Below, piece after piece: positions 1 through 64,000 of a DNA stretch of 64,000 nucleotides; position 1 is the stretch's first letter; every line of letters begins with the position of its first letter. Source of the stretch: Campylobacterales bacterium (GTDB lineage: Bacteria > Campylobacterota > Campylobacteria > Campylobacterales > Sulfurospirillaceae); the NCBI GenBank assembly GCA_024280575.1, contig JAJRPV010000018.1, positions 1 through 64,000 of the forward strand. The letters are read 5' to 3'. The notes beneath the pieces were generated by a model that was given only the letters and a program-made list of their open reading frames with translations, was not told the DNA's origin and made no database searches. The translations under genes and the position numbers were made by a program.

Positions 1-383
1 ACTTTATGAGGAAAGCTTACATGTAGAGCTTTTGGTTTGATGATATCGTGTATAAATTCTATCAACTCATAACTGTTTTTTCTGATGTGTTCAAATCCGT
101 CCATACCATCTAAAAACTGTGCATAGTTATACCTAACCATACTGATACAACTGCCACTAGGTGCCACTATATAGTCATATTTTTTAAATATGTTTAAAAA
201 TCTTTTTGCCAAGATAGCAGTTTCATGAGCACAGCCGGTATTTGCCTGGGCTTGTCCGCAACAAGTCTGCTCCATTGGGTAATCCACATCTAATCCAAAA
301 CTCTCCAAAATTTTAAGAGTGTCCATAGAAGCTTCAGGATAAAGTTCATTCATGAAGCAAGGTATAAAAAGACCGATTTTCAT
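1..383 (-). CDS. LutA/YkgE-like (Fe-S)-binding CCG-domain protein, 3' end outside window
   Basis: The frame reads leftward from an ATG preceded by a strong Shine-Dalgarno (AAAGGAG, 7 nt away) and runs off the window, so about 127 N-terminal residues are visible. It shows the cysteine-rich CCG module typical of LutA/YkgE, GlpC and HdrB-like proteins: Cys9 in FIPCF, the TCCGQ motif at residues 40-44, Cys51, and a GSC motif near residue 77. Members of this family bind iron-sulfur clusters in lactate or glycolate oxidation complexes or heterodisulfide reductase-like units. In LutABC, LutA is part of an L-lactate dehydrogenase. The partner genes (LutB/LutC) would lie beyond position 1 and cannot be seen. 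The family call is fairly safe; the lactate role is inference only. Confidence 0.8.
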   Translation of the reverse strand, partial: MKIGLFIPCFMNELYPEASMDTLKILESFGLDVDYPMEQTCCGQAQANTGCAHETAILAKRFLNIFKKYDYIVAPSGSCISMVRYNYAQFLDGMDGFEHIRKNSYELIEFIHDIIKPKALHVSFPHK

Positions 384-398
384 TTTATTTCTCCTTTA

Positions 399-420
399 AG
401 AGGGGCAAAGCTCCTCTTGA
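399..420. repeat. Short hairpin of GGGGCAAAGCTCC type
   Basis: AAGAGGGGC and GCTCCTCTT flank an AAA loop, with one G-U type mismatch. It lies just upstream of the LutA-like gene. The core (GGGGC, three-base A/T loop, GCTCC) recurs on the opposite strand in the tandem repeats between grpE and dnaK, so this may be a scattered small palindrome family. There is no T-run, so a terminator is not favoured. Confidence 0.45.
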
Positions 421-480
421 ATTCCCCTTGACTTTTGCTACGCCCTTGGCGAGAGTGTTTTTATCTAAACTCTTGTGCTT

Positions 481-542
481 AAGGGGTCAGGGTTTGACTT
501 TGCACTTTTAGGCAAAAGTGCAAAGTCAAACCCTGACCCCTT
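481..542. repeat. Perfect palindrome, two 29-bp arms with 4-nt loop
   Basis: Bases 481-509 and 514-542 are perfect reverse complements around the loop AGGC. The arms begin AAGGGGTCAGGG and end near the loop as GCACTTTT. Both flanking genes point left and no gene points right into it, although the right-hand side does continue as TTTTTGTTTTTG. The length and perfection exceed an ordinary terminator. The GGGGTCAGG...CCTGACCCC form recalls palindromes associated with REP-associated (Y1) tyrosine transposases, which is recollection and not a search. No transposase is in the window. Confidence 0.75.
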
Positions 543-608
543 TTTGTTTTTGATGGCAAGAGCACCATTGACAATTCTAACTTTTATGTATAATATTCAT
601 ATGACAAT

Positions 609-701
609 TTAGCCAAAGAGAGTTTGTAGTAATGCTTCTATGAGTAGCACCCCTATTGTTAAAGAGACTATTATAAATATAAATAATAGGTATTTTTTCA
701 T
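609..701 (-). CDS. Possible 30-aa single-span membrane peptide
   Basis: A short frame starts 4 nt after the stop codon of the LysE-type exporter and encodes 30 residues: MKKY, then a continuous hydrophobic stretch (LLFIFIIVSLTIGVLLI), then a short polar-to-apolar tail ending LFG. The last codons of the exporter supply a purine-rich GAAAGATGA just upstream, so translation could be coupled. This is the layout expected for a small membrane protein, but so short a frame in AT-rich DNA can arise by chance. No family is recognised. Confidence 0.35.
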   Translation of the reverse strand: MKKYLLFIFIIVSLTIGVLLIEALLQTLFG

Positions 702-705
702 ATTT

Positions 706-1332
706 TCATCTTTCGGTTAGAGCTAATTTTATAGCCAATAGTGCAAATACGCTTCCGGCGATTCTATTGAGTATAGTCTCACCATTTTTTGTTTTGTTAA
801 ACCACGAGCCAATCTTTGCTGCCAAAAGAGCGATAGAGCTGAAAACCACTAAAGCACATATTATAAATATAAAACCAAGTAGAAAAATTTGCAAAGAAAA
901 ATTTCCATTTTGCGGATTTGTAAATTGAGGCAAAAAGGCTAAAAAGAAAACTGACACTTTAGGATTTGTTATATTCATAAAAATCCCTCTTTTATACAAT
1001 TTTTTTAAACTTAACTCTTTTTTATCAGCTTTAAAGTGATGAGAAGTTGAGCTTTTAAATGACAAATAAGCCAGATAAAGAAGATAAGCAGCACCGATGT
1101 ATTTGAGTATATTAAAAGCCAGTTGTGAAGTTTGAAAAATAGCAGCAACGCCCAGTGCCACGGCAGTAGTATGCACTATAAGCCCCGTACATAACCCAAG
1201 AGTTACAAAAATACCGGGTTTCGCACCCTTGCTCATAGACTGTGTTAAAACAAAGATATTGTCAGGTCCAGGAGCCAAAGCCAACAAAGTAGAAGCGGTT
1301 ATAAACAGTAAGAGTGTGTCAATAGGAATCAA
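706..1332 (-). CDS. LysE/RhtB-family amino-acid exporter
   Basis: The 208-aa protein is almost entirely hydrophobic, with about six predicted membrane segments. It has the family signature near the N-terminus (LALAPGPDN, residues about 17-25) and the conserved segment ITNPKVSVFFLAFLPQF in the middle. Family members export amino acids such as lysine, arginine, homoserine or threonine across the inner membrane; the substrate cannot be read from sequence. Translation probably starts at TTG, with AAAAAGGA 5-6 nt upstream; there is no better ATG. It is divergent from the PIN toxin gene, with about 80 nt of shared upstream DNA, and may be followed by a 30-aa membrane peptide. Confidence 0.9.
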   Translation of the reverse strand: MIPIDTLLLFITASTLLALAPGPDNIFVLTQSMSKGAKPGIFVTLGLCTGLIVHTTAVALGVAAIFQTSQLAFNILKYIGAAYLLYLAYLSFKSSTSHHFKADKKELSLKKLYKRGIFMNITNPKVSVFFLAFLPQFTNPQNGNFSLQIFLLGFIFIICALVVFSSIALLAAKIGSWFNKTKNGETILNRIAGSVFALLAIKLALTER

Positions 1333-1380
1333 TGTTTTCCTTTTTGTGATAAAATATCAAGACATTATACAATAAAATTC

Positions 1381-1409
1381 TTTACAATTTTGTCAATATT
1401 GTATATAAT
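1381..1409 (+). promoter_or_regulatory. Sigma70-type promoter of the PIN toxin, likely leaderless transcript
   Basis: TTTACA at 1381-1386 is followed after 17 bp by TATAAT at 1404-1409. The start codon of the PIN gene is at 1416, only 6 nt after the -10 box, which is where transcription would start. No Shine-Dalgarno lies before that ATG. The mRNA would therefore be leaderless or nearly so. Confidence 0.6.
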
Positions 1410-1415
1410 ATCGCC

Positions 1416-1862
1416 ATGAAGATAATTATTGATACAAATATATTCTTATCATCCTTATTATCAAGCAAAGGTGCTTCTTACAAGCTTTTATGGTGGATAA
1501 TAGAGCAATATAAATATAAAGATAAAAAATATAATGTTATCTCAAATACTCTCCTGACGGAGCTAGAAGATGTATTGAGTAGAGATAAAAATATATCTAA
1601 TTATACAGATTTTAATAAAATGGATTTGGATAAGTTTATAAGTGCTATTTGTAAAATATCATTTCACCAGAAGATAAACTTTTTATGGAGACCGTTTTTA
1701 AAAGATATAAAAGATGATATGGTTTTGGAAGTAGCATTTAATGCAAAAGCAAAGTATATAATCACATATAATGACAAAGATTTTAGGGGAGTTGAAAAAA
1801 GTTTTAACATAAAAATTTTAACCCCGAAGGATTTTTTAAAAATAATAGGAGAGATAAAATGA
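1416..1862 (+). CDS. PIN-domain putative toxin RNase (COG1569-like)
   Basis: The 148-aa protein has PIN-fold hallmarks: an N-terminal strand with DTN (Asp6, Asn8), an acidic ELEDVL near residue 50, KDDMVLE near residue 103 and a C-terminal TYNDKDF. These provide the acidic metal-binding residues of PIN ribonucleases, which act as VapC-like toxins cleaving RNA. The length fits the putative-toxin PIN group often followed by a small DNA-binding antitoxin. Here the next gene overlaps by 4 nt (ATGA) and is such a protein, so the order is toxin first. The promoter sits right at the start codon and no ribosome binding site is visible. Confidence 0.8.
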   Translation: MKIIIDTNIFLSSLLSSKGASYKLLWWIIEQYKYKDKKYNVISNTLLTELEDVLSRDKNISNYTDFNKMDLDKFISAICKISFHQKINFLWRPFLKDIKDDMVLEVAFNAKAKYIITYNDKDFRGVEKSFNIKILTPKDFLKIIGEIK

Positions 1863-2085
1863 ATTTTGCACTAAGAATTCCTGATTACTATAAGAAAGAT
1901 ATCGAATACCTAAAAGGAAATGTTTCTATCAATCAATTTATCATAAATGCAGTTGCTGAGAAAATTTCATCACTAAAAACAGCTGGATATATGGAAAAAA
2001 AGCAAAAAATGGATCTATTGAAGAGGTGATGGATATATTAAATAGAGTGCCAAATAGAGACCCAAAAGAGGAAGATAAAATATGA
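1859..2085 (+). pseudogene. Ribbon-helix-helix antitoxin, frameshifted at an A7 run
   Basis: The frame opened by ATG encodes FALRIPDYYKKDIEYL then SINQFIINAVAEKIS, typical of Arc/MetJ-type antitoxins: a beta strand followed by two helices that bind operator DNA and neutralise the partner toxin. It stops after 56 residues. Moving to the -1 frame at the A run 1995-2001 gives a natural continuation (AKNGSIEEVMDIL...) that ends exactly at the ATGA overlap with mqnC, for 75 residues in total. The site is an in-phase A AAA AAG heptamer, a known -1 slippery sequence. Either one A is missing (real mutation or sequencing error) or the longer form is made by frameshifting. The DNA-binding part lies upstream of the site and is intact. 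Confidence 0.7.
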
Positions 2086-3125
2086 GAATGAGTAATGCCG
2101 AAGCACTTGATTTGATAAAAAATGCAGATTTAAATGAGCTTGGACGATTGGCTACACAGAGAAAAAGAGAATTACATCCCAAAAAAATCACCTCGTTTAT
2201 AGTAGATAGAAATATAAACTATACAAATGTTTGTTGGGTAGATTGCAAGTTTTGTGCTTTTTATCGCCATGCAAATGCAGAAGATGCGTATGTTTTGAGT
2301 TTTGAAGAGATAGGTAAAAAAATCGAAGAGCTTTTGGAGATAGGCGGAACGCAAATACTTTTCCAAGGAGGCGTTCATCCAAAACTTAAGATTGAGTGGT
2401 ATGAAGATTTGGTGGAGTGGATAAGTACAAATTATCCGACTATCACAATCCATGGTTTTTCGGCTATTGAGATTGATTATATCGCTAAAATATCCAAGAT
2501 TTCATATAAAGAAGTACTAGAGAGGCTACATGTAAAGGGTCTTTTTTCAATTCCCGGAGCTGGAGCTGAGATACTAAGCGATAAAGTACGAGATATAATA
2601 GCTCCGAAAAAACTAGACACCAAAGATTGGATAGAAGTTCACAGACAAGCTCATAAAGCTGGTATAAAATCGACTGCAACTATGATGTTTGGTACAGTTG
2701 AGAGAGATGAGGACATAGTGGAACATTGGGAACATATAAGAAATCTCCAAGATGAAACAGGAGGTTTTAGAGCTTATATCATGTGGAGTTTTCAATCTGC
2801 CAACACGAGATTAAAACAAGAATTTCCGGACTTGAAGAAGCAATCTTCAAATAGATACTTAAGACTTTTGGCAGTTAGTCGTCTTTATCTTGATAATTTC
2901 AAAAATATCCAAAGCTCATGGGTAACGCAGGGAAGTTATATAGGTCAGTTGGCGCTTCTTTTTGGTGCAAATGACTTGGGAAGTACGATGATGGAAGAAA
3001 ATGTTGTCTCAGCTGCCGGAGTACAAAACAAAATGAATCAAGAAGAGATGATACAGTTGATAAAAGATGTAGGCGAATATCCGGTGAAAAGAGATACCGC
3101 TTACAATATATTAGAGAGGTTTTAA
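2082..3125 (+). CDS. mqnC: Cyclic dehypoxanthinyl futalosine synthase (radical SAM)
   Basis: The 347-aa protein carries the radical SAM cluster motif at Cys51, Cys55 and Cys58 (CWVDCKFC), a FQGGVHP segment typical of the futalosine enzymes, and the C-terminal signature GANDLGSTMMEENVVSAAG. MqnC cyclises dehypoxanthine futalosine in the futalosine route to menaquinone, the route used by Campylobacterota. Its N-terminus overlaps the end of the antitoxin frame by 4 nt. A second in-frame ATG follows at 2088, so the start is uncertain by two codons. No other mqn gene is in the window. Downstream the M16-like gene starts 3 nt after the stop codon. Confidence 0.95.
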   Translation: MRMSNAEALDLIKNADLNELGRLATQRKRELHPKKITSFIVDRNINYTNVCWVDCKFCAFYRHANAEDAYVLSFEEIGKKIEELLEIGGTQILFQGGVHPKLKIEWYEDLVEWISTNYPTITIHGFSAIEIDYIAKISKISYKEVLERLHVKGLFSIPGAGAEILSDKVRDIIAPKKLDTKDWIEVHRQAHKAGIKSTATMMFGTVERDEDIVEHWEHIRNLQDETGGFRAYIMWSFQSANTRLKQEFPDLKKQSSNRYLRLLAVSRLYLDNFKNIQSSWVTQGSYIGQLALLFGANDLGSTMMEENVVSAAGVQNKMNQEEMIQLIKDVGEYPVKRDTAYNILERF

Positions 3126-3128
3126 GAT

Positions 3129-4415
3129 ATGTTAAAGTGTGCGTTAGTAATTTTTTTATTTTTAGAGGGAGTTTTGATGAGTCAAAGTTTGAGTAGTGTT
3201 GAGATTAATGGTGTAAAAGTACCGGTAATTTTTGAAAAAGATACACATTTGCCTATAGCGTCTTTGCAATTAGTAGTTCAAAAAAGTGGAAGTATAGAAG
3301 ATGATGGCAAACCTGGACTTGCAAAATTTACAGCAAGTATGTTAAATGAAGGAAGCAAAAAACTAGGGTCTATAGGCTTTTCAAGCAAACTTGATGACAG
3401 GGCAATAAATCTTAGTGTAAGCACAGGGACCGAGACTTTTGTATATGAGCTCTCTTGCTTAAAAGAGCAGTTTCCTTTTGGTTTATCTATGTTGAAACAA
3501 CTCCTTTATGATCCAAATTTTACACAAAAGAGTTTTGAAAAAGTACAAAGCCAAACTTTAGGAAGCTTGTCGAGTAGGCAAAATGATTTTGATTATATAG
3601 CAAATATTAATCTTAAAAAGTTGATATATAAAGATACCCCGTTTGAGCATCCTTTTTCCGGAGATGAGCAGAGTATAAAAAATCTTAAACTTGATGATGT
3701 TGAAAATTTTTACAAAAGTCATTTGGATCTTAGTAATCTTATCATCCTAGTAGGTGGGGACATAAAAGAAGATGAATTTAAAAAGATGATGATACCTATC
3801 TTAAAAGAGATGAAAGTTGGCAAAAAAAGGGAGTTAAAACATTTTAATGCAAATGCAGATGAAAAAGAAAAAATAATTAAGAAAGAGACTGAGCAGGCTT
3901 ATATATATTTTGGTGCACCATTTTTTATGAAAAGTGGAGATAAAGATATATATAAATCAAAAGTTGCCAGTTTTATACTAGGAGCCAGTGGCTTTGGAAG
4001 CAGATTGATGGAAGAGGTGAGGGTAAAAAAAGGGTTGGCATACTCCGTGTATTCGCGAAATAATGTTAATAAATCTTACAGCTCGTTTACGGGTTATCTT
4101 CAAACAAAAACAGGCAATCTTGATGAGGCTAAAAAATTGGTAACAAAAGTTATAGATGATTTTGTAAAAAATGGTGCAACTGCCGATGAGTTGGAACAGG
4201 CAAAGAAGTTTTTATTAGGAAGTGAGCCACTTAGAAACGAGACGCTTTCTCAAAGGTTAGGTCAGGCATTTCTTGAGTATTACAATGGATACAAACTTGG
4301 ACACTCTAAAATAGTTTTAAAGCAGATAGAGGATTTGAGTTTAAAAGATTTGAATAATTTTATCAAAAAACATAATGAAATCACAAAATTAAGCTTTTCA
4401 ATAGTGACAAAGTGA
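3129..4415 (+). CDS. M16 (insulinase-like) family protein lacking zinc ligands
   Basis: The 428-aa protein has the two-domain M16 architecture, with a hydrophobic N-terminus suggestive of a signal peptide (ALVIFLFLEG). Where active members have HxxEH (as in GLAHFLEHM) it has GLAKFTASML, so no zinc site is visible. The C-terminal half keeps a region like the R/Y pair of non-catalytic subunits (EEVRVKKGLAYSVYS). In bacteria, such proteins pair with an active M16 subunit or act as peptide-binding partners; no active partner is adjacent. An internal ATG at 3177 has a good Shine-Dalgarno (GAGGGAG), so a leaderless 412-aa form is an alternative. The gene overlaps recG by 4 nt. Confidence 0.8.
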   Translation: MLKCALVIFLFLEGVLMSQSLSSVEINGVKVPVIFEKDTHLPIASLQLVVQKSGSIEDDGKPGLAKFTASMLNEGSKKLGSIGFSSKLDDRAINLSVSTGTETFVYELSCLKEQFPFGLSMLKQLLYDPNFTQKSFEKVQSQTLGSLSSRQNDFDYIANINLKKLIYKDTPFEHPFSGDEQSIKNLKLDDVENFYKSHLDLSNLIILVGGDIKEDEFKKMMIPILKEMKVGKKRELKHFNANADEKEKIIKKETEQAYIYFGAPFFMKSGDKDIYKSKVASFILGASGFGSRLMEEVRVKKGLAYSVYSRNNVNKSYSSFTGYLQTKTGNLDEAKKLVTKVIDDFVKNGATADELEQAKKFLLGSEPLRNETLSQRLGQAFLEYYNGYKLGHSKIVLKQIEDLSLKDLNNFIKKHNEITKLSFSIVTK

Positions 4416-6217
4416 ATAGTGATACAAAATATTTTAAAAAATTAGGGATTGGCAGTTTTACTGAGCTCGCTCTTCTGATCCCTAAATCTTACGAGAATAA
4501 CTTCATATCAAAAACCCCGCAACTAAATCAGGAAAACTCTATAGAAGTTAAAGTTTTATCAACTCACAGAAGCCCAAAGGCTCTTAGTATCAAATTTTTT
4601 TCCACGAGTTGGAATGAGAAAATAGATGCGGTGGTTTTTAGACCAAGCGCATATCATTCAAAGGTCTTTAAAGCAGAAGAGACTCTACATGTAAAGGGAA
4701 AAATTCTTTGGAATAATGGTTATATCCAGATGCAACAACCAAAAGTTCTCAAAGAGATAAACACTATAAAAACAAAGTACAAAACAGCTTTGCCAAATGC
4801 TATCGTTCAAAAGTTAGTGAAAAAGTATCTAAATGTGCATAACCTTGAAAAAGAGGGGTTAGACAGTGGAAGTATAGAAAATCTGCTTTTACTTCATTTC
4901 CCGACTTTGCACTTTGTGATTGATTTTTTTCAAAATGGATACAGTAAAGATATTATAAAAACTCTTAAATTTGTTGAAATTTATGCCTATCTAAAATCCC
5001 TGAGCAAAAAAAGTATAAAATACAAGGCAAAAAATAGACTAGATTCAAATATCAAAGATTTTATCAAAAATTTGCCATTTAAGCTGACGGGCGACCAAGC
5101 AAAATGTATAGAAGAGATAAAGCATGATTTTAGATCAGACTTTGCTGCTAAACGGCTTATAATGGGAGATGTTGGGTGCGGAAAAACGATGGTCATATTG
5201 GCTTCTGTCGTGATGGCATATCCAAAACGAGCAGTTTTGATGGTCCCCACTACTGTTTTAGCAAACCAGATATATGAAGAGACTAAGAGATTTTTACCTC
5301 TACATGTAGAGACCACGTTGGTGGTTCAAAAGAGTAAAAAAGATGAAGATTTGACAAAGTTTGATTTTATAATCGGGACTCATGCTTTGCTTTTTAGAGA
5401 GTTGCCGCAGTTTGATTTAGTTATGGTTGATGAGCAACACAGATTTGGCACAGCTCAGCGGGCATTGATAGCAAACTTGGCAAAAGATAGAGATAAAAGG
5501 GCACATTTTTTACAGTTTTCCGCCACTCCTATTCCAAGAACTCTTAGTATGATGCACTCTTCTTTGGTTGATTTTTCATATATAAAAGAGTTGCCTTTTA
5601 AAAAAGATATTGATACGAAAATCATAAGAAAAACTGAATTTGCCAAACTTTTGGAACATATAAAAAATGAAATCAAGCAAAATCATCAAACAATCATAGT
5701 CTATCCTTTGGTAGAAGAGAGTGAAATGATTGACTATCAATCCATAGAAGAGGGCAGAGGATTTTGGGAGAAAAATTTTAAAAATGTATATGTTACTTTT
5801 GGAAAAGATAAAAATAAAGAAGAAATATTAAAAGAATTTGCCAAAAATGGCGATATACTTGTATCAACAACTGTTATAGAAGTTGGAATTTCACTTCCAT
5901 CGCTCTCAACCATAGTTCTTGTGGCACCTGAGAGATTGGGACTTGCAAGTTTACATCAACTTCGAGGCAGGGTAAGCAGAAACGGGCTCAAGGGTTATTG
6001 TTATCTTTACACAAATCTACAAAACAGTAAAAGGCTGGAAGATTTTTGTAAGACTGAGAGTGGTTTTGATATCGCCGAGCTGGACTTAAAGTACAGAGAA
6101 GGCGGTGATATGCTAAAGGGCGTATTTCAAAGTGGAAAAAGCTTTGAGTGGTTTGATATGAGCGAAGATGAGCATATTTTAAAAAAAGCTAAAGATAAAT
6201 TAGAAGAAAGAGGATAA
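4412..6217 (+). CDS. recG: ATP-dependent DNA helicase RecG
   Basis: The 601-aa protein has an N-terminal OB/wedge region (about residues 20-150), Walker A GDVGCGKT near residue 252, the DEQHR box near 340, SATPIPRT (motif III) and the RecG-type C-terminal motif LRGRVSRNG with YREGGD in the TRG region. RecG remodels stalled forks and Holliday junctions. It is shorter than the about 690-aa enteric enzyme, as is usual in Campylobacterota, chiefly at the N-terminus. It starts with GTG overlapping the previous stop codon (GTGA). The PAS gene follows 3 nt after the stop, so transcription is probably shared. Confidence 0.95.
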   Translation: MNSDTKYFKKLGIGSFTELALLIPKSYENNFISKTPQLNQENSIEVKVLSTHRSPKALSIKFFSTSWNEKIDAVVFRPSAYHSKVFKAEETLHVKGKILWNNGYIQMQQPKVLKEINTIKTKYKTALPNAIVQKLVKKYLNVHNLEKEGLDSGSIENLLLLHFPTLHFVIDFFQNGYSKDIIKTLKFVEIYAYLKSLSKKSIKYKAKNRLDSNIKDFIKNLPFKLTGDQAKCIEEIKHDFRSDFAAKRLIMGDVGCGKTMVILASVVMAYPKRAVLMVPTTVLANQIYEETKRFLPLHVETTLVVQKSKKDEDLTKFDFIIGTHALLFRELPQFDLVMVDEQHRFGTAQRALIANLAKDRDKRAHFLQFSATPIPRTLSMMHSSLVDFSYIKELPFKKDIDTKIIRKTEFAKLLEHIKNEIKQNHQTIIVYPLVEESEMIDYQSIEEGRGFWEKNFKNVYVTFGKDKNKEEILKEFAKNGDILVSTTVIEVGISLPSLSTIVLVAPERLGLASLHQLRGRVSRNGLKGYCYLYTNLQNSKRLEDFCKTESGFDIAELDLKYREGGDMLKGVFQSGKSFEWFDMSEDEHILKKAKDKLEERG

Positions 6218-6220
6218 AAA

Positions 6221-6736
6221 ATGGCAAGACCGACACCAAACTCCAATCGATATGATTTGAAACCGAATGATTTTATAGTTTCAAAAACTGACTTAAAAGG
6301 CAAGATTACATACTGTAATCAAATCTTTATGCAACTTGCAAAATACAGTGAAGAAGAGCTTATCGGTGCTCCGCATAATATCGTAAGGCATCCGGATATG
6401 CCACGAATTGTGTTCAAGCTTTTGTGGGATAGAGTTCAAAATAAAGAGGAAATTTTTGCTTATGTAAAAAATCTTTCAAAAGATGGTGGGTATTATTGGG
6501 TTTATGCAAATGTTACTCCGTCGCTTGATACAAACGGAAGTATAATAGGTTACTATTCCGTAAGAAGAAAACCAAGCGAAGATGGCATAAGAGTTTGTGG
6601 TGATTTATATGCCAAACTTTTGAACGAAGAGAGAAGAGGTGGCATGGATGCTTCTGGAAGATTTTTAAATAATTTATTAGAAGAAAATGGAGTAAGTTAC
6701 GATGAATTTATAGCTTCACTTCAGGAGGAGTTTTGA
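6221..6736 (+). CDS. PAS-domain energy/redox sensor (CetB/Aer-like)
   Basis: The 171-aa protein is essentially one PAS domain. It opens with [19 protein letters not shown] and contains the aerotaxis-type segment IVRHPDMP (about residues 54-61), followed by [11 protein letters not shown] domains of the Aer/CetB type hold FAD and report redox state to a partner chemoreceptor; here the partner would be the soluble MCP encoded next. The two genes overlap by 1 nt (TGATG). A good Shine-Dalgarno (AGAGGAT) precedes the ATG. There is no membrane segment, which fits a cytoplasmic input subunit. FAD binding is inferred from family resemblance. Confidence 0.85.
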
Positions 6737-8022
6737 TGTTTGGTCTAAAAAAGAAAAAATCAGATTTGGCACAAAGGATAAATAGAGTTGTAAGTAAAGC
6801 TGCAAATGGTGATTTGGAAGATAGAATAATACATATAGATATGCAAGATCCTCTTGCTCAAACAGCATGGGGAATCAATGATTTGCTTGATCAGCTTGAA
6901 GCATATATGAGAGATGCCAATGCGTCTGTCGAGTTTGCCGGCAAAGGTGAAAGCCACAGGAAAATGTATCCGGCAGGTTTAAAGGGACTTTTTAATATAT
7001 CTAGTAAAAATATATCCAAAGGTGTCGAGGGAATATTGGTGGCAGGCAAAGAGAAGTTGAGATCACGGATGAGTGTGGGATTTGGGCAGTTAAATGGAGG
7101 AATAGCAAACTCATTTAAAATTTTACAATCAGATATGACTGAAGTTATAAAAATAATTACTGATATAAGCAAAATGTCTGAAGAAACTGCTGAGAAATCT
7201 AACGAAAGTTTACAAGCAACAGAAGAAATTTCTAATAAATTAAATATGTTGGTAGAATTGATTGTAAATATATCTGAAGCTATAAATTCACTTAGTGAAA
7301 GAACTGATGAGATAAGCTCAGTTGTGAATTTAATCAAAGATATAGCTGATCAGACAAATCTTTTGGCTTTAAATGCTGCTATAGAAGCTGCAAGAGCAGG
7401 GGAGCATGGAAGAGGTTTTGCCGTTGTTGCCGATGAAGTGCGAAAATTGGCTGAGCGAACAGGAAAAGCAACTTCGGAGATAGCAATAACCATACAAACA
7501 CTTCAGCAAGAAACCGGTGATATCCAAAATAATGCGCAAGAGATAAATGAAATAGCAGTAAACTCAAATCAGGCGATAGAGGGTTTTAAGGACTCTTTGC
7601 ATGCCTTCAATGAAAATGCCAATATGACTTCTAAAGCTTCAAAATATACAGAAGATAAAAGTTTTGCTACTTTGATAAAAATTGATCATATTATATATAA
7701 AACAAATGCTTACTCATCAGTTTTAAGTGAAAAGGTAAATGAAGCAAGCAGGGTTGACTCAAATAATTGCAGATTTGGTAAGTGGTATAGTGAAAAAGGT
7801 AAAGAGTTATTTGGGTACACCAATGCGTATAGGGATATAAAAGAGCCTCATAGTATGGTTCATGATACAGTTATTGAAAATATACAAGAATTAGATAAAA
7901 ATGGATTGGTTAAAGCAAATGCAAAATTTTATCTTGATAATTTTAGAAAAATGGAGGAAGCAAGTAATAAAGTATTTGAATATTTGGATAAAATGGTTGA
8001 AGAAAAGAGCAGAAAGGCTTAA
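6736..8022 (+). CDS. Cytoplasmic methyl-accepting chemotaxis protein with C-terminal CZB domain
   Basis: I chose ATG 6736, with AGGAGGAG 5 nt upstream, over an in-frame TTG one codon earlier; this gives 428 aa. No membrane segment is present. After a HAMP-like N-terminal region comes the conserved signalling hairpin ([20 protein letters not shown], about residues 208-227), which contacts CheA/CheW. The C-terminus holds a chemoreceptor zinc-binding domain: IDH near 317, NNCRFGKWY near 344, and H..VHD near 376. CZB domains bind zinc and tune chemotaxis or diguanylate cyclases. With the overlapping PAS gene it resembles the split CetA/CetB energy-taxis system, except that CetA is membrane-bound and lacks CZB. 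Confidence 0.88.
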
Positions 8023-8034
8023 AACCTTTCTGCT
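8008..8034 (-). terminator. Hairpin between convergent MCP and HPF genes
   Basis: AGCAGAAAGG and CCTTTCTGCT form a perfect 10-bp stem with a 7-nt loop that contains the MCP stop codon. On the minus strand it is followed by CTTTTCTTC, so it best serves the hpf transcript arriving from the right. On the plus strand no T-run follows, but the hairpin could still protect the MCP mRNA end. Confidence 0.65.
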
Positions 8035-8050
8035 TGAGGAAGTATCGATT

Positions 8051-8569
8051 TTAATACAAACCAAATTTAGAATCTGCTCTTTTATATAGGACTCTGACTT
8101 TATCTTCCTTGTCATGAAAGATGATAAACTGTTTATCGCTCTCTTTCAATTCTTCTAATGCTTCGTCTATTTCTATCGGTTTATAACTTTCTAGTTGCAT
8201 AGGAACTATCTCATCTTCGCTATACTCCATCTCTTCTATTTCACCTATTTTTGGTGCCTCTTTGGTTTTTAAGCTGGTTTTTTTATCATGTTGTCTTCTT
8301 AAGACTTTTTTTAGTCTCTCATTTGCCAGGTCAATTGCCGCATATACATCTTTGTCTTTTTGTTTAATGACTACCGTATTCATATGGGCTAAATTTATAG
8401 CAAACTCTACACTAAAACCTTTTTTACCGTTTTTTTCATCAGCTGAAATTACACATCTTACCGAAATGATATCTAAATTGTACTTCTTGAGTGAATCAGC
8501 AGCTCCTTGCACATAATCTTTTAGAGCTTCAGTTAGCTCTATTTGTTTTCCAACGATACTTAAATTCAT
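8051..8569 (-). CDS. hpf: Ribosome hibernation-promoting factor, long form
   Basis: I set the start at the ATG preceded by AAAGGAGACAAG, giving 172 aa; upstream in-frame codons lack a ribosome site. The N-terminal domain (about residues 1-105) has the HPF/YfiA pattern: LSIVGKQIELTEALKDYV, then a basic helix ANERLKKVLRRQHDK. After a variable linker, the C-terminal domain (KPIEIDEALEEL...VLYKRADSKFGLY) is the dimerisation module found only in long HPF. Long HPF links two 70S ribosomes into inactive 100S particles in stationary phase. The gene stands alone between the convergent MCP gene and the pilin operon, whose last gene is 104 nt upstream on the same strand. Confidence 0.92.
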   Translation of the reverse strand: MNLSIVGKQIELTEALKDYVQGAADSLKKYNLDIISVRCVISADEKNGKKGFSVEFAINLAHMNTVVIKQKDKDVYAAIDLANERLKKVLRRQHDKKTSLKTKEAPKIGEIEEMEYSEDEIVPMQLESYKPIEIDEALEELKESDKQFIIFHDKEDKVRVLYKRADSKFGLY

Positions 8570-8582
8570 CTTGTCTCCTTTA

Positions 8583-8632
8583 TCCCTAATAATAGGGAGA
8601 TTTGGGGTAAAATTACCCATGGAAAAAGTATA
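8583..8632 (-). promoter_or_regulatory. Upstream region of hpf: -10-like box and two short inverted repeats
   Basis: On the minus strand TATACT (8627-8632) could be a -10 box about 60 nt before the hpf start codon. Between it and the gene lie GGGTAA-N2-TTACCC (8605-8618) and TCCCTA-N4-TAGGGA (about 8583-8598). These could be operator or leader-RNA elements. No convincing -35 element is visible. Confidence 0.35.
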
Positions 8633-8672
8633 ACAAAAGGAAGCTTAAAGACAAAGGAAAGATCTCGCAATT

Positions 8673-9110
8673 TTATGGTTTTTGCAAGGTTCTTCTATGT
8701 AAACGAATAGGCTCGGTTGTAATATTTGGATTTGTTGTTACTATAGTATCAATGATGACTGTACGATTAGAATCATTGGTCGCTACATTGTTTGCATAAG
8801 AATTACATCCTGTGGGGAGTCCATTGCCCATATAATGTATGGTTATATTTATATCATGTGTGTAATTAGAAGTATTTACAGGGTATTTTATATCTATGGA
8901 ATTTAAACAATTTGCACTATAATCATGACCACTCATAGCAAGCAGGGCGAACTCCGTACCACTTTTAGCAAGCAATTCTGCCTGGACTTTTAGATAATCA
9001 TCAGTAGTTGTTTTTGCAGATTGCGTGGATAAACTAAGTGCGAGCATCGATATAGTTGCTCTTACCACCAAAAAAATAACTGCAGTGAGCAAGGAAAAAC
9101 CTTTTTTCAT
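8673..9110 (-). CDS. PilX/GspK/MshP-like minor pilin
   Basis: The chosen ATG at 9110 overlaps the previous stop codon by 1 nt and gives 145 aa beginning MKKGFSLLTAVIF. Cleavage after Gly4 would leave a mature chain with Thr instead of Glu at position 5, as in PilX and GspK pilins that sit at the tip of (pseudo)pili. The rest is a small Thr/Asn-rich globular domain with a Cys pair. An Arg lies inside the hydrophobic helix (FLVVRATISML), where family members have aliphatic residues; this is odd and could be a point error. It is the last gene of the four-gene pilin/adhesin operon. Confidence 0.75.
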   Translation of the reverse strand: MKKGFSLLTAVIFLVVRATISMLALSLSTQSAKTTTDDYLKVQAELLAKSGTEFALLAMSGHDYSANCLNSIDIKYPVNTSNYTHDINITIHYMGNGLPTGCNSYANNVATNDSNRTVIIDTIVTTNPNITTEPIRLHRRTLQKP

Positions 9111-10027
9111 CAGTAAACCACCTTTTCTTTGCAAAATGCAAAATTAAAACTACCACTGAGGTTTGCATCATTTATGCAAAGTTTCATTCTTATTGTATCA
9201 CCGCTTTTTGTAAATTTAAAAGTGCTTACATGCTCCGCCAATACTGAAGTAGTTGCATTTTGGTCATATCTTTCGTTTTCCCAAGGTTGATAATTGTAAT
9301 GCAATGTTAGATTAAAATCATTTGTATTATTACCTTCAGGAACTACAGAATATGCACTCCATGCCAAATCATATTGTTCAAAAATTTCATCTAATCCAGA
9401 AGTGTTTTCATCAAAATTTAAAACATCATTAGTGCCCGCAGTATATGATACTTTATAAGTGTAATTGCCATCAGTCCCATTCCATCCATATTGAGATAAA
9501 TCAAAACTTGTTTGTCCTCTAAAAAGTATAGCAGGCTTTTCTAGTCCATCACCTTTTAATAAACTCACCGTATTGTTTGAAAGTGCCTTTATAATTGCAT
9601 TAGTCGTGTTTAGTTCACTTCCTGGAGTTTTTAGCTTTCCGTAGGTTCCTAAGCTTTTGCTTGTTTGATTACTATCCAAGTCTATAAAACCACTCCATCC
9701 AGGCTTAGAAACTCCTCTTAAACTGTCATTGTCTTTGCCAATCCACTCCAATACCTGATATGAATTATTTGCATCACTTAGCGGTACATAATCACTAAAA
9801 TTTGTATCATTTCTTGCTATTACGCTGTCTTTTATTCTGAATTGCAGTCTTTTTGCTATCTCATTTAGCACGATTTCACTTTGTGCCTGAAGTTTGTTTA
9901 TAGCCCTTGTTTTTATATAGTTTTCATACATTTTTGCGATTATATCCGCTCCGATGCTTGCTACAATGCCAAGAACTACTATCACCATAACCAACTCTAT
10001 CATCGTAAAAGCAGATTTTTTACTCAC
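9110..10027 (-). CDS. PilW-like minor pilin
   Basis: The 305-aa protein begins MSKKSAFTMIELVMVIVVLGIVASIGADII, a type IV prepilin N-terminus. Cleavage would fall after Ala6 (Ala instead of the usual Gly) and leaves Phe1 and Glu5. A long helix continues to about residue 60 and a large globular domain rich in Asn, Asp and Thr follows, with a possible disulfide near the C-terminus (KLCINDANL...AFCKEK). Size and position between PilV-like and PilX-like genes suggest a PilW/GspJ-type minor pilin. Start and stop codons overlap the neighbours by 1 nt on both sides, indicating translational coupling. Confidence 0.8.
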   Translation of the reverse strand: MSKKSAFTMIELVMVIVVLGIVASIGADIIAKMYENYIKTRAINKLQAQSEIVLNEIAKRLQFRIKDSVIARNDTNFSDYVPLSDANNSYQVLEWIGKDNDSLRGVSKPGWSGFIDLDSNQTSKSLGTYGKLKTPGSELNTTNAIIKALSNNTVSLLKGDGLEKPAILFRGQTSFDLSQYGWNGTDGNYTYKVSYTAGTNDVLNFDENTSGLDEIFEQYDLAWSAYSVVPEGNNTNDFNLTLHYNYQPWENERYDQNATTSVLAEHVSTFKFTKSGDTIRMKLCINDANLSGSFNFAFCKEKVVY

Positions 10028-10692
10028 TAGTAAGCCTTTCTTAAAAGTTCACTCTCGCCGATATTACACGAGTATGATCTCACAGTAAAAGGGATACTGT
10101 TCGGTCCCGCAACTTTAAGTGTAAGCATTTTTATGCTTGAAGTTGTTGTACTGGCATTTGTGTCAAATGTAAAGTTTAAATTGGTAGCATTATAATTGGC
10201 ATTGTCTGAAATATAAACGACTTTCGTAGTAAGATTGAAATCAGTAAAATGATAATCAAGCGATGTGGTTTGTGGGCTCAATTCAAGTGTATCAACTCTG
10301 CCGTCAAAATCATCTATATCATCAAGATCTCCACCATCCGGTCCAAGATTTGCCACAGGAGTAGAACTGTTTAAATCAGGAGAAAATCTTCTCCTCTTAT
10401 CTCCTTTTACATGCCCGATTCTTCTGATAAATCCACTCGCTATTGTTGCATTAAGTTCACTGTCTCCATTTGTTTTAAGCACAAAGATTTTATCATCTAC
10501 AAGTGAGTGTTCATCCCATCTATAAGTGAGTGTATCTCCCATCTTTGTCCTGGCTGCTAGAATTATCTCCTGCTGGAGTGTGTAGGCATTGTTGCTTTGT
10601 GTTTTCAGCAAAAGAATAGGCAAAGTCATCACGGCAATACCCATAACGACTATGGCTATTATTAGTTCCAGCATTGAAGCAGCTTTTCTCAT
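10027..10692 (-). CDS. PilV/GspI-like minor pilin
   Basis: The 221-aa protein begins MRKAASMLELIIAIVVMGIAVMTLPILLL. If processed after Ala4, the mature chain starts Ala1 and has Glu5, as required for pilin assembly. The globular part contains Asp/Gly-rich loops and two Thr/Ser/Asn-rich strands, then SYSCNIGESELLRKAY at the end. It follows the giant surface protein directly: the giant gene's TAA shares its last A with this ATG. This places it as the first pilin translated after the adhesin. The prepilin peptidase and assembly ATPase are not in the window. Confidence 0.8.
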   Translation of the reverse strand: MRKAASMLELIIAIVVMGIAVMTLPILLLKTQSNNAYTLQQEIILAARTKMGDTLTYRWDEHSLVDDKIFVLKTNGDSELNATIASGFIRRIGHVKGDKRRRFSPDLNSSTPVANLGPDGGDLDDIDDFDGRVDTLELSPQTTSLDYHFTDFNLTTKVVYISDNANYNATNLNFTFDTNASTTTSSIKMLTLKVAGPNSIPFTVRSYSCNIGESELLRKAY

Positions 10693-13600
10693 TACCAGTT
10701 TAACCTTCTATTTGATCTTTTTGATACATTTGTATCTATTATGTGTCCAAGTTTTCCTTGACCTGCCCAATCTTTTTGATCATCTTGAAATTCCAAAATA
10801 AAATCTTTAGGATCAAATGTAACCCAGTCGGTAGCATTTACATCTATTTTATCAATGTATGGTAAAGATGGTGCCGTAGCTATTATTGTCTCTATGCCAC
10901 CAACTACTCCCGTTGAACTGTATGTTGATAGTGTGGTGCCTTTAACTGGAGTATAATTAGATACATTTCCATCATTTAAATTGCCATGGTAAGTATTTAT
11001 GTACCAATTAACTGAATCTAGGCTTTCTCCCCCTGGCAAATTCATACTGTTTCTATAAGTTTGGTTGCAATCTTTACAGTAAGCTTCATAATAAACTTTT
11101 ACAGTTCCACTGTTTCCGGCAAATCTGTAATCAGGAGCATGTACCCTACCAAATAGATAGTGTAAATCACCAGTACTGTTTATGTCTGTTCCGGTGCCGG
11201 CTGCTACATCAGCATTTGCAATACCAAGATAGCCTGTCATGGAGCCTTTCAAATTTTGTGCATCTATCAAAGCCGGTTGCAGTGGTGTGGTGGCATTTCT
11301 TTCTATCGCCATTCTTATAGTAATTGGTGCTGTACCATTTGCAAACTGATTTTTGTATGCCAGCGTGGACATGGTGTTTCCTACAGTATTTACTGCAGAA
11401 TTGCTTGCTATATTGGTAAGGTTATTTTCATTGGCTATGCTTATATTTAAGTCATTTAGATTTTTACTCTGTGCATTGTAAGATAATTGCATATTAGTAT
11501 TATACCCAAAACAAGTGTTTGAGAAAAAGGAAGTTATGTTGTCATCACTATTTCTCGCTTCAAGGGTTGTTGAAACTTTTGCAAACATAGAATCATTTAT
11601 AGGGTTTAGAACCATATAGGTAAAGTTTCCGCCATTAAAATCTGTAACAGTTGTATTTGTATATGTAAAATGGTCCGGTTCAAAAATAATGGAAGTAGAA
11701 TTTCCATCCGTGCTACAACTGATAAGTCCATCTGCATCACTGCTGTTATTGTCACCGATACTTGTCGTGTTGCAATCGTTAGGTTGATCAATCGCTGTCC
11801 AATTGCTATCTTTCAGTACAAGTTTTACAACGCCCACATTTTTATAATTAAGAGTGTTTGTTGATGCCGCACCATTAGTAAAATTAAGATTGCTTATATT
11901 TAAATCTCCTTGGTTGATGCAAGCATTATTGGTTGAAAAGGTTGAATCAAGCCCAACAGATATGCCATTTCCTTTAACCAAAGAAGCATTATAGTCTTGT
12001 GAGGAGTTTGTGCCATTTATATCAGGTGCACTGATGTTTACAGAGAAAGATTTGGCAGATTTTATTATAGTGTATGCTCCAGAGGTAGAAGTATTTGGAC
12101 CAGACAAGGCCATATTAAATTCTTTTGGTCTAGTTGAAAAATGATCCCCTGCATATGGTGCACTGGCGTTAAAATCATGAGGATATATCTTTGAATCACT
12201 ATAATTTCCATCGGATGATTTTATAGATATATTCATATCAAAACCCAATTCTTTTGAAGCTTTTGGATATGTTGTGTTGTGAGTTAGCCATGTGAAGACC
12301 CCAGTATTTAGAGGAATACCTGTATTTGAATCCACAACAGTTGGATATATATCACTATTTGTACCATTATAAACATCTATGATACGGAGTGAATTTAGAT
12401 ATATCGATGTATTTGCATCTCCTTGATCAAGAGAACTGATTCCGGCTAATGTAAGATTTAAATCAAACGGAGCATTTACAACTTTTGCACCAACACTATT
12501 TCTCCCAATATCTCTTGCAACTATTTCTATATTGTCCCAGTTAAAAGTAACAGGACTAGATTCTATAGGCAAGGAAACTTGAGTTACTGTTCCTCCGGAG
12601 AGATTATAATCAGCAAGAGTCGGATTTGTAAAAGTTATAGACATTTTGTTTTTAAAAGTATGACCAAGAGAGGCATAACCATTGATAGTTGTATTGAATT
12701 CTATCCAGACAAGATTGTTCTTTGGAAATATATCAAATTTATAGACTAGTGAATTATTTACATCACTATAAGTCATATCACTGTAATTACCATCTATGAT
12801 ATTTGAATAACCAGTGCCATTTGCATCCACTGTGGTCAGCGGAGATGTTGCATTGTTTTCTACGAGAGCCTTCAAATGGTCAAAACATTGCGTTCTGATG
12901 GATTCATTATTGTTGTAATTTGGATCAGAACAAGGTGAATTTGTTTCGAGTTCATCAAAAGGAAGTAAGTGTGTAACAATAGAGCTGTTTTCATCATAAT
13001 TAACTTCTTTAGGGAGGTTGTCTAATATATAAACATCCTGTGCAAAGTCATCACCGGTATTTATAACAGTAAGCCTATATTTGACAACATCACCTCTTCT
13101 AAGTAGTGGCAATGGATCACTACAAGGCACCCAGCCAAGTTGAGGACTTATTGTACTTTTGAGTTTAAAACACTCTTTATAAGAATCAATAAAGTCAGGA
13201 GTAAAGATTTGTGTTTGCATAGATAGCATGTGCACAAAAGATTGCTCGCTAGGGTATTCGGTTCCGTCTAGAGTATCAGACTCTTTGACAGAAATAGTTA
13301 CTTGCGTAGAATCCTGTGAATTGGAAAGATAACAAGGCCTTCCGTTAGTATTTGCACAATTGTCACTGCTATCGTATTTGCTATCTAAATTATATTGATC
13401 TATATCATTACCGACATTATAAGAAATATCAGGATTCTTAGATATATTATTGCCAGATACATCTTTTAATGTGATTGTGTCATTAAATATATTGTTTGTA
13501 TTGTTTGTATCTTCTATGATAGCATTTTCACTGTTGTTTTTATTTTTTACAGTCATTCCTTCGAGCGATAACTGCCTATCTCCACCTTGTGTGAAATCAT

Positions 13601-16600
13601 ATAATGATGAATCAATATTACCATGAATTGGGGTTATGAAACCACTGATTGGTATAGGAAGCTGAGTTGTGCCTCCAGGTCCCGGAGGAACCAAATCAAC
13701 AAAACCACTAAATTCTGACAAGTTTTTAAATTTTATTTCTCTGTGATATCTATGATTTATGGAATATGCCACAACCATGCTCCAGCCGCCAAAATAGCCA
13801 TAATCTCTAAATCTTGTCCAAGAAGTTGTTGTTATATTGTTTTCTGTTTTTATGGTTGGAGCCCAGTCAGGATTGTCATCACCCGGGGTTACCTGCATAT
13901 CTGCTACTGTATAAATGCCATTTAGACTTGTGTTTAAATCTTTGATTATATCAGTTATGTCAGCTTTTGCACCATAAAAGATACGATAATTTCCCATGTT
14001 TGCTGTGTTGTTATTTTCATCACCTTTTTTAAAATGGTAAAAATCAGCTCTGTTTTTTAGATTTATGCTGCCATTTAAATCTGTTTTATTTACTGTTATG
14101 CTATGTACTGTGCCATCAGGAGTTATAAATTTTACCGTATTAAACGGGATATTATTTCCTGTTTCATTTTTGTCATTGCCATGAAGATGTCCGCCCCAGA
14201 AAAGACCGGCATACTCTATTGTTATATTGTCATCAGGATTTGATGTATTTACATCTAAAACATGTAGTGTTGCAGAAGATGAATTTGTATAACCTGCTGA
14301 GTTGGCAAAAGTAGAGTTAATCTCATTTAGCTTTTGAGTTCCGGTATAATTATTTGGCACCAGCATAGTGTTTCCTATCACGGCGATATTTCCATATTTA
14401 TTTGCACTGACATCATTGTTGAAGTACTTCAAGGATGGCCTTAAAATATCAATACCGGAAGCCGATGTGTTTGTGTCTATTGAGAGACTTACGCTATTAT
14501 TGCTTAGGTCGGTATCTACTGTTTCGCTTGTTACATTTGCCTCATTTATCAGCCCTGATGCCTCACCGGCAGAAACCATAGTTATATATAATTCTACATA
14601 ATTTCCCATGCTTAAACGATTCATAGAGCATGAAATTGTATTGTTCCCAAGTGTAGAACATGTTGCAGATGAATTTGTTTCATTTGTATTTGTCGATACG
14701 CTATTGTAGCTTAGTCTGCTGTCATAATGATCCATTATAGTGATATTTCTTGCATTTGCCAAGTTGCTGATGTTTTCAACTCTAACAGTATAAACAAATG
14801 CAGATCCGGGATTTGGCTTAACAGGATTGGCTGTTTTTGTAATTTTAAGGTCAGTTCCTATTATCTTGTTATTTGCAGTTCCAGTGTTGTTGCTTGTGTC
14901 AGTATCTGGTTGAACAGGTGTAGCAGTTGCTCTATTTTGTATATTTACCTTATCTACATTTGCCGTTTTTGCATCTACTGTTATGGTTTCAGAATGATTT
15001 TTTTTCAATATAAGAGTGCTTGGATATGTACATGTAAAGTTGTTGTCATTGCTGTTATCGCAGCTTAGATTTGAAGAAGAATTAACAGAAGTATAGTTTA
15101 CATCAGCCGGCAATATATCGCTCAAAGTAAAACCTTTAGTAACTGGCTCGCTGGAGAGATTGGTGATAGTAATAGTATAATTAAGATTAGATTCTGCTCC
15201 AACATTTCCGGATGGATTTGCAGTTTTAACAACTTTTAAATCCACGCCACAGATAGTTTCAGGTCTATCCGTTCCATCATAGTTTTTATCTGCTTTTTCA
15301 AAGTTGTATATGTCATGAACTGCCCTGTCGTCCAAGGCTATATTGTAGATTTCTACTTCATCAATATTACCTTTAAAATTGTTGACATATCCCGCTCCAA
15401 TAAGTAAAGGGTTGCTACTCGCAACAGCATTAGGGTAGTTAGCGTTACCTTCATGTGTTTTTACATTGTTTACATACCATTTTAACTTCATATTGTCTAA
15501 ATCTCTGACCAGACATATATGATTCCAATAATTTTTTGTTAGTGCCTTCCATGTGCCAAACCCTTGGTATGGAGAGCCATTTTTACCGGCTGTTCCATAA
15601 TAATATGATAAATCACCACTGGTTTCCTGGGTTATAGTGCCTTCTCCGCCATAAGCTTTTGCAATTATGTTTTTTCTGCTGTTAAAACTTGTTGGTCTGA
15701 CCCATGCACATATTGTTTGATTTTTAGTAATTTGTAATTTTGAATCTGAAGGCACTTCTACATAATCATCAACCCCATCAAAACTTCCGCTTCTCCATGC
15801 TGTTGAAAAGTTATTGTCATCATATGTAAGGAGGTGATTTAAGGTAACTGCTCCATTTTTCGCTGTTCCATTCAGTCCACTTATGCTATCTACAACCTCT
15901 CTAGATGTTCCATCCCACTTACACTCTTCAAAACGATAATCTACAACAGGTTTTATAGGATATACTTTAACATTTACGCTTGCACTGTGAGAGACTTGAT
16001 TTTCTTGAGGGGTTGATGTTGTTACATCTACACTGCTTGTCAATGGATCTATTGTGGTGTTGGTATCAGGCATTGTGGCTACTATGGTGATGTTTTTGTC
16101 CTGATTAAAGTCTATAGATGTATAGTGGCAAGTTACGGATTGATTTGCATCAGTTAGATTACAATCACTAGCACCAGAAGTGATATATAGGGCATTTATA
16201 GCTTGAGAAAATGTCTGCTTAAGTACCACATTTTTTGCAGTCGAGATATTGATATCTTTGAGAGAGATATTATAAGTGACATTTCTACCTTCTAAAACAT
16301 CTATCGGAGTCGCATCTATGCTTACATTTAAATCAGCTCCTACAACTCTGACATCAGGAGCATAGGCAGTGATAGGATTTTCTATCGAGTTTGAGTTTAT
16401 CACGATTTCATTAGAGTATGTTCCTATACTATCTAGTGGCGCTTGAATATTTAATTTTAATTTACTGTTTCCGTTATATCCAGGAATCAGTGGCTGTGTA
16501 CAAGCAACAGTGCTACCTGTCTCAGTGCAGTTCCAATCGCTGTCACTTCCATTATTGTCAATATATGTCAAATCAGAATTCAATATATCTGTTGAGTTTA

Positions 16601-19600
16601 TATCTAAACCATCATTTTTACCTGTGTTTGTGATATCTAATGTGTATGTATAAATTTCACCAAGCGAAACCAATGTTTTGGAAACATTTAGATCCGTATT
16701 TAGGGTCGCACCTTCTATTTTTAATGCGACACTATCACTGTCATTTGAATTATCAACTTCTATGGTGCTTGTATTTTCATCAGCAGTATTTGTTACCGTT
16801 CCGGCAGAGGAAGGTGATTTGGCAGAAATAAATATATCTGGAGCACTGGTATTTGGTGCCAGTTGAAGTCGATTGCAAGTTATAGTTTTTCCAGAAAGCG
16901 AACAGTTCCAATCTCCCTGATTTGTTATATTAAAATCACTAAATCCTAAAGGAAAAGAATCTTGAAAATTTATATCTTTGGCAACACCTAAGTCGTCATT
17001 TTTGATTGTAAATTTGAAATCTACAGGTTTACCAACACCAACAGTGATATTGTCATCATGATAGTTTCCATCACTTGAAGCATCAGGATCTTTTGCATAT
17101 TTTTTTATTTTTAAATCAGATCCTCTTAGAGATGTTGTTACATTTACTGTTTGCCCAGTAGTTGCATTTGTATCATCTTTTCCTATAACCGTAGCATTGT
17201 TTGTTATATCTCCATTGTAGTTTGGTGCAATTGATGATATTGTTAATTGACTTGAATCTGAACTATTTGACAATGTTGGCAAGTGACATATAAGTTTGGA
17301 GTTTACTGTATCATATGTATCACAACTCCAGCCCGATCCTGTTCCATTTACATCACTCCAACCGTGGTTTGCTCCCATATTATTGAAATTTAAAGTGACA
17401 TTTATATCTTTAGCAGGAGATAAACCCTGATTGTGAATGGTTATATAGTATTCATGATGTCCATAAGCACCAACCGGATTTGGACTTTGTGTAGGGATGC
17501 TTTTAAATATTATATTTGCACCCTGTATATCAGTATCCCAATTAGCAACATTTGGAGAAGAAGTTTCAATTGTACTCGTAGTTGCTTCTACATGATTTCT
17601 AGCTGTTCCTGTGTAGTGTGGAAGAGTGGAGGAAAAAGTAAAGTCTGTAGAAGTGCTTAAGGTTAAATTTTGATCATAGTCAAATCTGATGCTTCCATTT
17701 GCTCCAACTGTAGAAGTAGTCGTCCAGTTTGGATTTGATATATTGCCATCATATGTTGCCCCATTTGGAAGAGTATCTATCACATATACATCTTTTGCAT
17801 CAGCTTGCGCACTTGAATTGGTAACTGTTATATGGTAAATAATATGGTCACTCATACCAGCTGTTGCAGGACCTGTTTTTGCAATGGATATGTCAGTTCC
17901 TTGTGTGGTAGTATCTACATTATCTTTATTGTCAGGAAGAAGCCTTGCTAGTTCAGGAGTGTCGTTTGTAACATTTGCTTCATTTGTTAATACTTCATTG
18001 TTTGTATTTGGTGCGGTCGCATTTATAGTTATATTTGATGGAGTATTTGCAGGGGATATTGTTCCTGAATAATTACATGTAACTATATGTGAGTTTTCAT
18101 TACAGCTCCAATTTGTACCACTTGCACTTGTAAAATTAACATCATTTGGAAGTTTGTCTTTTACAACAATATTGGTAGCGTTTGTGCTTGGTCTGTCATG
18201 TTCATTTGTGGTATTGTTTCTTGGCCAATTTTTAATAGAAAGAGTATAAAAAAACTGCCTATTTGCACCTATCGGGTCTTTTGAGACACTCTTATCTATC
18301 GACATATTGGCACCACGAACCAAAGTGTTTGTGTGCAAGTAGCCATCACCGCCTGTCGGTGCATTGTTGGCTAAATCTTGATCTCCAAAAGAAGTTTCAG
18401 CTTTATATTTGTTTATTACACAATTATTTGTATCATCATCTGTATCAAAATTTGTTGCATCAGGTGCTGTGGAATCCACAGTAGCAACAAGAACCCAACC
18501 ATCAGCAACCTCAAGAGGAGTGTTCTCTCCATCTTTCATCGTACAAAACAGTTTTATACTAAAAGAAGGAGGATGTATGGGGCTTGTGCTACAGTCAAAT
18601 CTTGATTCGGCGGTCAATGAGATATTGGTAACATTGTTTGGAATGATATCAGTAATATTTACATCTGTTATTCCGGGAGGATTTGTGCCACTGATCGGAC
18701 GATTTCGGACATATATTTTATAAGTCAAATTACCATTGATAGCCACATAATTTTCATTTGCTACGTAATATGTGTTATTTATTGTTTTTTTTGCTTGTAA
18801 ATCTATATTTATAACCTGTGTATTTTCTGTTTCAGTATTGTCATCAGGTTGAGCTTCTGATGTATTTGAATCTACTACAGCAGTATTGTGCACGAAACCT
18901 GTAGTTGATGGAGCTTGCACTTTGTATCTTACTATTGTCCCACTATTGTAGCCTGGAGCCATTTCAAAATTTGAATCTTTAGTATTACAGTGAATCAAAT
19001 TTCCTGATTTTGAACACTCCCAATCACTATTTTGGACTTCTAACGGTCCGATATAACTCCATCTATAACCGCTTGTCGGTATTGTATCATTTATCTCAGC
19101 GCCAAAAGCGGATGAAAAACCTTCGTTTCTTACTCTTATATTATAATAATATGTAGAGTTGGTTGCAACAGGATCAGCCGAATCCCATTTATCAAGATTT
19201 AGATCCGCTCCTCTTACATCAAGGTCAACAGAGCCACTATTGTTGGTTGTGTCAGCTTCAAGTGTATCCGAACTTGTTGTTGCGGTATTTGTGTAAGTTG
19301 CATTTGTATTTGGGGCATTTGCCGTGATGGTAAAAGTTTTGGTGTCTCCTTTGGCCAAATCTCCTAAAGTGCAGTGAACAGCTTGTCCCGAGACACTGTT
19401 ACCGTTGTTATCACATCCTGAAGTAGATATATTTGTAAAACCATTTGGTAGAGTATCATCAACATAAGTGTTTTTAGCTTCAGCCAAATCACTGTTTGCA
19501 ACCGTGATTGTATATGTAACTTGCTCGCCTAGTTTTGCCGGATTTGGACTAACTGTTTTTGATATATTAAGATCAGCCCCTCTTATATAAACAGACCTTA

Positions 19601-22600
19601 CGACGGTATTTGTTGTAGCTGTCTCTTTTTCAGCAGTATCTGTTGTTATAACAGCCTCATTATCTCTTTTATTGTCTATTGCACTAAGTGTATTTGGGGC
19701 TTTTGCCTGTATGGTTATGTTGCTTGTTGTTTGATTTTGCGTCAAATCATGTTTATAAGTACAGGAGAAGTGGGTTGAATTGTTTTGATTACAATTCCAG
19801 TCATTGCCGTCATAAGTTAAACTGTTATTAATAAAAGTAAATTTATCACCGGAATTTCCAAGAGTATTATCATCGATTTGAATATTTGTAGCATCTGCTT
19901 CCCATTGATTTTTTACATTTATTGTATAGTTCACCAATCCATTAACTGCTACTTCAGATTTATCCGCAGTTTTATATACAACTATATCAGATCCATGAAT
20001 CTCTATGTCCCAATCTGTATTATCATTTGTAACATTGCTTTGACTAGTACTTGTTTCTGCCACACTGCCGTTTGCTACCTTGCTGTTGCCGGGAAAATTG
20101 CTGTCATAGTTTGGTGCAGTTGCACTTATTGTTATGGTTTTTGTTTCATTTTTTGCTATATCTCCTAGTTGACACTTGTATGGTGAGCCAGTTGTGTAAT
20201 TTGTTCCACCATTGCAGTCGATAAGGATATTTGTAAAATTTGCTGTATTGTTTGTGTTGAAATGGTTTGTAATATTTACATCTTTTGCAGTTGCACTTCC
20301 GTCATTTCTTACTTTTACAGTAAACACTGCATTTTTATTAGCAACGGCTGTTGTGGTTGTAGGCGGTATAACAACTATATCAGCACCTTCAATAATGGTA
20401 TCCGCAGAGTCTGTAACTGTTGGTTGAGGTGTAGTAGTAGTGCTCACACTTGCGTTGTTTGTTCTTGTTCCTAGAGTTGCATTTGTTGGTACATTCACAT
20501 TAAAATGTATAGTAGATGTATCACCTTCCGCTAAAAGAGATGCTTTTGTGCAGGTTAGACTTGATGTTCCGGCTCCACTGCAGTTCCAACCATCAGAATT
20601 CAATACGGAATTTACAGTATATCCGCTACCTAAATTTGAAAGATCATCAGTTATAGTTAAATCTTCTGCGTCAGAATGTGATGTATTTGTAACAGTAATA
20701 TTATAATCAATCAATCCCCCTGCCATTGCTGTAGGGCTGGCTAATTTATTTATATCCAGATTTACTCCGGTTACATTTACTATCGCGCTATCTGTGCCGT
20801 CATTTGAACTTAAGCTATGAGAAACTTTAGCAGTATTTGTTATTTGTCCTGTTGAGTTTGTCGGTGCAGTTGCTTTAAATATCAGGGTATCTGATGAGTT
20901 GCCGGGGAAGTTACTCTTTGTGCAATGAAAAGTTCCTGTGATTGGAGTTGAGGGACAAGTCCATCCGTTAGGGGTTATATTTGTTATCTTAACACCGCTT
21001 GGAAGTTGATCTTCTATGTCAGCATTTGTAGCATTTGCACTGTTTACATTGGCAACATTTATCGTATATGAAAAAGTTTTTCCAAGTCCGACTTCACTTA
21101 CATTTGCATCTTTTGTTATGTTTAGATTTGGTCCGGTTATGTGTGTAGTTGCCGTATCGGTTAGATTGTCGCTGTTTTCCTGGTCTGTATCGGTTGATAC
21201 ACTTGCACTATTGGTTACATCATTTAAGCTATCTGTCGGCATAATTACAGTTACTGTAAAAGATGCATTTGAACCTGAAGTTATATTTCCAAGGTTACAT
21301 GTAAGAGTTTGTCCACTTTGCGTGCATCCTCCTGTATCGCTTGCATAAATCATGTTGGAATCTAATGTGTCTGTTACTGATACATTTTGCGCATCTGCCA
21401 GTCCTGAACCATTTGTAACTTTGATTGTATAGGTATAATTTGTACCTATATCAGTACTTCCATTGTCCGGAGTTTTTACTATGTCTAAGTCCGCACCCTT
21501 TACATGTGTAAGAAGAGAACTGCTGTTGTCACCTGTATCGCTTTCTGTAGAATCAGTTGATATGTTTGCATCATTTGTTATATCCTGATGAGATGAGGGC
21601 ATTGTTACATATATATCCAAATCGTATGATTCGCCATTTGCAAGGCTAGTATTATTTAAAGTACAATTTATTGTGCTAGTACCACTGCATGTCCAGTAAG
21701 TCTTATCATAGCTTGTGGAAATTATACCACTTGGCAGTGTGTCTGTCAATGTAACATTGGAAGCAGGGCTGGCACCATTATTTACTACATGCAGTCTGTA
21801 TGTTACATTACTATCTACTGCAGCATTAGTTGAAGTAATTCCTCCAACAAGAGATTGCGAAAGAACTATATTGGCTAGTTGCACATCAACAGTTGCATTA
21901 GGATATTCTGGCATAGTATTGTAATCAGTTGAGTCTGTATTTGTAGTTGCCGTATTTTTTATATTTGTACCACCGCTGGTTGCTTTTGCAGTTATGGTGA
22001 CAGATCTTGTATTGCTAACATCCAAATCACTTCCACTACATGTGATGGTTCCGTTACTTTGGCTACACCAAGAAGTATCATTGAGAGAGACAAAACTGAT
22101 TTGGCTTGGTAAAGTATCGCTTATAGTTACATTTCTAGCTTTTACAGTTGGATTAGATCCATTGTTCGGATTTGAAAGTTCTATGGTGTATGTAAATTCT
22201 TCATTTAATTGTAAAGTTGTTTTTGATGCTGTTTTTGTAGCATGTAAATTTGATTTTCCGACCTCAAATGTTTTACTGTCAGTATTGTTGGATGTTTGAG
22301 GATCAGTATTGTCTGATAGAGAAACTTCTACATCGGGAGTTATATTACCAACAGAAGAAGGTGCATTTATTTGTAAATCGAGTTGATTTGATGTTTGTCC
22401 ATTTGTTAAGGATCCATTATATGTACATGTGGCAGTTGATGAATCATGAGTGCAACTCCAATTTGTACCGCTAAATGAGTTATAAGTACTTCCGGAGGTA
22501 ATATTGTAAACTACTTGACTGCCGGTAGCATCTAAATTACTACCGGAAGAGTTGTTGTTTGTTATAGTTATGATATTTGAAAATGGCTGGCTGGCTTCAA

Positions 22601-22745
22601 TCGTTGTAGATGGGGCATCTAAAGTTACACTTAAATCAACGGTTGCAGTTCCGGCATATAAAGTAGTAACAAAAATGAAACAAGTAAAAATAAAAGTGTA
22701 TAAAGCGCCCTGAAGTAGATTATGTTTGTAAAATATGGCTTTCAT
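10692..22745 (-). CDS. Giant secreted DUF11-repeat/LamG surface protein, putative pilus-associated adhesin (about 4017 aa)
   Basis: The start ATG at 22745 has GGAGGA 8 nt upstream; a signal peptide ends near Ala31 (TTLYA). About 17 DUF11 (conserved repeat) domains of roughly 129 residues fill residues 35-2230, each opening with a GADLNI-K or similar strand and nearly all with a W-x-C...C pair. A LamG-like concanavalin-type domain spans about 2265-2480 (FDGVDDYVEVP, WVRPTSF, GNIDEVEIYN). Two more DUF11 copies follow to about 2755, then a region with AGLFWGG and YGGW-like motifs, a degenerate DUF11 copy near 3220, and a C-terminal portion (FGRVHAPDYR near 3865) reminiscent of MshQ. No membrane anchor or sorting signal is visible at the C-terminus. 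The three following pilin genes overlap it serially, so a pilus-tip adhesin is the best guess. Confidence 0.9.
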   Translation of the reverse strand: MKAIFYKHNLLQGALYTFIFTCFIFVTTLYAGTATVDLSVTLDAPSTTIEASQPFSNIITITNNNSSGSNLDATGSQVVYNITSGSTYNSFSGTNWSCTHDSSTATCTYNGSLTNGQTSNQLDLQINAPSSVGNITPDVEVSLSDNTDPQTSNNTDSKTFEVGKSNLHATKTASKTTLQLNEEFTYTIELSNPNNGSNPTVKARNVTISDTLPSQISFVSLNDTSWCSQSNGTITCSGSDLDVSNTRSVTITAKATSGGTNIKNTATTNTDSTDYNTMPEYPNATVDVQLANIVLSQSLVGGITSTNAAVDSNVTYRLHVVNNGASPASNVTLTDTLPSGIISTSYDKTYWTCSGTSTINCTLNNTSLANGESYDLDIYVTMPSSHQDITNDANISTDSTESDTGDNSSSLLTHVKGADLDIVKTPDNGSTDIGTNYTYTIKVTNGSGLADAQNVSVTDTLDSNMIYASDTGGCTQSGQTLTCNLGNITSGSNASFTVTVIMPTDSLNDVTNSASVSTDTDQENSDNLTDTATTHITGPNLNITKDANVSEVGLGKTFSYTINVANVNSANATNADIEDQLPSGVKITNITPNGWTCPSTPITGTFHCTKSNFPGNSSDTLIFKATAPTNSTGQITNTAKVSHSLSSNDGTDSAIVNVTGVNLDINKLASPTAMAGGLIDYNITVTNTSHSDAEDLTITDDLSNLGSGYTVNSVLNSDGWNCSGAGTSSLTCTKASLLAEGDTSTIHFNVNVPTNATLGTRTNNASVSTTTTPQPTVTDSADTIIEGADIVVIPPTTTTAVANKNAVFTVKVRNDGSATAKDVNITNHFNTNNTANFTNILIDCNGGTNYTTGSPYKCQLGDIAKNETKTITISATAPNYDSNFPGNSKVANGSVAETSTSQSNVTNDNTDWDIEIHGSDIVVYKTADKSEVAVNGLVNYTINVKNQWEADATNIQIDDNTLGNSGDKFTFINNSLTYDGNDWNCNQNNSTHFSCTYKHDLTQNQTTSNITIQAKAPNTLSAIDNKRDNEAVITTDTAEKETATTNTVVRSVYIRGADLNISKTVSPNPAKLGEQVTYTITVANSDLAEAKNTYVDDTLPNGFTNISTSGCDNNGNSVSGQAVHCTLGDLAKGDTKTFTITANAPNTNATYTNTATTSSDTLEADTTNNSGSVDLDVRGADLNLDKWDSADPVATNSTYYYNIRVRNEGFSSAFGAEINDTIPTSGYRWSYIGPLEVQNSDWECSKSGNLIHCNTKDSNFEMAPGYNSGTIVRYKVQAPSTTGFVHNTAVVDSNTSEAQPDDNTETENTQVINIDLQAKKTINNTYYVANENYVAINGNLTYKIYVRNRPISGTNPPGITDVNITDIIPNNVTNISLTAESRFDCSTSPIHPPSFSIKLFCTMKDGENTPLEVADGWVLVATVDSTAPDATNFDTDDDTNNCVINKYKAETSFGDQDLANNAPTGGDGYLHTNTLVRGANMSIDKSVSKDPIGANRQFFYTLSIKNWPRNNTTNEHDRPSTNATNIVVKDKLPNDVNFTSASGTNWSCNENSHIVTCNYSGTISPANTPSNITINATAPNTNNEVLTNEANVTNDTPELARLLPDNKDNVDTTTQGTDISIAKTGPATAGMSDHIIYHITVTNSSAQADAKDVYVIDTLPNGATYDGNISNPNWTTTSTVGANGSIRFDYDQNLTLSTSTDFTFSSTLPHYTGTARNHVEATTSTIETSSPNVANWDTDIQGANIIFKSIPTQSPNPVGAYGHHEYYITIHNQGLSPAKDINVTLNFNNMGANHGWSDVNGTGSGWSCDTYDTVNSKLICHLPTLSNSSDSSQLTISSIAPNYNGDITNNATVIGKDDTNATTGQTVNVTTSLRGSDLKIKKYAKDPDASSDGNYHDDNITVGVGKPVDFKFTIKNDDLGVAKDINFQDSFPLGFSDFNITNQGDWNCSLSGKTITCNRLQLAPNTSAPDIFISAKSPSSAGTVTNTADENTSTIEVDNSNDSDSVALKIEGATLNTDLNVSKTLVSLGEIYTYTLDITNTGKNDGLDINSTDILNSDLTYIDNNGSDSDWNCTETGSTVACTQPLIPGYNGNSKLKLNIQAPLDSIGTYSNEIVINSNSIENPITAYAPDVRVVGADLNVSIDATPIDVLEGRNVTYNISLKDINISTAKNVVLKQTFSQAINALYITSGASDCNLTDANQSVTCHYTSIDFNQDKNITIVATMPDTNTTIDPLTSSVDVTTSTPQENQVSHSASVNVKVYPIKPVVDYRFEECKWDGTSREVVDSISGLNGTAKNGAVTLNHLLTYDDNNFSTAWRSGSFDGVDDYVEVPSDSKLQITKNQTICAWVRPTSFNSRKNIIAKAYGGEGTITQETSGDLSYYYGTAGKNGSPYQGFGTWKALTKNYWNHICLVRDLDNMKLKWYVNNVKTHEGNANYPNAVASSNPLLIGAGYVNNFKGNIDEVEIYNIALDDRAVHDIYNFEKADKNYDGTDRPETICGVDLKVVKTANPSGNVGAESNLNYTITITNLSSEPVTKGFTLSDILPADVNYTSVNSSSNLSCDNSNDNNFTCTYPSTLILKKNHSETITVDAKTANVDKVNIQNRATATPVQPDTDTSNNTGTANNKIIGTDLKITKTANPVKPNPGSAFVYTVRVENISNLANARNITIMDHYDSRLSYNSVSTNTNETNSSATCSTLGNNTISCSMNRLSMGNYVELYITMVSAGEASGLINEANVTSETVDTDLSNNSVSLSIDTNTSASGIDILRPSLKYFNNDVSANKYGNIAVIGNTMLVPNNYTGTQKLNEINSTFANSAGYTNSSSATLHVLDVNTSNPDDNITIEYAGLFWGGHLHGNDKNETGNNIPFNTVKFITPDGTVHSITVNKTDLNGSINLKNRADFYHFKKGDENNNTANMGNYRIFYGAKADITDIIKDLNTSLNGIYTVADMQVTPGDDNPDWAPTIKTENNITTTSWTRFRDYGYFGGWSMVVAYSINHRYHREIKFKNLSEFSGFVDLVPPGPGGTTQLPIPISGFITPIHGNIDSSLYDFTQGGDRQLSLEGMTVKNKNNSENAIIEDTNNTNNIFNDTITLKDVSGNNISKNPDISYNVGNDIDQYNLDSKYDSSDNCANTNGRPCYLSNSQDSTQVTISVKESDTLDGTEYPSEQSFVHMLSMQTQIFTPDFIDSYKECFKLKSTISPQLGWVPCSDPLPLLRRGDVVKYRLTVINTGDDFAQDVYILDNLPKEVNYDENSSIVTHLLPFDELETNSPCSDPNYNNNESIRTQCFDHLKALVENNATSPLTTVDANGTGYSNIIDGNYSDMTYSDVNNSLVYKFDIFPKNNLVWIEFNTTINGYASLGHTFKNKMSITFTNPTLADYNLSGGTVTQVSLPIESSPVTFNWDNIEIVARDIGRNSVGAKVVNAPFDLNLTLAGISSLDQGDANTSIYLNSLRIIDVYNGTNSDIYPTVVDSNTGIPLNTGVFTWLTHNTTYPKASKELGFDMNISIKSSDGNYSDSKIYPHDFNASAPYAGDHFSTRPKEFNMALSGPNTSTSGAYTIIKSAKSFSVNISAPDINGTNSSQDYNASLVKGNGISVGLDSTFSTNNACINQGDLNISNLNFTNGAASTNTLNYKNVGVVKLVLKDSNWTAIDQPNDCNTTSIGDNNSSDADGLISCSTDGNSTSIIFEPDHFTYTNTTVTDFNGGNFTYMVLNPINDSMFAKVSTTLEARNSDDNITSFFSNTCFGYNTNMQLSYNAQSKNLNDLNISIANENNLTNIASNSAVNTVGNTMSTLAYKNQFANGTAPITIRMAIERNATTPLQPALIDAQNLKGSMTGYLGIANADVAAGTGTDINSTGDLHYLFGRVHAPDYRFAGNSGTVKVYYEAYCKDCNQTYRNSMNLPGGESLDSVNWYINTYHGNLNDGNVSNYTPVKGTTLSTYSSTGVVGGIETIIATAPSLPYIDKIDVNATDWVTFDPKDFILEFQDDQKDWAGQGKLGHIIDTNVSKRSNRRLNW

Positions 22746-22835
22746 ACGAAATTCCTCCAAAATTAATCAATGGTATATTAAGTGATTTTAGGTGCGAAAG
22801 ATATTTTAATGCAGTATTATGCATTTCTAAAATTT

Positions 22836-22862
22836 GGCAACCCAACCACCCAACCTTGTTGC
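22836..22862 (-). promoter_or_regulatory. G-rich leader element, two-tetrad quadruplex candidate
   Basis: On the minus strand, the mRNA strand of the giant gene, GGTTGGGTGGTTGGG (22841-22855) has four closely spaced G-runs, flanked by GCAAC and GTTGC that can pair. It lies about 95-110 nt before the giant gene's start codon, in the 172-nt gap after fliW. The pattern closely resembles two-tetrad G-quadruplex formers. Function is unknown; leader RNA control is inference. Confidence 0.4.
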
Positions 22863-22917
22863 GACTAAATCTTACTATTAGTCTGCTTAGGTTTTGTTTA
22901 ATAACTTTATCCTAGTC

Positions 22918-23301
22918 TTAATTTTTTATATAATCAGATATATTTTCTGTTAAACCGTAATTTTTATATTTACTTTCCTCAAGTAAAACTTGAGCTACCA
23001 GTTTTTTTTCTTTATTGAAAACCAAAGGTGCCAAAAAGTTTACAACAGATGTTTCTATAGGATTTGATACTATCATTATGTTATAAACTAATGGTTTTGA
23101 ATCTCTATCTAACTCTAGTAAATCTTTAAAAAAATCCGGTACTATAAAATCATAATCTCTGACTAGAAATGGATTGATTAACATAAAAACAGTTTCGTCC
23201 TCACAGCTTTTTAGTTTGTAGAAAAAATCATCTACTTTTTCCAACTCTACATTTTTAATTTGTTCAAAGCCTAATATCGGTGCTTTTACACTAAATGCCA
23301 T
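22918..23301 (-). CDS. fliW: Flagellar assembly factor FliW
   Basis: The 127-aa acidic protein matches FliW: an N-terminal KAPILGFEQIKNVELE segment, the central FMLINPFLVRDYDF, and a C-terminal NFLAPLVFNKEKKLVAQVLL. FliW binds flagellin and the translational repressor CsrA; free FliW releases CsrA from flagellin mRNA, linking flagellin supply to its synthesis. It lies upstream of the giant adhesin gene on the same strand and divergently from bamD, in the fliW-bamD-lon neighbourhood known from Campylobacter. The 136-nt gap to bamD holds promoters for both directions. No csrA gene is in the window. Confidence 0.93.
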   Translation of the reverse strand: MAFSVKAPILGFEQIKNVELEKVDDFFYKLKSCEDETVFMLINPFLVRDYDFIVPDFFKDLLELDRDSKPLVYNIMIVSNPIETSVVNFLAPLVFNKEKKLVAQVLLEESKYKNYGLTENISDYIKN

Positions 23302-23437
23302 ATAAATCCTTCGTTTGTAACTTAATTCTTGTACACTATATCGTCAAATTTAAAAAAAAATAGAGTTTTATTTTTAGATAACATAAAAAAAGATATAATA
23401 TCAATACTATATAAAGCAAGAAAAAGGATAGATATTT

Positions 23438-24082
23438 ATGAAGATTTTAAAAGTTTTAGTTTTAAGCATTTTTTTACTGTTGATTAACGGTTGTTCTACC
23501 AAAGACAAGGTGGAAGTTTATAACAAACCTGCTATTTACTGGTATGATCAAATCACAAAAGAGATTAAAAATCAGGATTTGGAAAAAGCTGATGATTATT
23601 TTACTTCACTTTCTAGCGAACATGTAGAGTCCCCGCTTTTAAAAACAAGTATGCTTATACTTGCGAATGCTCATATGGAAGAAGAAGAGTATATCCTGGC
23701 TAATTTTTATCTTGATGAATATATAAAACGATATGGCGATAGAAAAAACAGTGAATATGCCAAATTTCTCAAAATAAAAGCAAATTTCGATTCTTTTTCT
23801 CACCCAGACAGAAATCAACAGTTGACTATAGATACAATCAGAAATACAAAGGAGTTTTTAAGTGAATATCCAAATTCTGTCTATAATCCTATGGTAAATA
23901 CTATATTAGTTAAATTAAGACTTGCAAATCTTCAAACAACTAAAGAGATAGCAAGCTTATATAAAAGACTCGATAAACCAAAAGCTTATAAAATTTATGA
24001 AAGCAAGATAAAAAAATCTGCCTTAAATGATGCAAATATGATAAAACCACATGTTCCTTGGTATAGAGCATGGTTTGAATAA
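23438..24082 (+). CDS. bamD: Outer-membrane assembly lipoprotein BamD
   Basis: The 214-aa protein starts with a lipoprotein signal peptide (hydrophobic core, then LLINGC with the acylated Cys near residue 19). TPR-like helical repeats follow: KPAIYWYDQITKEIKNQDLEKADDYF, the AHMEEEEYILANFYLDEYIKRYG pair and a YPNSVYNP helix. BamD is the essential lipoprotein of the BAM complex that inserts beta-barrel proteins into the outer membrane. The C-terminal PHVPWYRAWFE is typical of the Campylobacterota proteins. A purine-rich ribosome site (AAAAAGGA) precedes the ATG, and lon starts 10 nt after the stop codon. Confidence 0.92.
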   Translation: MKILKVLVLSIFLLLINGCSTKDKVEVYNKPAIYWYDQITKEIKNQDLEKADDYFTSLSSEHVESPLLKTSMLILANAHMEEEEYILANFYLDEYIKRYGDRKNSEYAKFLKIKANFDSFSHPDRNQQLTIDTIRNTKEFLSEYPNSVYNPMVNTILVKLRLANLQTTKEIASLYKRLDKPKAYKIYESKIKKSALNDANMIKPHVPWYRAWFE

Positions 24083-24092
24083 GGATTCTTCT

Positions 24093-26513
24093 ATGCAGAT
24101 AAATAACTACAACAAATTTCCGGCTACTTTGCCTATCATAGTTGAGGATAATCTTTTTTTGTATCCCTTTATGATTTCACCTATTTTTCTCTCTGATGAT
24201 GAAAATATAGAAGCAATCAATGATGCGTTAAGTAACAATACTCTCATAATGGTTTGCACCACAAAAATAGGCGAAGAGGGCGGAAGAGATTTTAACTCTA
24301 TCTATAAGTCAGGTGTTATAGGCTCTATTATGAGAAAAGTTGAACTTCCAGATGGTAGAATCAAAGTTCTTTTTCAAGGGATGCTTAAGGGAAGAATTGT
24401 CGAAGAAATTGGCGAGAAACCCCTAAGAGCTATTGTGGATGTGATGAAAAGTACAGATTTGCACTCGCAAAAAGGAGAGGCTATGTTGGCACTCTTAAAG
24501 GAAAAGATAAATATACTTTCTCATATAAGTAGTTATTTCCCGCCTGATTTACTTAAAACCATAGAAGAAAACAGAGAAACAAATAGGATTTGTGATTTAG
24601 TAGCAAGTAGCATGCGTCTCAAAAAAGAGAGTGCTTATGAACTGTTTGTGATTGAAGATGAAGAAGAACGATTGTTAAAATTGATAGAGTTTGTCTTGGC
24701 TGAGATTGAAACAAGTAAACTTCAAAGAGAGATAAAAACAAAGGCTCACTCACAAATAGATAAGATAAATAAAGAGTATTTTTTAAAAGAGCAATTAAGA
24801 CAGATACAAAAATAACTTGGAACTGACAATCAAAGAAATGAAGAGATACAAGAGTATAAAGATAAACTCGAAGCTAAGAAAAAATATATGAGTGAAGATG
24901 CATACAAAGAGATATCTAAGCAGATAGATAAGCTCTCTCGTATGCATCCAGACTCTAGCGATGCCAGTATGATACAGAGTTATCTAGATTGGGTTATTGA
25001 AATTCCATTTGAAAAAACGGCAAAGAAAAAACTTGATATTCTGGATGTAAGAGCTCAACTAGATCGCGATCACTACTCACTTGAAAAGCCAAAAGAGAGA
25101 ATAGAAGAGTATTTTGCCGTGAGAGAATTAATAGCCAGAAGAGGGATAAAAGATAAAAATGCAAAAGGCGCAATCTTATGTTTCGCAGGCCCTCCGGGTG
25201 TAGGTAAAACCTCACTTGCAAACTCAATCGCAACAGCACTGAAGAGAGAGCTTATCCGCATTGCTTTGGGAGGACTTGAAGATGTTAATGAGTTAAGAGG
25301 GCACAGAAGAACTTATATCGGTGCGATGCCAGGTCGCATAGTCCAAGGACTTATAGAAGCAAAAGAGATGAATCCAGTGGTAGTTTTGGATGAGATAGAC
25401 AAAGTTGCCAGAAGTTACAGGGGTGATCCGACAGCAGTTTTACTTGAAATCTTGGATCCTGAACAAAACAATAAATTTAGAGATTATTACCTGAATTTTA
25501 ATCTTGATTTGAGCAAGGTTATATTTATAGCAACTGCAAACAATATAGGCTCAATTCCGGCACCTCTTCGAGATAGGATGGAATTTATATTTTTAAACTC
25601 TTATACTCCTCAGGAAAAGTACGAGATAGCTAAAAAATACCTGTTTCCTCAAGAGTTAAAAAAGCATGGTCTTAAGCACTCTGAAGTTTCTATAACAAAA
25701 GCTACAATGGAAAAAATAGTAGCAAATTATACTAGAGAATCTGGTGTAAGAAATCTACGAAGAAGAGTAGCTGAGATTTTAAGAAAATGTGCAAAAGAAT
25801 TGCTTGTTGATCCGTCTATTAAAAAAATAACAATTAACCATAAAAATATATCGGATTATTTAGAAAAAACAGTATTTGAGATAGAAGAAAAAGATAAAAC
25901 CAATCAAATAGGTCAAGTCAACGGATTGGCTTGGACTAGTGTTGGTGGAGATGTTCTCAAGATTGAAGCAATAAAAATACAAGGAAAAGGATTGCTTCAA
26001 CTCACTGGCTCGCTAGGTGATGTTATGAAAGAATCAGCTAGAATTGCGCAAAGCGTGGTAAAAGTTTTGATTGACAATAAAAAGTTAAATATCCCTCTTT
26101 CTATCATACCAAAGTCAGCAAAAACAAAAGATGCAGAGACCCCAAAGGTAACTCCTAGTGATGTTTATAGAAGGTTTGATTTGCATATACATGTACCCGA
26201 AGGTGCAACTCCAAAAGATGGACCAAGTGCAGGGATAACTATGGCTACGGCTATTGCATCAATCCTGTCAAATAAAAAAGTAAGAAGCGATGTTGCTATG
26301 ACGGGAGAGTTGACTCTTAGTGGAAAAGTTTTACCGATAGGTGGATTAAAAGAAAAACTCATTGCGGCTTTTAAAGCCAAGATAAAGACAGTTCTTATTC
26401 CAAAGAAAAACTATGAAAGAGACTTGGAAGATATTCCGGAGGAAGTAAAAGAAAAGATGGAATTTATCCCAGTAACTAAGATAGAGGAAGTTTTAAAACA
26501 CGCACTTGTGTAA
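24093..26513 (+). pseudogene. lon: ATP-dependent protease Lon, interrupted by an in-frame TAA at codon 241
   Basis: From ATG 24093 (AAGGA upstream) the frame encodes the LON substrate-binding domain up to RQIQK, then meets TAA at 24813-24815. Reading on in the same frame gives [10 protein letters not shown] and the complete remainder, so one base (GAA Glu to TAA) explains the break at the conserved QIQKELG motif. Downstream the AAA+ module has GPPGVGKTS (near residue 370) and LDEIDKV, and the protease domain has PKDGPSAG with the catalytic Ser near 712 and the Lys dyad partner in [13 protein letters not shown]. An internal start at 24888 could yield a 541-aa N-domain-less form. Options are sequence error, true loss of Lon, or a truncated protein. 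Confidence 0.88.
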
Positions 26514-26530
26514 GTGCGTGTCTGTTTTTT
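26498..26530. terminator. Bidirectional terminator between lon and rpsR
   Basis: ACACGCACTT and AAGTGCGTGT form a perfect 10-bp stem with a 4-nt loop, and CTGTTTTTT follows on the plus strand. The stem includes the lon stop codon. On the minus strand the hairpin is followed by TTTTAAAA, so it can also end the rpsF-ssb-rpsR transcript. Confidence 0.85.
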
Positions 26531-26532
26531 AA

Positions 26533-26799
26533 TTATTGATTTAATAAATCAAATGGTGTAGCAACAATTTGTTTTGTATTTACTACATAAGGGATTAATG
26601 CAGCAGCTCTTGCTCTTTTGATAGTAAGCTCTACCATCTCTTGATGTCTTTTGCAGTTTCCTGTAAGTCTTCGAGGCATAATTTTATATCTTTCAGAGAG
26701 TGAATGTTTTAACATTTTTGTCTCTTTGTAATCCATAAATTCTATCTTTGCTTCACAATATTTGCAATATTTTCTTGCATATTTTCTTTTTTCAGCCAT
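26533..26799 (-). CDS. rpsR: 30S ribosomal protein S18
   Basis: The 88-aa basic protein has the S18 core: [10 protein letters not shown] near the N-terminus (CxxC at Cys12 and Cys15), [19 protein letters not shown] in the centre, and [13 protein letters not shown] near the C-terminus. S18 pairs with S6 on the 30S platform. The cysteine motif of the zinc-binding S18 type is kept. It is the last gene of the rpsF-ssb-rpsR operon, 25 nt after ssb, and is followed by a strong hairpin terminator. Confidence 0.97.
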
Positions 26800-26824
26800 T
26801 TTTTATCCTTTTTTATCCAATTTT

Positions 26825-27310
26825 CTAGAACGGTATCTCATCTTCATCGATGTCGATATCAGGTATGTTTTCACTTTGTTGTACGCTAGGTTGTGAATTA
26901 GGTTTTTTGTAACTTTCTTGTTGGTTGCTGTAGTTACCACTTGATGGATTGTTTTGATTATAATTATTTTCACCATCATTTGAATTTTTACTATCTAGCA
27001 TTTGCATACTGTCAACTACTACGGAATGCTTACTTCTTTTTCCGCCATTTTGATCAGTCCATTGATCCAATTTCAGTCTTCCCTCTACTAAGATTTTCTT
27101 TCCTCGTTTTAGGTACTGATTTGCAACTTCTGCGGTTCTTCCAAAAAAAGTAATATCCACAAAACAAACTTCTTCACCAAGAGTTCCGTCTTGTTTTTTG
27201 AATTTACGGTTAGTTGCTATGCCGGTTGAGCAAACTGCACCACCATTTGGCATATATCTCAGTTCTGGATCTCTTGTTAAGTTACCAACTAATATTATTC
27301 TATTGTACAT
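26825..27310 (-). CDS. ssb: Single-stranded DNA-binding protein
   Basis: The 161-aa protein has an OB fold at residues 1-105 (MYNRIILVGNLTRDPELRYM, FFGRTAEVANQYLKRGK), a Gln/Asn/Ser-rich flexible linker, and the acidic tip DIDEDEIPF used to recruit partner proteins. SSB coats single-stranded DNA in replication and repair. It sits between rpsF and rpsR, the classical arrangement that ties SSB supply to ribosome synthesis. Confidence 0.97.
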   Translation of the reverse strand: MYNRIILVGNLTRDPELRYMPNGGAVCSTGIATNRKFKKQDGTLGEEVCFVDITFFGRTAEVANQYLKRGKKILVEGRLKLDQWTDQNGGKRSKHSVVVDSMQMLDSKNSNDGENNYNQNNPSSGNYSNQQESYKKPNSQPSVQQSENIPDIDIDEDEIPF

Positions 27311-27324
27311 AGTGAATCCTTTGC

Positions 27325-27810
27325 TTACTCTTGTGTAGTTTTAACTTCGTCAGTATTTTCTACAACCATTGTATCTTCAGCAGATACAACTTCATCAGCT
27401 ACTAAATCTTCAGTAGTTGTCTCTTTTGGAGCTTCCTCGGGTAGTGTTTCTTCGATTTTGACTTCAGGAACTTCTTCTATAGCAAATTTTTCAACTTGTT
27501 TGTTCCAGTATTTCATCTCTTTTTGGTTTTCGTACTTAACACTCATAAATCTGATGAATTCTTCAGTGATGCGAATAAGTCTTTCAACTTCTAAAATAGC
27601 AGTTGCTGGAGCTGTAAAATAAAATACGCTGTAGTATCCGCGTTCTAATTTTTCGATAGGATATGCAAGTCTTCTTGTTCCCATTTCTTGAAATGCTGCA
27701 ATTTCTGCACCATTTTTTTCTAAAACTTCTCTTATGAAGTTTACCTTTGCCTTTGTCTCTTCTTCTGTAAGAGTAGGCTTGAGTACTGTAAGTAACTCAT
27801 AATGTCGCAT
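27325..27810 (-). CDS. rpsF: 30S ribosomal protein S6 with acidic C-terminal extension
   Basis: Residues 1-100 are the S6 domain ([40 protein letters not shown]). The protein continues to 161 aa with a Glu/Thr/Val-rich acidic tail from about residue 105. S6 binds S18 on the 30S platform. Acidic S6 tails are known, and in some bacteria are extended with glutamate after translation; here the extension is encoded. A ribosome site (AAAAGGAGAAACA) precedes the ATG. The gene heads the rpsF-ssb-rpsR operon; the 80-nt gap from holA is AT-rich and may hold its promoter. Confidence 0.96.
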
Positions 27811-27890
27811 TGTTTCTCCTTTTGGTTTTCACCCATAACTGAGTAAGGATGTTAATTTTTGAACTAAAATAGTTCAAGGACGCGATTATA

Positions 27891-28877
27891 CTATAAAAAA
27901 GTTTGAAGTTTTATTAAGGTAGATAGAAGAAGTGAGTTTTTGTCTATATTTTGCATTTTTTTTAGTTTAAATTCACTCTCAAGTAATAAGTTAAATATGC
28001 TGTTATAAGTTTTCAAATCAAACATCATGCAAAGTCTAGATCTCTCCTGAGCAATGATTGGCGGCAATGGGTATCCCAAGACTACTCTAGCATCAAATTT
28101 TCCATTAATTTTTATGTACATGTAGAAAAGAAAAAGTTGACCAAGGTATGTTTGAATTGCATTGATGATTCTTGTCTCATCACTTCCTCCAAGCTCTGTT
28201 AGTCTTGTGTATGCTTTTCTTATGTCCTTCTTTTGGAGAAGTTCATATATAAACTGATCCATACCAACGCTTCCTAAACCGTATATCAATCTATCTACAT
28301 CACAAATCTCAATCTCTTTGTCCAAAATATTTAGTTTCTCAAGATCATTTATACAAAGTGATATATCTTCATTTTGTAATTGATATAAATGTGAAAGAAC
28401 AAACCTGTTTACATTTAATCCTATCTCTTTTGCTCTTTTATCTATTAAAAAAATAGCTTCGCCTTGATTTGGTTTGAAAAATCTTACAAAATTGGCATTT
28501 TTTTTAGGTGTAAAAGATTTTGATATATTTTTTGCTTTTGAATCGTCTCCAAAAAATTGAAATACGATATAGTTAGTTTCATTCTTAAAAGATAGATTTA
28601 TCAAAATATCCAACTCTTTTTTCGCAATTGTTTTGTCTGTTTTAACAATCAAAATATTTCTATCCCCAAAAAGGGAAGATTGTGAAAGGAAATTTTTTGC
28701 TAAAGTAAAATTATATTCATCATAATATAAAAGTAATTTTTCTTCAGGATTTACTGACAATTTTTCTAAAATTTTATCGCCAAAATAGTTGTTTTGATAA
28801 TGGCAGGCACCATATAATAGTGTAGATTTTGGTATTTTAGAACTGTTTAAAAGATTTTCAAATTCCCTTTTATACAT
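27891..28877 (-). CDS. holA: DNA polymerase III delta subunit
   Basis: The chosen ATG (28877) overlaps the end of rnr by 8 nt and has AAAAGAG upstream; an in-frame ATG at 28898 has no ribosome site. This gives 328 aa. The fold is clamp-loader-like: LLYGACHYQNNYFGD at the start, a NILIVKTDK strand, then DLEKLNI and the helical collar domain. As usual for delta, the P-loop is degenerate. Delta opens the sliding clamp during loading. Sequence conservation in this family is low, so the call rests on layout, length and neighbourhood. The partner delta-prime gene (holB) is near 47 kb. Confidence 0.85.
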   Translation of the reverse strand: MYKREFENLLNSSKIPKSTLLYGACHYQNNYFGDKILEKLSVNPEEKLLLYYDEYNFTLAKNFLSQSSLFGDRNILIVKTDKTIAKKELDILINLSFKNETNYIVFQFFGDDSKAKNISKSFTPKKNANFVRFFKPNQGEAIFLIDKRAKEIGLNVNRFVLSHLYQLQNEDISLCINDLEKLNILDKEIEICDVDRLIYGLGSVGMDQFIYELLQKKDIRKAYTRLTELGGSDETRIINAIQTYLGQLFLFYMYIKINGKFDARVVLGYPLPPIIAQERSRLCMMFDLKTYNSIFNLLLESEFKLKKMQNIDKNSLLLSTLIKLQTFL

Positions 28878-30813
28878 CTCTTTTAATAACCTTTGCATAA
28901 ATTTTTGAAGAGGGGATATCGGCTTCTACAATTTTAACCAAAACTCTTTCGAAAAGTTCTAAATTATCATCAAGTAAAAACAGTCTTGCACCTTTTATTT
29001 CATCATCTAGTTTTGCAATCACACTTCTATCCACTCCAGTAACAATCGCTTCAAAATCTTCGCCTACATGTAGATATGCCCAGCGGGCGTATTTTCTGTC
29101 CATATAATCCCATGCGACTTTATCGCTTTCTCGCTCAAGTAAACTGATTTGCTCACAAATTTTATCTATATTTTCGAGTAAAAAATTAAATCTTTTTTTA
29201 TCATCATGCATGTTTGCTTTTAAAAGTCTGTGTAAAACCAAGTCACTATATCTTCTTATCGGTGAAGTAAAATGAGTATATGATTTGAAGCCCAAACCAA
29301 AATGCCCTTTGTTTTCAGACTCGTATTTAGCTTTCTTTTGAGACCTTATGATTAGTTTATCTACTTCTTCTCTTATGTCTAATTTGTCGGCTTTTTCTTG
29401 TATAGCTCTTATCATTTTTGGAATATCTTCTATAAAGTCAACTTCTATACCAATAGACATAAGATTATCTAATAATGCCTGAAGCTTATCGTATGTTGGG
29501 TCACCATGAGTTCTAAATATTCCTCTTTTTATCCTTTTTGAGGCTGCCTTGTTTGCTAAAAGCATACAGTCTTCTATAAGTCCATGTGATGGGGTTTCTT
29601 TTTCCTCTTTTGTCGAGATTAAATTTTGATTGGAGTCGAGTTGCATTCTTATCTCGGTTGAGCGAAATTCAAAACTATTTTGTAGCCTTGTTTTTCTTAG
29701 TCCTTTAGTGACTTCAAAAAGAGGCAATAGGTATTGTAGTATCTTCTCATCCATTTTGTCTATGTTGCCAAGCTTGTTTTGCAAAAAAAGGTCTATTTGA
29801 TCATAATTGTATCTTTTTTTAGAATTGATTATGGTGTTTAACAACTCTTCATTTTTGACTTTTAAACTTTTTTTATCAAGTGTTATTTTAAATGTATATG
29901 CCAATCTATCAACATTTGGTTTTAGTGAGCATATATTTTCACTGAGTGATCTAGGAAGCATCGGTATAGATTTATGAGGAAGATAGATGGAAAAGCCTCT
30001 TTCTCTAGCCTCTTTGTCTATGTGTCCCATTTCGTAAACATATTCACTTACATCTGCAATTGCTACATATAAAATATAGTTTTCTTTATCAAAATAGACA
30101 GCATCGTCAAAATCTTTTGCGTCTATTGGATCAATAGTACAAAAAGGAAGATGAGTCAAATCAACTCTATCTCCGTAGAGGGATTTATCTACAAAATTTC
30201 CATGGCTTTTTGCTTCAAGTTCACTCTCTTTTGAAAAAAATTCCTCTTTTCCATATAAATTTAAAGATATCTTTTCATCAACCTTAGGATCATCTAAAAC
30301 TCCGAGAACTTCAACTATATTGTTAGTTTCATTGTCTATTTTTAAAACAGCACCAAGAGGGAGTTGCCTTAGAGATTTTTGCGATACGCTTATCAAAATT
30401 GAAAGTGCGGTTGATATGTTTATACCAACGATTTTACCTTGTTGTATTTTGGTGTAAACTACACTAAAGTTATTTTTTCGCTCAAGTACCTGTATGACTT
30501 TTGCTTTGGCTCTTGTTTGTGTTTTTGAAAAAATTCTTTTGACTAAAACGATATCGCCCCTGTTTGCGCCAAGTAGATTATTTGATTCGATTAACAGGTC
30601 TTTTTTAAAATCATCTTCAAAAACTTTTAAAAAACCTGTCCCGCTTTGTGATATATCGATAGCTCCTATTTTGTATTTTGGATTAAGCTTGTAGCCTTCT
30701 TTGGTCTTTTTGACCGCTTTTAATCTGATTAGATTATTAACAAGTGGCTGATGATCAAGCGGAATTTCACCTCTTAAAGAGCCACTGCTAAGGCTTAGGA
30801 GAAACTCTTTCAA
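28870..30813 (-). CDS. rnr: RNase R/RNB-family 3'-5' exoribonuclease
   Basis: The 647-aa protein contains the RNB catalytic domain with the metal-binding motif CTIDPIDAKDFDDAVYF (about residues 225-241), IYLPHKSIPMLP, and the HFTSPIRRYSDLVLHRLL segment. The C-terminal 80 residues form an S1-like RNA-binding region. RNase R degrades structured RNA processively from the 3' end. It is shorter than the about 810-aa enteric enzyme, as in other Campylobacterota. Translation starts at TTG, overlapping the HDOD stop codon (TTGA), and the 3' end overlaps holA. Confidence 0.93.
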   Translation of the reverse strand: MKEFLLSLSSGSLRGEIPLDHQPLVNNLIRLKAVKKTKEGYKLNPKYKIGAIDISQSGTGFLKVFEDDFKKDLLIESNNLLGANRGDIVLVKRIFSKTQTRAKAKVIQVLERKNNFSVVYTKIQQGKIVGINISTALSILISVSQKSLRQLPLGAVLKIDNETNNIVEVLGVLDDPKVDEKISLNLYGKEEFFSKESELEAKSHGNFVDKSLYGDRVDLTHLPFCTIDPIDAKDFDDAVYFDKENYILYVAIADVSEYVYEMGHIDKEARERGFSIYLPHKSIPMLPRSLSENICSLKPNVDRLAYTFKITLDKKSLKVKNEELLNTIINSKKRYNYDQIDLFLQNKLGNIDKMDEKILQYLLPLFEVTKGLRKTRLQNSFEFRSTEIRMQLDSNQNLISTKEEKETPSHGLIEDCMLLANKAASKRIKRGIFRTHGDPTYDKLQALLDNLMSIGIEVDFIEDIPKMIRAIQEKADKLDIREEVDKLIIRSQKKAKYESENKGHFGLGFKSYTHFTSPIRRYSDLVLHRLLKANMHDDKKRFNFLLENIDKICEQISLLERESDKVAWDYMDRKYARWAYLHVGEDFEAIVTGVDRSVIAKLDDEIKGARLFLLDDNLELFERVLVKIVEADIPSSKIYAKVIKRDV

Positions 30814-31622
30814 ATATCTAACTGTTCCATGGCTTTTAGATAAGCATCAGGATTTAAACCATACTCTTTTATCAGATCTAAAGAATTTTGCTTTTGCTCT
30901 TCTTTTAATAAACCAAAAATATTGGCAGAATATTTTACAATATGAAGTGCTTTTGAAAAATCTTGTATATATTCGCTAGCCAAAAACGGATCATTTGAAA
31001 ATTGTATGGATTCTATCAATTCACTCTCTAAATTCCATTGTTCAAATATTTTGGCAGTTATTTCTTCGTTTGTAAATCCAACCATATCTTGTTCGAGTTT
31101 ACTAAGATTTTCTAAGGTTCTATTTTCTTGTAGTGTATTTTTAAAATCTTTATCTTTTCCTTGTTCTATTAACTCATGTGAAATAATGAGTTTACCAACC
31201 TCCATCATAAAAGAAGCAGGTTGAAGAATATCAAGCATAGATCTGTTTACTCTCGAATACCACTTGAACATCAAAACACTTTGAACAGTGCTTATATCTA
31301 AAAAACTTTGATTACTTAAACCATAGGGTTCAAGATTTATTTTTATATTGTCTTTAATAGCGCTTGATAACGCAAAACCTCTAATTGTAGCCATCCCAAA
31401 AAGAGATATAGCATGACCGATATTTTTAATTTCTTTACTAAAACCATACAAAGGTGAATTTGCAGATTTAAGTATATTTGCAGTAAGCATAGGATCTCTT
31501 TCTACAACTTTGACCAAGTCTTGCATTGAACTATTTTTATCTGTAGCGATTCTTTGTATCATTAAAACTGTATCATCCAAGGGAGGAAGTGATTTGATTT
31601 TTTTTATAATTGTGTTATCCAT
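30810..31622 (-). CDS. HDOD-domain signalling protein
   Basis: The 270-aa protein is a single HDOD domain: IKSLPPLDDTVLMIQRI, the VVERDPMLTANILKSANSPLYG core, and GHAISLFGMATIRGFALS. HDOD proteins are relatives of HD phosphohydrolases without the catalytic His-Asp pair, and usually act as scaffolds in signalling, motility or cyclic-di-GMP circuits. No further domain is attached. It is the first gene of an HDOD-rnr-holA unit and lies divergent from a diguanylate-cyclase response regulator 160 nt away, so a shared signalling role is possible but unproven. Confidence 0.88.
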   Translation of the reverse strand: MDNTIIKKIKSLPPLDDTVLMIQRIATDKNSSMQDLVKVVERDPMLTANILKSANSPLYGFSKEIKNIGHAISLFGMATIRGFALSSAIKDNIKINLEPYGLSNQSFLDISTVQSVLMFKWYSRVNRSMLDILQPASFMMEVGKLIISHELIEQGKDKDFKNTLQENRTLENLSKLEQDMVGFTNEEITAKIFEQWNLESELIESIQFSNDPFLASEYIQDFSKALHIVKYSANIFGLLKEEQKQNSLDLIKEYGLNPDAYLKAMEQLDI

Positions 31623-31782
31623 GATGTTTTGCCTTTTTAAAAATATGCAGGAAGATTTTACTATTTAAAATATTATATACAGATAAATTCAAATAACCTT
31701 GAGTACTTCTATGGATGTAAGGTCAGTTATAATTTAAAAATGTTACAATTTACAATATTTTTTATTAAGAATAAGGGATTTT

Positions 31783-33057
31783 ATGAATTACGATTCCAAG
31801 CAGATAACGGTATTGTATGCCGAGGATGAAGAAGAAGCTAGAGAGGGTTTTGCTAAAACTCTGGAAAGATATACAAAAGAGCAATATATAGCTAATGATG
31901 GAGAAGAAGCTATAGAACTTTACGAGAAATATCATCCAGATATTGTTATTACAGATATCAATATGCCAAAGAAAAACGGCATAGAGTTGGCTGAAGAAAT
32001 CCTAGAGATAAATCCGGAGCAAATCATCATGTTTACGACAGCTCATACAGAGTCGCGATATACTTTAAGAGCGCTTGAGATGCAAGTAGAAGCTTATTTG
32101 ATAAAGCCAATAAATAAAAATAAATTTAAAGAAAAATTAAATCACACAACAAAAAATATTATAAGTAACAGAGAAAATGCAAAAAATCAAAAAATCATAC
32201 AAGCAATACTTGACAGTCAATCAAGCATTCTTGTTTTGACAGATTTTTTTAATATAGAGTTTGCTTCAAAATCATTTCTAAAGCTTTTTAATGTATCTTG
32301 CAAGGAGGAGTTTTTTTTTAAATATGAAAATTTTATAGAAATCTTTAAAGATATGCCAGGCTGTATTTTTGAAATTACAAAAGATAATTTTATGGAAAGT
32401 TACAATAGTAAAGAAGAGACTATGGTTTGCTTATCTGAAACTAAAAAAATTTATCAAATCAATATAGATGAAATCAATATAGATAAATCTATTTTATATG
32501 CAATATCTTTAGTGGATGTTACAATTTTACACAATCAGAGAAAAAAAGCTCTTTTTGAATCTTTTCACGATAATTTAACCTCGTCTTATAATAGACTAAT
32601 GTTTGATAAACTTTTAGATAAAGAATATTTGAGGTTTGTCAGACACCAAAGACCGCTTTGCCTTGCAATATTTGACATAGATCATTTTAAAGTGATAAAT
32701 GATACGCATGGCCATTTAACCGGAGATAGAATACTTATGGCTTTGGCTGACTTTTTTCATAAAAATATAAGAGATATAGATATATTTGCAAGATGGGGTG
32801 GAGAAGAATTTGTTTTGTTAATGGGCGAAACGCAGATAGACGAAGCGCAAAAAGTTTGTGAAAAACTGATATGCGGTGTAGAAAATATGGAGACAAATAA
32901 CCTTCCAAATATCACTATTAGCGCAGGTGTTACTGAGATTGATAAAGATGATTCAAGAGATGATTTTTTTCAAAGAGCTGATAATGCCTTGTATGATGCA
33001 AAAAGAAGCGGAAGAAATCAAGTTGTTGTTAATAACAAATATGAGGTAAGGTTTTGA
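31783..33057 (+). CDS. Response regulator with PAS-like linker and GGDEF diguanylate cyclase
   Basis: The 424-aa protein starts with a receiver domain (acid pocket Glu14/Asp15, phosphoacceptor Asp58 in VITDINMP, and KPI near residue 108). A middle region of about 120 residues reads like a divergent PAS. The C-terminal GGDEF domain has an intact GGEEF active site near residue 339, preceded by an RDID inhibitory I-site, so it should make cyclic di-GMP and be product-inhibited. The next gene is a histidine kinase overlapping by 4 nt, a likely cognate partner. The upstream gap has a TATAAT-like box near 31728. Confidence 0.93.
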   Translation: MNYDSKQITVLYAEDEEEAREGFAKTLERYTKEQYIANDGEEAIELYEKYHPDIVITDINMPKKNGIELAEEILEINPEQIIMFTTAHTESRYTLRALEMQVEAYLIKPINKNKFKEKLNHTTKNIISNRENAKNQKIIQAILDSQSSILVLTDFFNIEFASKSFLKLFNVSCKEEFFFKYENFIEIFKDMPGCIFEITKDNFMESYNSKEETMVCLSETKKIYQINIDEINIDKSILYAISLVDVTILHNQRKKALFESFHDNLTSSYNRLMFDKLLDKEYLRFVRHQRPLCLAIFDIDHFKVINDTHGHLTGDRILMALADFFHKNIRDIDIFARWGGEEFVLLMGETQIDEAQKVCEKLICGVENMETNNLPNITISAGVTEIDKDDSRDDFFQRADNALYDAKRSGRNQVVVNNKYEVRF

Positions 33058-35252
33058 AAAAAATAATTTTAATTATACTGTTTCTAAGTATAAATCTTTT
33101 AGCTATTAATGTTCTTATCCTTAATTCATATCAAGAGACTTTTTCGTGGACTAAAGTTCAAAGCAACGAGATAACTCAGGGTCTTCAAAAAATAAAAAAT
33201 AAAAAAATAAATATTTATGTTGAATTTATGGATACAAAAATATTTAGGTTGACACCAAAAAGAGAAACTAACCTTTTGCAATACTATCAAAATAAATATG
33301 ATAAAATCTCATTTGATATTATTTTCACAACAGATGACAACGCCTTAAATTTTATAAGAAAATATAAAAATATAAGCCTATTTAAAAATGCAAAAGTATT
33401 TTTTTCGGGCGTTAATGATATTTCTCTTCAAAAAACTTTAGATAAAAATGTATATGCGGGCATATTTGAAGTGAAAGATCCGTTTGCAAATCTATCTTTA
33501 GCAAAACATGCCGTGAAAGATTTAAAAACATTTTATCTTGTGTCAGATGATACTTTAAGCGGTAGAAAAGAGATGCAACTATATAAAAATAAATTAGATA
33601 AATTTAGAAATATCAATTATGTCTATTTGAATAATAAAAATATAGATGATATTTTAGAAAAATTAAACAATTATGATAAAAATTCCGTGATGATGCTTTT
33701 GACTTTTACTAGTTTTGTAAGAGGCGATGAACATATCTCCTATAAAGAAGCAATATCTCTCTTAAGTGATAAATATAAAAATCCTATGTTGATACATTCA
33801 GATACTTATATAAATTTGGATAGCACAAATATAATAGGTGGAAATTGCACAGATGCAAAAGAACAGGGACTACTTTCATCCTTTAAGGCAAAACAGTATT
33901 TAGGCGGAAGCAAGATGGATGATATAGGTTTTTTATTATATGGTGGGAACAAGACATACTTTAATGTAAAAAATTTAAATAAATTTGGGTTAAGTGTAGA
34001 TGATTTTAATGTAAAAAATCCGGTGCTTATAGGTAAGTCAAATACATTTTATCAAATTTATAAAAAATGGATATTTCTTTTTGCAACTCTTGTTATTTTA
34101 ATTTTTACTTTTATGTTTGTACTAGGCAAGAAAAATTTAGCTTTAAAAAAGGCATTAGAAAACTTTGAGCTTCTTGCGGAAACATCTTTTGGGGCTATTA
34201 TTATATATGACAAGCATAAAAAAGTTAAATATGCTAATCAAAGAGTATATGAATTAACTAAATATTCAAAAGATGAGATTTTAAATCATGATGTATTCAA
34301 GTTGATATATCCGGATGATTTAGATATGGTTAAGAAAAATATAAAAATAGAAAACACCAAACAATACGATGCAAGAATAATGAAAAAAAATAAAAGTTTT
34401 CTCTATTCATTACTTAGGGGTAAAGATATTATTTTCAATGGTGAAAATATGAGAATAGTAACGGCAATTGATATAACTGAAAGAAAAATCCAAGAACAAA
34501 AAATAGAAGAGATAAATACAAGCTTAAAACAAAAAATCAAAGATGCTTTGACGGAAAACACACAGCAATTGCGACTTTTGCAACAACAAAGTAAATTGGC
34601 ATCTATGGGAGAGATGATAGGTGCAATTGCACATCAGTGGAGACAACCGTTAAATGCACTTAATATAAATATACAAAATCTTGATGATGATTTTGAAGAT
34701 GGATTGATAGATAAAGTGTTTATTGATAACTTCATAAGCAAAAACAGTAAAATAATTAATTTTATGAGTAGAACAATTGACGACTTCAGAAATTTTTATA
34801 GAGTTGATAAAGTTAAAAAAGATTTTTATATTAAAAAGGCAATCAAAGATGTTTTAAATATTCAGGCTGTCCAGATAAGAAAGCATAATATAAAAATTAC
34901 ACTTAATGGCAACGATGAACTGATAAAAGGATATGAAAGCGAATTTAAACAAGTTATTTTAAATTTGATAAATAATGCTAAAGATGTTGTTATTGAAAAT
35001 AATATTAAAAACCCGACAATAATCATTGAGATATTTAAAAATAGATTATTAATCAAAGATAATGGCGGTGGCATTCCAAATGATGTATTAAATAGAATCT
35101 TTGAACCATATTTCACGACAAAGGATCAAGGTAAAGGGACAGGCCTTGGTTTATATATGTCTAAAATGATTATTGAAGATAATATGCATGGCAAATTATC
35201 AGTATGGAATGAAAACGACTGGACAGTATTTGAGATTATTACTCAATCTTAA
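33054..35252 (+). CDS. Membrane histidine kinase with periplasmic binding-protein-like sensor and PAS domain
   Basis: A TTG start with AGGTAAGG upstream overlaps the previous stop codon. The 732-aa protein has an N-terminal hydrophobic signal/anchor and a periplasmic region to about residue 330 resembling the COG2984-type ABC substrate-binding fold (VLILNSYQETFSW, FFSGVND). One membrane helix follows (FLFATLVILIFTFMFVLG), then a PAS domain (about 370-480) and the kinase core. The H-box IAHQWRQPLNAL has its His near 527, the N-box is INNAKDVV, and the G-boxes are KDNGGGIP and GTGLGLYMSK. HQWRQPL kinases are typical of Campylobacterota. The ligand is unknown; output is probably the adjacent GGDEF regulator. 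Confidence 0.92.
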   Translation: MKKIILIILFLSINLLAINVLILNSYQETFSWTKVQSNEITQGLQKIKNKKINIYVEFMDTKIFRLTPKRETNLLQYYQNKYDKISFDIIFTTDDNALNFIRKYKNISLFKNAKVFFSGVNDISLQKTLDKNVYAGIFEVKDPFANLSLAKHAVKDLKTFYLVSDDTLSGRKEMQLYKNKLDKFRNINYVYLNNKNIDDILEKLNNYDKNSVMMLLTFTSFVRGDEHISYKEAISLLSDKYKNPMLIHSDTYINLDSTNIIGGNCTDAKEQGLLSSFKAKQYLGGSKMDDIGFLLYGGNKTYFNVKNLNKFGLSVDDFNVKNPVLIGKSNTFYQIYKKWIFLFATLVILIFTFMFVLGKKNLALKKALENFELLAETSFGAIIIYDKHKKVKYANQRVYELTKYSKDEILNHDVFKLIYPDDLDMVKKNIKIENTKQYDARIMKKNKSFLYSLLRGKDIIFNGENMRIVTAIDITERKIQEQKIEEINTSLKQKIKDALTENTQQLRLLQQQSKLASMGEMIGAIAHQWRQPLNALNINIQNLDDDFEDGLIDKVFIDNFISKNSKIINFMSRTIDDFRNFYRVDKVKKDFYIKKAIKDVLNIQAVQIRKHNIKITLNGNDELIKGYESEFKQVILNLINNAKDVVIENNIKNPTIIIEIFKNRLLIKDNGGGIPNDVLNRIFEPYFTTKDQGKGTGLGLYMSKMIIEDNMHGKLSVWNENDWTVFEIITQS

Positions 35253-35290
35253 AGTTACTTTTGATAAAATATATAAAAATAAATTAATAA

Positions 35291-36325
<1,035 letters not shown>

Positions 36326-36329
36326 ATAT

Positions 36330-36363
36330 TTTACGCTTGATGGCTTTAGTCATCAAGCGTAAA
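36330..36363. terminator. Hairpin after ilvC, 13-bp perfect stem
   Basis: TTTACGCTTGATG and CATCAAGCGTAAA pair perfectly around an 8-nt loop, starting 5 nt after the ilvC stop codon. No T-run follows on the plus strand, so it may be a processing or stabilising structure or a weak terminator for ilvC. Confidence 0.6.
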
Positions 36364-36378
36364 GAATAATGGAAAAAT

Positions 36379-37562
36379 TTGACTCGTAAAAACAAAAAAA
36401 ACAGACCAAAAAAATAAAAAATAAAAAACATATTATTAAAAATAAGATTTTTTTAATCGCAGTATCTTTAATATTGTTATTTTTGGGTTTTAGTGCTTTT
36501 AATTATTTTATAAATATTCAAAAAAAACAACAAATAAATAAATCTATTGAAATAAAAAATCAAAAAACAACAAAAGAACTGATGAGTAAGATGAAAAAAA
36601 TGCTAGAAGAGCAAAATTTTAAATCTAAACTCAATATCGTTGAAAAACAAACAAAAAAACAAAAAAACAAACAAACAAAATCAAATCCAAGCAAACAAAA
36701 AACAAACAAAATCAAATCCAAGCAAATCCAAATTAAACAAATTATTCCAAAAAAAATCAAAGAAAAACAAGTTATTTTCAATGAAGAAATATTAATAAAA
36801 AAGAAGATTAAAAAAAAACAACCTGCAAAAAACAACCTATCAGAAATATATGATTACGAGAAGAGTTTAAAATATGCAAAAAAACAAAAAAACATAGAAA
36901 AAAAGAGTTCTAAATACAAGGGAAAACCAAAACTAGCTATCATAATAGATGATGTCTCTTTTTTAAAAGAAGTAAAACTCATTAAGCAGATACCTTATAA
37001 AGTTACTCCGTCATTTTTTCCACCGACGAAATTTCATCCCGATACCGTAAAACTATCAAACAGGTTTCAATTTGCGATGGTTCATCTACCGCTAGAAGCT
37101 ATGGGTTTTATGCATCCCGAACCAAGAACACTCCATGCTAATGATTCAAAAAGTATCATTGAGAAACGAATCAAGCAAATAAAAAAAGAATTTCCAAAAA
37201 TTACATATTATAACAATCACACAGGTAGTAAATTTACCTCTAATCTTAGAGCAATGCAAGATTTAATCAGAATTATGAAAAATGAAAATTTACATTTTGT
37301 AGATAGTAGAACAACAACACAAACCAAAGCAGGAATTGTAAGTAAAAACCTACATGTAAGGCTTCTCTCAAGAGATGTATTTTTAGATAATATAGCTGAG
37401 CCTAGAAATATAATAGAACAGTTAAAAAAAGCAGTGAAAATTGCTAAAAGACAAGGATATGCTATAGCTATAGGTCATCCTCATCCAAATACATTAAAAA
37501 CTCTTATTGGCGCAAAGAAATACTTGAAAAATGTAAAACTTGTCTATGTGAATGAGTTATGA
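36379..37562 (+). CDS. Divergent polysaccharide deacetylase family protein, N-terminus needs a frameshift at an A7 run
   Basis: The uninterrupted frame has no proper start: its first possible codon (TTG 36474) falls inside the membrane helix, and upstream codons run back to a TAA at 36387 without an initiator. Starting at TTG 36379 and dropping to the -1 frame at A7 (36408-36414) restores a basic tail, the helix (IFLIAVSLILLFLGFSAF) and the rest, 394 aa in total. A Lys/Gln/Asn-rich linker to about residue 170 leads to the YibQ-like divergent polysaccharide deacetylase domain: LAIIIDDVSF, MVHLPLEAMGF, NNHTGSKFT, AIGHPHPNTL. A role in cell-wall or EnvC-linked processes is suspected for relatives. 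The gene overlaps dprA by 4 nt. Confidence 0.82.
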
Positions 37563-38320
37563 AAAAACTTAACTATTTAATAGACAATTTTAGTTTGCTC
37601 AAAGATAAGCCAAAAGAGATATATTATAAAGGTGATTTATCTCTTTTAGATAAAAGAAGAGTTTCGATAGTGGGAACCAGACATCCGATTTCATATACAA
37701 AGCAGATGTGTTTAAGACTTGGAAATGCTTTAAAAAAACGAGGAGTTTGCGTGGTGAGTGGAGGTGCTATGGGCGTAGATGCACTAGCACATAAATCATC
37801 TTTTCCAAATACGATTGGAGTCATGGCAAATTCTCTTGACATAATATATCCCAAGGTAAATTATTCACTTCTAAAATCAATGGAAAAAGAATCTCTTCTC
37901 TTAAGTGAATATAGTGAAAATATAAAAGCTACAAGATATAGTTTTGTTTTGAGAAATAGGTTAGTTGTGGCACTTGGAGAAGTTTTGATAGTAGCTCAGG
38001 CAGATTTAAACAGCGGTTCTATGAGAAGCATAGAATTGGCTCTTAAGCAAAATAAAAAGATATTTGTTTTTCCACATAGAATAGAAGATTCACCAGGTAC
38101 AAATCAGTTATTAAAAGAAGGCAAGGCAACGGCGATATATGATATAGAATCTTTTGCAAATATGTTTGGAAAAGTAGATTCTAAATCCGATGATATATTG
38201 GAGTTTTGTAAAAATAACGATAATCTGCAAGATGCAATTTTAAAATATGGCGATAAAATATATGAGTATGAACTCGAAGGAAAAATTACAATTAATAACC
38301 TAAGAGTGATAGTTTTGTGA
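37559..38320 (+). CDS. dprA: DNA-protecting protein DprA (short form)
   Basis: The 253-aa protein is the DprA Rossmann-like domain: RRVSIVGTRHPISY, then VVSGGAMGVDALAHKSS (about residues 62-78), VMANSLDIIYP, and ALKQNKKIFVFPHRIEDSPGTNQLL. DprA loads RecA on incoming single strands during natural transformation. The N-terminal SAM-like and C-terminal winged-helix domains of larger homologues are short or missing, as is common in this phylum. It overlaps both neighbours by 4 nt, so it is translated with the deacetylase and ruvX. Confidence 0.93.
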   Translation: MKKLNYLIDNFSLLKDKPKEIYYKGDLSLLDKRRVSIVGTRHPISYTKQMCLRLGNALKKRGVCVVSGGAMGVDALAHKSSFPNTIGVMANSLDIIYPKVNYSLLKSMEKESLLLSEYSENIKATRYSFVLRNRLVVALGEVLIVAQADLNSGSMRSIELALKQNKKIFVFPHRIEDSPGTNQLLKEGKATAIYDIESFANMFGKVDSKSDDILEFCKNNDNLQDAILKYGDKIYEYELEGKITINNLRVIVL

Positions 38321-38700
38321 AATACGCCTGTATAGATATTGGACTAAAAAGAATAGGAATTGCCGTTTGTTTACAAGGTGATATGGTTACTCCTCAAAAT
38401 GCAATAATGAGAAAAAATAGAAATCAAGCCGCGAATGATATTGACAAATTTTTAGTTACTTGGAATATAGATACTTTGATAGTAGGCCTTCCACAAGGAG
38501 GAAGTAGTAGCGAAGAGATGGACAGAAGGATAAAACACTTTGTTTCATTGCTAAAGTTTTCAGGAAAAATTTATTATCAAAACGAATATGGTTCAAGTCT
38601 GGAAGCAAAAGAGATGATGAAAGGAATTACCAAACAAAAAAGAGATGGAAAAATAGATTCATTGGCAGCTAAAATAATTTTAGAAAGATATCTTGCTTAA
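38317..38700 (+). CDS. ruvX: Holliday-junction resolvase-like protein RuvX/YqgF
   Basis: The 127-aa RNase H-like protein has the N-terminal DIGLKRIGIA (catalytic Asp7), IVGLPQGGSSSEEMDRRI in the centre and a DSLAAKIILERYL C-terminus with the second acidic residue. YqgF/RuvX proteins act in 16S rRNA 5' end maturation and have been proposed as Holliday-junction resolvases. Start is GTG, overlapping the dprA stop codon (GTGA). It converges with queA, their ends overlapping by 4 nt. Confidence 0.93.
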   Translation: MKYACIDIGLKRIGIAVCLQGDMVTPQNAIMRKNRNQAANDIDKFLVTWNIDTLIVGLPQGGSSSEEMDRRIKHFVSLLKFSGKIYYQNEYGSSLEAKEMMKGITKQKRDGKIDSLAAKIILERYLA

Positions 38701-39719
38701 ATAATAAGCATAGCATCGCCATAAGAAAAAAATCTATACTCTTTTTCAACAGCCTCTTTGTATAATTCCATAGTTTTTTTTATGCCGACAAAAGAGGCCA
38801 CTAGCATAATAAGCGTTGACTTTGGCAAGTGAAAATTTGTTAAAAGATAATTTACTCTTATGGGGCTATTTTGTGGGTGCAAAAATAAATCACAATATCC
38901 CTCGCTTTTTTTTTCTCTCGCATAATACTCTATCGTCCTAGTAACGGTAGTGCCGACTGCTAAAACTGGTTTTGTGGAGTCTAGTAATTCTCTTGTTTGA
39001 GCATCTATATTATAATATTCACTATGCATTTTGTGTTCTTGTATATCTTCACAAGTGACTGGTTTAAAAGTGCCTGCCCCTACATGTAAAGTTAAAATTT
39101 TTGTTTCAAATCTGTTTTTAAGTTCCTCAAATTTTTCTTCGCTAAAGTGTAATGATGCGGTGGGTGCTGCCACTGCTCCTCTTTTTTGTGCGAAAACACT
39201 CTGATAATCTTCACTGTCTTGTTTGGAATCTTCTCTTTTTATGTAAGGAGGAAGGGGAATATGACCAATCTTTTCTAATAAATCAAATAGCTGATGAGCT
39301 TGAAGTATTTTTCTATTTTGATAAAACTCAACAACTCTGCTACCATCTTCTTTTAGTTCTATAACTAAGGCTATCAGATTATTGTCAAAAAAAAGTTTAA
39401 TCCCAACACTTACTTTACCTTTTATATATACTGAAAACAGGTTTCTTTGTAGTGGAGAATTTAGCAGTAATTCTACTTTTCCACCACTTTGTTTTTTGCC
39501 AAAGATTCTTGCTTTTACAACTTTTGTGTCATTTAAAACGACCGCGCATTTTTCAGGGAAAAAATCAAAAATATTTTTAAACAAAGTGTGTGTGATAATA
39601 TTGGTTTTTCTATTATAAACCAAAACTCTAGAATCATCTTTGTTCTTTGTTGGATGAGATGCTATAAGTTTTGATGGTAGAGAGTAACCATAAGAAGATA
39701 CTTTGTATGAATCTAGCAA
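38697..39719 (-). CDS. queA: S-adenosylmethionine:tRNA ribosyltransferase-isomerase
   Basis: The 340-aa protein shows QueA signatures: YSLPSKLIASHPTKNKDDSR near the N-terminus, VVLNDTKVVKARI, IPLPPYIKR, and LHVGAGTFKPV with TRTIEYYA further on. QueA transfers the ribosyl moiety of SAM to preQ1-modified tRNA, making epoxyqueuosine. It starts with TTG directly after the tatC stop codon, with AAAGAG upstream, so it is co-translated with the tat genes. Confidence 0.95.
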   Translation of the reverse strand: MLDSYKVSSYGYSLPSKLIASHPTKNKDDSRVLVYNRKTNIITHTLFKNIFDFFPEKCAVVLNDTKVVKARIFGKKQSGGKVELLLNSPLQRNLFSVYIKGKVSVGIKLFFDNNLIALVIELKEDGSRVVEFYQNRKILQAHQLFDLLEKIGHIPLPPYIKREDSKQDSEDYQSVFAQKRGAVAAPTASLHFSEEKFEELKNRFETKILTLHVGAGTFKPVTCEDIQEHKMHSEYYNIDAQTRELLDSTKPVLAVGTTVTRTIEYYAREKKSEGYCDLFLHPQNSPIRVNYLLTNFHLPKSTLIMLVASFVGIKKTMELYKEAVEKEYRFFSYGDAMLII

Positions 39720-40511
39720 TTACTCTTTTTCCTCGTTTTCTTTTATATCCTCTATTTTTTCCGTCTCATTTTCTGTATTTTCATCATCATCTTTTTCCTC
39801 TTTTTTAGCAGGATTTACAGCCCTTGCAACCAAAATGGATAAACCATATAAAACAACCAATGGTCCTGCCATTAAGAACTGTGTAAGAACATCAGGAGGA
39901 GTAAGCAGAGCAGAAACTGCAAATATTATGATAATCGCATATCTAAAAAATCCTATTAGCGATTTATCGTCAACTAGCTCTAGTTTTGCAAAAAAGAATG
40001 TTATAACAGGAAGCTCAAAAGCCAAGCCGAAACCAAAGAGTAATTTTGTGAAAAATCCTACATATTCTCCAATGCTCGGTAGAGCCGTAAAAAGTTTTGC
40101 ACCAAAATTTATCAAGAAATTAAAACCAATAGGTATAACCACATAATAGCAAAACATAGAACCCATCAAGAACATTAGCGTTGCAAAGATTACAAAAGGT
40201 ATAACCATCTTTTTTTCATTTTCATAAAGTCCAGGAGAAACAAAAAGCCAAAATTGCCAAAAAAGTACAGGTAGAGAAAATATAAATGCAGTAAAAAAGG
40301 AGACCTTTAGGGCTGTAAAAAATGGTTCTTGTACTTTGGTAAAAATTACATGTGAACCTTCAGGTAAAACTCCATTTAGAGGAGCAATCATCCAAGCCAA
40401 TATAGGTTCCCAAAAAGAAAAACATACGAAAAACATAATAAAAATAACACCTATTGAGATTCCTAATCTTTTTCTAAGCTCGGCTAAATGTGGTTTTAAT
40501 TCATCAAACAT
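39720..40511 (-). CDS. tatC: Sec-independent protein translocase TatC
   Basis: ATG 40511 gives 263 aa; it lies within the end of tatB (overlap 8 nt). MFDELKPHLAELRKRL is the cytoplasmic N-terminus that reads twin-arginine signals. Six membrane segments follow, with conserved EPFFTALKVSFF, FWQFWLFVSPGLYENEKK, and FGLAFELPV. The C-terminal tail after the last helix (about residue 235) is unusually acidic and Lys/Glu-rich. TatC and TatB form the receptor for folded substrates. A tatA gene is not in the window. Confidence 0.95.
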   Translation of the reverse strand: MFDELKPHLAELRKRLGISIGVIFIMFFVCFSFWEPILAWMIAPLNGVLPEGSHVIFTKVQEPFFTALKVSFFTAFIFSLPVLFWQFWLFVSPGLYENEKKMVIPFVIFATLMFLMGSMFCYYVVIPIGFNFLINFGAKLFTALPSIGEYVGFFTKLLFGFGLAFELPVITFFFAKLELVDDKSLIGFFRYAIIIIFAVSALLTPPDVLTQFLMAGPLVVLYGLSILVARAVNPAKKEEKDDDENTENETEKIEDIKENEEKE

Positions 40512-40911
40512 CACTATCTTCTTTTTTACTATCTGTATTTATAATTCTATTTGTTCCCATTGGATCTTTAACTATTTTTTTAGTTTTTTCAACATCATCT
40601 TTTAAGTCTTTTATTGTTTCACTAATATCCTTAGTACTACTTTTTATCTCTTCAAGTTCTTCAAATGATAATTGTTTTTTAGCGCTAGTTGCCGCAGAAT
40701 CTAGCTTTTCTTTGTACTTCATTGCTTCGTCTTTTAATTCTTGTATTTGCATCTCTTGTTCAAGTGAAGATTTGGCTTCATTGATACTGCTTTTAAAACT
40801 TTTGAAAAATTTTGCTACCTGAACCATGGCTTCTGGTAGCTTATCTGGTCCTAAAAAAAGTATCGCTATGACAGCCACTAATAGAATTTCACTAAAGCCC
40901 ATTCCAAACAT
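40504..40911 (-). CDS. tatB: Sec-independent protein translocase TatB
   Basis: The 135-aa protein has the TatA/B layout: a short helix MGFSEILLVAVIAILFLGPDKLPE (membrane span plus the LGPDKLP hinge), then an amphipathic helix and a long charged coiled segment. Length and direct coupling to tatC favour TatB over TatA. It is the first gene of tatB-tatC-queA. The 160-nt gap to the divergent flavoprotein gene contains its promoter region, but no clear -10/-35 pair was picked out. Confidence 0.92.
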   Translation of the reverse strand: MFGMGFSEILLVAVIAILFLGPDKLPEAMVQVAKFFKSFKSSINEAKSSLEQEMQIQELKDEAMKYKEKLDSAATSAKKQLSFEELEEIKSSTKDISETIKDLKDDVEKTKKIVKDPMGTNRIINTDSKKEDSDV

Positions 40912-41071
40912 TATTTATACCTTATTTAGGGCTATTTTGAGTGCCCTTTGAGTTTAAGAGTGGTGATTATACCTTATTTTTACTCATAAAAAGATAAATT
41001 TTATCTCCTATGCGTAATTTTATCTTATAGCAAGACATTAATTTGTATACTATATATAGAGGTGATAAAAA

Positions 41072-42640
41072 ATGAAATATGATATTGTGATTGTGGGAAG
41101 TGGAATATCCGGAATGAGAGCGGCTATAGAAGCAAAAGAGCTTGGTGCAGAAGTTGCATTGATTACCAAATCATCACCGTCAGCCAACAATTCATTTATG
41201 GCAAAAGGTGGGATAAACGCATCCTTCGGAAACATGGGTGATAATGACAATATATTTGAACACAGCAATGATACGCTTAAAAGCTCTATGGGAATAGGCA
41301 ATGAAGAATCTATAAGAATATTTTGCGAACAAGCACCGGCAGCCGTTAGAGAGTTGGTGAGTTATGGGGTAAATTTTACTCAATTAGAAAACGGAAAAAT
41401 CGCTCAAAGACCTTTTGGCGGGACAAGATTCAAAAGAACAGTTTATGCTGCGGATGAGACAGGACCTGCTATTATGAAAGCTTTGCATAAAGTTGTAAAA
41501 AATTACAATATAGATATTATTAAAAACCATATGGCTATAAATCTTATTGTTAAAAACAACATTGTTTCTGGTGTTACACTTTTTGATGAAGTTAGTCAAA
41601 AAGTTCTTGTTTGCGAGGGTAAAAGTGTCATAATAGCTAGTGGCGGATTTGCTTCTTTGTATAAAAATTATACTTCAAATGTCAGAGATGCAACTGGAGA
41701 TGCGATAGCTATGGGGCTTAGAGCCGGACTAAATGCCATGAATCTTGAATTTGTGCAATTTCATCCAACAGGACTTGAGAGAACAAACTTTTTGTTGAGT
41801 GAAGCAGCAAGAGCTGAAGGCGGAAGACTTGTAGATGAAAATGGAGATACTTTTGTTGACGAATTAAATACAAGAGATTTTGTTACAAGAGCTATTTATA
41901 AAGAGATGCAAAAAGGCAAAAAAGTATATTTAGATTTAAGAGATGTGCCAGAAGATGTGATAAACACAAAATTGGTTGGCATCAAAAAAAGGGTTAAGGC
42001 TCTTAAAAAAATTGATGTTAGTAAAGAATTAGTTCCCGTTACCCCAATTGCACACTATACGATGGGTGGCATAGAAACAGATGCTATAGGACGAACAAGT
42101 ATAAAAGGTCTGTTTGTTATAGGTGAAGCAGGAGACAATGGAGTAAATGGAGCAAACAGACTAGGAGGAAATTCGCTTAGTCAAGGTGCAGTTTTTGGTA
42201 AAATTTCAGCTTATGAAGCTATGAAGTTTGCAAATAAAATGGGAAAATTCAATGGTGTTGATTATTATGATGTGATGAAAGATATACAGTGGATTGAGTC
42301 TCTTAAGAAACTAACTAAGGGTATCGATGTAAATGAATTTAGAAATGAAATGGGAAGAATTTTATTTAAAAAAGTTGGGATAATCAGGACCGGACTTGGA
42401 TTAAAGAAAGCTTATGAGAAATTTGAAGAGATAGAGAAAAAAATTGAAAAGATATATAGCGAGAAAACAACAACTGTTAAAAATATCTTAGAATTACAAA
42501 ATTCTCTTTTGGTTTCTCGAGCAATCGCAAAATCAGCTCAGATAAGAGAAGAGAGCAGAGGATCACATTTTAGAATTGATTTTCCGGAAAAAGATAAAAA
42601 ATTTGAAAAAAATACTCTTGTTGATATAGGTTCTTTGTAA
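41072..42640 (+). CDS. FrdA/SdhA/NadB-family FAD flavoprotein
   Basis: The 522-aa protein has the dinucleotide-binding GSGISGMRAAIEA (about residues 9-21), SFMAKGGINASFG, the substrate-site motif QFHPTGLE, RFVxxD-like DTFVDELNTRDFVTRAI, PIAHYTMGGIETD, and the C-terminal REESRGSHFRIDFP. This set is shared by fumarate reductase/succinate dehydrogenase flavoproteins and L-aspartate oxidase. No iron-sulfur or membrane partner is adjacent, which leaves a soluble reductase or a NadB-like enzyme as options. There is no Tat or Sec signal, so it is cytoplasmic. It is 3 nt upstream of hemH. Confidence 0.85.
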   Translation: MKYDIVIVGSGISGMRAAIEAKELGAEVALITKSSPSANNSFMAKGGINASFGNMGDNDNIFEHSNDTLKSSMGIGNEESIRIFCEQAPAAVRELVSYGVNFTQLENGKIAQRPFGGTRFKRTVYAADETGPAIMKALHKVVKNYNIDIIKNHMAINLIVKNNIVSGVTLFDEVSQKVLVCEGKSVIIASGGFASLYKNYTSNVRDATGDAIAMGLRAGLNAMNLEFVQFHPTGLERTNFLLSEAARAEGGRLVDENGDTFVDELNTRDFVTRAIYKEMQKGKKVYLDLRDVPEDVINTKLVGIKKRVKALKKIDVSKELVPVTPIAHYTMGGIETDAIGRTSIKGLFVIGEAGDNGVNGANRLGGNSLSQGAVFGKISAYEAMKFANKMGKFNGVDYYDVMKDIQWIESLKKLTKGIDVNEFRNEMGRILFKKVGIIRTGLGLKKAYEKFEEIEKKIEKIYSEKTTTVKNILELQNSLLVSRAIAKSAQIREESRGSHFRIDFPEKDKKFEKNTLVDIGSL

Positions 42641-42643
42641 GTA

Positions 42644-43585
42644 ATGAAAATGAAAACAGCTATTCTTTTGTTAAATATGGGCGGACCAAATAATATATCC
42701 GAAGTAAAAACTTTTTTAAACAATATGTTTAATGACAAAGCTATAATAGGAGCTCCTTTTTTCATAAGAAAATTTATAGCTCATGGGATAGTCAAAAATC
42801 GCTTAAGCGAAGCTACTAAAAACTACGAATCACTAGGAGGAAAATCGCCAATTGTTAAATATACAAAAGAGCTGGTAAAAGAGCTAAACGACGAATTGGA
42901 CGAAGATGTTTTTTATATCATGCGTTATACTCCCCCTTATGCTTATGATGTTTTGAAAAATATAAGAGATTATGATAAATTTTTTGTAATTCCCCTTTAT
43001 CCTCATTTCTCAACGACAACTACCATGTCATCTTTAAATCATTTTTTAAAAGCATTGTATAAATTAAAAATAGATAGAACAAAAATTGCATGGGTCGATA
43101 AATTTTATGATAATGAAATCTATAATAGGAGTATAGTAAAAAGAATAAAAGAAGCATTAAAAGATGATGATGCGGAAGATTTTGAATTGGTATTTTCAGC
43201 TCACGGGCTACCTCAAAAGATTATAGATAAAGGTGATCAATACATGAGGCATATCAAACAAAATGTTTTTTTTGCAAGAAAAGAGTTGCTTAAGCAAGGT
43301 ATAAATTTTTTTAATACTCATCTGGCTTATCAGTCAAGACTAGGTCCCATAGAGTGGATAAAACCGTATCTGGACGATAAACTAAAATCACTCAAAAAGA
43401 AAAAAGTTATTATATATCCCATAGCTTTTTTGATTGACAATTCGGAAACAAAATATGAATTAGATATTGAATATAAAGAGATTGCGAAAAATCTAGGCAT
43501 AGAGGATTATAGGGTAGCGAGTGCTCCAAACTCGATGATAAAAGAGACTATAAAAGATTTATGCAAAATGATGCACAACAATTGA
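42644..43585 (+). CDS. hemH: Ferrochelatase
   Basis: The 313-aa protein matches HemH: LLLNMGGPNNISEVKTFLNNMF at the start, GGKSPIVKYTKEL, VFYIMRYTPPYAYD, the active-site FSAHGLPQKIIDKGD (catalytic His), and the acidic IAFLIDNSETKYELDIEY helix. Ferrochelatase inserts Fe2+ into porphyrin to make heme. It converges with hemW, the radical SAM heme chaperone-like gene, 18 nt apart; clustering of two heme-related genes here fits but is not an operon. Confidence 0.95.
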   Translation: MKMKTAILLLNMGGPNNISEVKTFLNNMFNDKAIIGAPFFIRKFIAHGIVKNRLSEATKNYESLGGKSPIVKYTKELVKELNDELDEDVFYIMRYTPPYAYDVLKNIRDYDKFFVIPLYPHFSTTTTMSSLNHFLKALYKLKIDRTKIAWVDKFYDNEIYNRSIVKRIKEALKDDDAEDFELVFSAHGLPQKIIDKGDQYMRHIKQNVFFARKELLKQGINFFNTHLAYQSRLGPIEWIKPYLDDKLKSLKKKKVIIYPIAFLIDNSETKYELDIEYKEIAKNLGIEDYRVASAPNSMIKETIKDLCKMMHNN

Positions 43586-43603
43586 CTTTAGGAACTTATA
43601 TTG

Positions 43604-44661
43604 CTATGGGATGGCAATAAATAATGCTAATTCATCGCTTAAAAAATAATCAGTATTAAATATTTTGCCACCGTGGGCTTTGAGATTTTGAGATTTTAAA
43701 AGAGTTTCTATATTGATTAGCTCTTTATTGTTAAATTCATCTATCGGAATCCCGATTTTACTTCTGAGTCCTAAGAATATTTTCTCTACATGCAGATCAT
43801 TTTTGCTTAAATTTTCTATATCTTTGTAAAGAGGATTTGATATGTATTTTTCTATATCTTTTGATGGGTAAAATCTTCTATTTTTTAAAAATCCGACGGC
43901 TCCTGCCCCTATGCCTATATAATTATCTTGGTTCCAATATCCGAGATTATGAATACTTTGGTATGTACCAAAATTTGATATTTCGTATTGAGGCAAGTTC
44001 ATATTTTTGATTTTGTCAGTAAAAAATTTTGCAAGAATCAAAGAATCTTTTCCTGCATTTGGTTTTTTAAAAAATATAGTATTTTCCTCTATTGTTAGTG
44101 AATATGCACTTAAATGATTGATAGGAAGTTTTTCTGCTATTAATATGTCATTTAATAATAGATTTTTATTGTCTAATTTTGTTCCATAGATAAAATCAAT
44201 AGATATATTTTTAACCCCGGCTTTTTTTGCATTTAAAACTGCTTCTATAGCTAATTTTTTATTGTGATTTCTGCCTAGAAATTTTAATTTTTCTTCATTG
44301 AAACTTTGTACACCAAAACTTATACGGTTCACTCCTAGTTTCACCATTCCCTCTAGCCAGTCAAATGAAGCTGAATTTGGATTTGCTTCTATTGTTATTT
44401 CCGCATTTTTTTTAAATATGGTTTTATAGTTTTAAAAAAATTATCATATAGTTTTGTATCTATGGTTGAGGGTGTTCCTCCACCGATAAACAAGGATTTT
44501 ATGCTGTTTTTTTTAGGTTTAAAAATCAAAAGTTCTTGTTCTAATTGCGTAATGATTGCTTTCATATATATATTTTTTAAATCAAATTTATCTACATATG
44601 AGTTGAAGGCACAATAGTGACATTTGCTGTCACAAAAAGGAATATGGAGGTATATAAGCAT
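43604..44661 (-). pseudogene. hemW: HemW-like radical SAM protein, broken by one missing A in an A run
   Basis: The first frame (from 44661) has HIPFCDSKCHYCAF with Cys10, Cys14 and Cys17, and GGGTPSTI, then ends early at KKMRK. The second continues the same protein (AEITIEANPNS, GVNRISFGVQSF, and HNLGYW, the HemW-specific HNxxYW motif). Adding one A to the run at 44406-44413 (A8 on the coding strand) joins them into 352 residues, the normal family length. HemW binds heme and is related to HemN, with the wider CX3CX2C cluster motif. The break could be real, a sequence error, or bypassed by slippage. The weak ribosome site and TTTATAA upstream suggest modest expression. Confidence 0.85.
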
Positions 44662-44724
44662 TTATAAATCACTTTTTTGATAATATTTCATATCATTTTA
44701 TCCAAATTATATGAAAGATTGTTA

Positions 44725-45201
44725 ATGGAACAAACAAATAAAAAAAAATATAGACCAAATGTTGCTGCGGTTATATTATCCGCTAAATACCCGCTTGTTT
44801 GTGAATTTCTTATTGCGAGGAGAGATGATATAAAAGATGTTTGGCAATTCCCTCAAGGCGGGATTGATGAAGGAGAAAATGCCAAAGAAGCACTTTTTAG
44901 GGAACTTAAAGAAGAAATTGGAACAAATAAGGTTGAGATAATAGCGCAATATCCGCAACAATTGAAATATGATTTTCCGCAAACTGTGGCAAAACGGATG
45001 TATCCATATGACGGACAGAGTCAAACTTATTTTTTAGTTAAACTAAAACCAAATGCAAAAATCAAATTAGATACTAAACATCCTGAATTTGATGATTATA
45101 AATTTGTAAAAAGAAAAGAGATTTTTGATTTGGTGACATTTTTTAAGAGACCGGTTTATCAAAAAGTTATTAGTTATTTTAAGAAAGAAGGTTATTTGTA
45201 A
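44725..45201 (+). CDS. rppH: RNA pyrophosphohydrolase (Nudix)
   Basis: I start at ATG 44725 (MEQTNKKKYRPNVAA), because the in-frame extension upstream lies in non-coding-like DNA; this gives 158 aa. The Nudix box is GGIDEGENAKEALFRELKEEIG (about residues 42-63) with the WQFPQGGI lead-in typical of RppH. RppH removes pyrophosphate from 5'-triphosphorylated mRNA and so starts decay. It is divergent from hemW and 1 nt upstream of lysC, heading the rppH-lysC-hobA-holB-folP run. Confidence 0.93.
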   Translation: MEQTNKKKYRPNVAAVILSAKYPLVCEFLIARRDDIKDVWQFPQGGIDEGENAKEALFRELKEEIGTNKVEIIAQYPQQLKYDFPQTVAKRMYPYDGQSQTYFLVKLKPNAKIKLDTKHPEFDDYKFVKRKEIFDLVTFFKRPVYQKVISYFKKEGYL

Positions 45202-45202
45202 G

Positions 45203-46405
45203 ATGCTCATTGTTCAAAAATATGGCGGTACAAGTGTTGGTTCGCTTGAACGGATAAAAGAGGTTGCTAAAAGAATCAAAAAATGCAAAAAAGATGGGAA
45301 TGATATAATTGTTGTTGTTTCTGCCATGAGTGGTGAAACCAATAAATTAACCAAAATGGCATACAGTTTAAGTGATAATCTAAAAAAAAGAGAGATGGAT
45401 TTATTGTTGAGTTCTGGTGAGCGAGTAACAAGTGCTCTTTTGGCTATATTGCTCACCGAGATGGGTTGTGAAACTATTGCGATGAGTGGAAGGCAAGCAG
45501 GAATCATAACTGATAATTTGCATACGAAAGCGAGAATTGAGCATATCGACAAGCAACATATCGAAAAGGAATTAAAAAAAGGCTCTATTGTGGTTGTTGC
45601 AGGTTTTCAAGGTATCACAGAAATTGGAGAGGTTTCAACACTAGGACGAGGAGGAAGTGACTTAAGTGCCGTTGCGATTGCAGGAGCATTAAATGCTGAT
45701 CTTTGCGAGATTTATACAGATGTTGACGGTATATACACGACTGATCCGAGAATTGAGCCAAGAGCAAAAAAATTAAATCAAATTAGTTATGATGAAATGC
45801 TTGAACTTGCTAGTTTGGGGGCAAAAGTTTTACAGACTAGGTCAGTAGAACTTGCGAAAAAATTAAATGTAAATTTGGTGACAAGAAGTAGTTTTAACGA
45901 CAATGTAGGAACTTATATAACAAGAGAAGAGGATATTATGGAAAAACCATTAGTAAGCGGAATAGCGCTAGATAAAAATCAGGCAAGAGTTACCCTTAGA
46001 GGAGTTTCTGATAAACCTGGAATTGCAGCAGAGATATTTAGAAAATTAGCAGAAGATGGCGTAAATGTTGATATGATTATCCAAAATGTTGGTCTCGACG
46101 GTACTACAAATCTTGGCTTTACAATTCCTGAAAATGAATTAGAGATAACAAGAAATGCTATGGAGGAGATTGAAGCATCTGAAAGTTTAGAGTTTGATAA
46201 AAATGTTGTGAAAGTTTCAGTTGTGGGAGTCGGTATGAAATCTCACAGCGGTGTGGCATGCACTGCTTTTGATACCTTAGCTGAGGAAAATATAAATATA
46301 GAAATGATAAGCACAAGTGAGATAAAAGTATCTATGGTGATTAGTGAAAAATATGCTGAGTTAGCAGTAAGATCACTGCATGATGCGTACAAATTGGATA
46401 AATAG
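45203..46405 (+). CDS. lysC: Aspartate kinase
   Basis: The 400-aa protein has the catalytic KYGGTSVGSLERIK at the N-terminus, VVSAMSGETNKL, LLSSGERVTSALL, TLGRGGSDLSAVAIAGAL and ARLQTRSVELA-like LQTRSVEL. From about residue 265 two ACT domains follow (VTLRGVSDKPGIAAEI, VSVVGVGMKSHSGVA), the usual site of lysine/threonine feedback. It phosphorylates aspartate at the head of the lysine, threonine and methionine pathway. The hobA GTG overlaps its stop codon by 1 nt. Confidence 0.96.
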   Translation: MLIVQKYGGTSVGSLERIKEVAKRIKKCKKDGNDIIVVVSAMSGETNKLTKMAYSLSDNLKKREMDLLLSSGERVTSALLAILLTEMGCETIAMSGRQAGIITDNLHTKARIEHIDKQHIEKELKKGSIVVVAGFQGITEIGEVSTLGRGGSDLSAVAIAGALNADLCEIYTDVDGIYTTDPRIEPRAKKLNQISYDEMLELASLGAKVLQTRSVELAKKLNVNLVTRSSFNDNVGTYITREEDIMEKPLVSGIALDKNQARVTLRGVSDKPGIAAEIFRKLAEDGVNVDMIIQNVGLDGTTNLGFTIPENELEITRNAMEEIEASESLEFDKNVVKVSVVGVGMKSHSGVACTAFDTLAEENINIEMISTSEIKVSMVISEKYAELAVRSLHDAYKLDK

Positions 46406-46956
46406 TGCAAAAATTTTTAAAGTGGACATTGGACAATATCAGAAAAGAGAGTTCCATGATGAGCTGGATGGAAGAAAAAAGATTTGAATGGGTGCCGTTA
46501 AATGTATCGATGCTAAAAAATCTTACAGAAGGGCATACGATAATCGTAATCACAGATGATGAGCGAGAATGGTTCGGTAGTTATATGTTAGCTGATATAA
46601 ATAAATTATCCAACAATAGACCATTGCTATCTTTTGTCTCTTTGAAGTCTATTTATCCTAATTTAAATAATTTAAAAACGAAAGAAGATATAGAGTTATT
46701 GGAAAATATGCTTTATCAAACCTTTTTAAATGGATTTACATACTTCTATATTGGGAAAAATAATAATATAAAAATGCAAATTGCGAAAAGAAGAGACGAC
46801 AGTTTTATATGGGTTATGGATGAACACCTTCAAAATAGTTTTTACCTCTCTAGTAATGACGAAAATTTAGATATAAAATTGATACAGTTATATAAGCTTT
46901 TAGACAAAAGTATCAATGCTTTGCTTTTTGCAGAGGTTGATTTTGACCAAGAATAG
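46405..46956 (+). CDS. hobA: DnaA-binding replication initiation regulator HobA
   Basis: The 183-aa protein starts with GTG sharing a base with the lysC stop codon. It resembles HobA of Helicobacter and Campylobacter: an N-terminal helix, MMSWMEEKRFEWVPLN, TIIVITDDEREWFGSYMLADINKL, RPLLSFVSLKSIYP, and a C-terminal LDIKLIQLYKLLDKSINALLF. HobA is specific to Campylobacterota, tetramerises, and scaffolds DnaA at oriC, comparable to DiaA. Its place between lysC and holB is the phylum-typical one and is strong support. It overlaps holB by 14 nt. Confidence 0.9.
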   Translation: MQKFLKWTLDNIRKESSMMSWMEEKRFEWVPLNVSMLKNLTEGHTIIVITDDEREWFGSYMLADINKLSNNRPLLSFVSLKSIYPNLNNLKTKEDIELLENMLYQTFLNGFTYFYIGKNNNIKMQIAKRRDDSFIWVMDEHLQNSFYLSSNDENLDIKLIQLYKLLDKSINALLFAEVDFDQE

Positions 46957-47584
46957 CGAATCTCTTACAAGCTATATTTTGGTTTGTAAAAATCTACAAA
47001 AGGCTTACGATTCTCTTTCGGAAGAGTATGCTAATCAAAATTGTAAATTTTTTATAAAAGATAGTGAAAAGCAGAGTGAAGATTTTTTGCTGGAAGATGC
47101 TAAAAATGTTGTCAAAGAAGCATATATTGCTGAAAATGAAAGGAAGATTATAATTCTTGGTGCTAAAACTTATAATATTTATGCACAAAATTCTCTATTG
47201 AAGATATTGGAAGAACCACCTAGAAATATCGTTTTTATACTTGTATGTGAATCTAAAAATGTTTTTTTACCGACTATTAGGTCAAGACTTCTTATAAAAG
47301 AGTTGGAGTACAAAGAAGAAAAAATTGAAATAGATTTAGATTTGGGAAGATTGGAATTAAGCGATATATACGATTTTGTGCAAAAAAATTCCAGAATAAA
47401 AAAAAATGAACTTAAAAATATGTTGCAAGAAATTATAAGCAGTGCTATTTTAAAATATCGTATAAATTTTAAAACAAAAGAGATGGAGCATTTTGAAAAG
47501 CTTTTACAATTAGGCGATTTAAATTCAAGACCGTCAAATGTGCTGATTTCACTACTTTTGACAATTTATCTAAAAAGAAATTAA
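46943..47584 (+). CDS. holB: DNA polymerase III delta-prime subunit
   Basis: TTG 46943 has AGAGG 6 nt upstream and gives 213 aa, overlapping hobA by 14 nt. The protein keeps part of the clamp-loader fold: KIIILGAKTYNIYAQNSLLKILEEPPRNIVFILVC (the ILEEPP motif of delta-prime) and TIRSRLLIKEL, corresponding to the SRC/SRL motif. It is short and lacks a Walker A and a zinc-binding region, as in other Campylobacterota. Delta-prime is the stator of the clamp loader. It sits 1 nt before folP. Confidence 0.87.
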   Translation: MTKNSESLTSYILVCKNLQKAYDSLSEEYANQNCKFFIKDSEKQSEDFLLEDAKNVVKEAYIAENERKIIILGAKTYNIYAQNSLLKILEEPPRNIVFILVCESKNVFLPTIRSRLLIKELEYKEEKIEIDLDLGRLELSDIYDFVQKNSRIKKNELKNMLQEIISSAILKYRINFKTKEMEHFEKLLQLGDLNSRPSNVLISLLLTIYLKRN

Positions 47585-47585
47585 T

Positions 47586-48727
47586 ATGAAAATATATAAA
47601 ATATCAAAAGATACTCCTATAGAAAAATTATTTGATAAGATAGGCGTCATAAAAGAGGGCGGGGCAATACTTCAGAAAAAAGCCAAGATAAATCTAATTT
47701 ATATCAAAGATTTAAAATCACCCGCAGCCAATATCTTAAAACAAGATGCACTCTCTTTGGGGGCTGATTTGGCAGTACCTAAAAATTGCGTTACATGTAG
47801 AGATGAGTTTGTAGAAGCTGTTTTGATAGCAAGTGATTCGCAACTATTGCAACTGTCAATCAAAGAAAAGAGCCAACCTTTTGGATTAAAAGAGTTGGCA
47901 AAAAACTTAAGAGATTTTACAAGCAAGAAAAAGAAAAAAACCCAAATAATGGGAGTTTTAAATGCAAATTCAGATAGTTTTTTTTCGAAAAGCAGATTTT
48001 CCGCAAATTCCGCACAAAAAAAGATAGAAGATATGATCGAAGAAGGAGCTGACATCATAGATATTGGTGGAGTTTCTAGCAGACCAGGAAGTGTTGGTGT
48101 GAGCGAAGAGGAAGAGTTTGAAAGAGTTAAGGACATAATAAATGTTGTGTCAAAGTTTAAATTTTATGAAAAAATAAAATTTTCGCTTGATAGTTATTCT
48201 CCATTGTCTTTGAGATATGCGCTAGATAGTGGTTTTAGCATTGTAAATGATATAACAGCTTTGGAGAATGATGAAGTCGCAAAATTAGCTTCAAATTATA
48301 ACGCTACTGTTGTTTTGATGCACAAGCTAGGAAGTACCAAAGAGATGCAAAAAGAACCAAAATATGAAAATGTCATACTAGATATTGACGCTTTTTTTAA
48401 GCAAAGAGTAGAAAAAGCACAAAGTTATGGAATAAAAGATATAGTTTTAGATGTTGGAATTGGATTTGGTAAAACTCTTGAGCATAATCTTTTACTTTTG
48501 CAAAATTTGGAGCATTTTCTATATTTTAATTATCCATTATTGGTAGGAGCTAGTAGAAAATCTATGATAAATATGATAATTCCAAGTGCTGTAAAAGATA
48601 GATTGCCGGGAACTTTAGCGGTGCATCTTGAAGCAAAAAGAAAAGGGGCTTCAATCATAAGAGTACATGATGTCAAAGAGCATTTTCAAGCATTTAAAGT
48701 TCAAGATGAGATTTTAGAAGCTTTTTG

Positions 48728-48728
<1 letters not shown>
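47586..48728 (+). CDS. folP: Dihydropteroate synthase with N-terminal extension
   Basis: The 380-aa protein carries an N-terminal region of about 115 residues not found in classical FolP, then the TIM barrel: QIMGVLNANSDSFF (where many have LNVTPDSF), GADIIDIGGVSSRPGS, IVNDITAL, LMHK, LDVGIGFGK, LVGASRKSMI and the terminal IIRVHDVKEH. It condenses p-aminobenzoate with the pterin pyrophosphate in folate synthesis. The extended form is usual in Campylobacter and Helicobacter. Its stop codon overlaps the next ATG by 1 nt. Confidence 0.93.
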
Positions 48729-52132
<3,404 letters not shown>

Positions 52133-52936
52133 AATAGATTCCGTAGCGATAGGTGTATTTGACGGGGTTCATCTAGGTCATCAGAAGCTACTAAAAAAGC
52201 TTTCAAAAAATGGAGCTGTTCTTATCATCTATAAGGAAAAAGCAAATATTACGCCGGCATATACAAGAAGTGAGTATATAGATTTCCCTTGCTTTTATCT
52301 AAAATTTGCGAAGATTAAAGAATTGGGATGTGATGAATTTATATCATTTTTAATAGATGAATTTCCAAATTTAAAAAAGATTATAGTTGGATACGCTTTT
52401 AAATTTGTTGCAAATAGATCTTGCTATATTTTTGATTTAAAACAAATTTTTTCTGGCAAAATAGAAGTTATAGATGAATTTTTTATAGATGATATTTCTG
52501 TTCACTCATCTACAATACGAAAATATATAAAAAATGGTGAAATTGAAAAGGCAAACAGATTCTTAGGCAGAGAATATAGCATAACAGGAAAAGCTATAAG
52601 AGGGCAAGGTTTAGGGAAGAAAGAATTAGTTCCAACAATAAACTTAAAAATAGAAAAATATCTTTTGCCCAAAAATGGTGTGTATGCAACTAGGTCTTTG
52701 ATTGACGGAAAATTATATAATTCTGTTACTTTTATCGGCATCAGAGAAAGCACGGATAAGAGTTTTTCTTGTGAAACACATATAATCGAAGAAGACATAC
52801 CAAATATTAGCGAGATTAAACTATTTTTTGTAAAGTTTATAAGAGAAAATAAAAAATTTTCCTCATTAAGTGATTTAAAAATACAAATTAAAAGCGATAT
52901 TGAATTAGCTAAAAATATTTTATATTAAGGTAGAAT

Positions 52937-53641
52937 ATGGATAAAATTTTTCAACAACCGATAAAAAAACAATTTGAATTTGACGAAAATATTGCTAGTG
53001 TATTTGATGATATGCTAGAGAGATCTATCCCTTTTTATAAAGAAGTGGTGTCATTAATTTGTAATATTATAAACTCATATGCCAAAAATAATTCAACTGT
53101 TTTAGATTTGGGGTGCTCCACTGCAAATACTCTTCTTGCTCTTCAAATAAAATCAGATAAAAATTTCAAAACAATTGGATATGACAATTCGGAAGCTATG
53201 TTGAGTCAAGCAAAGAGAAAAATTGATGCTTATGGTGTTGATATAGAATTAATACTTGCGGATATATTGGAAATAAATTTACCAAAAAATGATGTCACTA
53301 TGGCGAATTATATGCTACAGTTTATTCGTCCTATACAAAGAGAAAATTTTATAAAAAATATATATAATGCACTTAATACAGATGGTATATTTATTTTTAG
53401 TGAAAAAATTATATACGAAGATAAAAAACTCAATAAAAATATGATTGATATATACTATAATTTTAAGAAAAAACAAGGGTATAGCGAGTTTGAAATTTCT
53501 CAAAAAAGAGAAGCTTTAGAAAATGTTCTTGTTCCTTACAGTGAAGAAGAAAATAAAAAACTCATTATAAAATCAGGTTTTAAGACCGTAGAAACCCTAT
53601 TTAAATGGGGAAATTTTGTAACATTCCTAGCTATTAAGTAA
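52937..53641 (+). CDS. cmoA: Carboxy-S-adenosyl-L-methionine synthase
   Basis: The 234-aa protein has FEFDENIASVFDDMLERSIPFYKEV, the SAM-binding VLDLGCSTANTLLAL (about residues 55-69), IGYDNSEAML, and MLQFIRPIQRENFIKNIYNAL, which match CmoA closely. CmoA makes the carboxy-SAM used by CmoB in wobble uridine modification of tRNA. cmoB is not in the window. AAGGTAGAAT precedes the ATG. Its 3' end overlaps the convergent hypothetical gene by 8 nt. Confidence 0.93.
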   Translation: MDKIFQQPIKKQFEFDENIASVFDDMLERSIPFYKEVVSLICNIINSYAKNNSTVLDLGCSTANTLLALQIKSDKNFKTIGYDNSEAMLSQAKRKIDAYGVDIELILADILEINLPKNDVTMANYMLQFIRPIQRENFIKNIYNALNTDGIFIFSEKIIYEDKKLNKNMIDIYYNFKKKQGYSEFEISQKREALENVLVPYSEEENKKLIIKSGFKTVETLFKWGNFVTFLAIK

Positions 53642-53882
53642 ATAATTTAGGCGAGTTTCTTTTGATATAATTGATAACGGTTATAATTTCATCTTGTCCC
53701 ATTTCGCTATCATCATCTTCGTCAAAAACATCATCTATTGCATCTAGGTATGCATCTACCGCTTTTTTCAAATTTTCTTTTTTCACTCCTGCGAAAAAAA
53801 GTGCCACATTTAACATATCTGAGAGTTGCATTGCTAACTCTTCTATTTCAATTTCTATGTTTTCTCTTTCGTTATCTAGCAT
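53634..53882 (-). CDS. Small acidic conserved hypothetical protein
   Basis: The 82-aa protein is strongly acidic (runs such as DDVFDEDDDSEMGQDE) and mainly helical by appearance. AGGAAGTAAC precedes its ATG, and its start overlaps the DHH phosphoesterase end by 11 nt, so it is a genuine downstream partner in that operon. No motif is recognised. The helix LSDMLNVALFFAGVKKENLKKAVDAYLDAI could be an interaction surface. Confidence 0.7.
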   Translation of the reverse strand: MLDNERENIEIEIEELAMQLSDMLNVALFFAGVKKENLKKAVDAYLDAIDDVFDEDDDSEMGQDEIITVINYIKRNSPKLFT

Positions 53883-54917
53883 TGTTACTTCCTGTTTTTG
53901 TTATTATCAGATCTTCAATCTGTTTTTTTATATTTTTATATATAAAACTGTCTTTAAAATTACTCACTAGGCCGCCACTCGCATTTGGATGACCTCCTCC
54001 ATTTGCAAGGTGAGCTGCCATTTTACTCACATCAATTTTGCCATTTGCTCTCAGGCTGATAGTTTTTCTCGATGTTATATCCATAAAAAAATCAAAATCT
54101 GGGTTTTTCTTTAAAAAATCATTGCCAATTACGGAAACATTTCCTATATTGTATGTCAAAATTCCTTTGTATCCTTCATATTCAATTTGCATTTTATCTC
54201 TATTTTTGGTCAACATTTTTATATTTTGCATAGAAACTAAATTGCTTAGAGTATCATCATTTTCTTGTTTAAAAATTTCTTTTTTTATTTTATGTATATT
54301 ATTATCTAGTGCAATATGAGGTTTATTTTGTTCAAAATAGGACTGGATTTTACTCAGAAGTTCAAACATATACAGACTGTTTTCCTTAGGAAACATGATT
54401 CTATTTATCTCTTTAGCTCCGCTTATGAGTCCAAGACATACTTTCCCTAGCTCAAATTCTTTTTTATCATCTAGCCATATATCAACAGCATTTACAACAT
54501 CTACAAGTCTTGACAACCTCTCATCTTTTTCAAAAATTGATGAAAAGAAATCATAACAAATCTTAGTCGCACAGCGTGAATCATCTAAAAAATACCACTC
54601 AAAATTATTTGCGCAATCTTGTCCTGATTTATGATGGTCTAGTAATAAAATCATAATATTACTATTGGCTATTTTTACTCTAGAGTCAAAACTTTTTGCC
54701 TGTTCCAAGGTAAGATTTAGATCAGTTATGAGTATAATATTTTTTCATTGTTTTCATTGTTTATGTCACTAAAAATCTCATCAAATCTTTCATTTATTTC
54801 TCTACCATAGTTTGAATTATAAAATTTTATATTATCAAAATATCTATTTGTAACCATTTGACATCCATATCCGTCTAAATCAGTATGAGACATATGGTAA
54901 ACTTTGTAATTATTCAT
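53872..54917 (-). pseudogene. DHH-family phosphoesterase, broken by one missing A in an A6 run
   Basis: The N-terminal frame (from 54917) has the HTDLDGYGCQ metal motif and ends early at EKILYS. The C-terminal frame carries LLLDHHKSG (DHH motif) and the DHHA1-type tail MAAHLANGGGHPNASGG. Restoring one A in the run 54740-54745 gives EKNIILITDLNLTLEQ as the join and 348 aa in total. DHH/DHHA1 proteins include RecJ-like nucleases, oligoribonuclease NrnA and cyclic-dinucleotide phosphodiesterases; which applies is unclear. Of the four A-run breaks this is the shortest run and not a good ribosomal slippery site, so a missing base is most likely. Confidence 0.82.
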
Positions 54918-54926
54918 TCATTTCCT

Positions 54927-57104
54927 TTATAAATTTTCAATTTCGATAGTCCCAACAACTTCAAACTTTGCATTTGAATCTATTTCAGCATGGCTTAATA
55001 CGACAACATCCAGATTAAATTTTTCAAATATATCGTTTATAGATTTTCTCAAGAGAGGGTCAACAACTATTATAACAGGAGCTATTCCTTTTTGCAACAC
55101 TTTACTGGCTTCATTGCTTACAACTTGGACCAATTCATTTATCTGTCCTATATTTAAAATTAAGTCTCTTACGCCATCTCTTTCATGCAGAGCATCAAGC
55201 ATCTTTTGCTCAGTGTTTGCATTAAATGTTAAAAGCTTGATAACCCCTTCTTCATCCTTATACATCTTGGTTATTATGCGTGATAAGTGTGACCTGACTT
55301 GCTCGGTAATTATTTCAACATTTCTAGTAATTTCAGCAACATCACTTATCGTCTCAAGTATAGTCAACATATCCTTAATCGGTATTTTTTCATGCAATAG
55401 TGATTTTAACACTTTTTGTATTAGCCCAATATTTGCAACTTTTAAACAGTCTTCCACAACAACAGGAAAACTTTCTTTGGCTTTATCAACTAATTCCTGA
55501 ACATCTTGTCTAGTAAGAAGTTCTTCAGAATATTTTTTGATTAGTTCACTAAGATGAGTTGAGATAACAGTTGCCGGGTCAACCGTAGTATAACCTTTTA
55601 TAATAGCATCTTCTTTTTCATCACTATTTATCCAAAGAGCATCTAGTCCAAAAGCCGGCTCTTTTGTCGGTATTCCATCAATTTTATCTACAACTAAACC
55701 ACTGTCCATCGCAAGAAATTTATCTGGATATATTTCTCCACTGCCAATTTCAGCCCCTTTTAATAAGAGTTGATATTGATTTGGTTGCAAATGTAGATTG
55801 TCTCGTATTCGAACTTGAGGTATAAGATAGCCATAATCTGTAGCAATTTTTCTTCTCATGCTTTTTATACGATCTAGCAAATCTCCCCCTTGCATCGGAT
55901 CAGCTAATTTTATAAGTTGATAACCTAGATCCAGCTCTAAAACTTCAAGTTTTAAAATATCATTTAATGCTTTTTCCTCTTCTTCTTTGAGTTCGCTAGT
56001 TGATTTTTTTTGAGGTTTTACACCTTGAGTTTTCTCTTTTGAAGGAATAATATTTTCAGGTTCCTGATTTAGAAATTTTCTTAAAGAGAAGTCACCTTCC
56101 ACGGTTTTTCTCATAAGATACGCAAGAGTTAAAAATATAAGACCAACTAGACCAAGGGATATTGTTGGCAAACCAGGTACTAGAGCAAATAAAATCAAAA
56201 TCAAACCAACGATAAAAAGTGTTTTGTAGTCACCAAAAAGCTGTTTGATAGAGCCTTTCGCAAAATTCTGGTCATCTTTGTTTGCCCGAGTAATTATAAT
56301 ACCAGTAGCCGTAGAAGTTATGAGAGCCGGAAGTTGCGAAACCAAACCATCGCCGATTGTTAAAATAGTATATGTTTTTGCACTTGTGGCAAGATCAAGA
56401 TTATATTGGAAAGCACCTATTAAAAATCCACCTATTATATTTATAATAGTGATTATTATACCCGCAACAGCATCACCTTTTACAAATTTACTAGAACCAT
56501 CCATTGCACCATAAAAACTTGCTTCTTGTATAACATCTTCTCTTCTTTCTCTTGCCGTTTTTTCATCAATAAGTCCGGCATTTAAATCTGCATCAATTGC
56601 CATCTGTTTACCGGGCATCGCATCAAGTGTAAATCGGGCAGCAACCTCTGCCACTCTAGTCGAGCCTTTAGTTATAACCATAAAGTTTATAATAACTAAA
56701 ATAGAAAAAACAATAACGCCGATTACATAGTTTCCACCGACAACAAAATCACCAAAACTTGATATTATTTCACTTACAGCACTTGGTCCTTCATGCCCAT
56801 GACTTAATATCATTCTGGTTGTAGCAATATTAAGAGATAGTCTATACAGAGTTATAATCAATATAAGAGTAGGAAATGTTGTTAAATCTGTAGGCTTTGG
56901 AATATAAAGTGATATAAGTATAATCAAAACAGAAATCGATAAAGATATAGTCAAAAAAAGATCCAACATGTAGCTTGGAAGAGGCACAATTATAATAGCT
57001 AATATGGCTATGATAAAAAATACCATAGTAAGATCTTTTGATTTTACTATGGTTCTTGATATAGGATTAATAATTGATGCGAAAATATTTTTATTTTTTG
57101 CCAT
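54927..57104 (-). CDS. flhA: Flagellar export apparatus protein FlhA
   Basis: ATG 57104 (MAKNKNIF) gives 725 aa; a GTG five codons earlier is an alternative. The N-terminal half has eight membrane helices with ISLYIPKPTDLTTFPTLILIITLYRLSLNIATTR and the cytoplasmic FHIPEP loop region (FTLDAMPGKQMAIDADLNAGLI), and the C-terminal half is the cytosolic export-gate ring (LDLGYQLIKLADP). FlhA is the export gate of the flagellar type III system. It follows rrf2 by 18 nt. The flhA-rrf2-rpsO arrangement is known from Campylobacter. Confidence 0.96.
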   Translation of the reverse strand: MAKNKNIFASIINPISRTIVKSKDLTMVFFIIAILAIIIVPLPSYMLDLFLTISLSISVLIILISLYIPKPTDLTTFPTLILIITLYRLSLNIATTRMILSHGHEGPSAVSEIISSFGDFVVGGNYVIGVIVFSILVIINFMVITKGSTRVAEVAARFTLDAMPGKQMAIDADLNAGLIDEKTARERREDVIQEASFYGAMDGSSKFVKGDAVAGIIITIINIIGGFLIGAFQYNLDLATSAKTYTILTIGDGLVSQLPALITSTATGIIITRANKDDQNFAKGSIKQLFGDYKTLFIVGLILILFALVPGLPTISLGLVGLIFLTLAYLMRKTVEGDFSLRKFLNQEPENIIPSKEKTQGVKPQKKSTSELKEEEEKALNDILKLEVLELDLGYQLIKLADPMQGGDLLDRIKSMRRKIATDYGYLIPQVRIRDNLHLQPNQYQLLLKGAEIGSGEIYPDKFLAMDSGLVVDKIDGIPTKEPAFGLDALWINSDEKEDAIIKGYTTVDPATVISTHLSELIKKYSEELLTRQDVQELVDKAKESFPVVVEDCLKVANIGLIQKVLKSLLHEKIPIKDMLTILETISDVAEITRNVEIITEQVRSHLSRIITKMYKDEEGVIKLLTFNANTEQKMLDALHERDGVRDLILNIGQINELVQVVSNEASKVLQKGIAPVIIVVDPLLRKSINDIFEKFNLDVVVLSHAEIDSNAKFEVVGTIEIENL

Positions 57105-57122
57105 AAGTTTTGTAGGCACCCT

Positions 57123-57527
57123 TTAATTTTCAGTAATATCTTTTAGTGTAATTCTATCTAAAAACAGATCTATTTTCATTTGAAGTTTACTTAAAACCGG
57201 TAAAATCTTACAAAATTCTTCTTTTCCACTAGGACATTTTGATTCTGGAGTGGAGCATTCAAAAACTTTTGTTGGTTTTTTTTCAGCAGATTCTATTATA
57301 ACTTTTAAAGTTAAATCCTTAGGCGGAATTGCAAGCATAAAACCACCTTTTGTGCCTTTAAAAGATTTTAATATTTTTTCTCTAGCTAGTGATTGAAGTA
57401 TTTTCGCTAAAAAACTTTTTGAAATTCCAAGTTGCGTTGACAAGGTATCCACATCTTGAGGGACATCTTTTTCACAAATTAGTATTAATGATAATAGTGC
57501 GTACTCGCTAGCTTTTGTTAGCAACAT
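57123..57527 (-). CDS. Rrf2-family transcriptional regulator with Cys cluster
   Basis: The 134-aa protein has the Rrf2 winged-helix N-terminus (LTKASEYALLSLILICEK, LGISKSFLAKILQSLAREKIL, KGTKGGFML) and three cysteines in the signature loop (ECSTPESKCPSGKEEFC, about residues 91-107). Such clusters in IscR/NsrR/RirA bind an iron-sulfur cluster and sense NO, oxidants or iron. A 10-bp-arm inverted repeat lies about 40 nt upstream of its start codon and may be its own operator. Its coupling to flhA could put export-gate expression under redox control, which is inference. Confidence 0.9.
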   Translation of the reverse strand: MLLTKASEYALLSLILICEKDVPQDVDTLSTQLGISKSFLAKILQSLAREKILKSFKGTKGGFMLAIPPKDLTLKVIIESAEKKPTKVFECSTPESKCPSGKEEFCKILPVLSKLQMKIDLFLDRITLKDITEN

Positions 57528-57566
57528 AAAAAACCTTTATTATTCTCTCTTTTTAACCTTATATTA

Positions 57567-57595
57567 TTCAATATCATGTCTAAGTTGATATTGAA
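57567..57595. promoter_or_regulatory. Inverted repeat upstream of rrf2, candidate Rrf2 operator
   Basis: TTCAATATCA and TGATATTGAA are perfect 10-bp arms separated by 9 nt, centred about 54 nt before the rrf2 start codon in the intergenic region shared with rpsO. The dyad size suits a dimeric winged-helix regulator. Assignment to the adjacent Rrf2 protein is inference from position. Confidence 0.5.
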
Positions 57596-57702
57596 GTAGG
57601 GTAAATTGTTAATTAAGACAAATATTGTACTAAATTTAAACTAGATTTTACATTAATTTTTAATTTCAACGCTAAGTAAATGACTTTTTTCATTTTTTTA
57701 GA

Positions 57703-57708
57703 TATAAT
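57703..57708 (+). promoter_or_regulatory. -10 box of the rpsO promoter
   Basis: TATAAT in the context TTTTTTTAGATATAATACC lies 65 nt upstream of the rpsO start codon. There is no clear -35, but a T-rich stretch precedes it, as is common for sigma70 promoters in Campylobacter-type genomes. Confidence 0.55.
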
Positions 57709-57773
57709 ACCACCCCTTATTGAATAACTATATTGTATTTGATAAGTAAAATTAACCAATCAAGGAGGTCATT

Positions 57774-58046
57774 ATGGCTTTAGGTTCGGCGGAAAAATTA
57801 GAAATCGTCAACAAATTCGGAAGAAAAGAGGGTGATACTGGTTCACCAGAGGTTCAAATAGCACTTATATCTAAAAGAGTATTAGATTTAACAGAACATT
57901 TGAAAATAAATAAAAAAGACCACTCTTCAAGATTAGGACTTTTGAAATTAGTTGGACAGAGAAAAAGACTTTTGAGATATCTCAAAAAAACTGATTTTGT
58001 TAAATACAGTGAAGTTATCAAAGAACTATCTATTAGAGATAAATAA
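57774..58046 (+). CDS. rpsO: 30S ribosomal protein S15
   Basis: The 90-aa protein matches S15 throughout: [52 protein letters not shown], and [21 protein letters not shown]15 is a primary binder of 16S rRNA on the platform. AGGAGG 5 nt before the ATG is a near-perfect Shine-Dalgarno. Unlike most ribosomal genes it stands alone, as usual for rpsO, here divergent from rrf2-flhA. Confidence 0.98.
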
Positions 58047-58054
58047 ATCAACTA

Positions 58055-58079
58055 TGAGCCTACATATGGCGTAGGCTCA
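58055..58079 (+). terminator. Hairpin after rpsO
   Basis: TGAGCCTAC and GTAGGCTCA form a 9-bp stem around a 7-nt loop starting 8 nt after the rpsO stop codon. No T-run follows, so it is a weak or Rho-assisted terminator, or an mRNA 3' end stabiliser. Confidence 0.55.
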
Positions 58080-58124
58080 CAACTTGCAAAAACCCCTCAA
58101 TTCTAGCTCAATATACAAAAAACC

Positions 58125-58200
58125 GTATAAAATACAATAAAAAATATGTAAAACTGTAAAAATTTGTATAAAAACCATAAAAAATGTTCTAAAACTTATC
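58125..58200 (+). repeat. AT-rich array of GTA-TAAAA-like short direct repeats
   Basis: The stretch holds GTATAAAA, GTAAAACT, GTAAAAATTT, GTATAAAAAC and GTTCTAAAAC in the same orientation at irregular spacing of about 10-25 bp. It precedes a TATAAT (58220-58225) and the HTH gene. It could bind a regulator or be AT-rich noise; periodic purine tracts can also bend DNA. Confidence 0.3.
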
Positions 58201-58284
58201 ATATAACGAATATTTTAGATATAATAACTGATATTTTATATATATTTAGGTGTAATTAATTTTGTCTTGGTTAAAATAAGCCCT

Positions 58285-58533
58285 ATGAAAACTAATGATA
58301 TTTTTAATCTCCTTCATAATGCAGTAGAATCAAAATTTTTTGGTAAAAAAATAAGTCAAAGAGAGATGGCAGAACGACTGGGGATTTCCATGAGGACATA
58401 TCAAGATTGGAGACTTGGAAATTCTAAGCCACAAGCTGCTATTGCAATATTTAAAATGTTAAGCGAACTTGAGGATGAAGAAGTTTTGCGAATTACAAGA
58501 CGCATCCGTTCTAATTTAAAGGAAAATGCATGA
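58285..58533 (+). CDS. Small XRE-like helix-turn-helix protein
   Basis: ATG 58285 gives 82 aa (a TTG six codons earlier has no ribosome site). The centre is an XRE/Cro-type HTH: KISQREMAERLGISMRTYQDWRLGNSKPQAAIAIFKML (about residues 21-58), where NSKPQ is the usual segment after the recognition helix. The rest is charged. It overlaps by 4 nt a 51-aa gene, forming a two-gene unit between rpsO and the heat-shock operon. A regulator of its own promoter or of a nearby operon is plausible; toxin-antitoxin is less likely, as the partner resembles no known toxin. Confidence 0.75.
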   Translation: MKTNDIFNLLHNAVESKFFGKKISQREMAERLGISMRTYQDWRLGNSKPQAAIAIFKMLSELEDEEVLRITRRIRSNLKENA

Positions 58534-58685
58534 GCAATTTAACCAAAACAGAAAAAAAAGCGTTAAATGAACTATTTATAGCACTAAAAGACAAAGAAAA
58601 TATTTTATCCAAAATTAAAAAAACCTCTATAAGCATTATTTATTACTTTGTAAGATTAAAAAAAATCAAGCACCCCATAATCTGA
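58530..58685 (+). CDS. 51-aa basic/hydrophobic partner of the HTH protein
   Basis: The ATG overlaps the HTH stop codon (ATGA) and AAAGGAAA precedes it. The 51 residues are a charged N-terminal helix (MSNLTKTEKKALNELFIALKDKEN) followed by a short apolar stretch with basic ends (ISIIYYFVRLKKIK). It is too short to assign. Coupled translation and a proper ribosome site make it credible. It may be a membrane-associated micro-protein or cofactor of the HTH protein. Confidence 0.55.
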   Translation: MSNLTKTEKKALNELFIALKDKENILSKIKKTSISIIYYFVRLKKIKHPII

Positions 58686-58757
58686 ATTTAAATATCTAAC
58701 ATTACCCAATTTGCAATACTCATACTATCCATTATTCATTAATTTTATCTATACAAA

Positions 58758-58793
58758 TATTAGACTAAATATACTTTAGTCTAATAGACTAAA
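58758..58793. promoter_or_regulatory. Inverted repeat plus third half-site upstream of the hrcA promoter
   Basis: TATTAGACTAAA and TTTAGTCTAATA are perfect 12-bp arms with a 5-nt spacer (58758-58786). A third copy, TAGACTAAA, follows at 58785-58793. The element ends 9 bp before the -35 hexamer of the hrcA promoter, a position for an activator or a repressor. It does not match the HspR box I know (HAIR, CTTGAGT-N7-ACTCAAG). Confidence 0.55.
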
Positions 58794-58802
58794 GAAAACT
58801 AC

Positions 58803-58832
58803 TTGACAAAACATCACTCAATGTTGTATAAT
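58803..58832 (+). promoter_or_regulatory. Sigma70 promoter of the hrcA-grpE-dnaK operon
   Basis: TTGACA at 58803-58808 and TATAAT at 58827-58832 are both consensus and 18 bp apart. It lies 92 nt upstream of hrcA and is followed by the CIRCE-like operator. This is the strongest promoter seen in the window. Confidence 0.85.
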
Positions 58833-58836
58833 TACA

Positions 58837-58863
58837 TCAGCAATTAAAAGTAGAGAGTGCTAA
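58837..58863. promoter_or_regulatory. CIRCE-like HrcA operator with one degenerate arm
   Basis: The right arm GAGTGCTAA (58855-58863) is the exact CIRCE half; the left arm TCAGCAATT (58837-58845) matches TTAGCACTC at 6 of 9 positions, and the spacer is exactly 9 nt. It lies just after the -10 box, where HrcA would block initiation of its own operon. Confidence 0.7.
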
Positions 58864-58923
58864 TGGTTATTTTAAAATTTAACGCAAGAGAGATTTGAGG
58901 AATTATAGGGGAGTGAAAGATAG

Positions 58924-59718
58924 ATGAAAATATCCAAAAGTGATTTGATTTTGGAATCAATCATAAAAGAGTATTTAAAGTCAAAATCACCGATAGGCTC
59001 TAGCGATCTTCAGGAGAAAATGATGCTAGATATCTCGCCCTCTACAATAAGAATATATTTTAAAAGGCTTTCTGAAGAAGGCTCTCTTGTGCAATTACAT
59101 GTAAGTAGCGGTAGGATTCCTACTGAGATGGCATTGAGAAACTATTGGATTAAAAAAATAGAACCTCATAAGCCGATTGTGATTAATGATATAGATAAAA
59201 TACAAAATTCTATAAGAAATTATGGCTTATATTGTGTGCTGAAAAAAAATAAAAATTCTAGTCTTAGTGAGATTATGAGAGTAGGAGAGCGTTTTTTAAT
59301 TTTAGTATTTGATGATGAAGAATTTGTTATAAAGTATCATGCAAAAGTTGAGATATTTTTGAATAATTTTATTGGTTGTAGTATGATTGAGCTAAGAAAG
59401 ATTGCTTCTTCTGTAGGATTGTATGAGCTATACAGTAAAATAAATAAGGTTCTTTTGCAAAATGCTTTATTTAAAGAGGGTATAAATGAATTATATGATA
59501 TAGCTCAGGAATATGATGATGAAGACTTTATAAATAAAGTAGTAGAACCAAGTTTTTTGGATTCATTGAATGTAGGGATATATTTTGATGACTTTGTTCC
59601 GAAAGGATGTATGGCTGTTAAACAAAATGCATTAGTTGATGAAGAAGCTTTGCAGATATTTTGTCTAGGAAGACTTGATAGTGACTTTGAAAGTTTATTA
59701 AATAATAGAAGGGAGTAA
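58924..59718 (+). CDS. hrcA: Heat-inducible transcription repressor HrcA
   Basis: The 264-aa protein has an N-terminal winged helix: SDLILESIIKEYLKSKSPIGSSDLQEKM, the recognition region DISPSTIRIYFKRLSEEGSL and HVSSGRIPTE. The middle is the shorter GAF-like domain found in Campylobacterota HrcA, where other bacteria have about 340 aa in all. HrcA represses its operon at CIRCE and needs chaperones (GroE in other bacteria) for activity. It lies 92 nt after the promoter and 2 nt before grpE. The ribosome site is GGGGAGTGAAAG. Confidence 0.92.
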   Translation: MKISKSDLILESIIKEYLKSKSPIGSSDLQEKMMLDISPSTIRIYFKRLSEEGSLVQLHVSSGRIPTEMALRNYWIKKIEPHKPIVINDIDKIQNSIRNYGLYCVLKKNKNSSLSEIMRVGERFLILVFDDEEFVIKYHAKVEIFLNNFIGCSMIELRKIASSVGLYELYSKINKVLLQNALFKEGINELYDIAQEYDDEDFINKVVEPSFLDSLNVGIYFDDFVPKGCMAVKQNALVDEEALQIFCLGRLDSDFESLLNNRRE

Positions 59719-59720
59719 AC

Positions 59721-60263
59721 ATGGATAAAGAAAATGAGAATAATTTACTAGATAATGAAAGAGAGATGGAATTAGGTGAAGAGAATAACGGTGAAAATAT
59801 TGACGAAATTCAATTATTAAATGAAAAACTAAAGGAGTGTGAAGACAAATATTTAAGAACTCATGCAGATTTTGAAAATATAAAAAAGAGAATGGAAAAA
59901 GAAAAATTTACGGCAATCAGTTATGCCCATGAGCAATTTGCAAGAGATTTGTTGCCTATAATTGATGCACTAGAAATAGCTTCTAATACTTGTGATAAAG
60001 AGGAGTGCGATGTAGATGAGAATCTTTTGGACAAGGTTAAAGAAGGAATCAATTTAACCATAGAGCAATTTAAGAAAGCATTTGAGAAACATGGAATTGA
60101 ACTAGTTGATATCAAAGAAGGTTTTAATCCCAATTTTCATGAAGCCGTAATGCAACTAGATAGTGAAGATAAAAATTCAGGCGAAATATTAGAAGTATTT
60201 CAAAAAGGATATAAAATAAAAGACAGAGTGCTAAGACCAGCGATGGTAAGCATAGTCAAATAA
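59721..60263 (+). CDS. grpE: Nucleotide exchange factor GrpE
   Basis: The 180-aa protein has an acidic N-terminal helix (coiled-coil dimer stalk), then EDKYLRTHADFENIKKRMEKEK and FARDLLPIIDALEIA. The C-terminal beta domain ends GFNPNFHEAVMQLDSEDK...KDRVLRPAMVSIVK. GrpE releases ADP from DnaK. It is the second gene of the heat-shock operon; the 188-nt gap to dnaK contains a tandem repeat. Confidence 0.95.
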   Translation: MDKENENNLLDNEREMELGEENNGENIDEIQLLNEKLKECEDKYLRTHADFENIKKRMEKEKFTAISYAHEQFARDLLPIIDALEIASNTCDKEECDVDENLLDKVKEGINLTIEQFKKAFEKHGIELVDIKEGFNPNFHEAVMQLDSEDKNSGEILEVFQKGYKIKDRVLRPAMVSIVK

Positions 60264-60264
60264 G

Positions 60265-60425
60265 CAGTAAACATGTGCGACCGCAAGGTTGTGCTTCAGT
60301 AGAGCGTGAATTGGTTAGGGGCTTTGCCCTTAACCAAGATAACAGTAAAGTTACGACCGCAAGGTTGTGCTTCAGTAGAGCGTGAATTGGTTAGGGGCTT
60401 TGCTCCTAGCCAAGATGACAGTAAA
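60265..60425 (+). repeat. Two tandem units of about 78 bp between grpE and dnaK, each with a hairpin
   Basis: Unit 1 starts at CAGTAAA 60265 and unit 2 at 60343, with a third CAGTAAA at 60419. A 50-nt block from CGACCGCAAGG to GGGGCTTTGC is identical in both. The right part of each unit forms a stem: GGTTAGGGGC with GCCCTTAACC in unit 1, and with GCTCCTAGCC in unit 2. Differences fall on G-U-compatible positions, so pairing is kept. This repeat lies in the grpE-dnaK mRNA and could act in processing or attenuation. Confidence 0.8.
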
Positions 60426-60451
60426 ATAAAAAACAATATAAAGGATAAAAA

Positions 60452-62326
60452 ATGGGAAAAGTTATAGGAATTGACTTAGGAACAACAAACTCTTGTGTTG
60501 CAGTTTTTGAACACGGAGACAGTAAAGTTATACCAAATAAAGAAGGTAAAAATACAACTCCTTCAATAGTGGCTTATACTGACAAGAGTGAAGTGTTGGT
60601 TGGAGATACTGCAAAAAGACAAGCAGTTACAAATCCAAAAAGAACTATATATTCTATAAAAAGAATTATGGGTTTAATGTGCGACGAAGATAAGGCAAAA
60701 CAAGCAAAAGAGAGATTGCCTTATGAAGTAGTTGATAGAAATGGTGCATGTGCCATTGAAATAGATGGTAAAGTTTATACACCACAAGAAATAAGTGCAA
60801 AAGTTTTGATGAAATTAAAAGAAGATGCAGAAGCATTTCTAGGCGAGGAAGTAACTGATGCAGTTATCACAGTACCGGCATATTTTAATGATTCACAAAG
60901 AAAAGCAACAAAAGAAGCCGGAGTAATCGCCGGATTAAATGTCTTGAGAATTATTAATGAGCCAACAAGCGCAGCTCTCGCATATGGTTTAGAGAAAAAG
61001 CATGCAGAAAAAATCGTTGTTTATGATTTAGGTGGTGGAACATTCGATGTTACTGTTCTAGAGACCGGGGATAGCGTAGTTGAAGTACTTTCAACAGGAG
61101 GAGACGCTTTCTTGGGTGGTGATGATTTTGACAATAGATTGATTGATTATCTTACTGCTGAATTCAAAAAAGATACAGGAGTCGATCTAAAAAATGATGT
61201 TATGGCACTTCAAAGATTAAAAGAAGCGGCTGAAAATGCAAAAAAAGAGTTGTCAAGTTCAACTGAGACAGAAGTAAACCTTCCTTTTATCACAGCAGAT
61301 GCAAGCGGACCTAAGCATTTGGTTAAAAAAATTACAAGAGCAAAATTTGAATCTTTAATAGAAGATTTGATTGAAAAAACTATTACAAAAATCAAAGAAG
61401 TCGTAAAAGATTCAGATTTAGATAAAAATGAAATTAAAGAAATTGTAATGGTTGGTGGTAGTACAAGAGTTCCTCTAGTTCAGGAAAAAGTAAAAGCATT
61501 TTTTGGCAAAGACTTAAATAAATCTGTAAATCCTGACGAAGTAGTGGCTATTGGTGCTGCTATTCAAGGTGCTGTTATAAAAGGTGATGTAAAAGATGTT
61601 CTTTTGCTAGATGTTACACCTCTTAGTTTAGGTATAGAAACTCTCGGCGGTGTTACAACTAAATTGATTGAAAAAGGTACAACTATACCGGTTAAAAAGA
61701 CTCAAATTTTCTCAACAGCAGAAGATAATCAATCAGCTGTTACTATACATGCACTGCAAGGCGAGAGAGAATTTGCAAAAGATAACAAATCTTTAGGTCA
61801 ATTTAATTTGGAAAGTATTTCACCGGCTCCTAGAGGTGTTCCGCAAATCGAAGTTGCTTTTGATATAGATGCCAATGGTATATTGACCGTTAGTGCCACA
61901 GATAAAGCGACTGGTAAACAACAAGAAATCAAGATAACCGGTTCAAGCGGGCTTGATGAAAAAGAGATAGAAAAAATGGTTAAAGATGCTGAGCTACATA
62001 AAGAAGATGATGAAAAAAGAAAGCAAACAGTTGAAGCTAGAAATCAAGCTGATGCTCTTGCTCATCAAACAGAAAAATCTTTAGCTGATATGGGTGATAA
62101 AGTAGATGCAGGTGAAAAAGCTAAAATAGAAGATGCTCTAAAAGAGTTGAAAGATGTTTTAGCAAATGATTCTGCCACCAAAGATCAAATAGATGAAAAA
62201 GTTAAGGCTTTGACAGAAGTAAGTCATAAATTGGCTGAAGCTATGTATAAAAAAGATGAAGCCTCGGGACAGCCTAAAAAAGAAGAAAAAGTAGATGATG
62301 AAATTATCGACGCAGAAGTAGAATAA
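60452..62326 (+). CDS. dnaK: Molecular chaperone DnaK
   Basis: The 624-aa Hsp70 starts [20 protein letters not shown]. Phosphate-loop signatures include [15 protein letters not shown] (about residues 190-204) and [11 protein letters not shown]. The substrate-binding domain begins near 385 with [16 protein letters not shown], and the lid ends in [17 protein letters not shown]-driven substrate folding is assisted by GrpE (just upstream) and DnaJ, which is not in the window. AAAGGATAAAAA precedes the ATG. It is the last gene of the operon, followed by a strong terminator. Confidence 0.98.
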
Positions 62327-62333
62327 GATTTTG

Positions 62334-62370
62334 TTGGAGGCTGGTTTTAGTGCTAGCCTCCAATGTTTTT
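62334..62370 (+). terminator. Rho-independent terminator of the hrcA-grpE-dnaK operon
   Basis: TTGGAGGCT and AGCCTCCAA form a 9-bp stem with a 12-nt loop starting 8 nt after the dnaK stop codon, followed by TGTTTTT. This is the textbook form, well placed at the operon end. Confidence 0.85.
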
Positions 62371-62423
62371 AAAGTATTTACTTACTTTTGATAAAATTAA
62401 AAAAATTATCAAAAGGTACAAGT

Positions 62424-64000
62424 ATGAAAAACTTGCTATTTAATAAAACAATGGGGATAATATTTCTATTATTCTTTTTAAATATATCTTCGTATGCAGC
62501 ATTTCCAAAACAAAATATACTATCTCCTCAGGAAGCTTTTAAAGTAAGTTCAAAACAAACAAACAAAGGAGTAAATATAACTATAAAACTTGGCGATAAG
62601 ATGTATGCCTATGATAATAAGCTACATGTAGAGCTTATTTCTCCAGTTAAGATTTTGCTAGATAAAGAAACAATTCGTCCAAAACCAGTACTTTTTCATA
62701 AGTTTATTGTGCATAGAAAAGATATAAATATTCTGATTCCAAAAAATGTTATCAAAAAATATGTAAAAAATGGGAAATACAAAATTAAAGTTTCTTACCA
62801 AGGATGCTCTGAAGTGGGACTTTGTTATCAGCCTATGAGTAATACTTATGAATATACCTCCTCAAATAATATTTCTAAAACTAATCAAATTAAAACACCA
62901 ATTGTCAATGCGTCAGAAGAAGATAGAATTGCAAATAGTATTAAAAACAGTAGTTTTTTGATTGTTTTACTTACTTTTTTTGGCTTTGGCTTGCTGCTTT
63001 CATTGACACCTTGTGTTTTTCCAATGATACCAATATTATCCTCGATTATAGTGTCCCAATCAGATGAAAATATGAATACAAAAAAAGCATTCTTTTTGTC
63101 TCTCGTATATGTATTAGCCATGTCTTTAGCTTATACAATAGCAGGTGTTTTGGCAGGTTTATTTGGTGCAAATATTCAAGTTGCATTGCAAGATCCTTGG
63201 GTAATATCAATATTCAGTTTTATTTTTGTGCTTTTAGCTTTTTCTATGTTTGGGTTTTATGAAATACAAATGCCAAGTTTTATCCAATCGAAATTATCCA
63301 AAAAAAATGATAATGCAAAAAAAAGCGGAATACTTGGAGTTGCCGTTATGGGATTTCTATCTGCTTTGATAGTAGGACCTTGTGTTGCTGCACCACTTGC
63401 CGGAGCTTTAGTTTACATAGGTCAAAGCGGTGATGCCCTCTTGGGTGGATCTGCTCTGTTTGTCATGAGTTTAGGTATGGGTGTACCATTGTTGATCATA
63501 GGGGCAGGTGCTGGAAGATTTATGCCTAGACCTGGATCTTGGATGAACAATATAAAGGCAGTTTTCGGTGTTTTGATGTTGGCGGTTGCAATATATATGC
63601 TTTCTCGAATCTTGGATGCACAAGTTACAATGTATTTATGGATGGCATTGCTACTCATAACCTCAATATATATGGGTGCACTTGAACCATTAGGTAAAGA
63701 TGTGGGCGGTTGGTTTAAATTTTTCAAAGGTTTAGGACTAATTGTTTTTATTTATGCTATATTTCTTTTTATAGGAGCTGCAAGGGGTAATACAAATCCG
63801 TTGAACCCTTTAGAGAGAAAAAGTAATCAAATAAAAACCAATAGTGTTAAAGTGGAGCAAAATAGTTTTAAAAGAGTTAAGACTTTAGAAGAATTAAATA
63901 AAATTGTAATTGAGTCAAAAAAACCGGTTATGATTGATTTTCGTGCTGATTGGTGCATAAGTTGTAAAGAATTAGAGGAAAATACATTTAGAAATTCTTC
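62424..64000 (+). CDS. dsbD: Thiol:disulfide interchange protein DsbD, 3' end outside window
   Basis: ATG 62424 has AAAAGG 7 nt upstream. About 525 residues are visible. A signal peptide (IIFLLFFLNISSYA) is followed by the periplasmic alpha domain with GCSEVGLC (Cys near 129 and 135). The membrane domain has TPCVFP near 195 and GPCVAAP near 319, the two buried cysteines. The C-terminal thioredoxin-like gamma domain starts with DFRADWCISC, cut just after its motif. DsbD carries reducing power from cytoplasmic thioredoxin to periplasmic thiol proteins, for example in cytochrome c maturation. The gene is intact as far as it can be seen. Confidence 0.95.
   Translation, partial: MKNLLFNKTMGIIFLLFFLNISSYAAFPKQNILSPQEAFKVSSKQTNKGVNITIKLGDKMYAYDNKLHVELISPVKILLDKETIRPKPVLFHKFIVHRKDINILIPKNVIKKYVKNGKYKIKVSYQGCSEVGLCYQPMSNTYEYTSSNNISKTNQIKTPIVNASEEDRIANSIKNSSFLIVLLTFFGFGLLLSLTPCVFPMIPILSSIIVSQSDENMNTKKAFFLSLVYVLAMSLAYTIAGVLAGLFGANIQVALQDPWVISIFSFIFVLLAFSMFGFYEIQMPSFIQSKLSKKNDNAKKSGILGVAVMGFLSALIVGPCVAAPLAGALVYIGQSGDALLGGSALFVMSLGMGVPLLIIGAGAGRFMPRPGSWMNNIKAVFGVLMLAVAIYMLSRILDAQVTMYLWMALLLITSIYMGALEPLGKDVGGWFKFFKGLGLIVFIYAIFLFIGAARGNTNPLNPLERKSNQIKTNSVKVEQNSFKRVKTLEELNKIVIESKKPVMIDFRADWCISCKELEENTFRNS

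Follow-up and report, generated by a model that had tools for sequence, protein, structure and literature searches.

Four consecutive genes in a free-living relative of Campylobacter probably encode a complex that primes an MSHA-type type IV pilus and sits at its tip. The first encodes a 4,017-aa secreted protein, and the next three encode prepilins. Sequence comparisons suggest that the preliminary description of a tip-adhesin and priming complex is largely right, and they sharpen it to an MSHA-type (Msh) tip module in the order MshQ-MshD-MshO-MshP. The window is the whole 64,000-nucleotide stretch that was analysed, from contig JAJRPV010000018.1 of assembly GCA_024280575.1 (genome G000, contig C20), and all coordinates refer to it unless another contig or locus is named. 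The giant is designated Q and the three prepilins V, W, and X, in operon order. The module, its parts, and its two flanking genes are as follows.

22918 to 23301, minus strand: FliW, a flanking gene with conserved synteny, outside the pilus module
10692 to 22745, minus strand: Q, the giant (4,017 aa), a putative tip adhesin of MshQ type with a signal-peptide-like N-terminus
14420 to 22640, minus strand: variable part of Q, DUF11 stretches interrupted by one LamG, mostly unaligned in orthologues (occupancy 0.01-0.29)
15318 to 15779, minus strand: LamG of Q, concanavalin A-like, residues 2328-2481 of the ORF counted from 22760, near the conserved core
10692 to 14408, minus strand: conserved MshQ core of Q, the last ~1,220-1,240 aa, conserved across orthologues and with PF20419 in orthologues
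10695 to 10763, minus strand: C-terminal tail of Q (ends SKRSNRRLNW), the best conserved stretch and the proposed dock onto the minor pilins
10027 to 10692, minus strand: V, prepilin in the MshD/PilV position, 221 aa, TAATG overlap with the giant
9110 to 10027, minus strand: W, prepilin in the MshO/PilW position, 305 aa, GTG start, TAGTG overlap, N-methylation motif
8673 to 9110, minus strand: X, prepilin in the MshP/PilX/GspK position without Glu5, 145 aa, TGATG overlap
8051 to 8620, minus strand: Hpf-like ribosome hibernation factor, a flanking gene with conserved synteny

Q starts at the ATG at 22745, with GGAGG upstream. The four-ORF layout is as the preliminary description gave it, with a 1-nt overlap at the Q-V (TAATG), V-W (TAGTG), and W-X (TGATG) junctions. 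In homologous loci, 1- or 4-nt overlaps join V to W in 80 of 100 cases and W to X in 83 of 101, and because the overlaps recur, the operon coupling exceeds chance. In the X ORF (8673-9110, minus strand), an Arg interrupts the hydrophobic helix (FLVVRATIS) at a position that is hydrophobic in the relatives listed; this Arg may be a sequence error. The lon gene (24051-26513, plus strand) is split by a single in-frame TAA at 24813 into parts of an otherwise collinear Lon of ~800 aa. It is one ORF in relatives, and the TAA is either a sequence error or a real nonsense mutation.

Q combines a conserved C-terminal core with a variable N-terminal part. A Pfam search of the giant finds DUF11 at E 5e-171 in 19 stretches and a single Laminin_G_3 match at E 2e-22, in agreement with the roughly 20 DUF11 repeats and LamG first described. 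Almost all DUF11 repeats contain a pair of cysteines spaced 8-16 residues apart, which is predicted to form a disulfide. The cross-genus alignment of Q covers only the last ~1,220 residues, of which the final ~500 are the DUF6701/MshQ region, and leaves the N-terminal 2,800 unaligned. Complete orthologues are mostly about 800-2,200 aa, and the variable part in 24 Q proteins contains DUF11, Calx-beta, LamG, Ig, cadherin, PKD, or beta-helix domains. The ~2,800-aa DUF11/LamG extension is found only in this genome, one congener, and one genome of another family. The DUF11 array, first described as a repeat shaft, is a variable add-on to the MshQ core, seen in three genomes. The closed genome of G009, from the same genus, encodes a collinear 4,061-aa protein with 64% identity to the giant, and a blastn self-search finds no DNA-level repeats inside the giant gene. 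Together these results rule out an assembly artefact built from repeats, and the lack of DNA-level self-similarity also rules out a recent repeat expansion.

The core of the giant is homologous to MshQ, as judged from its orthologues. The window protein itself has no DUF6701 match in the Pfam search, even at E 10, so homology is drawn from orthologues and a reverse profile search. The gene at the same locus of G043 matches DUF6701 (PF20419) at E 5e-24 (8e-23 for L046, which is the G043 locus) and aligns to residues 3515-4017 of the giant at 8e-40. In G030 and G022, fragments immediately preceding W also match DUF6701. A profile of 40 Campylobacterota Q C-termini retrieves proteobacterial proteins of 1,071-1,591 aa, including L125 (1.9e-17), L114 (2.7e-8), L119 (2.4e-6), and, more weakly, L126 and L116. 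The retrieved proteins carry DUF6701 at 1e-79 to 1e-140, most of them with LamG or lectin domains. The MshQ-like C-terminus of the preliminary description is thus upheld by PF20419 matches in orthologues and by the profile link to proteobacterial MshQ, although Pfam is silent on the giant itself, and DUF6701, the mark of the MshQ class in an MSHA tip module, is found through orthologues only.

Proteobacterial MshQ genes mostly lie directly after the MshO and MshP prepilin genes. The adhesin-first order, once taken as a distinguishing trait of this locus, is nevertheless the norm in Campylobacterota and also occurs in gammaproteobacterial loci: a DUF6701 gene precedes the C-D-O-P prepilins in L126, and a 1,295-aa gene stands at the equivalent place in L110, probably another case. 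These loci rule out a unique gene order. The organisation had been likened to either pilVWX-pilY1 or mshOPQ; homology at the adhesin and at MshO supports the msh half of that comparison, and the protein belongs to the MshQ class rather than to PilY1. PilY1 membership is ruled out by the absence of a PF05567 (PilY1 C-terminal domain) match in the giant. PF05567 has no match genome-wide either, but control genomes also lack one, so that wider absence is weak.

Among the minor pilins, W resembles MshO, whose gene immediately precedes those of MshP and MshQ in proteobacterial msh operons. The W profile matches this MshO gene, with part of the signal coming from the shared prepilin helix. V and X resemble their proteobacterial counterparts in position, size, and prepilin N-terminus only. 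The module has adjacent MshO- and MshP-type minor pilins, and X is short and without Glu5. In the W tree, type-B sequences form a single clade (100/99), as do those of proteobacterial MshO (100/100); type A tracks taxonomy for the most part, and the branch uniting all of it is weak (68/16).

Structure predictions describe a pilin-like W and an Ig-like adhesin core. The W model (pLDDT 93) has a long N-terminal helix and a large beta-rich head. A Foldseek search of this model against the PDB gives no significant match, with T2SS pseudopilus chains appearing only at E 0.66 and 2.0. The model of the Q C-terminus is of moderate quality (pLDDT 73) and tandem Ig-like. Its nearest solved folds include the bacterial adhesins antigen I/II (C-terminus) and FdeC, at low TM-scores, and a sequence search of the core against the PDB finds no match. 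The last 23 residues of Q are the best conserved yet are predicted to be disordered in the monomer, a combination suggestive of a tail that binds a partner. Proteobacterial MshQ likewise has a short conserved tail at its end, with a different sequence.

The module is widely conserved at one chromosomal site. In the family Sulfurospirillaceae, 37 of 44 genomes contain a full or partial match to W at 46% identity or more, and W occurs in 72 of 150 sampled genomes of the class, representing 25 of 39 genera. The lon-bamD / fliW-Q-V-W-X-hpf synteny holds throughout Sulfurospirillaceae and, with local changes, in Sulfurimonas, Sulfurovum, and the Campylobacter family. In Sulfurovum loci L077, L091-L093, L095-L098, and L100, an MshA-like major pilin gene (about 211-236 aa) lies directly after X and before hpf. 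An adhesin gene followed by three prepilins is a widely recurring arrangement: the four genes Q-V-W-X adjoin one another in 81 of 108 W contexts. A few named loci duplicate G-handle genomes, so the counts given here for W contexts and for gene overlaps are slightly inflated.

The history of Q differs from that of its neighbors. Across 48 loci carrying all six genes (Q, V, W, X, hpf, and bamD), the Q tree has 5-7 of 45 splits in common with each of the other five trees, which share 9-23 with one another. Within Sulfurospirillaceae, L047 and L048 are 85% identical in W and 42% in the Q core, and L042 and L043 are 47% identical in W and 59% in the Q core. Because AU tests reject almost all foreign topologies whichever gene is examined, the ranking alone was used: on the alignments of V, W, and X, the Q topology comes last of six by a wide margin (delta lnL 1268, 2133, and 883, compared with 525, 1116, and 316 for bamD). 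G115, from another family, encodes a 4,078-aa DUF11/LamG giant with the same domain order as that of the window. This giant is closest to the window's (511 bits, versus 174 for L145 of its own family), and the W of G115 groups with its own family. Because the Q tree conflicts with those of the pilins and flanking genes, these data are consistent with the adhesin gene having been exchanged at a fixed site next to pilins that stayed in place. Q evolves fast, and part of the tree disagreement may therefore be noise.

The genome (~2 Mb) encodes two Msh machineries and a T2SS. Both Msh sets have MshL, MshM, MshE, and MshG, and both MshL secretins score above the NCBIfam MshL cut-off (TIGR02519). 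The type-A set, I-J-L-M-N-E-G, lies at G000:C20:65.6-74.9 kb, 43 kb beyond the window module. The other msh locus, at C26:86.5-101.6 kb, is complete in its machinery and reads Q (cut by the contig end)-V-W-X-H-I-J-K-L-M-N-E-G with two major pilins, and this type of locus is seen whole in L170. The C26 ATPase has an MshE-type c-di-GMP motif (NF053729) that does not appear among the matches listed for the C20 ATPase at that threshold. The C26 msh locus also contains a short ORF of near-identical tandem peptide repeats (FFSATAVASVARELFRNLLPEQDDSKNK; L009 10851-11225, minus strand). A prepilin peptidase, present in 9 of 9 relatives searched, was not found in this draft genome. The Msh secretins and machinery remove one refuting condition of the preliminary description, a genome lacking any T4P or T2SS assembly machinery.

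The tip module is unlinked to its presumed type-A machinery, and their pairing rests on co-occurrence. Type-A MshL is present in 22 of 22 near-closed (50 contigs or fewer) Sulfurospirillaceae genomes with window-type W, and among the near-closed genomes of the family, type-B W is accompanied by type-B MshL in 6 of 6 cases. The match between W and MshL is looser in more fragmented drafts, and G007 has the type-A secretin and lacks W.

From these features we infer a tip position, docking site, export route, adhesive role, and ligand for Q. The three minor pilins, equivalents of MshD, MshO, and MshP, would start the filament in the inner membrane. The giant would be exported by Sec and fold in the periplasm, forming about one disulfide in each DUF11 repeat, then dock through its conserved C-terminal core and tail on an MshO/MshP cap. 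The growing pilus would push it out at its head through the MshL secretin, driven by machinery whose genes lie elsewhere in the genome, most likely the type-A set at C20. Since LamG lies beside the core, the distal part would be the DUF11 array, standing off the pilus end as a variable fibre that may bind a surface, matrix, or cell; from the domain number, its length is estimated at roughly 80-100 nm. In V. cholerae, loss of the putative adhesin MshQ reduces the MSHA on the cell surface (PMC7096442). The Myxococcus pilus is primed and capped by PilY1 and minor pilins, with a conserved C-terminal base (PMC7541494).

It is possible, though on balance doubtful, that the type-A filament works chiefly in DNA uptake (competence) and represents the free-living form of the Cts system known from Campylobacter. 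V, W, and X would then be its minor pilins, and the giant a tip protein for capture of DNA or matrix rather than for adhesion to cells or surfaces. Type-A machinery is complete in Campylobacter-family genomes, in the order I-J-K-L-M-N-E-G, and the C. jejuni genes ctsD, ctsP, ctsX, and ctsE have consecutive locus tags (cj1474c-cj1471c; PMC8308473). By gene order and these tags, the type-A machinery may be the counterpart of the Cts locus. In C. jejuni, ctsT (cj1077) lies after proC (cj1076) (PMC8308473), and in several families V-W-X occupy the same site, after proC or fliW. Within the Campylobacter family, some genomes have kept Q (798-1,696 aa) and others retain V-W-X without it, so Q is dispensable for some filament functions. 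The domains of Q proteins (LamG, Calx-beta, cadherin, Ig, and PKD) are nonetheless adhesin-like, and adhesion and uptake are compatible in one pilus. There is about an even chance that a split MSHA-type pilus extends across Campylobacterales, with MshQ variants (Calx-beta, cadherin, Ig, LamG, or 4,000-aa DUF11) as an exchangeable cassette beside fixed minor pilins. In Campylobacter, the same machine would have become, or would also serve as, a DNA-uptake device that kept the minor pilins and often lost the adhesin.

An improbable reading makes the prepilins T2SS pseudopilins and the giant a secreted T2SS substrate that is not carried on a pilus. A T2SS with GspD above the cut-off is present on contig C50, but these gsp genes, on a contig other than that of the module, come with their own GspG-, I/J-, and K-like pseudopilins. 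The paralogous C26 module is moreover joined to msh rather than gsp genes, and W is nearest to MshO. Even less probable is that the giant is an ordinary DUF11 surface protein sharing an operon with pilins by chance. DUF11 proteins are common and mostly uncharacterised, and the giant DUF11 extension is lineage-restricted; against this, Q precedes the pilins in 86 of 108 contexts with or without DUF11, its core belongs to the DUF6701/MshQ class, and the arrangement is repeated in two paralogous systems.

As an MSHA-type tip complex, the module supplies a candidate tip for Campylobacterota MSHA-type pili, in which MshQ, traded at a fixed site, resembles a receptor-binding module in its behavior. 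The V-W-X genes at the ctsT site encode candidate minor pilins of the Campylobacter DNA-uptake machine. If shown, a 4,017-aa tip protein would be cargo of unusual size for the secretin of a type IV pilus and would test how such a chain exits.

The closest known system is the MSHA tip encoded by mshD-O-P-Q in Photobacterium, Marinobacter, Vibrio, and Shewanella. Both share a DUF6701-class adhesin core, an MshO-like and a short MshP-like prepilin, a tight operon, and MshI-to-MshG machinery. Here, by contrast, the adhesin gene comes first, the tip module lies apart from its presumed machinery, and the adhesin has 4,017 aa with a DUF11 array, whereas those of the proteobacterial loci compared have 1,045-1,591 aa. 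PilY1 with FimU-PilVWX of type IVa pili is similar in its large secreted protein and minor pilins, conserved C-terminal base, and variable N-terminal domain; it differs in that the giant and its genome have no PF05567 match and the predicted core of the giant is tandem Ig-like. For Campylobacter Cts, the likeness lies in a type-A machinery present in Campylobacter-family genomes and in V-W-X occupying the corresponding chromosomal site, but the adhesin is shorter or missing in the Campylobacter family. Epsilonproteobacterial MSH systems were already predicted by Denise et al. 2019 (PMC6668835), whose main text does not mention MshQ and describes MSH as almost always a single locus, whereas type A here is split. 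These systems belong to the same machine family and phylum. No description of this tip module turned up in a literature search for MSHA pili of Sulfurimonas or Campylobacterota. Within the literature searched, the split type-A layout with its conserved tip module, the 4,000-aa DUF11 MshQ, the adhesin exchange, and the tie to the Cts locus appear to be new.
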